The notes: a model not told the origin generated them from the letters alone. DNA of 39,601 bases from Clostridiales bacterium (GCA_029012085.1 JAQXLK010000212.1:1-39601); one strand, 5' to 3'. Positions 1-39,601 are shown, counted from the first letter of the stretch. Program-made: numbers and translations.

Positions 1-316
1 TGCTTTATTTAGTATATTCACTTTCAACTATTCAGTACTTGATACAATGACTGTTCTACACTTTTGGCTCTTGTTATGAGGTAAATATTTAAAGAAAAAG
101 CCTGAAAAATCAATGATTTAGGGCTTGACATTATAGGAAGGGAAGAAGGTGTGGTGTAATTAACATTAAAGGTAAAAATCCGTATAATAGTACAATTTTG
201 TATTGAGGTGCTGTGGGTGAAGTAGTATTATAGTAAATAATTCGTATAACAGGATTAATATTAATAAACAGAGGTTGCGTTATTCACTATATTTTTATAT
301 AATAAGGAGGAAGACT

Positions 317-1246
317 ATGAATAGAAAAACATTTGATGAACTGACAATTGCGGATAACTATATGTTCAGTAAGGTGATGCTTAACAAGAAGATAGCCAGA
401 CATTTTTTGGAAGTGATTCTTGGGTGCAAGATAAAGGAAGTTTTCTATCCTAGCTATGAACATTCGATTGATATTCGTTATGATGCAAAGAGTATTCGTC
501 TGGATGTAATTCTTGAGGATGATGAGCATACGGTTTACAATTTAGAGATGCAGGCGACTAAGCGGAAGTATTTAGTGAAGAGAAGTAGATATTATCAGGA
601 CTTGATTGATTTAGACTTATTGGAAAAAGGCGGCGATTATGATAACTTGAATCGCAGCTTGGTAATATTTGTATGTACTTTTGATCCATTTGGAGAGGGA
701 CAATATGTGTATAGCTTTCAGAATATGTGTAAGCAGGTGCCATCCCTCTCCTTAGAAGACGGCACGGAGAAAGTTTTTGTAAATACAAAGGGAGTCCATG
801 GGGAAGTGGATGAAGAGTTTAAGCAGATTATGAGACTTTTTAACGGACTTGTGGCGGATGGTGAATTTGCGCAGGAATTGCAGCAGGAAGTGAGTCGGGT
901 AAAAGCAAGTGAGAAATGGAGGCGGGAATATATGACATTACAGATATTTATGGATGATGCGAGAAAAGAGGAACGCCAGTTAGGAAGAGAAGAAGGAAGA
1001 GAAGAAGGAAGAGAAGAAGGAAGACAGGAAGGAAGACAGGAAGGAAGACAAGAAGGCAGACAAGAAGGCGAATTAATCAAATTAGTTCAGTTAGTTTGCA
1101 AAAAAATAGAAAAAGGTAAGTCTGTTTCTGAGATTGCAGATGCATTAGAAGAATCTGAAGATACTATTAGCAGGATCGTGACAATTGCAAGTCAATATGC
1201 CCCAGAGTATGACGTAGATGCCATTTGCAAAGAATTATTACAGTAA
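317..1246 (+). CDS. Rpn family recombination-promoting nuclease / PD-(D/E)XK nuclease family putative transposase
   Basis: N-terminal FDELTIADNYMFSKVM...RHFLEVILG and RLDVILEDDEHTVYNLEMQ resemble the Rpn/PDDEXK transposase family; RBS aaggagg before ATG 317; the ORF track start at 275 is upstream of this. Confidence 0.85.
   Translation: MNRKTFDELTIADNYMFSKVMLNKKIARHFLEVILGCKIKEVFYPSYEHSIDIRYDAKSIRLDVILEDDEHTVYNLEMQATKRKYLVKRSRYYQDLIDLDLLEKGGDYDNLNRSLVIFVCTFDPFGEGQYVYSFQNMCKQVPSLSLEDGTEKVFVNTKGVHGEVDEEFKQIMRLFNGLVADGEFAQELQQEVSRVKASEKWRREYMTLQIFMDDARKEERQLGREEGREEGREEGRQEGRQEGRQEGRQEGELIKLVQLVCKKIEKGKSVSEIADALEESEDTISRIVTIASQYAPEYDVDAICKELLQ
983..1067 (+). repeat. 12-bp in-frame tandem repeat (GREE x3 / GRQE x4) inside the Rpn-like CDS
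   Basis: ggaagagaagaa / ggaagacaggaa units repeated about 7 times, read directly. Confidence 0.9.
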
Positions 1247-1278
1247 TAATATAATAGGATAAAAAGTGAGGATAATTC

Positions 1279-1635
1279 ATGACTATAAGTGAACGTATTT
1301 TTGAATTATTGAATGACAGCGGCATGACGCAAAAGGAATTTTCGGATGCTACCGGCATTCCCCAGAGTACCATTAGTGACTGGCGCAAGAAAAACACAAA
1401 TCCCGCTTCAGATAAGATTATGATTATTTGTCATACACTGCAGGTTACACCAACATATTTATTATCTGGCGTAGAACCGGATGGTGGACGCAGTAGGGAA
1501 GTGGATTATTTGGTAATTGATAAGAATTCCCGGGATGGGATTTTATTAGAACACTACCATGATTTAAGTATAGGAGAACAGGAACGGTTGCTTGGATATG
1601 CCCAGGCGATGGCAGAGATGAAAGTGGATAGGTGA
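1279..1635 (+). CDS. XRE-family helix-turn-helix transcriptional regulator
   Basis: SERIFELLNDSGMTQKEFSDATGIPQSTISDWRKKNTNPASDKIMIICHTLQVTPTYLLSG: typical HTH_3 domain. Confidence 0.9.
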   Translation: MTISERIFELLNDSGMTQKEFSDATGIPQSTISDWRKKNTNPASDKIMIICHTLQVTPTYLLSGVEPDGGRSREVDYLVIDKNSRDGILLEHYHDLSIGEQERLLGYAQAMAEMKVDR

Positions 1636-1730
1636 ATCGGGATAAAAAAGAAGAGCAGAGGAAGAAGGAGCGGTATTACTGACATTAGAGGATTGGTTTG
1701 AATGATTAAGAGATATACTTGTTGACATGA

Positions 1731-1807
1731 AGTATAAACGAGTATAAAATAGAAATAAAAGTATAAACGAGTATAAAAGAAGAATGAAAGTATAAAGGAG
1801 TATAAAA
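1731..1807 (+). promoter_or_regulatory. Three 29-bp direct repeats (six GTATAAA half-units) directly upstream of the ATPase gene
   Basis: agtataaacgagtataaaa starts at 1731 and 1760; agtataaaggagtataaaa starts at 1789; the last copy contains the RBS (aaggag) and runs into the ATG. Confidence 0.7.
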
Positions 1808-2835
1808 TGAAAAATCCGTTTACCATTTCATTTGGAAAGGAACCTACACAGTTAGTTTCTAGAATTTCTCAAATTAACAAAATAATAGAAGATTTTTCGG
1901 AAGATGATCCAAGTTATCAGGCGTGTATTATAGCGGGAGTTAGAGGAATAGGTAAGACGGTAACTCTTTCGGAAATATGTAATCATTTCAAAGAGGATGA
2001 TAATTGGATTGTAGTGAATCTGAATTCAGGAATGGATTTGTTACAGTCTTTGGCCGCTAAACTATATAATAGTAAACCGTTAATGGGAATATTTGATTCG
2101 GCAAATATTAATTTATCTTTTTTCAATATAGGATTATCTTTGAATACAGTTCCTCCAATAACGGATATAGAGACTGCATTAGAACGAATGTTTCAAGTGA
2201 TTAAGAATCGGCATCAGAAAGTACTAATTGCAATTGATGAGGTGGTAAGTAATGACAATATGAAGATATTTTCCAATACCTTTCAGTTGCTTTTGAGAGA
2301 AGATATGCCGGTTTATCTGATTATGACAGGTCTTTATGAAAATATAAGTGATTTGCAGAATGCAGATAATGTCACTTTTTTGTTAAGAACCCCCAGGCTT
2401 GAATTAGAGCCTTTGAATAAATTAATGATGGCGGAAAGCTATAGAAATACACTTGATGTCAGTAAAGAGGTAGCGCTTCTGATGGCGGATGTTACTTGTG
2501 GCTATCCTTTTGCATTTCAGGTGTTAGGATATCTTTGTTATGAAAGTGGAAAGAATTATGAAGATGAACTGGTTCGTTTTGACTATTACTTGAATGAATA
2601 TGTGTATAACAAGATATGGTCAGAATTATCAGAGAAGGATAAAGCTCTGGCTATTGCTATTGCAAAATCGGATAATACGACAGAAGCTGTACTTAAATTA
2701 GCAAATATGAAAAAGAATGAATTTTCTGTATATAGAGATCGATTAATGAAAAAGGGAATTGTGAATGGAAAAACTCGTGGAAAGATTTTTTTTGCTTTGC
2801 CTAGATTTAAGGAGTTTGTAGAATTATATATTTGA
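1807..2835 (+). CDS. P-loop (AAA-type) ATP-binding protein with probable C-terminal winged helix
   Basis: Walker A GVRGIGKT, Walker B VLIAIDEV; C-terminal wHTH-like region. Confidence 0.8.
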   Translation: MKNPFTISFGKEPTQLVSRISQINKIIEDFSEDDPSYQACIIAGVRGIGKTVTLSEICNHFKEDDNWIVVNLNSGMDLLQSLAAKLYNSKPLMGIFDSANINLSFFNIGLSLNTVPPITDIETALERMFQVIKNRHQKVLIAIDEVVSNDNMKIFSNTFQLLLREDMPVYLIMTGLYENISDLQNADNVTFLLRTPRLELEPLNKLMMAESYRNTLDVSKEVALLMADVTCGYPFAFQVLGYLCYESGKNYEDELVRFDYYLNEYVYNKIWSELSEKDKALAIAIAKSDNTTEAVLKLANMKKNEFSVYRDRLMKKGIVNGKTRGKIFFALPRFKEFVELYI

Positions 2836-2934
2836 AGATTATGTTATCATTATTATTTTAAGTTGGAAACAACCCTTTAAAAATGAACAAAAATCGCCAA
2901 TAAAAAATTTTTTTGAAATTTTTTAAAAAAAAGC

Positions 2935-2963
2935 TTGCATTTTTTTTTTGGATGCTATATAAT
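2935..2963 (+). promoter_or_regulatory. Sigma-A-type promoter of the tRNA gene
   Basis: TTGCAT - 17 bp - TATAAT, upstream of tRNA at 3000. Confidence 0.7.
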
Positions 2964-2999
2964 CAATTTTGTTGTTGAGCGAGACAACAAACTGAACAC

Positions 3000-3072
3000 G
3001 GGCCGCTAGCTCATTTGGTAGAGCACCTGACTCTTAATCAGGGTGTGCGGGGTTCGAGCCCCCGGCGGCCCA
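3000..3072 (+). tRNA. tRNA-Lys (anticodon CTT)
   Basis: Acceptor GGGCCGC/GCGGCCC, anticodon arm CCTGA-CTCTTAA-TCAGG, T arm CGGGG-TTCGAGC-CCCCG; CCA not encoded. Confidence 0.95.
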
Positions 3073-3192
3073 CTACAAGGAATCGATTTGATGTTTAAGC
3101 ATTGGGTTGGTTCTTTTTTTCATTATAAATATATATCATTTCGTTTTAAAATATGTTATGATACCCATAGCAATCTTAAGAGAGGACAAGAG

Positions 3193-3729
3193 ATGAAGCA
3201 GTTAATCATTTTGAATATCATTAATTTGATTTTGTTAGGATTAGTGGCAGTGTGTATGTTTGTGCTGCCGTTGGGGATGACGATTTTCTTGGGGGCAGCG
3301 GTTCTGGTGTTTGCCATTTATTCCAATTATGTGATGGTTGTTCGCAATCAGGATGATGATTATCTTCTAAAGAATGCAGATAAGAAGGGGATTTTTAGAA
3401 AGCAGGTAAATGGCTTTATAGCCCAGCGTCAGAGCTTAGAGAAGCGGGAGGACACCATAGGTGATGACGAGAAACTTCGGGAAGTGTATGAGCTGGTTTG
3501 CAGACAGGTGAACAATAATATTGATTCGGCAATTAAGTTTATGGAGATGTATGATTATGTACAAAGACCCAGCACACAGTATTTAGATGACCTGTTTTTG
3601 GAAAATAAGCGGCTTATCGTTAATTTTAACGAGGTGGTGGAGCAATTTATTAAGATTGAGAACTCCGTTCGTGATGAGGATACTACATATATAGATGATT
3701 TGTTGGTAAGTTTGCGGGAGATGCATTAA
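3193..3729 (+). CDS. Small membrane protein with two N-terminal TM segments and a coiled-coil cytoplasmic part
   Basis: The 3043 start in the ORF track overlaps the tRNA; ATG 3193 after agaggacaagag gives MKQLIILNIINLILLGLVAVCMFVLPLG... Confidence 0.75.
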   Translation: MKQLIILNIINLILLGLVAVCMFVLPLGMTIFLGAAVLVFAIYSNYVMVVRNQDDDYLLKNADKKGIFRKQVNGFIAQRQSLEKREDTIGDDEKLREVYELVCRQVNNNIDSAIKFMEMYDYVQRPSTQYLDDLFLENKRLIVNFNEVVEQFIKIENSVRDEDTTYIDDLLVSLREMH

Positions 3730-3827
3730 AATGCAACGAAGGAAAGTTGTCATTTGTATGATAGATATAGCATGATAATTGATGATGACGCAATAGTGAT
3801 GATGAAATTTTAAGAAGGAGAGACGGA

Positions 3828-5489
3828 ATGAAGAATAATAACAAAGTAATTTTTGCAGGTATTGTATTGGTAATTGTGGTGATTGCGGCAATTATATTTG
3901 GATTGGGTTCCAAATTAGTAAAACAGGTGGCAACTGTGAATGAAAAGTCATTAGATGAGATGCTGGATAACATTGATGTGGCAGAGGTAACACCGGTGAA
4001 GGGGTCAGTGAATCTTGGTAATACCAGTCTTTATGATGAACTTCCGGAGATTGACAAGTATCCATTACAGGTAGTGGGCAGTGCCGATATCGTGTTAGAG
4101 GTATTTTCTTCCGGTGAGAAGGCGGGCAGTGGATATGAGTCATGGTTAATTGATGTGGCAAATGATTTTAATAACAGTGGTGTTACAACGCAAAGTGGAA
4201 AGAGTGTTGCTATTTCGGTTCGTCAGATGAGTTCCGGAATGGGTGCGGATTACATTATTTCGAATAAGTATCTTCCGGACCTTTATACACCTTCTAATGA
4301 GTTGTTTGGAAAATATGTAGAGACCAATGGGGGAGCCATTGAGGTAGTTAGTGAACGGCTGGTTGGAAATACTGCCGGTATTTTGGTTGATAAGAACAAA
4401 GGGTATGACAGTCTTTCTAAGGTGGCGGAGGCAGTAGCCGGTAACAAGATGAATCTCGGTTATACGAATCCACAGACCAGTGCCAGCGGTCTGAATTTCC
4501 TGATTTCCATTTTAAAGAATTATGACAAGAATAATATGTTAAGTGATACGGCAGCACAGAAATTCTCCGAATTCCAGAACAATATTCCATTTGTTGCATT
4601 TACGACGATGCAGATGCGTGACAGTGCAAAGAATGGAACATTAGATGGAATGATTATGGAGTATCAGACGTACATCAATGAGGAAGATTTGGAAGGAAAA
4701 TATGATTTCATACCTTACGGAATTCGTCATGACAATCCGCTTTATGGTGTGAGTATGAAGCTGAATGAGTCAGCGGACAAACGTGAGGCTGCTCAGTTGT
4801 TTAGCGAGTTTTGTGCAAATGGTTCATCCCAGAAGCTGGCATCTGAGAAGGGATTTAATAATAATGAGGATTATAAGTCAGAGTACGAGGTGACAGGAGC
4901 GGATATTACACAGGCTCTTGAGCTGTATAAGAAGAAAAAGGATAGCGGAAAAGATATTATTGCCGTATTTGTTGCGGATTGCAGTGGAAGTATGGATGGT
5001 GAACCGATTAACCAGTTAAGGGAGTCACTTTCAAATGGAGCGCAGTACATAAATGATAACAATTATATCGGTCTGGTAAGCTATAGTGATAGTGTGACAA
5101 TCGAGCTTCCAATTGCAGAGTTTGATTTGAATCAGAGAGCTTATTTCCAGGGTGCACTTGATAATCTGCAGGCGTGGGGTGGTACGGCTAGCTATGATGC
5201 TGTATTAGTGGCAACCAATATGATTAAGCAGGCGAAGGCGGATCATCCGGATGCAAAGGTAATGTTGTTCTTATTAAGTGATGGTATGGCAAATGAAGGT
5301 TACACACTAGAGAATATTACCGGTGTATTGAAGGAAGAGAAGATACCGGTATATACAATTAGTTATACCAGTGAGGCAGACAAAGATGCTATGCAGCAGT
5401 TGTCTAATATTAATGAAGCAGCAAGTATTGATGCGGATAGTGATGATATCATTTATAAGATTAAGAGTTTGTTCAATTCACAAATGTAG
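3828..5489 (+). CDS. Membrane-anchored protein fusing an extracellular solute-binding-like domain to a C-terminal VWA domain
   Basis: N-terminal TM; periplasmic-binding-like region; MIDAS motif DCSGSMDG followed by a VWA fold sequence; RBS aaggag. Confidence 0.85.
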   Translation: MKNNNKVIFAGIVLVIVVIAAIIFGLGSKLVKQVATVNEKSLDEMLDNIDVAEVTPVKGSVNLGNTSLYDELPEIDKYPLQVVGSADIVLEVFSSGEKAGSGYESWLIDVANDFNNSGVTTQSGKSVAISVRQMSSGMGADYIISNKYLPDLYTPSNELFGKYVETNGGAIEVVSERLVGNTAGILVDKNKGYDSLSKVAEAVAGNKMNLGYTNPQTSASGLNFLISILKNYDKNNMLSDTAAQKFSEFQNNIPFVAFTTMQMRDSAKNGTLDGMIMEYQTYINEEDLEGKYDFIPYGIRHDNPLYGVSMKLNESADKREAAQLFSEFCANGSSQKLASEKGFNNNEDYKSEYEVTGADITQALELYKKKKDSGKDIIAVFVADCSGSMDGEPINQLRESLSNGAQYINDNNYIGLVSYSDSVTIELPIAEFDLNQRAYFQGALDNLQAWGGTASYDAVLVATNMIKQAKADHPDAKVMLFLLSDGMANEGYTLENITGVLKEEKIPVYTISYTSEADKDAMQQLSNINEAASIDADSDDIIYKIKSLFNSQM

Positions 5490-5875
5490 GATAGAGAAAT
5501 AGGCACGGCGAGATATGTGAATGAATAAAATTTTCATCTTTCTGAACATTTATACACAAATATACATAAAATTTTGCCAAAATATACACAATATATCTAT
5601 TGTATTCTAAAGGTAAAATGCTATAATATGCATATAGAGACGTTGGGCGCTATAATGCATCTATGACAGAATTGAAAAATACAATAGAAATGGGGTGGGG
5701 TTAGAGGTAGAATCGGACTTTTTACATAATAAATTACTTGCGTAACAGGGCAGAATCCTCTATAATAATATTAATTATGTGTAACTGTTCAGAGCCAGGC
5801 AGATTTATATATAGATATATGGTAATCACAGCGTATATGTAAAGATAGATTCTGGAGTTAGAAGGGGATTTGTTT

Positions 5876-7711
5876 ATGAAAAAAGTCATCTTAAGAAGAA
5901 GAATTTTTGATAAGGAGCGTTTTTTAACGTATAATATTGACAATGAAGCAAGCCTTGATGAAGAATTGCTTGACTTTATTGAAGAAGAAGAACCGAAGGG
6001 AATTGTATCTGTTATTTTTGAAGAGGGGGAAGAGTTTGATACCTTTTCTTATGATGTGACAGATAAGATTCATTTGAGCGAGTTGTCGACACAAGAGGTG
6101 GGCGCGGAGATGGTGCTTCGTGTACTTCGTAGTCTTTTGCTTGCTTTGATTGATATGACAGAATATCGGATTCCTTTATCCTATCTTATTTTACATCGTG
6201 ATTACATATATGTTGATTCGGATTATAAGGTTGAGTTTATTTGTATTCCTATAGAAGAGATGCAGGAAGACGTGGATATCAATAGCTTTTTAAGAGGATA
6301 TCTTGCAAATATTCGTTATGATTTATCAGAGGATTGTGGATATGTTGCAAAGCTTTTGTCATATGTGAATAATACAGCAATGTTTAATATGCGCAATATG
6401 GTTACACTTGTGGAAGAGTTGATGGATGAAAGAGGCATTGAGATTCCGGATGAATCATCTGCAGAGATTTATGTAGAATATCAGGAAGTTACGGATGAGG
6501 AAGAAGTGGAGGAAGAGCCTGTAGAACAGGAGACAGCTTCTGAGGCTCAGGAAGACATTGATGAATTTGAAGATGTTTCCGGTGGAACTGAGGAGGTGTC
6601 AGTAGAGGCAGAGGTTTCTGGTGAAGCAGAGGAATTAGCCGGTGAAGTGGTGGTTTCTGATGAGGCAGAGGAACAAGCGGATGAAGCGGAGATTTCTAAT
6701 GAAAAAGAGGAAGTGTCTGCGGAAGCAGCAGTTTCTAGTGAAGAAGAGGAAACATCTGATAAAGCGGCGGTTTCCAATGAATCAGGTAAAGTATCTGCAA
6801 AAGCAGCAGGACACGTTAACCGTGTAGAGGATGTTATTGGTGCCATTGAGGAGATTTTGGAGAATGAGAAAGAAACAATAGATCCAAGAGAAGAAGCTAT
6901 AAAAAGATTGAAAAATCAATCACGTAAAGCATCTCAAAAGGAGTCTCAAGAGGAGCCTCATAAAGAGTCTGTTATTTCGGATGATGAGTCTATTAAAGAA
7001 TTTATAGATAAGCTGGTAGAAGAGGAATCGGCGGAAGAAACACCTGTGGAGGAGAAGAAGGAAAAGCCGGCAAAAAGATCATTTTTTAAGACAAAAGAGG
7101 CAAAAGAGCAAGGGGTTGTCATTGAAGACGAGCTTGACGAGTTCCTGGCGGAAAAAGAACGTGAGGACCAGGAAGCAAATCATGAAGAAAGTAATATGAA
7201 AATCAAAAAGAACATTAAGGTTAGTCGTGCAAGTATTCTAAAGAATACACAGGAGGAACTTAAGGCTGAAGGAGAAGAAGTAGAAGAAACAGAGAATGAA
7301 CCGGAAGAAGTGGAAGATGCGGTGGAAGGTGTAGAGGAAGAAGTAGTTAGTACATCTATTCTTAGTCAGACACTTGGTGGTACCGGATTATTAAAGAATG
7401 TTCCGAATGTAAAGATTAATCCATATTTGATTCGAACAAATACAAAGGAACGAATTGTGATTACCAAGCAGAATTTCAAGATTGGTAAGGCAAGCATGGG
7501 TGTGGACTATTCGGTGAAAGGTAATGGTGCGGTCAGTAGATCACATGCAACCATTACAAATAAAAATGGTGTTTACTATATCAAGGATAATAAGTCAACG
7601 AATCATACTTATGTGAACAATAAGATGCTTGCGGATGGAGAGAGTGAACTGCTGACACATGATTGTAAAATTGTATTGGGAGATGAAGAATTTACTTTCA
7701 AATTAAGATAG
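5876..7711 (+). CDS. FHA domain-containing protein with N-terminal DUF6382-like domain
   Basis: C-terminal FHA motifs (FKIGKASMGVDYSVKGNGAVSRSHATITNKNGVYYIKDNKSTNHTYVNNKML); acidic linker; RBS aagggg. Confidence 0.85.
   Translation: MKKVILRRRIFDKERFLTYNIDNEASLDEELLDFIEEEEPKGIVSVIFEEGEEFDTFSYDVTDKIHLSELSTQEVGAEMVLRVLRSLLLALIDMTEYRIPLSYLILHRDYIYVDSDYKVEFICIPIEEMQEDVDINSFLRGYLANIRYDLSEDCGYVAKLLSYVNNTAMFNMRNMVTLVEELMDERGIEIPDESSAEIYVEYQEVTDEEEVEEEPVEQETASEAQEDIDEFEDVSGGTEEVSVEAEVSGEAEELAGEVVVSDEAEEQADEAEISNEKEEVSAEAAVSSEEEETSDKAAVSNESGKVSAKAAGHVNRVEDVIGAIEEILENEKETIDPREEAIKRLKNQSRKASQKESQEEPHKESVISDDESIKEFIDKLVEEESAEETPVEEKKEKPAKRSFFKTKEAKEQGVVIEDELDEFLAEKEREDQEANHEESNMKIKKNIKVSRASILKNTQEELKAEGEEVEETENEPEEVEDAVEGVEEEVVSTSILSQTLGGTGLLKNVPNVKINPYLIRTNTKERIVITKQNFKIGKASMGVDYSVKGNGAVSRSHATITNKNGVYYIKDNKSTNHTYVNNKMLADGESELLTHDCKIVLGDEEFTFKLR
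6575..6808 (+). repeat. Six contiguous 39-bp (13-aa) imperfect repeats in the acidic linker of the FHA protein
   Basis: VSGGTEEVSVEAE / VSGEAEELAGEVV / VSDEAEEQADEAE / ISNEKEEVSAEAA / VSSEEEETSDKAA / VSNESGKVSAKAA. Confidence 0.85.
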
Positions 7712-7758
7712 AAGTCTGTTTCCAGGAGCCTTGTGAATTCTGGAGAAAAAGCAGATGG

Positions 7759-7806
7759 AATGCCTCTGACATCAGTTGATTTAGCTGGTATTTAGAGGCA
7801 TTTTTG
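7759..7806 (+). terminator. Rho-independent terminator between the FHA and PP2C genes
   Basis: AATGCCTCT ... AGAGGCATTTTT. Confidence 0.6.
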
Positions 7807-7840
7807 TTTCTTAACAGAAAAGATAAGTAAGGAGAAGTTT

Positions 7841-8620
7841 ATGGAGATAGTTGCTGCCTGCTATACACATGCAGGAAATATAAAAGAAATAAATCAAGAT
7901 TCCTTTTCAGTAAAGGTGGTTAATTCCCCGAAAGGAAAGATTGCTTTTGCGGTGGTTTGTGATGGAATGGGTGGTCTGGATCATGGAGAATTGGCAAGTA
8001 AAGAAGTTGTAATGGCATTTAATGGCTGGTTTTTGAAACAGTTTGCAGGGATAGTTGCAACGGATACATTTACTCCGGAGCTGATACAGGCACAATGGCA
8101 GCAATTGGTTGACCAAATGAATAGCAGACTGGCTGAGTATGCACAGCAGAAGAATATGATGATGGGAACAACGGTTTCTGTGTTGTTGGTATATCAGGGA
8201 AAATATTACATCTGCCATGTGGGAGACAGCCGTATCTATCAAATCCAAAAAAGTGTTATGCAATTGACAGTGGATCATACGTTAGTGGCTAAGGAAGTTG
8301 AGATGGGAACTTTAACACCAACAGAGGCACTGGTAGATCCTAGAAGAAATATATTGTTACAATGTGTAGGAGCATCTGGAAGTGTGAAATCACAGTTTGA
8401 GCAGGGAGAAATCTTAGAAGACACGGTATTTTTGCTATGCTCCGATGGGTTTGTTCATGTGGTTTCAGACGAAGAATTATGGGAAACTTTTAATCCAACG
8501 GTAATCTCTGAGAAAGAAAAACTTACAAAAGAATGTCAAAGGATGGTAAAGCTTGTGATGGAAAGGGGCGAACGGGATAATATTACCGTTGTAGCTCTTG
8601 CAGTGAAACAGGCAGTTTAG
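7841..8620 (+). CDS. PP2C-family Ser/Thr protein phosphatase
   Basis: VVCDGMGGLDHGELAS, CHVGDSRIYQI, LLCSDGFVHVV, GERDNITVV motifs. Confidence 0.92.
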   Translation: MEIVAACYTHAGNIKEINQDSFSVKVVNSPKGKIAFAVVCDGMGGLDHGELASKEVVMAFNGWFLKQFAGIVATDTFTPELIQAQWQQLVDQMNSRLAEYAQQKNMMMGTTVSVLLVYQGKYYICHVGDSRIYQIQKSVMQLTVDHTLVAKEVEMGTLTPTEALVDPRRNILLQCVGASGSVKSQFEQGEILEDTVFLLCSDGFVHVVSDEELWETFNPTVISEKEKLTKECQRMVKLVMERGERDNITVVALAVKQAV

Positions 8621-8649
8621 AGTGTCAAGAACCGAGGAGGATACTACAG

Positions 8650-10686
8650 ATGACGAGAGTAGGTACTGTTATAGGTGGTAAATACGAAATATTAAAAAAA
8701 ATTGGACAAGGTGGTATGTCGACGGTTTATGTTGCTATGGACACACGACTGAATAAACAATGGGCTATAAAGGAGATTAAAAAGAGTAAAGGACAGGATA
8801 CAAAGACATTACTGCGAAGCCTTCAAATGGAAGCCAACATACTAAAGATGGTAGATCATCCGGTGCTTCCAAGAATTGTGGATGTTATTCATTATAAAGG
8901 AACCGTATTTGTTGTAATGGATTACATTGAGGGCAGAACTTTAAGCGAAATCATAAAAAAGGAAGGAGCACAGCCTCAGGAAAAGGTGGTAGAGTGGGCA
9001 AAAGATTTATGCAGTGCTTTAGGATACCTTCACTCTATGAATCCTCCGATTATTTACCGGGATATGAAACCTTCTAATATTATGGTGAAACCGGATGGAA
9101 AGGTAAAGCTAATTGATTTTGGAACGGCAAAGGAATTCGATGTGGAAAGTCTGGCAGATACCACCGCACTTGGTACAAGAGGATATGCGGCACCGGAACA
9201 GTTTGGAGATGCCAATGGACGGGGAATCCATAAAACGGATGCAAGAACAGATATATATAGTTTAGGTGCAACATTATATCATATTTTAACAGGAAAGAAT
9301 CCTAGTGAGCCTCCGTATGTTATAAAGCCGATTCGGGAGTGGAATCCAAAGTTGTCAAGTGGTCTTGAAAAGATTATTGTGAAATGTACAATGGCGAATC
9401 CAGAGGATCGGTATCAGGATTGTGCAGAGCTTTTATATGCCTTAGAACATTATGAAGAACTGGATGATGCATTTCGAAAAGAAAGCTTCCATAAGATGAA
9501 AAGTTTCTTTGTGAGTGCGGGATTCACTTTGTGTTGTGGTGCAGTGGCGATAACCGGTTATTTGGGCAATCAAAGAGAACGAAAGATGAATTATGAGAAT
9601 TTACTGAATGAGGGATATTCTTATACGGTTAAAGGAGATTATGATGATGCTGCCAGAGTATATGTAGAAGCCATTACAGATGTGGATGGCAGCAGGAATA
9701 CAGCGTATTTAGAGCTTTTAAATCTGTATATCAACTATATGGATGATGCAGAAACCGGTCTTAGCCGTGTTACATATTATATTGATCAGGAAAATGACCA
9801 TATTGAGAAAGACCAGACACTGCTTCTTCGTGTGGCAATGGATTATTTTGATGTCATGCAGGATTATAAAACAAGTGCATATTATTTTGATATGTTAAAT
9901 AGTAAGGAACATCCGGAAGCTGCTTATTATAGCACGATTGCACTGGCTATGGGAGAGTTGAATGTAGATTATAGCAGTTTGCTTAATAATCTGAGTGAGT
10001 TTGAAAAAGTGAATGACGGATTAACAATGTCAATCAATAAGCTGATGAATTACCGGTTGTTGTGTATTGTATATTCCCGCAATTTAAAACAGGTTGATGA
10101 TGCAGCGCAGCGGTTGGTAAATGTTGCTGAAAAAGGATTGAATCTTCTCGAAAATTATGAAGACGATAGTGTTAAAGCAGAGTATTACACCATTTATAAC
10201 CAATATCTGGCATCGGCATATGAGTGTCTGGGTAATCAGAATTTAGAGGTAGATAAAACCAAGGCTTCGGAGTATTACAATCAGGCATTGGAATGCTGTG
10301 ATTTTATTTTGGGCATGGTGTCTGCCGGTGATGATGAGACCATTAAGAGTATTACGGATGAAAAGCTTCGGGAAGCAAAATACTGTCAGAAGGCGGATAT
10401 TTATGAACAGCTTGGTGAATACAAAGAGGCAGATGAGGTTTACAAAAAGGCAGAAAAAGAATATTTCCAAAATAGCATCAATATTTATACAGGGCATTTA
10501 TCAGTATTGTGTAAGATGCAGGAGTTGAAGACGACAGATGTAGAACAGTGGGATTATGAAACGCTTTCTGCTCTCTATGAAGAAGGAAGTCATGTGCCGG
10601 GGATTGAAAATGATTACAGGTGGAAACAGCTGACACAGAAGCTTTCGCCATTGTTTGAGAGAATGGAGGGAGATACAGATGTATGA
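8650..10686 (+). CDS. PknB-like Ser/Thr protein kinase with a TM segment and a C-terminal TPR-like region
   Basis: GQGGMSTVY, AIKEIKK, YRDMKPSNIM, DFGTAK, GTRGYAAPEQFG; TM about residues 285-305; helical repeats after it. Confidence 0.93.
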   Translation: MTRVGTVIGGKYEILKKIGQGGMSTVYVAMDTRLNKQWAIKEIKKSKGQDTKTLLRSLQMEANILKMVDHPVLPRIVDVIHYKGTVFVVMDYIEGRTLSEIIKKEGAQPQEKVVEWAKDLCSALGYLHSMNPPIIYRDMKPSNIMVKPDGKVKLIDFGTAKEFDVESLADTTALGTRGYAAPEQFGDANGRGIHKTDARTDIYSLGATLYHILTGKNPSEPPYVIKPIREWNPKLSSGLEKIIVKCTMANPEDRYQDCAELLYALEHYEELDDAFRKESFHKMKSFFVSAGFTLCCGAVAITGYLGNQRERKMNYENLLNEGYSYTVKGDYDDAARVYVEAITDVDGSRNTAYLELLNLYINYMDDAETGLSRVTYYIDQENDHIEKDQTLLLRVAMDYFDVMQDYKTSAYYFDMLNSKEHPEAAYYSTIALAMGELNVDYSSLLNNLSEFEKVNDGLTMSINKLMNYRLLCIVYSRNLKQVDDAAQRLVNVAEKGLNLLENYEDDSVKAEYYTIYNQYLASAYECLGNQNLEVDKTKASEYYNQALECCDFILGMVSAGDDETIKSITDEKLREAKYCQKADIYEQLGEYKEADEVYKKAEKEYFQNSINIYTGHLSVLCKMQELKTTDVEQWDYETLSALYEEGSHVPGIENDYRWKQLTQKLSPLFERMEGDTDV

Positions 10687-11539
10687 AGCAATGTTTTATA
10701 TCGGTTTAGTTCTTTTTATAATAGGTTTTATTGTTTCGGTGATTTTATTTATAAGGAATGATGTAGCAAAGATTATAGGTGACCTTACCGGATATAATGC
10801 CAGAAAGGCTGTGGAGAAAATACAAAGAGAAAGAGAAGGAAAGAAGCAGCCGGCAGGAGAAGATTTGTCTGAAGTTGGGAAAAAGAATAATAGAAGAAAG
10901 CTTCGGAAAGATGAAAAGACGGATGTATTACCATTAGTGTCAAATACCGAAAAAGCAGAAACATTATCCGCTGATTTGAAAAATACAAAAAGTTCTAAGA
11001 AAGTTGAAGATATGGAGACTGCCGGTTTTGAAGGTGTCTTTGAAACGGAGGAGGACGTTACAGTATTTGGAGGAGAAGTCGTTACACACATGCCAACAAC
11101 GGTTTTATCTGAGGAATCTTCTTCTCAGGATGTTTCTGTAAAACCAGAGGAAATCCCTGAACTTTCCAAAGCATCTACAAAGGTGTTAAAGGAAAATAAT
11201 TCCGGAGTGCATATCCTGCCAAATGGGATTAATGCGCTTGCCAGTGATGAAGAGCTGGCAAAGATGCTGGCAGAGGAAGAGAATGGTATATTAACGGAGG
11301 AAGAAACTGGCATACTGACAGAAGAAACCGGTATATTGACAGAGGAAGGAACGGATATACTGGTAGGTGAAGAAACCGATATATTGGCAGGTGAAGAAAC
11401 GGAGATGTCAGATTCGGATGCCGCCACGGATTTGCTATATGATGAATCCATGGAGAAAACCACTCTGTTAACGGAGAATGATGAGACAGATGTGCTCATT
11501 GGAAATGAGATGACAAGTGTGCTGGAAAGTGGTAAATAG
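10679..11539 (+). CDS. Single-pass membrane protein with an acidic tail carrying repeated T-x-[VIL]-L motifs
   Basis: Start ATG 10679 overlaps the kinase stop (ATGTATGA); N-terminal TM; motifs TDVL, TTVL, TKVL, TGIL, TGIL, TDIL, TDIL, TDLL, TTLL, TDVL, TSVL. Confidence 0.8.
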   Translation: MYEAMFYIGLVLFIIGFIVSVILFIRNDVAKIIGDLTGYNARKAVEKIQREREGKKQPAGEDLSEVGKKNNRRKLRKDEKTDVLPLVSNTEKAETLSADLKNTKSSKKVEDMETAGFEGVFETEEDVTVFGGEVVTHMPTTVLSEESSSQDVSVKPEEIPELSKASTKVLKENNSGVHILPNGINALASDEELAKMLAEEENGILTEEETGILTEETGILTEEGTDILVGEETDILAGEETEMSDSDAATDLLYDESMEKTTLLTENDETDVLIGNEMTSVLESGK

Positions 11540-11596
11540 ATGAAAGTTTTTCTTTCAAAGAAGTAGTTATAAGATTTGAGGTGAAAGGAAGATAGA

Positions 11597-14500
11597 ATGC
11601 AGAATCGATATCATATAAAGGAAAAGATAATTGCATACGGAATGATTGTTTTGCTGATGGTCAATCTGCTTTCCGGTTCTGTTAAGATGAATGTGACAGT
11701 AGCGGCTGGCGAAACAGAGTCCGAAATAACATGTAAGGTAGTGATGAAGAATACCGCTACCGGACAGGAAAAGACGGTGTCCAATAGTGGAATAACCGTG
11801 GAATATACGTTAGATAATCTGGCTGATGTTGGTTTGCACCGGACAATAGAAGTTGATAATGGGGATGGAAACTATAGTGTTTTAGAGGGAAAAGATGGTG
11901 CACTTTCTTTGGAGACTCAGGCGGATATCAATAGTAAAACTGCAACAGAAACCTTTGTGGCAGAAGAGGGAAAATCAAAAAAATACAAGATTACATATTA
12001 TGTATTTAAGGAAGAGTCTGGTTCAAAGGTGCAGGTGGGAGAGTCGGTTGTGAAGGAATTCAGACTGGATAAAGTGTCACCGGTAGTTTCGTTTGAAAGC
12101 ACTATGAATGAAGAAAAGTCCTTCCAGGATTCTGTGACGTATACTCCGGTGGTGAACAAATCTGACTGTAGTATTAAGGTACGTGGCACAAGAACACATT
12201 TATCGGAAGAGGGAGAGGTGCGTACTGATAATTTAGAGTACATCATAACAAATGAAAATCCAAACGTAGTTTTTGACAAAACAGGTAATTATGAGATTTA
12301 TACATGGGCAAAAGATGAAGCCGGTAATGAGACAGAATCTACAAGACATACCTTTTCCATTGATAAAGATGGGCCACAGATTTCCATAACAGGTGTGGAA
12401 TCCGGTAAGCATTATAACCAGGAAAGTCTGAAGCTTGTTTTTACATTAAAGGATTTGAATGTCAGTGATAAAATGGAATGCTATAATGTAAAGATTCAAA
12501 AAAATGGTGAAGAACAGACAAATCTGGCCAATGCGGTCAAATGGGAAATAAAGAAGAGTGAACACATAACTACAGGTCAGCTTTCTCTGTCGGAGGAAGG
12601 TTCCTATCATATTGAAGTTACAGGGAAGGATGCTGTGGATAACAGCGATACAAAGTCGATTGATTTTGTAATTGATAAAACGGCTCCTACGGCGAATATT
12701 ACCGTTTCACACGATAATACCCAGAATGGTGAGCCGATTCGTAAAAAGGAAACAGTGGAAGGGCAGTCACAAGAAGTGGATGTGTATTATTTAAAAGATG
12801 ATGCAAAGCTGGAATATAATGTGACAGAGCTTTATGGAGAAGAGGGGGAAATACATATTGGTTCAGAGTTTAATGGAAGTGCATCAGAGGAAAAGACGTA
12901 TTCTATGAATTCGAACCAAATATCGATTACCTATGGTGATGGTGGAAAAGAAGGAAAGTTTGAGTCATATATCTGGGCAAAGGATGCAGCCGATAATTAT
13001 GTGGGTAAAAATAAAGAAAATGGTTCGCTGGATCCGGCGTATCAATGTCATTTTGTGATTGACAGGACTGCTCCTAAATTCACAATTACAGGGCCTGACG
13101 GAAATAATTCATTTCATTCTATTGGAGATACTCTTTTGTTTACAGCAGAGGATGCCAACCATGATTTGGATACCTATAAAATAACGGTAACACGGACAGA
13201 TAATAATGGAACGGTTACTACACAGACTTATGAAGGCAGTGCCGGTTGGACGGTGAAAGATGCCTTAAAAGTACAGTATAAACTGGAACTATCAGAGGAA
13301 GGAAACTATACCGTAGAGTTTACGGGTCAGGATAAATCCGGTAATGAAGGAAAGAATGAGGATGGAAATACTGCCAGCGCTTCTTTCCGCGTTGATACAA
13401 CAGCGCCTTCCATTGAGTTATCTTCTGTGCAGGAGGGTGGCTATTATAGCAATGATGTACCATTATCTATTCATATTCGGGAATTAAATTATGCAGATGC
13501 CGAGGCATCTATTACTATTGCCAGAAAACTGGGTGAAGAAGAGGAAGAGACAACCACACCTCTTATACTGACGCAGCTTGATACGGCATTTGAGCAGCTG
13601 TTTACAAAAGATGGAAGTTATACGGTGTGTATAAATGCGAAGGATGCAGCAGGAAATGAGGCGGTTCCGGCAGTTATTCATTTTGTGATTGACAAGACAG
13701 CACCGGTATTAACGATTACCGGAATTGGTGATGGAGAGATGACACGGCAGGAGGTTACTCTGAATTTACGTGCCGAAGATTATGTTCATAATTTTTCAAA
13801 ATACAGAGTGGTTGTGACACGTAGTGATATAGATGGCGAACTTGAGAGCGAAAGTTTCGTATACCCTGCTGAGCAGTGGACGGAAGAAGGGACTGTGGCT
13901 TCAAAGAGTCTGACATTTTCAGAGGAAGGCATATATAAGGTTACGTTTGATGCTGTAGATAAGGCTGAAAATGAAGCAACCACAGCAAGTATTACATTTT
14001 CCATTGATTATACAGCGCCGGTGATTTCTGAGGTGGTATATTCAGATGCAAATGGATTATTGGGAGAAAAATATCACAATATTTATAGTAATCAGGCAAT
14101 CCTGGTTGAATTTAAGGTGAAAGATCAAACCGTTGGCGTGAATAATCAAAAGGTATATGTAACAGTGGGAAAACCGGAAGAAAAGGGATTATTTCCACAA
14201 ATTTATATTGCACATAAGGCAATTGGAAATTCTTATTATGTATATGTACCAACAGACCTTAGCGTTAGTGAATTTGATGATACCATAACAATATGGGCCA
14301 ATGACAAGCTGGACAATGAAGGAAATGTTACGTCTTCGAATATTATTTTTAATACAAATAAACCGGAGATTCAGATGGACTGTGATACGGATTATACCAA
14401 ATGGACGAATCAGAGTGTAACATTTCATACTACAGTAACAGATGTGAAAGCAGGAATCAAAGAGGTTGTTTATAAGATTAATAATGAGAAGGTAAAAACA

Positions 14501-16150
14501 GTTAAGTTTGACAGTTTGACCACAAGCTATTCTTACGATTTGACTGCAGTGGATAGTGCGGATAAAGTGACGGGTTATATGGTTGCGGTGGAAGTGACGA
14601 ATAATTGTGGAACAAGCAATACCATGCAAAAACGGGTATATATTGATAAGGATAAACCGAAGGTCAGTCTGTTCGGTATTCAAAACGGAACACATTATGG
14701 TGCAAGTCAGACGTTTACAACGTCTGTACAGGATGTGTCATACAGGCAGACGAAAACAGTATATGTGATTAAAAGAACATTGGATGGGAAGACCACAGAT
14801 ATATCGGCTGCAGTATTTTCTTCCGGAAAGTATGAGGATAGCTGCAAGCGGAAGATGATAAAAGAAGGCAGTTATAAAATATATGCAGTGACAACAGATT
14901 CTGCTGGAAATCGGGCGGTATCCAATACACTTAGTTTTGTGATTGACAAAACGGCACCAAAACTTTCGATTGACGGTGTCACAGAGGGTACAATGAGTGG
15001 CTCACAGGTAGATTTGGAGTTTGGATGTGTCGAATCCTTTTTTGCTACAAACAGGATTTCTATTGATGTGGAACGCACACTAGACGGTAAAACGGTAAAA
15101 AGTCAGATTACCGGTTTCCCGAAAACGAAAAAGAAGTCTTCGTTGAAACATAGCTTTACAGAGGATGGAACCTATCGTGTTACAATGTCAGCCACAGATA
15201 AAGCAGGAAATGTGGCAACTACTAAAACCATTTCATTTTCGGTGGACCGTACAAAACCAGTAATTCGCTTTGTGGGAACAGACAATTACCAGCAATGGAA
15301 GAAACCGGTAACAGTGCAGTTTACGGTTGAAGAATCCTACTATGCAAAGAATCGTGTTGAAATCCAGGGTACCTGTACGGATATAGATGGTAATGTATCA
15401 AATGTGGAATTGCCAAAGATGACTTGTTCAGGAAAGGTGAGCAGCCTGACCAAAGTGTTTGACAAAGATGGAATATATGAGTTTGAAGTGATATCAACGG
15501 ATGAGGCAGGAAATAGTGAAAGAGGAAACATACACTTTACAATTGATCAGACAAATCCGGAGATTCACAATGTGAAACAGTATGATGGAGGTTATTACCA
15601 GCAGTTCAAATTAGCGGATTCACTAGAGGAGATATTTAAAGATCTGACGGTAGTGTCTTATCGTATTTTGTTAAACGGTATTGAGTATGATGGTGTTGCT
15701 TCAATAGAGGAAGAAGGAAAATATACTTTAGAAGTAGACGTGACAGATGAATTAGACCATATAACAAATGAGACTGTTGAATTTATCATTGACCATACGG
15801 CGCCAAAGGTTATTTTTAGTGGAGCAAAAGATGGTGGTGAGGTGCATGACAGTGGCGTTATTACTCTGGCGTTGACAAATGCGGAAGATGAAATTACGGA
15901 TGTGCGTATGAATGGTGTACATTATGGTGCAGATGTAAGGAGTCTGTCTTATGACGAATACGGTTCTTATCAGATAGAGGTTGATTGCGTGGATAAGGCA
16001 GGAAATGCTGTTACCAGAAGTCTGTATTTTGTCTATAGTAACCCGATGACAAAAGTGATTCTGTTTGGCGGAATGGGTATTTTGGCTGTTTCAGGCTGTA
16101 TGTGGTTATGGGTGAGAAACAGAAAGGACAGAAGGAGAAATAAAACATGA
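11597..16150 (+). CDS. Large secreted/surface protein with about 12 bacterial Ig-like repeats and a C-terminal TM anchor
   Basis: N-terminal signal-like segment; repeated F(V/S)IDKTAP...ITG units; C-terminal VILFGGMGILAVSGCMWLWVRNRKDRRRNKT; no LPXTG seen. Confidence 0.85.
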   Translation: MQNRYHIKEKIIAYGMIVLLMVNLLSGSVKMNVTVAAGETESEITCKVVMKNTATGQEKTVSNSGITVEYTLDNLADVGLHRTIEVDNGDGNYSVLEGKDGALSLETQADINSKTATETFVAEEGKSKKYKITYYVFKEESGSKVQVGESVVKEFRLDKVSPVVSFESTMNEEKSFQDSVTYTPVVNKSDCSIKVRGTRTHLSEEGEVRTDNLEYIITNENPNVVFDKTGNYEIYTWAKDEAGNETESTRHTFSIDKDGPQISITGVESGKHYNQESLKLVFTLKDLNVSDKMECYNVKIQKNGEEQTNLANAVKWEIKKSEHITTGQLSLSEEGSYHIEVTGKDAVDNSDTKSIDFVIDKTAPTANITVSHDNTQNGEPIRKKETVEGQSQEVDVYYLKDDAKLEYNVTELYGEEGEIHIGSEFNGSASEEKTYSMNSNQISITYGDGGKEGKFESYIWAKDAADNYVGKNKENGSLDPAYQCHFVIDRTAPKFTITGPDGNNSFHSIGDTLLFTAEDANHDLDTYKITVTRTDNNGTVTTQTYEGSAGWTVKDALKVQYKLELSEEGNYTVEFTGQDKSGNEGKNEDGNTASASFRVDTTAPSIELSSVQEGGYYSNDVPLSIHIRELNYADAEASITIARKLGEEEEETTTPLILTQLDTAFEQLFTKDGSYTVCINAKDAAGNEAVPAVIHFVIDKTAPVLTITGIGDGEMTRQEVTLNLRAEDYVHNFSKYRVVVTRSDIDGELESESFVYPAEQWTEEGTVASKSLTFSEEGIYKVTFDAVDKAENEATTASITFSIDYTAPVISEVVYSDANGLLGEKYHNIYSNQAILVEFKVKDQTVGVNNQKVYVTVGKPEEKGLFPQIYIAHKAIGNSYYVYVPTDLSVSEFDDTITIWANDKLDNEGNVTSSNIIFNTNKPEIQMDCDTDYTKWTNQSVTFHTTVTDVKAGIKEVVYKINNEKVKTVKFDSLTTSYSYDLTAVDSADKVTGYMVAVEVTNNCGTSNTMQKRVYIDKDKPKVSLFGIQNGTHYGASQTFTTSVQDVSYRQTKTVYVIKRTLDGKTTDISAAVFSSGKYEDSCKRKMIKEGSYKIYAVTTDSAGNRAVSNTLSFVIDKTAPKLSIDGVTEGTMSGSQVDLEFGCVESFFATNRISIDVERTLDGKTVKSQITGFPKTKKKSSLKHSFTEDGTYRVTMSATDKAGNVATTKTISFSVDRTKPVIRFVGTDNYQQWKKPVTVQFTVEESYYAKNRVEIQGTCTDIDGNVSNVELPKMTCSGKVSSLTKVFDKDGIYEFEVISTDEAGNSERGNIHFTIDQTNPEIHNVKQYDGGYYQQFKLADSLEEIFKDLTVVSYRILLNGIEYDGVASIEEEGKYTLEVDVTDELDHITNETVEFIIDHTAPKVIFSGAKDGGEVHDSGVITLALTNAEDEITDVRMNGVHYGADVRSLSYDEYGSYQIEVDCVDKAGNAVTRSLYFVYSNPMTKVILFGGMGILAVSGCMWLWVRNRKDRRRNKT

Positions 16151-16809
16151 TAAAAGCGGTTGTATTTGACATGGATGGTGTTATTTTTGACTCGGAAAAA
16201 TTATATCGCAAGCATTGGATGATAACCGGTGAAGAATATGGGATACCAGCTGATACCATGAAAGAACTTTGTAATCTGATTGCAGGAGCAACAAAGGAGA
16301 ATAATGAAAAATTGATGAAGTCCCGGTTTGGACAGGATTTTGACTATATGGAATTTCGTGAAAGAACCATGACTAGAATGGATCAGGATATTTTAGAAAA
16401 TGGTCTGGAATTAAAACCGGGTGTTCATGAATTATTCTCTTATTTACAAGAACATGGGTATCTTATTGGTCTTGCAACCTCGACCTGTCAGGAACGTGCG
16501 GAGCGAAATCTGCGAAATGCGGGGATACTTGATGTGTTTGATCAGATTGTTTACGGAGGAACCGTGCCAAGAGGAAAACCATTCCCGGATATTTATATAA
16601 AAGCCTGTGAACTTCTTGGTGTAAAGCCGGAGGAGGCAATAGGCATAGAAGATTCCCTAAATGGTGTGAAAGCATCTGCTTTAGCCGGACTGTATACTGT
16701 AATGGTGGTTGATTTGATAGAGCCGACACAGGAGTGCAGAGAACAGGCAAATCAGATTTATGAGTCGCTGTTTGATGTTGTTTCGCTGTTGGAAAACAGC
16801 CGGATTTGA
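16147..16809 (+). CDS. HAD-family hydrolase (beta-phosphoglucomutase-like)
   Basis: KAVVFDMDGVIFDSE, ATSTCQE, GKPFPDIYIKA, IGIEDSLNGVKA; ATGA overlap with the upstream CDS. Confidence 0.92.
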   Translation: MIKAVVFDMDGVIFDSEKLYRKHWMITGEEYGIPADTMKELCNLIAGATKENNEKLMKSRFGQDFDYMEFRERTMTRMDQDILENGLELKPGVHELFSYLQEHGYLIGLATSTCQERAERNLRNAGILDVFDQIVYGGTVPRGKPFPDIYIKACELLGVKPEEAIGIEDSLNGVKASALAGLYTVMVVDLIEPTQECREQANQIYESLFDVVSLLENSRI

Positions 16810-16926
16810 AAAAATCTGATTAAAATGTCAAAGGGGACATGGGAATAATTTAAAAGTTTCTCTCATATATTGCATTATGATTAAGTAGAAGGACAGAGCT
16901 TAAAAAATGTAGTAAGGAGAGATAAA

Positions 16927-17289
16927 ATGAGTGTTGGACGTAAGTTTGCAATTGTAGTGAAAGGACTTATATTTTCTTATGCAGTTACAGGTGTGCTGCT
17001 GTTGCTGTTGGCGTTTCTTGTTTTTAAGTTTCAGCTGGGTGAGAATGTTACGGATATGGCAATTGTCGCAATTTATGTGCTGGTTACCTTTTTTGGTGCT
17101 TTTATCACGGGAAAGCGTGTTAAGGAGCAGAAGTTCCTGTGGGGATTTCTGCTGGGCTTTTTATATATTCTGATCATATCCTTGGTCGCCATCGCGATTG
17201 GTCATACATTTCATGTGGCAAGTACTGCAAATTTGACTACGGCAGCTTTGTGCATAGGGGGAGGACTGCTGGGAGGCATGCTCAGTTGA
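16927..17289 (+). CDS. TIGR04086-like small integral membrane protein
   Basis: About 120 aa, four hydrophobic segments; family assignment by recall. Confidence 0.7.
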   Translation: MSVGRKFAIVVKGLIFSYAVTGVLLLLLAFLVFKFQLGENVTDMAIVAIYVLVTFFGAFITGKRVKEQKFLWGFLLGFLYILIISLVAIAIGHTFHVASTANLTTAALCIGGGLLGGMLS

Positions 17290-17465
17290 GGATGAATATT
17301 TCATACCCTTACCAGTGTGTCCGTCTGGTTAACCGTTACTGTTCACCTGCAAAAAACAATCAATAATTACGTTTTTCTTGATTTTGTATAATGAACCTTT
17401 TATAATATTACTTGATTTCGAGAAAATTTTATTGTGAATTATGTGGTTGAAGTGGAGGCAGCAAC

Positions 17466-18434
17466 ATGGATAATTATACAGATGAAATTACGGGACAAGA
17501 AAATGGACTTCACCTGTCCCGAGTTAATAATATAGAAAAAAGGGTACAACAGTCAGCTCCGAATTGGGAACAGTTAAAGAAGGAACTGGATGAAGAAACA
17601 ACGGTATATAAGGCACCAGAACTGAGTGGAGAACATATGGGAACGGCTTCGAAGATTGTTATGAAGCTAACCGGCTTTTTGATTTATGTGGCGCTTATTA
17701 TTCTATTTATGTCATGTGTATGGTATTGCTTTCAGGATTTATCAAGGTTTCACAGTAATCTTTTTGTAGTTCTTGCGGCATATGTTTTAAGTGGTGTTGT
17801 CTGTACCATAGATGCAGTTGTGATAAACCGAGGATACAAACCGAAAAAGTCATTGTATTTGTTTGCATGGCTGTTGAATTTTATATATCCATTCCAAAGA
17901 AGCAATCATTTGTTAAAGAAAAATAATATTGGTGACTATGCTCTGGTCATTGCTGTTGTTTTAGGTTTTGTGGGAGTCGGTTATAAGGCTGTACCAGCGC
18001 AATTTCAATATAAAGCAGTATATTTAGTAAAGGACGCAAGCGGACGTCAGGAAATTGAAACATTGTTGAGCCAGAATGCAGATGGTGTACCTTTGGGAGA
18101 ACAGTTATACAAATCCTTCCATGTGAGTGGTGTTGCCGTGAACAAAAATGACAGGGTTACCAAGGTTGTTCTGATTGGAAAAAGTAATCATATTGTGGAT
18201 CCGGGTCTGGAAGGAAAAACAGATGTAAAATGGAACATAAAAGAGAATTTATTTGTAAAAAAAGGCTCTTATGATGTTTCTACCCAACTGGTCTTTATAA
18301 AAGGGAGTCATAGCAGCGAATATCGTTTGTCAACAGTGAAGCTTGATGAGGAAGCATTGCTTCCGTCATATATATATAACTACTGGCGAAAGGTAATCCT
18401 TCGGTGGGATGAGTATGGACAAAGGGTGGATTGA
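17466..18434 (+). CDS. Hypothetical membrane protein
   Basis: Long ORF with several TM segments and a C-terminal soluble domain; no family recognised. Confidence 0.7.
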   Translation: MDNYTDEITGQENGLHLSRVNNIEKRVQQSAPNWEQLKKELDEETTVYKAPELSGEHMGTASKIVMKLTGFLIYVALIILFMSCVWYCFQDLSRFHSNLFVVLAAYVLSGVVCTIDAVVINRGYKPKKSLYLFAWLLNFIYPFQRSNHLLKKNNIGDYALVIAVVLGFVGVGYKAVPAQFQYKAVYLVKDASGRQEIETLLSQNADGVPLGEQLYKSFHVSGVAVNKNDRVTKVVLIGKSNHIVDPGLEGKTDVKWNIKENLFVKKGSYDVSTQLVFIKGSHSSEYRLSTVKLDEEALLPSYIYNYWRKVILRWDEYGQRVD

Positions 18435-18440
18435 TAGTTG

Positions 18441-18478
18441 CATTTTTTCAAAGTCAGAGCGTCCGCTTTGTTAACACA
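18441..18478 (-). repeat. Palindromic dispersed element, half copy C
   Basis: cattttttcaaagtcagagcgtccgctttgttaacac is the reverse complement of the left arm of copies A and B. Confidence 0.7.
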
Positions 18479-18518
18479 AGAAATGTAATTTGATATGAAG
18501 CAGTATTACTTGAAAACA

Positions 18519-18547
18519 TTGACCTTATAAGAAGGTTATGGTATAAT
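18519..18547 (+). promoter_or_regulatory. Sigma-A-type promoter of the SCIFF precursor gene
   Basis: TTGACC - 17 bp - TATAAT, 34 nt before the ATG. Confidence 0.75.
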
Positions 18548-18581
18548 CTCAATAATTATTTTAAAAGGTGAGGTAAAAGAT

Positions 18582-18722
18582 ATGAAACATATTAAAACAT
18601 TAACAGACAAGACATTAAAGAACACAATGGAAAAGGGCGGATGCGGCGAGTGCCAGACATCATGCCAGTCAGCTTGCAAGACTTCTTGTACAGTTGGTAA
18701 TCAGACTTGTGAGAATAAGTAA
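18582..18722 (+). CDS. scfA: SCIFF six-cysteine ranthipeptide precursor (46 aa), absent from the ORF track
   Basis: Translates to MKHIKTLTDKTLKNTMEKGGCGECQTSCQSACKTSCTVGNQTCENK*; RBS ggtgagg; directly upstream of the maturase. Confidence 0.96.
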   Translation: MKHIKTLTDKTLKNTMEKGGCGECQTSCQSACKTSCTVGNQTCENK

Positions 18723-18745
18723 GCAATCTGAACAAAGAAAAGAAT

Positions 18746-18782
18746 AAAGAGGACTGCTGATGAGGCTGTCCTCTTTCGTTGC
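18746..18782 (+). terminator. Terminator/attenuator between scfA and scfB
   Basis: AAAGAGGAC - tgctgatgaggct - GTCCTCTTT followed by a T-rich stretch. Confidence 0.7.
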
Positions 18783-18862
18783 GTTTTTGTGATGGAGTAT
18801 TTTATGAGCAGATAATTGGTATTATATGTAAAGATGCAAGACGTGACGTAGAAGGAGTTATC

Positions 18863-20221
18863 GTGATACATCAATATAAGAATAATGGATATAACATCGT
18901 ATTAGATGTGTGCAGTGGTTCTGTTCATGTGGTGGATGACCTTGTATACGATGTGATTGAATTGTATGAAAAACTGAATGTAGAAGAGATTGTTAAGAAG
19001 CTTCCACAGTACCCGGCAGAGGATATCCGGGAGGCCTGTGAGGAGATTGAGCAATTGAAGGAAGCAGGTCAGCTCTTTACAGAAGATACCTATAAGGATG
19101 CAATTATTGACTTCAAAAAACGCAAAACAGTAGTAAAAGCATTGTGTCTTCATATTGCGCATGACTGTAATCTTGCCTGCAGATATTGTTTTGCAGAAGA
19201 AGGCGAGTATCATGGTGACCGATCCCTGATGAGTTTTGAAGTTGGTAAGAAAGCATTGGACTTTTTGATTGAAAACTCTGGAAACAGAGTGAATCTGGAA
19301 GTGGATTTCTTTGGCGGAGAGCCACTGATGAATTTCCAGGTGGTAAAAGATTTGGTTGCCTATGGAAGAAGCCAGGAAAAAGAGCATAATAAAAAGTTCC
19401 GTTTCACACTTACCACCAATGGTATGTTGTTAAATGATGATATAATGGAGTTTGCCAACAAAGAGATGGCAAATGTTGTTTTAAGCATTGATGGACGAAA
19501 AGAAGTTCATGATTTTATGCGTCCGACCAGGAATGGAAAGGGAAGCTATGATCTGATTATTGATAAGTTCAAAAAGATGGCAGAACTTCGTAACCAGACA
19601 AATTATTATGTCAGAGGAACCTTTACCCATCACAATCTGGATTTTTCAAAGGATGTACTGCATTTAGCAGATATGGGCTTTAAACAAATCTCAGCAGAGC
19701 CGGTGGTTGCGCCGGAGGATGCAGATTATGCCATCACAGAGGCAGATTTGCCAAAGCTTTTTGAAGAATACGATTTGCTGGCAAAAGAGATGGTTAAGAG
19801 AGAAAAGGAAGGAAATGGATTTAATTTCTTCCATTTTATGATAGATATGACGGGAGGTCCTTGTCTTTATAAGCGGCTTTCCGGATGTGGTTCCGGTACA
19901 GAGTATTTAGCAGTTACTCCTTGGGGAGATTTGTATCCGTGTCATCAGTTTGTGGGCATGGAGGAGTTCAAACTGGGAAATGTAGATACCGGAATTGAAA
20001 AAACAGAGCTTGTGGATGAATTTAAGCTTTGTAATGTCTATGCGAAAGACAAGTGTAGAGATTGTTTTGCAAGATTCTATTGCAGTGGCGGCTGTGCTGC
20101 GAATTCTTACAATTTCCATGGCAATTTATTAGATGCCTATGACATTGGATGTGAGTTGGAACGTAAGAGAGTAGAATGTGCAATTATGATAAAAGCTGCA
20201 TTAGCAGAAGAAGGAGAGTAA
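18863..20221 (+). CDS. scfB: Radical SAM/SPASM thioether cross-link-forming SCIFF peptide maturase
   Basis: GTG start at 18863 (MIHQYKNNGYNIVLDVCSGSVHVVDD) after gaaggag; radical SAM HIAHDCNLACRYCFA; SPASM Cys cluster CHQF...CRDCFARFYCSGGCAAN. Confidence 0.95.
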   Translation: MIHQYKNNGYNIVLDVCSGSVHVVDDLVYDVIELYEKLNVEEIVKKLPQYPAEDIREACEEIEQLKEAGQLFTEDTYKDAIIDFKKRKTVVKALCLHIAHDCNLACRYCFAEEGEYHGDRSLMSFEVGKKALDFLIENSGNRVNLEVDFFGGEPLMNFQVVKDLVAYGRSQEKEHNKKFRFTLTTNGMLLNDDIMEFANKEMANVVLSIDGRKEVHDFMRPTRNGKGSYDLIIDKFKKMAELRNQTNYYVRGTFTHHNLDFSKDVLHLADMGFKQISAEPVVAPEDADYAITEADLPKLFEEYDLLAKEMVKREKEGNGFNFFHFMIDMTGGPCLYKRLSGCGSGTEYLAVTPWGDLYPCHQFVGMEEFKLGNVDTGIEKTELVDEFKLCNVYAKDKCRDCFARFYCSGGCAANSYNFHGNLLDAYDIGCELERKRVECAIMIKAALAEEGE

Positions 20222-20225
20222 AAAG

Positions 20226-22466
20226 ATGAAGAAGGCAAAGAGAAACAGTGTGCTGACCATATTGGTATTTATTTTAGCGTTGGCACTGGGTGCTTTCACC
20301 ACAGTAAAGGGACTTGGGAAACACCATATTGGTGCAGCAGAGAATATTATTTTAGGTCTTGATTTGGCAGGTGGTGTAAGTATCACTTATGAAATTGAGG
20401 AAAAAGATGCAACAGATCAGGAGATTTCTGATACAAGAACACGTTTACAGCAGCGTGCAGATGTATATTCTACAGATAGTAACGTGTATATGGCAGGTTC
20501 TGATCGAATCAGTATTGAGATTCCGGGTGTATCGGATGCAGGTAAGATTTTAGAGGAGCTTGGTAAACCGGGTGCATTGGAATTCTTAGATTCAGAGAAT
20601 TATCAGAAGTTTGTTTCCGGTGAAGAATATGAGGCTTGTGTAACAGGTTCTGATGTAAAGAATGCTGCAGCGGCCATTGATAATTCCGGAACGATTAAGG
20701 AGAATGTAGTTCAGCTTGCATTTAATGATGAAGGAACGAAGAAGTTTGCAGATGCTACATCAGCAAATGTAGGAAAGCCAATTTATATCATTTATGATGG
20801 AGAGGTCGTGTCTGCACCGACAGTTCAGACTGCAATTACAGGCGGACGCGCAGTTATTAATGGTATGGCAGATAGTGAAGAGGCAGAGAAGCTTGCAGAG
20901 ACAATCCGTATCGGTGCACTTCCTGTAACATTGACAGAGTTAAGTTCTAATGAGGTAGGAGCTACATTAGGTAAGGATGCACTTAGTACAACACTGAAGG
21001 CAGGTGCAATTGGACTTGTAATTGTAGCAATTATTATGATTGTGCTTTATCGTCTGCCTGGTTTGGTTTCTGTGTTTGCATTGATTGCATATGTTGTACT
21101 TACACTGTTATGTCTCAATGGATTTAATGCAAGTTTGACTTTACCTGGTCTTGCAGGTATCGTGCTTTCCATTGGTATGGCGGTGGATGCGAATGTCATC
21201 ATTTTCACTCGTATTCAGGAAGAGCTTGGCAATGGCGCGACAGTAAAGAGTGCGATTGACTCAGGTTTTAACAAAGCATTGTCTTCTATTTTAGATAGTA
21301 ACATTACAACCTTAATTGCAGCGGTTGTACTTTATATTATGGGTATCGGAACCATTAAGGGCTTTGCTCTTACATTGGGAATTGGTATTGTGCTTTCCAT
21401 GTTTACTGCATTGGTGGTTACCAAATCCCTGTTAAAGGCTGTATATACATTAGGTCTTCAGGATGCTAAGTATTATGGAAAGAAGAGAGAAGCAACGGTA
21501 CGTGATTATGTGAAATTCAGCCGTATTGCATATATCATTTCCTTTGTTGTAATTGCAGCAGGTTTGATTGCACTTCCGGTTTTCAAGGGAAAGACAGGTA
21601 CTGCACTTAACTATAGTATGGAGTTTACCGGTGGTACTTCTATGACGGTAGATTTTGGTGAGCAGTATGATTTAGAGCGTGCAGAAGAGGAGTTGCTGCC
21701 GGTTGTTGCAGAAGCTGCCGGAGTTTCTACTTCTGAGATTACAGTACAGAATGTAAAAGGAAGCAACCAGATTGTGTTTAAATCTACCGGTCTTAATAAT
21801 GACCAGAGAGATGCTGTAGAAGAAGCACTTCGTAGTAATTTTGATGTAAAAGAATTTGAGATGGAGAATATCAGTGCTACCATCGGTAGTGAGATGCAGC
21901 GTAATGCTATTATTTCCGTTATTATTGCTACTGTTCTTATGTTGTGCTATATCGCATTCCGGTTTAGTGATGTGAAGTTTGGTGCGGCAGCAGTTATCGC
22001 ACTTTTGCATGATGTATTGGTAGTGTTTACGATTTATTCCATTGGAAGACTATCTGTTGGTAATACATTTATTGCATGTATGCTGACAGTAGTTGGTTAT
22101 TCCATTAATGCAACAATTATTATATTTGACCGTATTCGTGAGAATATGACAATAATGAAGGGGAAGGGAGCAACTTATGCAAATATTGTAGATACTTCCA
22201 TTTCCCAGACCTTTACAAGAACGATTTATACTTCACTTACCACTTTTGTAATGGTATTTATTCTGTATATTTTAGGTGTTACATCTATTAAAGAGTTTGC
22301 ACTTACTTTGATGTCTGGTATTATCTGTGGTGCATATTCTTCTGTATGTATTACCGGTCCGTTATGGTATTTGTTTAAAACAAAAGCAGGTAAGAATGAG
22401 ATTGGTTCTGACAAAAAGAGTAATGGTGGAAAGTCATCCAAAAAGCAGAAGACAGAGAATGCATAA
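20226..22466 (+). CDS. secDF: Protein translocase SecDF fusion
   Basis: LGLDLAGGVSITYEI; GMAVDANVIIFTRIQEEL; SecF part with TGGTSMTVDF and VVGYSINATIIIFDRIRENM. Confidence 0.95.
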   Translation: MKKAKRNSVLTILVFILALALGAFTTVKGLGKHHIGAAENIILGLDLAGGVSITYEIEEKDATDQEISDTRTRLQQRADVYSTDSNVYMAGSDRISIEIPGVSDAGKILEELGKPGALEFLDSENYQKFVSGEEYEACVTGSDVKNAAAAIDNSGTIKENVVQLAFNDEGTKKFADATSANVGKPIYIIYDGEVVSAPTVQTAITGGRAVINGMADSEEAEKLAETIRIGALPVTLTELSSNEVGATLGKDALSTTLKAGAIGLVIVAIIMIVLYRLPGLVSVFALIAYVVLTLLCLNGFNASLTLPGLAGIVLSIGMAVDANVIIFTRIQEELGNGATVKSAIDSGFNKALSSILDSNITTLIAAVVLYIMGIGTIKGFALTLGIGIVLSMFTALVVTKSLLKAVYTLGLQDAKYYGKKREATVRDYVKFSRIAYIISFVVIAAGLIALPVFKGKTGTALNYSMEFTGGTSMTVDFGEQYDLERAEEELLPVVAEAAGVSTSEITVQNVKGSNQIVFKSTGLNNDQRDAVEEALRSNFDVKEFEMENISATIGSEMQRNAIISVIIATVLMLCYIAFRFSDVKFGAAAVIALLHDVLVVFTIYSIGRLSVGNTFIACMLTVVGYSINATIIIFDRIRENMTIMKGKGATYANIVDTSISQTFTRTIYTSLTTFVMVFILYILGVTSIKEFALTLMSGIICGAYSSVCITGPLWYLFKTKAGKNEIGSDKKSNGGKSSKKQKTENA

Positions 22467-22541
22467 ACGGGTGCTGTAAGATAATAGGGGGCATGGGAGA
22501 TAATACCATGTCCCTTTAGCACTTATTAGTAGGAGAATATT

Positions 22542-24326
22542 ATGGCAGAACAAAACTGGGTTATTCAGATGAAACGTGCAGATTTTGATGCACTTTCTGA
22601 ACAATTTCATATTGATCCTGTGGTGGCAAGAATTCTGGTAAACCGAGGTGTACCGGAGGATAAATTTGAAAAATTTTTAAATCCAACTGTAGATACCATG
22701 TATAGTCCGTTTTTGATGGAAGATATGAATCAGGCAGTAAGAATTTTGATTCACGACATGGAGGAAGGACATAAGGTCAGAATTATTTCTGATTATGATG
22801 TGGATGGTATTATGTCCAATGTAATTCTTTACAAGGGTTTAAGAAGGGCAGGAATCGTTGCGGATTATGTAGTACCTCACAGAGTAAAGGATGGATATGG
22901 TATTAACGAGGAGATTGTTGAGGCAGCAGCGGCAGAGGGAGTGCACACCATATTAACCTGTGATAACGGAATTGCAGCCGTGGATGCACTTGCAAAAGCA
23001 AAAGAACTTGGACTAACTGTAATTGTTACAGATCATCATGATATTCCTTTTAATATCGAAGATGGAGAAAAACAATATATTTTACCACAGGCAGATGCTA
23101 TTCTGAATCCGAAGAAAGAAACCTGCAGTTACCCATTTAAGGATTTGTGTGGCGCAGGTGTTGCATACAAGCTGGTAGAGGCGTTGTATGAAAAAAGAGA
23201 AATTCCAAAAGAAGAGGTTCAGGCCTATTTGGAATTGGTGGCAATGGCGACAATTTGCGATGTGGTATCCCTTCAGGATGAAAATCGTGTTATCGTTGTA
23301 AACGGATTAAAACAGCTCAATCATACAAGAAACTGTGGATTAAGAGCGTTAATCAGTGCCAATGAATTATCAGATTTGAAGCTGGATGCTTACCATGTTG
23401 GTTTCAGGTTGGGACCTTGTCTGAATGCAGCAGGAAGACTGGAGACGGCGGAGAAAGCCATTGATTTATTGTTAGAAGAAGATACAGGGCTTGCACTTCC
23501 TAAGGCACAGTATATAAAGAGTGTAAATGACGAGAGAAGAGACTTAACAGAACAAGGAGTAGAGCAGGCAGAAGAATATTTACGAAATGCTCCGGAGATG
23601 AAGGTGTTTGTAATTTACCTTCCGGATTGCCATGAAAGTCTGGCAGGGATTATTGCAGGAAGAATTCGTGAAAAATATCATCATCCCGTTCTGGTAGTTG
23701 TGGATGCGAATGAGCAGGGAATGTTAAAGGGTTCCGGGCGTTCCATAGAAGAGTATCAGATGGTGGAGGCACTGCAGGAATGTGATGATATTCTTTCAAA
23801 ATATGGAGGGCATGCAATGGCGGCGGGATTTTCTCTGCCAGCCGAGAATCTGGATTCCTTTACGGCGCGTTTGAATGAAAATTGTGACCTTTTGGAGGAT
23901 GCATTTATTCCGAAGGTTAAGATAGATGTACCAATGCCGATTTCTTATGTTACAGAAGAATTGATTGAAGAGATAGAAGGGCTTGCTCCATTTGGAAAGG
24001 GAAATGAAACGCCGGTGTTTGCACAAAAGGATGTTAATCTGTTATCTGCAAAAATAATGGGAAAAGACCGAAATGTTATTAAATTTACCATGGAGACATC
24101 GGATGGTGCCATGGGAGAGGGCATTTATTTTAATGTTCCTGAAATTACAGAAAATATTATTAATTGGTTTGGGCAGGAAGAATACGATAAGCTGCTTCAT
24201 GGTTGGCTGAATAACGTAGTTCTTAATATTGTGTATTATCCATCTATTAATGAGTTTAATGGTAATAAAACAATACAGTTTCGCATTAAAAGATATTCCA
24301 TGGCAACTGTAAGGGAAATGCTTTAA
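22542..24326 (+). CDS. recJ: Single-stranded-DNA-specific exonuclease RecJ
   Basis: IISDYDVDGIMSN, VTDHHDIP, GGHAMAAGFSL motifs. Confidence 0.95.
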   Translation: MAEQNWVIQMKRADFDALSEQFHIDPVVARILVNRGVPEDKFEKFLNPTVDTMYSPFLMEDMNQAVRILIHDMEEGHKVRIISDYDVDGIMSNVILYKGLRRAGIVADYVVPHRVKDGYGINEEIVEAAAAEGVHTILTCDNGIAAVDALAKAKELGLTVIVTDHHDIPFNIEDGEKQYILPQADAILNPKKETCSYPFKDLCGAGVAYKLVEALYEKREIPKEEVQAYLELVAMATICDVVSLQDENRVIVVNGLKQLNHTRNCGLRALISANELSDLKLDAYHVGFRLGPCLNAAGRLETAEKAIDLLLEEDTGLALPKAQYIKSVNDERRDLTEQGVEQAEEYLRNAPEMKVFVIYLPDCHESLAGIIAGRIREKYHHPVLVVVDANEQGMLKGSGRSIEEYQMVEALQECDDILSKYGGHAMAAGFSLPAENLDSFTARLNENCDLLEDAFIPKVKIDVPMPISYVTEELIEEIEGLAPFGKGNETPVFAQKDVNLLSAKIMGKDRNVIKFTMETSDGAMGEGIYFNVPEITENIINWFGQEEYDKLLHGWLNNVVLNIVYYPSINEFNGNKTIQFRIKRYSMATVREML

Positions 24327-24353
24327 TGAATATAACACAGGAAAAGAAGGTGA

Positions 24354-26627
24354 ATGAGTATGGCAGGATTAATGAACAAGGACAGAGATCTCAGTACCCC
24401 GAAGGATTTTACACCTCCGGAGGAGCTTTATAAGACCTTAATCGAGAAAGTATTGGAATATCGACCGAATACGGATATTTCCATGATTGAAAAAGCATAT
24501 CATATTGCCGATGAAGCGCATAGGGGACAACTGCGCAAATCCGGTGAACCATATATTATGCACCCTCTTTGTGTTGCAATTATTTTAGCAGAGTTAGAGC
24601 TGGATAAGGAGACCATTGTGGCAGGTATTTTACATGATGTAATTGAGGATACCATCATGACGGATGAAGAGATTGAAAAGGAATTCTCTGCTGAAATACT
24701 GCTTTTGGTAGATGGTGTTACAAAGCTGACACAGCTCAATTTCTCACAGGATAAATTGGAGCTGCAGGCAGAAAATCTGCGAAAAATGTTCCTTGCCATG
24801 GCAAAGGATATCCGGGTTATTTTGATTAAGTTAGCAGACCGTCTTCATAATCTTCGAACACTGCAATACCAGTCACCGGCAAAGCAGATTGAGAAAGCAA
24901 GAGAGACAATGGACATTTATTCTCCGATTGCCCATCGTTTAGGTATCAGTAAAATTAAAGTAGAATTGGATGATTTGTCCTTACAGTATCTTGAACCAGA
25001 GAAGTTTAAAGAGTTAAAACAGGAGATTGATGAACGTCTTGAGGAGAGGGAAACCTTTATTGCAGACATTGTGCATGATGTAAAGGAATGTATAGCAGAG
25101 GCGGGCATTGAAGCCGAAATTAGTGGTCGTGTAAAACATTTCTTCAGCATTTACAAAAAAATGGTGAACCAGAATAAGACGTTGGATCAGATTTATGACA
25201 TTTTTGCAGTACGTATTATTGTGGATAGTGTAAGAGATTGTTACGCAGCATTGGGTATCATTCATGAAAAATACAAGCCGATTCCTGGAAGATTTAAAGA
25301 CTATATTGCGATGCCGAAGTCCAATATGTATCAGTCATTGCATACCACGTTGATTAGCAAGAGTGGACAACCTTTTGAGATACAGATTCGTACTTACGAC
25401 ATGCATAAGACAGCGGAATATGGTATCGCTGCCCACTGGAAATATAAAGAGAATTTGAGCGGCTCTGCAAAGGACAAGGAAGAGGAGAAGCTAAGCTGGC
25501 TTCGTCAGATTCTGGAATGGCAGAGAGATACGGAAGATAATAAAGAATTCATGAGTGCGGTGAAGACAGATCTTGACCTCTTTACAGAGCAGGTATACTG
25601 TTTTACACCAAATGGTGATGTTAAGAACCTGCCGGCAGGTTCCACGCCGATTGATTTTGCTTATGCCATTCATTCAGCAGTAGGTAATAAAATGGTAGGT
25701 GCCAGAGTAAATGGCCGCCAGGTGCCGGTAACATATCAGTTACAAAATGGTGACCGGGTAGAGATTGTGACCTCGGGTAATTCAAATGGACCAAGCCGTG
25801 ACTGGCTGACGATTGTGAAATCAGCACAGGCAAAGAATAAGATTAACCAGTGGTTTAAGCAGGAATTTAAAGAAGAAAATATTGTAAGAGGAAAAGAACT
25901 CTTATTACAGTATTGTAAATCAAAGGGATATAATTTCCCGGATTATAATAAGCCGGATATTCAGGCAGAAGTAATTAAAAAGTATAACTTCCAGGATTGG
26001 GACTCCGTATTGGCAGCCATCGGACATGGTGCTTTAAAGGAAGGCCAGGTCATGAATAAAATGATTGAGGTCTATACAAAGGAAGAAAAGGCAAAGATGA
26101 CGGAGGAAGATCTTTTAGAGCAGCTTAACCAGAATGCAGATTATCATCGGTTGAATCGTTCAAAGGGCGGTATCATGGTTCGTGGAATTGATGATGTGGC
26201 TGTCCACTTTTCAAAGTGCTGCTCGCCGGTTCCGGGTGATGAGATAGTGGGCTTTGTAACCAGAGGCCGTGGTATTTCTATCCATCGGACAGACTGTGTG
26301 AATATTGTAGGTATGGGAGATATTGACAGAGGAAGGTTGATTGATGCAGAGTGGCAGGCAGATGCAATGGCAGGAACCAATGCGACGTATTCTTCTGAGA
26401 TTCGAATTTTTGCATCTGACCGTACCGGAATGCTGTTTGATATTTCAAAAGTATTTACAGAAGCAAATATTAATGTGACCGCTATGAACAGTAAGAGTAA
26501 TCATAAGAATGAAAAGGCTACATTTACAGTGTCTTTTGATATTAAGACGGTAGAGCAGTTAAATCATGTGATTGCAAAGCTTCGTATGGTTCCGGGAGTT
26601 ATTGATGTAGAGCGTAGTGTAGGATAG
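24354..26627 (+). CDS. Bifunctional (p)ppGpp synthetase/hydrolase, RelA/SpoT family
   Basis: HD domain HPLCVAIILAELELD...ILHDVIEDT; synthetase SMYQSLHTTLIS; TGS and ACT domains. Confidence 0.95.
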   Translation: MSMAGLMNKDRDLSTPKDFTPPEELYKTLIEKVLEYRPNTDISMIEKAYHIADEAHRGQLRKSGEPYIMHPLCVAIILAELELDKETIVAGILHDVIEDTIMTDEEIEKEFSAEILLLVDGVTKLTQLNFSQDKLELQAENLRKMFLAMAKDIRVILIKLADRLHNLRTLQYQSPAKQIEKARETMDIYSPIAHRLGISKIKVELDDLSLQYLEPEKFKELKQEIDERLEERETFIADIVHDVKECIAEAGIEAEISGRVKHFFSIYKKMVNQNKTLDQIYDIFAVRIIVDSVRDCYAALGIIHEKYKPIPGRFKDYIAMPKSNMYQSLHTTLISKSGQPFEIQIRTYDMHKTAEYGIAAHWKYKENLSGSAKDKEEEKLSWLRQILEWQRDTEDNKEFMSAVKTDLDLFTEQVYCFTPNGDVKNLPAGSTPIDFAYAIHSAVGNKMVGARVNGRQVPVTYQLQNGDRVEIVTSGNSNGPSRDWLTIVKSAQAKNKINQWFKQEFKEENIVRGKELLLQYCKSKGYNFPDYNKPDIQAEVIKKYNFQDWDSVLAAIGHGALKEGQVMNKMIEVYTKEEKAKMTEEDLLEQLNQNADYHRLNRSKGGIMVRGIDDVAVHFSKCCSPVPGDEIVGFVTRGRGISIHRTDCVNIVGMGDIDRGRLIDAEWQADAMAGTNATYSSEIRIFASDRTGMLFDISKVFTEANINVTAMNSKSNHKNEKATFTVSFDIKTVEQLNHVIAKLRMVPGVIDVERSVG

Positions 26628-26650
26628 ATAGATTAGAAAGAGAGAGAAAA

Positions 26651-27295
26651 ATGGCAAATTTGCAGATATTTAGGGAGACGGTAGGGTCTCTTGGAACAAA
26701 TTGTTATGTTTTGGTAAACCATGATATCCGGGAATGTGTAATTTTTGATCCGGGTGATGATGGAGCGGTGTTAAAGCAGCGTATAGATGAAGCAGAATTC
26801 ACACCGAAAGCTATCATTTTGACACATGGACATTTTGACCATATCGGGGCAGTGAAGGAATTGAAAGAGGCATATCAGATTCCGGTGTATTGTTCCAAAG
26901 AGGAGGATGAGAAGATTCTCGGAAAGCTGGAAGGTAATCTTTCTGCCATGTTTGGAAAACCAATGACTTTGCAGGCAGATGAGTTTGTAAGGGATGGAGA
27001 GAAGCTGGAGATTATCGGAACTACCATTACCTGTATTGCAACTCCCGGACATACCATTGGTGGAATGTGTTATTATGTAGAAGAGATTTCATCTGTGATT
27101 GCAGGGGATACCCTGTTTGCCGGTAGTGTGGGAAGAACGGATTTTCCAACGGGAAGCGGAACGCAGCTGTTAAATTCCATTTTGGAGAAGCTTTATACTC
27201 TGCCGGATGAGACGACGGTGTATCCTGGACATATGGACATTACAACAATCGGCTATGAGAAGAAGACGAATATGGCAGTGGGGCCGATGCAATAG
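26651..27295 (+). CDS. MBL-fold metallo-hydrolase (glyoxalase II-like)
   Basis: THGHFDHIG, TPGHTIGG, GDTLFAGSVGRTDFP, YPGH. Confidence 0.93.
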   Translation: MANLQIFRETVGSLGTNCYVLVNHDIRECVIFDPGDDGAVLKQRIDEAEFTPKAIILTHGHFDHIGAVKELKEAYQIPVYCSKEEDEKILGKLEGNLSAMFGKPMTLQADEFVRDGEKLEIIGTTITCIATPGHTIGGMCYYVEEISSVIAGDTLFAGSVGRTDFPTGSGTQLLNSILEKLYTLPDETTVYPGHMDITTIGYEKKTNMAVGPMQ

Positions 27296-27320
27296 TTGAA
27301 AGTTAAGGTTGAGATAATAA

Positions 27321-28796
27321 ATGATATATTTGGAACAAAATGTAGAACTTTACAATAATGATATACGTGCCATGCTGCAGGCATTTTTTGATAATGAGAA
27401 AGTGGTGCTCAAGGAAGAGGGAACAAGGCTTGCCCTGAAAGCAGATTTTGTTATGGACAGAGATGTAGAGACCATGGTAGAGACTGGTGGATATGTAACA
27501 TTTACACTAACGGATGAGGATGGATATGAAGCGTCTAAGACCGTAATGGTAGATTTCATGGATAAGAAATTAGCACGAAATCCATTGAAAGCCGGACTTT
27601 ACAGATTGCTTTCGGATTATACCGGAAAGACTCTGCCATGGGGAAGCATGACCGGTGTCAGGCCAACGAAGGTGGCAACGGAGATGTTAGAACGTGGTGT
27701 GCCGGAAGAACAGATTCATAAGGTATATGCGGATACGTATTTAACCATTGACCAGAAAGCGGATATCTGTATTGAGGTGGCGAAAAAAGAGCAGGAACTT
27801 TTTCAGGGTTTTGAATATGAAGAGGAATATTGTCTTTATATTGGTATTCCGTTTTGTCCCACAAGATGTCTGTATTGTTCCTTTACTTCCTATCCGATAG
27901 GCGCATATCAGGATAAGGTGGACGATTATCTGAATGCTTTGTGCATGGAAATGCAATTTGTGGCACAAGCCAAAGCGTATCGGAATAAGCGTCTGGTAGC
28001 GGTTTATGTGGGAGGCGGGACGCCAAGTGCCCTTTCGGCAGCACAGTTAGATCGTTTGGTAACAGCAATCAGGGAAAACTTTGATATGCAGTATGTGAAG
28101 GAATTCTGTGTGGAATGTGGAAGACCGGACAGCATAACAATGGATAAGCTTGCAGTGCTTAAAAAGCTTGGAGTGGAGAGAATCAGTATTAATCCACAAA
28201 CCATGTCAGATGAGACATTAAAGCTGATTGGTCGTGCGCATAGTGTTGAACAGACGAAGGAAGCATTTTTACTGGCGAGAAAAGCCGGATTCGATAATAT
28301 CAATATGGACATGATTGTGGGATTGCCGGGAGAGGATATTGAGGATGTGAAGCATACCCTTTCTGAAATCAAGGTATTATCGCCGGATAGTCTTACCGTT
28401 CATTCGCTGGCAATTAAACGTGCAGCAAACTTAAATATTGAGATGGAGAAGTATCGGAGCCTCATTAAGGGAAGTACCAATGAAATGTTGCTTGCGGTAG
28501 ATGAATGTGCCAGGGAATTGGAGCTTTATCCATATTATCTGTATCGACAGAAGAACATTCCGGGAAAGCTTGAAAATATTGGCTATGCAGCAAAGGGAAA
28601 AGAATGTTTTTATAACATTTTAATCATGGAGGAAAAAATGGATATCTTGGCACTTGGTGCAGGTGGTTCCTCCAAATTTGTATTCCATAAGGAAAATCGC
28701 ATTGAACGGGTGGAAAATGTGAAGAACGTAGATGAATACATTAGCCGTATTGATGAGATGATAGAGCGTAAGCAAAGGATGTTTGAATGCAGATGA
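27321..28796 (+). CDS. hemZ: HemZ-type coproporphyrinogen dehydrogenase, radical SAM
   Basis: YIGIPFCPTRCLYCSF radical SAM motif; overall HemZ-like architecture. Confidence 0.88.
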   Translation: MIYLEQNVELYNNDIRAMLQAFFDNEKVVLKEEGTRLALKADFVMDRDVETMVETGGYVTFTLTDEDGYEASKTVMVDFMDKKLARNPLKAGLYRLLSDYTGKTLPWGSMTGVRPTKVATEMLERGVPEEQIHKVYADTYLTIDQKADICIEVAKKEQELFQGFEYEEEYCLYIGIPFCPTRCLYCSFTSYPIGAYQDKVDDYLNALCMEMQFVAQAKAYRNKRLVAVYVGGGTPSALSAAQLDRLVTAIRENFDMQYVKEFCVECGRPDSITMDKLAVLKKLGVERISINPQTMSDETLKLIGRAHSVEQTKEAFLLARKAGFDNINMDMIVGLPGEDIEDVKHTLSEIKVLSPDSLTVHSLAIKRAANLNIEMEKYRSLIKGSTNEMLLAVDECARELELYPYYLYRQKNIPGKLENIGYAAKGKECFYNILIMEEKMDILALGAGGSSKFVFHKENRIERVENVKNVDEYISRIDEMIERKQRMFECR

Positions 28797-28891
28797 CTTT
28801 TCAAGTGTTAACAAAGCGGACGCAAATAGCCCTTTTGGAAACTAATTTTTTCAAAGCCAGCGCTGTGCATTGCAAAAGTATGAAAAGTAAT
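28796..28891. repeat. Palindromic dispersed element, copy A
   Basis: ACTTTTCA ... TGAAAAGT termini; shares GTGTTAACAAAGCGGACGC, GCAAATAGCCCTTTTGGAAACTAATTTT and TCAAAGCC with other copies. Confidence 0.8.
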
Positions 28892-28920
28892 GTGGATTAG
28901 ATAGTGGAAGGAGGATTGGC

Positions 28921-29538
28921 ATGATAGAAGTGGACAGGGAAGATGTGGAAGTAGATGGGATATCCGCTTATCTTACAGAGGATTTGAAGACGGAGATTGC
29001 TCATGGTATTGAGGTAAGCCGGCTGGCAGGAATGCTGGCTAAGGAATTAAAACTGGACCCGGAAATGTGTCATGATATTGAGATAGCAGGCATGCTTCAT
29101 GATATTGGAAAGCTTCGTGCCAGTACCTATCTTTATGGTGGAGAGGAAGATACCTTAAATGTTGAGAAGATGAGATATGTGAGGATGCATGCAGGTCTTG
29201 GATACGAGGTGGTTAAAAAAGAGGGATATTCGGACCGGGTGTGTGAGATGATTTTGCACCACCATGAGAATTATGATGGGACCGGTTATCCGGATAATCT
29301 GATTGGAGAGCAAATTCCACTGGGAGCAAGAATCTTGCGGGTATGTGATGTCTTTGTAGCCCTTACTTCGGATCGTCCGTACCGAAAGGCATTTGACAGT
29401 AAGACAGCAGTTGAGCTGCTGATTGAAGAAGTGAGACATTTTGATATGAAGATATTTCTGACCTTTCAGAGTATTGTTCATGATGAAATTGAGCAGAGAG
29501 AGCTGCAAGGCGGAGTGAAGGATAAATTAATCTATTGA
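28921..29538 (+). CDS. HD-domain (HD-GYP-like) phosphohydrolase
   Basis: IAGMLHDIGKL, HHHENYDGTGYPDNLIGEQIPLGARILRVCDVFVALTSDRPYR. Confidence 0.9.
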   Translation: MIEVDREDVEVDGISAYLTEDLKTEIAHGIEVSRLAGMLAKELKLDPEMCHDIEIAGMLHDIGKLRASTYLYGGEEDTLNVEKMRYVRMHAGLGYEVVKKEGYSDRVCEMILHHHENYDGTGYPDNLIGEQIPLGARILRVCDVFVALTSDRPYRKAFDSKTAVELLIEEVRHFDMKIFLTFQSIVHDEIEQRELQGGVKDKLIY

Positions 29539-29540
29539 AG

Positions 29541-29950
29541 AGTTACTTTTTACGTGTTTATTAAGCGGACGCTCTGTCTTTGATATAATTATTTCCAGCC
29601 GGGCCCGCTCCCGCTTAGTTGCGTGCGTAATGGTACTAAGCAAAGTAACACTATGCCCACTAGGTTCGAAAGAACCTCACAGCCAAGGCACACTTTCACA
29701 CTAAGTTCGTGCTAAAGCACTCACTAAGTGTTCAATGCGAAGTAGTCAAGTGTACTTTCGTACTAAGCTCGAAAAAACCTCGCTAAGTACGGGGTGCAAG
29801 TACCAACGGACGCATCTTCGATGAACGCGATATTCGTCGAATGGAAGTGCAAGCCCTTCCGCTCGACTCATTATTTCGCGCAAATAGCCCTTTTGGAAAC
29901 TAATTTTATCAAAGCCAAAGCTGTGAACTGGCAAAGTGTGAAAAGTAACT
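29541..29950. repeat. Palindromic dispersed element, copy B, with internal structured insert
   Basis: Outer inverted repeats AGTTACTTTT / AAAAGTAACT; approx. 50-bp imperfectly complementary arms; 8-bp ATTATTTC direct repeats at 29588-29595 and 29870-29877 around 274 bp of hairpin-rich sequence. Confidence 0.75.
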
Positions 29951-30020
29951 GATTAATAGCTTGCATTTGCGGGATAGATGGAGTAAGTTATATAGAGAAT
30001 AAGGAAAAAGGAGAACAAAC

Positions 30021-31289
30021 ATGGCAATGAAGAAAAAGCCGGTTACCGGTATGAAGGATATATTACCAAGAGAGATGGAGATTCGGGATTATGTGATTGG
30101 TCAGATTAAGGAGACCTATAAGACATTTGGATTTTCTTCTATGGAGACACCTTGCGTGGAGCACATTGAGAACTTAAGCTCAAATCAGGGTGGTGAGAAT
30201 GAAAAACTGATTTTTAAGATTTTAAAACGTGGTGATAAATTAAGCTCTGCGGTTTCGAAGGTAACAGAGGATGATACTAACGTATTAGTGGATGGCGGAC
30301 TTCGTTATGATTTGACGCTGCCACTTTCAAGATACTATGCCAATAATGCCAATGATTTACCGAGTCCGTTTAAGGCATTGCAGATGGGAAATGTATGGCG
30401 TGCAGACCGTCCGCAGAGAGGCCGTTACCGTCAGTTTATGCAGTGTGATATTGACATTTTAGGAGAACCATCTATTCTGGCAGAGATTGAGTTGATTACG
30501 GCAACCACAACCCTGCTTGGAAAGATTGGATTTGAGAAATTTACAATCCGTCTCAATAATCGTAAGATGTTAAAGGCAATGGCAGCTTACAGCGGATTTG
30601 AAGAAAAGGATTATGATAGTGTATTTATTACCCTTGACAAGATGGATAAGATTGGTATTGAGGGTGTTGCAGCTGAGCTGGTAGAACAGGGATATCCAAA
30701 GGAAAATGTGGATAAATACCTTGCACTATTTGAAAAGGCGACTTCGGATATTGAGGGAGTGCGTTTCTTAAAGGATACATTAGGTGACTGCTTAGAGGCA
30801 GGTGTGGCTGAAGACTTAGAGACTATTATGGCAAGTGTGGATGCAGTAAAGTCAGCGGATTTTAAGATTGCATTTGATCCGACTTTGGTACGTGGTATGA
30901 GCTATTATACCGGTCCGATTTTTGAGATTTCCATGGATGAGTTTGGTGGTTCTGTCGGCGGCGGTGGTCGTTATGATGAAATGATTGGCAAGTTTACAGG
31001 ACAGAATACACCGGCATGTGGTTTCTCTATTGGATTTGAGCGAATTGTAATGCTCTTACTTGAGAAGGATTATCAGGTGCCTGGAAAAGGCGAAAAGACT
31101 GCATATCTTGTGGAAAAGAATATGCCACAGGAGAAGATGCTTACCATTCTTCAAAAGGCAAATGAAGAGCGCAAGACCGGAAAACAGATTAACATTGCGA
31201 TTATGAAAAAGAACAAGAAGTTCCAGAAGGAGCAGTTGGAAAAAGAAGGTTATACAGCCTTTGAGGAGTTTTTTGTGGATCGTATGTAA
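30021..31289 (+). CDS. hisS: Histidyl-tRNA synthetase
   Basis: GMKDILPREMEIRDYV, QMGNVWRADRPQRGRYRQFMQCDID, RGMSYYTGPIFEI, GGGGRYDEMI. Confidence 0.95.
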   Translation: MAMKKKPVTGMKDILPREMEIRDYVIGQIKETYKTFGFSSMETPCVEHIENLSSNQGGENEKLIFKILKRGDKLSSAVSKVTEDDTNVLVDGGLRYDLTLPLSRYYANNANDLPSPFKALQMGNVWRADRPQRGRYRQFMQCDIDILGEPSILAEIELITATTTLLGKIGFEKFTIRLNNRKMLKAMAAYSGFEEKDYDSVFITLDKMDKIGIEGVAAELVEQGYPKENVDKYLALFEKATSDIEGVRFLKDTLGDCLEAGVAEDLETIMASVDAVKSADFKIAFDPTLVRGMSYYTGPIFEISMDEFGGSVGGGGRYDEMIGKFTGQNTPACGFSIGFERIVMLLLEKDYQVPGKGEKTAYLVEKNMPQEKMLTILQKANEERKTGKQINIAIMKKNKKFQKEQLEKEGYTAFEEFFVDRM

Positions 31290-31308
31290 AATAGAAGATG
31301 ATTTGTGT

Positions 31309-31339
31309 AAAAAGAGTCTGTTTTGACAGGCTCTTTTTT
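31309..31339 (+). terminator. Terminator downstream of hisS
   Basis: AAAAAGAGtCTG-ttttga-CAGgCTCTTTTTT. Confidence 0.8.
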
Positions 31340-31490
31340 AGAGACAACATAACGTTCAAGGCATATTAATCGACGTTTGTGGCAAATATAAAAGTACACA
31401 TGATAAGCATACTAATCCACGTCCAGAAAGGGATTCGGAAAAGAAGAAAAGCAAGGATAAAGGTTGGAAAAAAAGAAAGTAGGGATATAT

Positions 31491-32042
31491 ATGACGATAA
31501 GAGAAGATTGTATAATTGAAATCTATACGAAAAATCAGGACAGTTTTAGTGTAGGAAAGGTTTGCTTTCAAAATCATGACAGCGTAGTATTTTACAGTAT
31601 TGATGAGCAGGGAAAGATTGCGGGATACTATGCAATGAAGAAGAAATATATTACAAAGATACTCGATAACACGGAATATCTGCGCAAAATAGGTAAATAT
31701 ATGGAGTACAGCGAAAAAAATCCATACGATTCATGGTTTTCATTAAAAAAGGTAGAGTTTGAGATTAGCAAGCCTTTGTTTATACAAATTCTCAGATATG
31801 CCAAGGACAATGACATTATTGTAACACTGGATATGTTTATCTCAGATTATTTGGAAACCGGTTATGTAAGAGAGATAACACAGGAGAAAATTGTCCTCGA
31901 ATGTGTCGATGTGGGAAACGCCCGGATAATGGACAAAGTGTCGATAGAGATAGAGATAGAGAGTATTGCATTTATCGAATTTGAAAGTATTGATAATCGG
32001 TTGTTACAATATGCAATGCAAAAAGTAGGCAAAAGCGTTTAA
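31491..32042 (+). CDS. Hypothetical protein
   Basis: ATG 31491 (MTIREDCIIEIYTKN...); no family recognised; start codon uncertain (31464 in the track). Confidence 0.65.
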   Translation: MTIREDCIIEIYTKNQDSFSVGKVCFQNHDSVVFYSIDEQGKIAGYYAMKKKYITKILDNTEYLRKIGKYMEYSEKNPYDSWFSLKKVEFEISKPLFIQILRYAKDNDIIVTLDMFISDYLETGYVREITQEKIVLECVDVGNARIMDKVSIEIEIESIAFIEFESIDNRLLQYAMQKVGKSV

Positions 32043-32109
32043 ATATGTAGATATATATGCAATTCCTCTGCATTTACTACTGTACAAATTAGAATAAAGA
32101 ATATATAAT

Positions 32110-32144
32110 AATGCATGGGTTTTTATGCCCATGCATTTGTTTTG
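32110..32144 (+). terminator. Terminator upstream of aspS
   Basis: AATGCATGGG-tttttat-GCCCATGCATTtgtttt. Confidence 0.7.
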
Positions 32145-32193
32145 AATGAGAATTCTGTAACAGTGTTAATTTTATATAAATTAGGAGGCAATC

Positions 32194-33990
32194 ATGGCAG
32201 AGTCAATGAAGGGTTTAAAGAGAACCCACAGATGTACAGAGGTAAGTAACAAGAATGTAGATGAAATGGTAACCGTTATGGGATGGGTGCAGAAAAGCCG
32301 TAACAAGGGTGGTATCATTTTCGTAGATTTGCGTGACAGAAGCGGAATCTTACAGGTTATTTTTGAAGAGGATAAATGTGGAAGCGAAGCTTTTGCAAAG
32401 GCAGAGAAGTTAAGAAGTGAGTTTGTGGTTGCCATTACAGGTACGGTGGCACTTCGTGCGGGAGGTATCAACAAGAATTTAGCAACCGGTGACATTGAGG
32501 TAATTGCGAAGGATATCCGCATCCTTTCCGAGGCTGAGACGCCTCCATTTCCAATTGAGGAGAATTCCAAGACAAAAGAAGAGATTCGCTTAAAATATCG
32601 TCCATTGGACCTTAGAAGACCGGACATCCAGAAGAATCTGATTCTTCGCAGCAAGGTAGTCAGCATTATCCGTAATTTCCTTGCAGAGGAAGGATTTTTG
32701 GAGATTGAGACACCGATTCTTAATAAATCTACACCGGAGGGAGCAAGAGATTATCTTGTACCGAGCCGTGTGCATCCGGGAAGCTTTTACGCACTGCCAC
32801 AGTCACCACAGATTTTTAAGCAGCTTTTGATGTGTTCCGGTTATGACCGTTACTATCAGGTGGCAAAATGTTTCCGTGATGAGGATTTGCGTGCAGACAG
32901 ACAGCCGGAATTTACCCAGATTGATATGGAGTTGTCATTTGTAGATGTAGAAGATGTATTAGATGTAAATGAACGTCTGCTGGCAAAAGTATTCAAAGAA
33001 GCCATTGGTGTAGATGTACAGCTTCCGATTCAGCGTATGACATGGGCTGAGGCAATGGAACGTTTTGGTTCTGACAAGCCGGATCGTCGTTTTGGCCTGG
33101 AGCTTAAGAATGTAACAGATGTTGTAAGAAACTGTGAATTTGTGGTATTTAAGGGAGCCATTGAAAATGGTGGTTCTGTTCGTGGTATCAATGTTAAGGG
33201 ACAGGGTGCAATGCCTCGTAAAAAGATAGATGCTTTGGTTGATTTTGCAAAGGGTTATGGTGCAAAGGGACTTGCGTATATAGCAATTCAAGAGGACGGA
33301 AGTATTAAGTCTTCATTTGCCAAGTTCATGAAGGATGAGGAGATGGATGCACTGATTGCCGCATTAGAAGGTAAGCCGGGAGATTTATTACTCTTTGCTG
33401 CCGATAGAGACAAGATTGTATTTAGTGTATTAGGTGCTTTGCGTTGCGAGTTAGCAGAGCAGTTAGAGCTTGTTTCAAAGGATGATTACCGTTTCTTATG
33501 GGTAACAGAGTTCCCTGTATTTGAATGGTCAGATGAAGAGGAAAGATATAAAGCGATGCATCATCCATTTACAATGCCGATGGATGAGGATTTGGAGCTT
33601 CTTGATACCGATATGGGAAAAGCCAGAGCAAAGGCATATGATATCGTGTTAAATGGTTGTGAGCTTGGTGGAGGTTCTGTCCGTATCCATCAGGATGATG
33701 TGCAGGAGAAGATGTTTGAGCTTCTCGGATTTACACAGGAAGAAGCACATGACCGGTTTGGATTCTTATTAGATGCATTTAAGTATGGTGTACCGCCTCA
33801 TGCAGGTTTAGCATTTGGACTTGACCGAATGATTATGCTGATGACTGGTGCAGATTCCATTCGTGATGTGATTGCATTCCCTAAGATTAAGGATGCAAGC
33901 TGTTTGATGAGTAATGCACCGGATGTGGTAGATCCAAAGCAGCTTGAAGAGCTTTGTTTAAAAGTGGAACTTCCTGAGACGGAAAAATAA
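32194..33990 (+). CDS. aspS: Aspartyl-tRNA synthetase
   Basis: FRDEDLRADRQPEFTQIDMELSF, GLAFGLDRMIMLMTGADSIRDVIAFPK. Confidence 0.96.
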   Translation: MAESMKGLKRTHRCTEVSNKNVDEMVTVMGWVQKSRNKGGIIFVDLRDRSGILQVIFEEDKCGSEAFAKAEKLRSEFVVAITGTVALRAGGINKNLATGDIEVIAKDIRILSEAETPPFPIEENSKTKEEIRLKYRPLDLRRPDIQKNLILRSKVVSIIRNFLAEEGFLEIETPILNKSTPEGARDYLVPSRVHPGSFYALPQSPQIFKQLLMCSGYDRYYQVAKCFRDEDLRADRQPEFTQIDMELSFVDVEDVLDVNERLLAKVFKEAIGVDVQLPIQRMTWAEAMERFGSDKPDRRFGLELKNVTDVVRNCEFVVFKGAIENGGSVRGINVKGQGAMPRKKIDALVDFAKGYGAKGLAYIAIQEDGSIKSSFAKFMKDEEMDALIAALEGKPGDLLLFAADRDKIVFSVLGALRCELAEQLELVSKDDYRFLWVTEFPVFEWSDEEERYKAMHHPFTMPMDEDLELLDTDMGKARAKAYDIVLNGCELGGGSVRIHQDDVQEKMFELLGFTQEEAHDRFGFLLDAFKYGVPPHAGLAFGLDRMIMLMTGADSIRDVIAFPKIKDASCLMSNAPDVVDPKQLEELCLKVELPETEK

Positions 33991-34036
33991 TTTTATCAAA
34001 GACAGAGCTGTGAACTAGCAAAGGCGTGAATAGTCA
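33989..34036 (+). repeat. Palindromic dispersed element, right-arm half copy D
   Basis: aattttatcaaagacagagctgtgaactagcaaaggcgtgaatagt matches the right arm of copy B. Confidence 0.7.
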
Positions 34037-34046
34037 TATAAATATA

Positions 34047-34080
34047 AAAGAAGCGAAGGACATAATGCCTTCGCTTCTTT
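34047..34080 (+). terminator. Terminator hairpin downstream of aspS (start of non-coding module 1)
   Basis: AAAGAAGCGAAGG-acataatg-CCTTCGCTTCTTT. Confidence 0.8.
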
Positions 34081-34241
34081 ACATGAGGGGGAGAGGGAGG
34101 AGTACAATTACTTGTACTCACAATGAAAAACGTTGTAGATGTTTCGCATCTACAATACATAATATAACGGAAAATTGTGAAGAAATCGTGTTCTAATTAT
34201 AGTAAATTTGTGAAATAATTTTTCAGAAAGAGGAAATCACT

Positions 34242-34802
34242 ATGACTTTTAAAGGAATTGAGAAAAAACAAGAGGGAAAGTATATAATAAGATATGACTT
34301 AACCTATGAAACAGTGGACAAAAAAACAAAGGTTTATGAAATGATAAGTCGTAATCGGAATTTGCAGACGAGAGAAGAGCTTACGAATCATCTGGCGGAT
34401 GCAGTGGTACTTATTATGCATGATGAAGCTGGGGAAAAGATATTATTGAACAGGGAGTTTCGTATGGCATGTGGAGATTTTGTGATTAATTTTCCAGCGG
34501 GATTGATTGACCCTGGTGAGAGTTTTGAAGAAAGTGCTGCAAGAGAGTTGAAAGAGGAGACCGGGTTGGATTTAGTACGGATTGAGGAGGTAATGCCGGA
34601 AAGTTTCAGCGCCATTGGGTTTTCGAATGAAAAAAATATCTGCGTTGTAGGTGTGGCAGAAGGGCAGTTTGCCCCAAGTACTTCCACGGTGGAAGAGATT
34701 GAGGCAAACTGGTACACAAAGGCAGAGGTGCGGGAATTGCTCCAAAAGGAATATTTTGCTGCGAGAACACAGGCATACTGTTATATGTGGAGCAAAGAAT
34801 AG
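34242..34802 (+). CDS. NUDIX hydrolase (ADP-ribose pyrophosphatase-like)
   Basis: NUDIX box GLIDPGESFEESAARELKEETGL. Confidence 0.93.
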   Translation: MTFKGIEKKQEGKYIIRYDLTYETVDKKTKVYEMISRNRNLQTREELTNHLADAVVLIMHDEAGEKILLNREFRMACGDFVINFPAGLIDPGESFEESAARELKEETGLDLVRIEEVMPESFSAIGFSNEKNICVVGVAEGQFAPSTSTVEEIEANWYTKAEVRELLQKEYFAARTQAYCYMWSKE

Positions 34803-34823
34803 ACTGTTTTTTATATAAAATAA

Positions 34824-36304
34824 TTATTCTGTTATAGACATTAAGTTTTGAGCCATCTGGTTCAGCTCTTCAATGATGGAACCAACTTCGCTGGTAATTT
34901 CGCTGTTCTCAGAGGTGGTTTCAAAGGTTTCATTGGAATGTGCAGTAACTTCTTCTGTTGCGGCAGAAATGGTTTCGATTCCTTGTGCAATCATGTCATT
35001 GGCATCGGTAAGTTCGTTTACTAACTGATTCAGCTGCTCTGCCTGCTGAGCTACTTGACTGGTGCGGTCTGTAATCTCGACAAAACTTTTAGCTGTGTTA
35101 TTTGCAGCAACATTCTGCTCCTCAGCATTTTGAATCATCTGTTCAATTACAGCAATTACCTGAGAAAGCTCAGTGGAAATGTTACCGATTAGTGAGGTGA
35201 TATCCACTGTAGCTTGTTGTGTCTGGGTTGCTAAATTCGAAATCTCGGAAGCTACTACGGCGAATCCACGTCCAGCCTCCCCTGCTCTTGCAGCTTCAAT
35301 GCTGGCATTCAGTGACAGCAGGCTGGTCTGAGTTGTAATTCCGTTAATAAGTTCAATAATGGACTGCATCTGGTCTGTATATGTACTAAGTTCTTCTAAT
35401 TCACGGGATACATTCTCATTTGCTTCATTGGATATATTAACATGCTCGATTAACTGTTTGATGTTTTCCTGAGAGGACATTAATTCATTCTGTGTTTCAT
35501 CAATGTTACTCGTAATGGAATGAAAAGCATCTTCTACTTTTTTTATCGTGTTCTGAATTTGACCGGTTTTTTCAAGCTGAATTTGAATGGAATCGGAGGT
35601 TTCGTTCGTTCCCTGTGCAACTTCTTCCATGGAAATCAAGGTCTTATTTGTGGCAGTTGCTAATAATTCCATTTTCTCTGATACAACACCGATGTTGGAT
35701 GTAATCTGCTGGGAAGCCTGCAGGATATGCTCCATTAACTTTGCTGCATGTTCCTTTTCCTTTTCAATTGCCTGCAAACGTGCATTGGGTTTGCTTCCAT
35801 TACATGAGAGCTTGCTATTGAATATAAAGTAAACAGGATAAGTGAACCGATTCGAATTTCAATGTTTGGTAAATCTTCAGAAGCAATCTGATGGGTAATC
35901 CCGGTATAAATGACTTGACCAACGTTAGAAAGTAAGATTGCTCCAGTGAATCTGATTAACAGTTTGGCATCGTTATAGCAAAATAATACGGTACCTACTA
36001 CAATGGCATATACATAGGCAACGGGTGAAATGGTAGTAAAAATAATAAAAGTATAAAAAATCCAAAACCCGACTGGCATACATCGTTTTACGATAGGTGT
36101 ATCATAATCTTTTCTGTAAGAAAACAGACAAACGAAAAATGGTACCAAAGCCAATAAACTAAAAATTAATAAATATGAAATTGTACGGCTTTTCTTGAGC
36201 ACTTCAATTATGTAACAAATGATTAAAGTAACATTCATAAAGCCATAAGCAAAAAGGGCTGCGCCGTTACAGCGTTTCATGTCGGAATAATCTTTGTAAT
36301 TCAT
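34824..36304 (-). pseudogene. Methyl-accepting chemotaxis protein split by a 1-nt frameshift
   Basis: N-terminal TM half (35735-36304, minus) ends ...[22 protein letters not shown]-terminal MCP signalling half (34824-35777, minus) contains [26 protein letters not shown]; one added base near 35785-35791 joins them as ...[22 protein letters not shown]... Confidence 0.8.
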
Positions 36305-36502
36305 AAGTTCCTCCTCAAATGTAAAAAATATTATGCAGCAATTTTGATTATTATGTGGCTGGCTGCAGTCACCGCAATATATTTATTACTCTTATTTTAC
36401 CACGAAATACCATTGTACTGCAATGAAAACTTCAAAGTAGACATAAGCATTTCTTTGAAGTATAATTTGTATAAAAATACATATCAAAAGAGGAGGAACA
36501 AT

Positions 36503-37660
36503 ATGAGCAGCAACATTACGAATAGTGTATTTTATGTAGGTGTCAATGATAAAGACATTGATTTGTTTGAGGGACAGTATATTGTACCAAATGGAATGGC
36601 ATATAATTCCTATGTTATTATGGATGAAAAGATTGCCATTATGGATATGGTGGATAAGAGAAAATCTAAAGAATGGATGGATAATCTGGAAGAAGTATTA
36701 GGTGACAGACAGCCGGATTATTTAATTATTTCCCATATGGAGCCGGATCATTCTGCATATCTTAATGATGTTCTTGCAAAGTATCCTGCTATGCAGGTGG
36801 TTTCGAATGCAAAGCTCTTTGGCATGATTCCACAGTTTTTTGATGTGGATATTGAGAACAGAAAAGTAGTAGTTGCAGAAGGAGATACGCTTACACTTGG
36901 TGAACATACCCTTCAGTTTATGATGGCTCCTATGGTGCACTGGCCGGAGGTTATGGTGACTTATGAGTCAGCAGATAAGATTTTGTTTGCAGCAGATGCC
37001 TTTGGTAAGTTTGGTACATTAGATACGGATGAGGATTGGGCTTGTGAAGCAAGACGATATTATTTCAATATTGTCGGTAAGTATGGTATGCCGGTTCAGA
37101 CCTTGTTAAAGAAAGCAGCAGCATTGGATATTCAGATTATTTGTCCGTTGCATGGACCAATTCTGACAGAGAATCTTCCATATTATATTGAGAAGTATCA
37201 GACATGGAGCAGCTATGAGCCGGAGGATAAGGGAATTTTTATTGCATATTGTTCCCTGCATGGAAATACAGAGAAGGCAGCAAAGGAGCTAGCAGCTCTA
37301 TTAGAAGCAAAGGGAGCACCAAAAGTTGTGGTTTCTGATCTTGCAAGAGAGGATCTGGCAGAGTGTATCGAAGATGCGTTCCGTTATGACCGTATGGTCG
37401 TGGCTGCACCAACATATGATGCAGGAATGATGCCGATTATGCAGGATTTCTTATATCATTTAAAGCTGAAGACATACCAGAAGCGTACGGTTGGTATCAT
37501 TGAAAATGGTTCATGGGCACCAATGGCAGGGAAGCTTATGAGAGAACAGCTAGAGACACTGAAAGATGTGAAAGTTCTTGACAATACAGTAACGATTAAG
37601 TCTACCATGAAAGAGGCTGACAAGGCACAGTTAGAGGCATTGGCAGATGCATTGCTATAA
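36503..37660 (+). CDS. FprA-family A-type flavoprotein (flavodiiron protein)
   Basis: MBL part SHMEPDHSAYL and flavodoxin part FIAYCSLHGNTEKAA; ATG 36503 after aggagg. Confidence 0.94.
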   Translation: MSSNITNSVFYVGVNDKDIDLFEGQYIVPNGMAYNSYVIMDEKIAIMDMVDKRKSKEWMDNLEEVLGDRQPDYLIISHMEPDHSAYLNDVLAKYPAMQVVSNAKLFGMIPQFFDVDIENRKVVVAEGDTLTLGEHTLQFMMAPMVHWPEVMVTYESADKILFAADAFGKFGTLDTDEDWACEARRYYFNIVGKYGMPVQTLLKKAAALDIQIICPLHGPILTENLPYYIEKYQTWSSYEPEDKGIFIAYCSLHGNTEKAAKELAALLEAKGAPKVVVSDLAREDLAECIEDAFRYDRMVVAAPTYDAGMMPIMQDFLYHLKLKTYQKRTVGIIENGSWAPMAGKLMREQLETLKDVKVLDNTVTIKSTMKEADKAQLEALADALL

Positions 37661-37750
37661 GATGCTGTTATATTAAAAGAATAACCATTCAGAGCCCATC
37701 TCGATTCGAATTTGTTTCATCTCGAGATGGCTATGAATGGATAAAAAAAA

Positions 37751-37785
37751 TGAAAGAAGATATGGATTAATCCGTATCTTCTTTC
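37751..37785 (+). terminator. Terminator hairpin downstream of the flavoprotein gene (start of non-coding module 2)
   Basis: GAAAGAAGATAtGGATtaATCCgTATCTTCTTTC. Confidence 0.75.
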
Positions 37786-37938
37786 ATGAGGGGGGAGAAT
37801 TCAGTACAACGTGTGTTGTACTATATGAAAAGTTCTTACAAGACATAGTATAGTCAAAAAGTGTGAACAAATTGTGTTATAAATTGAAAGAATTTATGAA
37901 GAAATTATGGAGAAAATAAAAAGGGGAAGAATATTTGT

Positions 37939-38065
37939 TTGACATAAAACAGAAGCGGTGTTATTATAATACATATAAAAAAGGTGCTACCGATGACGGT
38001 CGCCTGATGTTCATTAGTTATAAAAATAACCGCCAGTTTTATCAGGACAGGGCGGTTATTTTTTT
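37939..38065 (+). ncRNA. Putative antisense RNA (RNA antitoxin candidate) convergent with the holin-like toxin; span includes its promoter
   Basis: TTGACA - 17 bp - TATTAT(AAT) promoter starting at about 37939; ends in the bidirectional terminator AAAAATAACCGCC...GGCGGTTATTTTTTT (38022-38065), which covers the toxin 3' end. Confidence 0.65.
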
Positions 38066-38160
38066 GTGGTCTTATTGCTATTCGAACCAATCGCATAGCC
38101 AAGACCAAATGAGGTTAAGCAGAGACTAAGCACTGCAATCAAGTCAGCAATTGTAAGCAT
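38056..38160 (-). CDS. Putative holin-like toxin, type I TA (34 aa), absent from the ORF track
   Basis: Minus strand: MLTIADLIAVLSLCLTSFGLGYAIGSNSNKTTKK*; RBS aaaggagg upstream. Confidence 0.9.
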   Translation of the reverse strand: MLTIADLIAVLSLCLTSFGLGYAIGSNSNKTTKK

Positions 38161-38402
38161 AAGCAGAGTCCTCCTTTCTTAGATTTCACGAATGGAATGA
38201 ATCTATGTAATCGGAGCTATAAACTCTCCGCAAAAAGCGACCGCCATATACACGTCAATGTGTGGTAGCACCAGACGGTAAGTCCAAATGTATTTTGTCA
38301 AATATATATTTTTATTTCAAGAAAAGGTTTTGTTTTATATATAAAACAATGAATTGATATATAGCGCAATTAGAAAATGTGATTTTGTTAGGGGGAAAGA
38401 AT

Positions 38403-39601
38403 ATGTTTAGGAGAAAGAGCGATCAAAAGCTACTCGGGGTAAAGCAACGGCAAGAAGGAAAAAAGGAACATGGGAGCAGGAAAGAAAAGAGCCACAGATT
38501 CCTGTTTGCCGGTGTGCTGCTAGGTATATTGTTAGTTGTCAGACAGAATGTTTTGGTGGTGTCAGCAGCGGATCCAGCAAATGCTCCAAAAAAAGGAAGC
38601 GTAATCGCCGGTTATCTAAAAGATCCGCAAATGGATGAAATTTGTGCCGAATATCGCTATCAGGCACCGGAGGGAGAAATTACAGCTACCTATAAAAGTG
38701 TTGCAGACATGAGAACAAATGCAGAAGAATTGCAGGCCGGGGACTATATCCGGACAGAAAATTATTACGAGAATGGTAATGGCGGCGGTGCAGTTTATCA
38801 GGTAGAAGCCTCATCCTATACCACAGATAACGGAGGAACCATTATCAATCTGCCGGGAGCATTCCGCTGTAAATTAGTTTCCGGAAACAGTACGGTTTCC
38901 CCAATGCAGTTCGGAGCTTACGGAGACGGCAAAACAGATGACCATGCGGCGTTACAGTCAGCATTGAAAGCCGGTTTTCAGACCGTTATTCTGGAGGGGC
39001 GCACCTATATCAGTAACGATACGATTTGGATGGAAAATTGCAATCATCTTTTGGTGGAAGGTATGGGAGCAACCATTACCTGTAATAATGATTTTGGAAG
39101 TTATCAGAAGGAAGGACAGGAAAATGATAAGCAACTATATGTATCAAAATGTGAGGATGTTACCTTTCGTCATATCCGGATTTTGGATGGACAGACAACA
39201 GACCACAAAAGAGGAATGGTAGGACTTCAATCAGTAAGAAATGTGGACATTACATATTGTACTCTTGATATTCCTGCGGGTATATCTTCAGATTCGGAGA
39301 AAGGGTCCTGTAATCTTTCTTTTGGTAATGGCTGGCATGATGTAAGCACAACCCACTGCGAGATTATCAATGAAAGCGGATTAAAGACCGGAGGAGCGAT
39401 TGGATATAATGATTGTTATGCTTCCGGCAGTGAAAATGCACTTTTTGAAAATAATGTCGTAAGATACAATGTAAAAGATGAAGTAATCGCCATTTTTTCC
39501 CATTCAAGAGCGGGTTCTGATTATTTTGGAAGAGACTCTTATATTCGAAATATTATGATACGGCACAATGAATTTTACGGTCCCAAAAGTGATAACTGGA
39601 A
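38403..39601 (+). CDS. Secreted right-handed beta-helix / pectate-lyase-superfamily protein (truncated by window end)
   Basis: Open to the window end; N-terminal signal (FLFAGVLLGILLVVRQNVLVVSAAD); motif MQFGAYGDGKTDDHAALQSALKAG typical of pectate_lyase_3-type beta-helices. Confidence 0.85.
   Translation, partial: MFRRKSDQKLLGVKQRQEGKKEHGSRKEKSHRFLFAGVLLGILLVVRQNVLVVSAADPANAPKKGSVIAGYLKDPQMDEICAEYRYQAPEGEITATYKSVADMRTNAEELQAGDYIRTENYYENGNGGGAVYQVEASSYTTDNGGTIINLPGAFRCKLVSGNSTVSPMQFGAYGDGKTDDHAALQSALKAGFQTVILEGRTYISNDTIWMENCNHLLVEGMGATITCNNDFGSYQKEGQENDKQLYVSKCEDVTFRHIRILDGQTTDHKRGMVGLQSVRNVDITYCTLDIPAGISSDSEKGSCNLSFGNGWHDVSTTHCEIINESGLKTGGAIGYNDCYASGSENALFENNVVRYNVKDEVIAIFSHSRAGSDYFGRDSYIRNIMIRHNEFYGPKSDNW

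Follow-up and report, generated by a model that had tools for sequence, protein, structure and literature searches.

A stand-alone T7SSe-type gene cassette as a candidate phosphothreonine relay in a Clostridiales genome

Genes at the locus

The window, by which we mean the whole stretch of 39,601 nucleotides analysed from a Clostridiales bacterium, contains seven plus-strand genes that an initial annotation had read as a single signalling island, and an ORF check recovered all seven where it had placed them, open and intact (Table 1). Its description of a start-stop overlap is likewise borne out: the TxxL gene begins (ATG at 10679) inside the kinase gene, whose TGA stop is at 10684-10686, so that the two overlap by 8 bp. 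The last of the seven does encode a 1517-aa Ig-repeat protein, with Big_13/Big_3 repeats; on reading the sequence, we find a signal peptide, the Ig-like repeats and a C-terminal transmembrane segment (TM) with a basic tail, and no LPXTG motif.

Table 1. Positions of the genes and motifs discussed, in window coordinates
Feature	Position	Strand	Match or remark
tRNA-Lys(ctt)	3000-3073	+	upstream of VWA pair
CC228 membrane/coiled-coil protein	3193-3729	+	no Pfam family
VWA/solute-binding protein	3828-5489	+	membrane-anchored fusion; PF13531 (SBP_bac_11, residues 100-343), PF00092 (VWA, residues 380-539)
FHA gene, TseJ-like candidate reader: DUF6382, disordered acidic linker, C-terminal FHA domain	5876-7711	+	
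Two T-x-[IL]-L motifs (TSIL, TGLL)	7352-7393	+	right upstream of FHA domain
PP2C (PPM) phosphatase, TseF-like	7841-8620	+	PF13672, 52.1 bits
Ser/Thr kinase, TseD-like, C-terminal TPR (predicted)	8650-10686	+	PF00069, 169.5 bits, E 1.3e-49
TxxL membrane protein, TseH/K-like: N-terminal TM, AKIIGDLTG head, cytoplasmic tail	10679-11539	+	no family
TxxL docking array (putative)	10919-11524	+	11 T-x-[hydrophobic]-L motifs
Giant Ig-repeat protein, TseI-like	11597-16150	+	PF19077, 110 bits, and related Ig families
HAD hydrolase	16147-16809	+	start overlaps Ig stop

Both enzymes retain their catalytic motifs. The phosphatase carries the metal-binding motifs DGMGG, GDSR, SDG and RDN, and scores 185.6 bits against NF033484, under the cut-off of 230. 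In the kinase, the active-site motifs YRDxKxxN (here YRDMKPSN) and DFG are intact; its match to NF033483 (227 bits, below 450) spans residues 5-272 only, and PASTA repeats of the PrkC/PknB type were not found. The kinase C-terminus is modelled by AF2 as all-helical (pLDDT 89) with TPR fold matches, and since there is one TM, preceded by basic residues, we predict that this TPR solenoid lies outside the cell.

Elsewhere in the window, a PDDEXK_2 family protein (275-1246) has an EGREEGRQEGR repeat run in its C-terminal part, and downstream of its gene are an HTH gene (1279-1635) and then an NB-ARC/AAA ATPase gene (1807-2835). A 322-aa protein with no Pfam family over cut-off (17466-18434) is encoded between TIGR04086 and the SCIFF maturase; as these two adjoin directly in most other loci of the genus, it looks like a lineage-specific insertion. 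A protein with a methyl-accepting chemotaxis signalling domain (34824-35777) is encoded on the minus strand, the rest of the window being mostly plus-strand. Promoter and terminator scans gave results near chance level, and operon borders were not drawn from them.

Conservation, loss and genomic setting

The island as originally proposed had the VWA/solute-binding, FHA, PP2C, kinase, TxxL and Ig proteins cooperating, and their genes are indeed adjacent and co-oriented in the window contig; for the VWA pair (CC228 and the VWA/solute-binding gene), however, the arrangement is not conserved in other genomes. The VWA/solute-binding protein is matched in 10 of 60 genomes, the window's own included. 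One of the other nine, a weak VWA-only match, was left out, and in all eight genomes compared the gene lies elsewhere, with no FHA, PP2C, kinase, TxxL or Ig gene adjoining it. Nor does the pair stand upstream of the FHA gene in any of the other FHA loci of the genus. Because of these two observations we drop the pair from the system. In both the window and L011, the closest relative (79% identity), the pair comes just after the same tRNA-Lys, and a 386-bp gap separates the pair from the FHA gene, which also speaks against cooperation of all six proteins; we consider it very improbable. The window genes fall into two units, CC228 with the VWA/solute-binding gene (3193-5489) and FHA-PP2C-kinase-TxxL-Ig (5876-16150). 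In most of the eight genomes a small membrane protein, CC228-like in several, is encoded upstream of the VWA/solute-binding gene, and its neighbours include PspA (L012, and L015 by sequence) and TelA (L017), which suggests that the pair is an envelope-stress module.

Gene neighbourhoods, which the initial annotation had itself named as a check, are thus poorly conserved for the VWA pair, but not for the core cassette. Versions of FHA-PP2C-kinase-TxxL-Ig occur at 77 non-redundant loci, although the sequences are related, so that locus and motif counts are inflated and do not represent independent events. The five-gene order is also found in named Lachnospiraceae and other Clostridia (context was examined for 20 of the DUF6382 matches of the order search), and isolates carrying the cassette include [Ruminococcus] torques ATCC 27756 (L177) and Lachnoanaerobaculum saburreum DSM 3986 (L168). 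Within the genus the FHA gene is nearly universal, and the order is 172-aa gene (other strand)-FHA-[PP2C-kinase-TxxL-Ig]-HAD-TIGR04086-SCIFF maturase-SecDF-RecJ-RelA, where the 172-aa gene would, by our reading, encode a peptidylprolyl isomerase.

Three states can be distinguished. The full cassette (state A) is present in the window and at L070, L071, L073, L075-L077, L081, L083 and L093, and at L084 up to the contig end. State B comprises FHA-kinase-Ig, lacking both PP2C and a separate TxxL gene (L080, L082 and L088-L091, with L092 cut by the contig end). In state C (six genus members) the FHA gene is followed directly by HAD, at a gap of 22-88 bp, and the kinase sensor region has no match anywhere in each of these genomes. 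On a neighbour-gene tree, some nodes of which are weakly supported, state C arose at least three times (L078/L079/L087; L072/L074; L086). As the four genes vanish together, repeatedly, while FHA stays, this marks PP2C-kinase-TxxL-Ig as a functional unit; the HAD hydrolase, which remains as a conserved neighbour where the cassette is lost, is probably outside it. Furthermore, in five state-B genomes (L080, L082, L090, L091 and L092) the Ig reading frame starts with a TM head of the TxxL type, PP2C and the array being absent from all five, and this fusion argues that the TxxL and Ig products are physically tied. The proposal of a signalling unit is therefore supported for writer, eraser, reader and surface protein, on gene order, joint loss, the TxxL-head/Ig fusion and the motif described below, but not for the VWA pair. 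Other arrangements were also seen: two DUF6382-FHA genes stand in tandem upstream of PP2C-kinase-TxxL at L110, L151 and L155, and at L163, L178 and L157 a different gene cluster lies downstream of the kinase-TxxL genes; it has a kinase and a PP2C of its own, resembles T7SSc-like content and includes weak VWA matches at L163 and L178.

The initial annotation did not recognise this composition as characterised. The component set was in fact described in 2024, in the T7SSe (Garrett & Palmer 2024, PMC11217815), while the stand-alone form and the putative docking array are new. In the T7SSe, TseJ is a DUF6382-FHA protein, TseF a PPM phosphatase and TseD a kinase; TseH and TseK have a single TM and a short unstructured cytoplasmic region, and TsdI, which is related to TseI, is Ig-like with a signal peptide and a C-terminal TM (PMC11217815). 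Judged by architecture and order, and set beside that paper's descriptions rather than its sequences, the cassette appears to match TseJ-TseF-TseD-TseH/K-TseI. The FHA protein exceeds the cut-offs of both PF19909 (DUF6382; 43.5 bits) and PF00498 (FHA; 50.4 bits), as expected of TseJ, and the enzymes correspond to a PPM phosphatase (TseF) and a TM kinase with a predicted extracellular helical domain (TseD). For the other two, sequence reading gives a single TM with an unstructured tail (TseH/K) and Ig repeats with a signal peptide and C-terminal TM (TseI), and both assignments also draw on homology to genes in EssC-linked loci (L097, L141, L142 and L174). This paper is the only literature that we found on DUF6382, and likewise on TseJ.

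The same gene order adjoins EssC and WXG100 genes at those four loci and Tad pilus genes at others (e.g. L095, L156, L167, L179, L197 and L200), and elsewhere stands alone. Among the 77 loci, EssC is linked at 9 at least, Tad at 16 at least (four of them also with SCIFF) and SCIFF only at 13 at least, with none of these in the fetched stretch at 39; the counts are lower bounds, as the reference sets are limited and many stretches short. In the window genome, the sole match to a TseC/EssC FtsK-type ATPase is a 904-aa FtsK/SpoIIIE-type protein, neither WXG100 TseA/TseA2 (PF06013; 0 matches) nor EssB (PF10140) is matched, and no YukD-like TseB was seen within the window. Full EssC is also absent from two other full-cassette genomes (G010, 95% complete; G019, 98%). 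Since EssC, EssB and WXG100 are missing, we reject a role as T7SS adjunct in this genome and regard the cassette as a T7SSe accessory set uncoupled from any T7SS, a conclusion that is strong, not absolute, for a genome 91.6% complete in 407 contigs.

In Lachnoanaerobaculum (L161, L164, L168 and L182), the cassette lies in one uninterrupted run with Tad genes and SCIFF maturase-SecDF, possibly an ancestral layout, and from this the SCIFF-locus cassette would appear to have had a Tad linkage in the past. On another contig (L107, contig C174), the window genome carries its own Tad locus. A further DUF6382-FHA protein is encoded there, without an adjacent co-oriented kinase gene; it contains GETTLL and could be a second reader of the window array. 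With the cassette recurring in Tad loci and alone, 'T7SSe component' may describe it too narrowly, and the cassette may be a general envelope-signalling module common in Lachnospiraceae.

The TxxL array and its candidate reader

The array of TxxL motifs noted in the window holds up against shuffles of its own tail: 11 T-x-[hydrophobic]-L motifs are present against 1.0 expected, and 0 of 2000 shuffles reached 11. Their threonine codons are at 10919, 11096, 11177, 11306, 11327, 11351, 11375, 11426, 11459, 11486 and 11513. TRF detects a 24-bp, 73%-match tandem array only at 11271-11403, and with 7 of the 11 motifs beyond it, a pure DNA tandem repeat is ruled out. The motif, first noticed in the window, was afterwards tested on other loci, taking from each of 80 non-redundant loci the small protein whose gene comes immediately after that of the kinase. 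In these tails, 279 motifs of the form T-[not P]-[ILVMF]-L were counted where 18.2 would be expected, and the consensus is E-T-T-V-L-S/N. When the test is anchored on hydrophobic-Leu pairs alone, so that Thr is not presupposed, position 0 is Thr at 286 of 363 anchors and Ser at 3 (7.6-fold enriched and 0.1-fold, respectively). Control proteins from the same loci give 0.93x (833 unassigned proteins), 0.83x (Ig) and 0.87x (EssC) for Thr at this position, although values scatter in small control families in which few positions are available, TadA for instance.

What could impose such a pattern? Ser is the easiest substitute for Thr and is phosphorylated by the same kinase class, yet it is depleted, as would be expected if the reader does not accept Ser. 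FHA domains are readers of this type: pThr is bound and pSer is not, through a pocket that a conserved His maintains (PMC3146460). They also select the residue at pT+3, with pTxxD and pTxxI/V among the classes described (PMC6468809); the Thr:Ser bias of the array would thus appear to be an FHA-domain signature. Kinases, phosphatases and FHA proteins of T7SS subtypes have previously been reported with no known target, and the array is a candidate for one, with a reader predicted from sequence. Alternatively, the array may be low-complexity drift, or may serve a reader other than an FHA domain (kinase or phosphatase docking, for example). The tails do look disordered and acidic, and a 24-bp tandem repeat makes up some of the window array, but the Thr:Ser ratio of 286:3, the lack of enrichment in control proteins, the motifs outside the DNA repeat and the same motif in FHA linkers speak against this alternative, and we regard it as unlikely.

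In those linkers, 105 motifs are found against 16.5 expected where a kinase gene is adjacent, and 15 against 6.5 where it is not, and GETTVL-type motifs sit in the same linker of paralogues. Neither tail nor linker motif is strictly required, since several kinase-bearing cassettes have just 0-1 tail motifs (L070, L077 and L083) and the linker is without a motif in 25 of 77 cassettes with a kinase. Strict dependence of the linker motif on the cassette is likewise too strong a claim: L086, which has no cassette, keeps one, and several cassette genomes have none. Near the C-terminus of the TxxL-like proteins (last 45 aa), a second conserved element resembling V-x-I-H-T-D/E-E is found in 51 of 76 and is possibly a second binding site; the window tail has a related FETEEDVTVFGG stretch mid-tail.

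The FHA domain of the candidate reader keeps SRxHA and STNHT (pocket Ser, His and Asn), with the phosphate-contacting Arg replaced by Lys (GR to GK) across the genus. All 18 genus members with the cassette retain this pocket Lys and the Thr, whereas three of the six without it have a change (two Lys to Thr, one Thr to Ile); these three belong to one clade and so count as about two events. For DUF6382, a Foldseek search of the PDB with the AF2 model (pLDDT 91.7) returned kinases and pseudokinases (E 4e-6 to 3e-4, probability 1.00, TM by query about 0.4-0.64), among them the Rv3910 kinase-homology domain (3uqc), YukC/EssB (6z0f and 9qks) and the TraF N-domain (8cba). We therefore predict a pseudokinase fold for DUF6382, a claim at the level of fold and not of family membership, since TM-scores are moderate and the sequence comparison with EssB is weak: against a small EssB collection of limited quality, in which two sequences were true members and one a stray EssC-like protein, hhalign gives 6.5%, with no sequence-level relation found, and against kinases 3.4%. 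The DUF6382 profile, run against PDB sequences, has matches that are weak and not credible.

A candidate relay and its relation to known systems

Taken together, the reading that we favour, with some reservation, is that 5876-16150 is a stand-alone copy of a T7SSe-type phosphothreonine relay, TseJ-F-D-H/K-I. Gene content, order, block loss, TxxL-head/Ig fusions, Thr-over-Ser enrichment and T7SS gene absence were computed, whereas catalysis, topology, the sites of phosphorylation, docking of FHA on the array, and the signal and its output are our inferences. The kinase, with a cytosolic catalytic domain, one TM and the extracellular TPR solenoid, would sense the state of the giant Ig protein or a ligand, and would phosphorylate, at multiple sites, the T-x-[VIL]-L threonines in the cytoplasmic part of the TxxL protein. 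Once phosphorylated, the motifs would bring the soluble DUF6382-FHA protein to the membrane by way of its FHA domain, with an affinity graded by motif number, and PP2C would reset the system by stripping the phosphates. Through the linker motifs, the reader may bind itself or another copy, in competition with the array. Output could be via DUF6382, the predicted pseudokinase and likely output or partner-binding end, or via the Ig protein. Some findings run contrary to this model: the Arg to Lys replacement in the window FHA domain, the cassettes with few or no tail or linker motifs, and state-B genomes that keep the kinase but lack both array and PP2C.

Could the cassette instead be the remains of a decayed T7SSe locus, with no current function after loss of EssC and WXG100? 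Its components are an accessory part of the T7SSe, the genome lacks EssC, EssB and WXG100, and the block has been lost repeatedly in the genus. However, all frames are intact with catalytic motifs kept, the cassette is conserved in many species of the genus and other genera have it at this SCIFF locus too, the array has been rebuilt with new spacers rather than eroded, the FHA pocket is altered only where the block is gone, and the neighbour in Lachnoanaerobaculum is Tad, not T7SS; such decay is, we believe, decidedly unlikely. A less remote alternative, tentative though it is, is that the relay regulates the Tad pilus (or another envelope system) elsewhere in the genome, the linkage having been broken. 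The Tad-linked cassettes, the contiguous Lachnoanaerobaculum layout and the DUF6382-FHA protein with no adjacent kinase at the window genome's own Tad locus would all fit, but that locus has no direct link to the cassette and its FHA protein is a divergent paralogue. Regulation of Tad is compatible with the relay model, as it concerns mainly the relay output. More broadly, chances are about even that the pThr array is a portable FHA-recruitment device of Clostridia, used in T7SSe, Tad and stand-alone Ig settings, with DUF6382 a new FHA-fused pseudokinase-adaptor family and array length tuning the response.

Several known systems share parts of this design. GarA and OdhI have their own phospho-motif N-terminal to the FHA domain, as in the window reader. 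The same holds for DgcB (PMC6733907), the motif being putative here; unlike DgcB and GarA/OdhI, which have other effector domains, the window set also places the motif on a second protein, the membrane-bound carrier of the array. In the T7SSb, the YukC pseudokinase binds the YukB FHA domains, apparently independently of phosphorylation, so that YukC/EssB and YukB/EssC likewise pair a pseudokinase fold with FHA domains (PMC9600267), but in the window the pseudokinase-like and FHA domains are fused in one protein. With the T7SSe the cassette shares a DUF6382-FHA protein, PPM phosphatase, TM kinase, single-TM protein and large Sec-exported Ig protein with a C-terminal TM; it differs in having no TseC ATPase or WXG100, in its site at a HAD-TIGR04086-SCIFF-SecDF locus and in its TPR sensor, and the TxxL motif is not reported in the text of PMC11217815. 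The closest working analogue of the proposed relay is PpkA-TssL-Fha of the T6SS (PMC3953482), where a membrane kinase, a threonine on a membrane protein (pThr14 of A. tumefaciens TssL) and FHA docking are combined as predicted here, although in a Gram-negative system, with a single site rather than an array and with unrelated partners.
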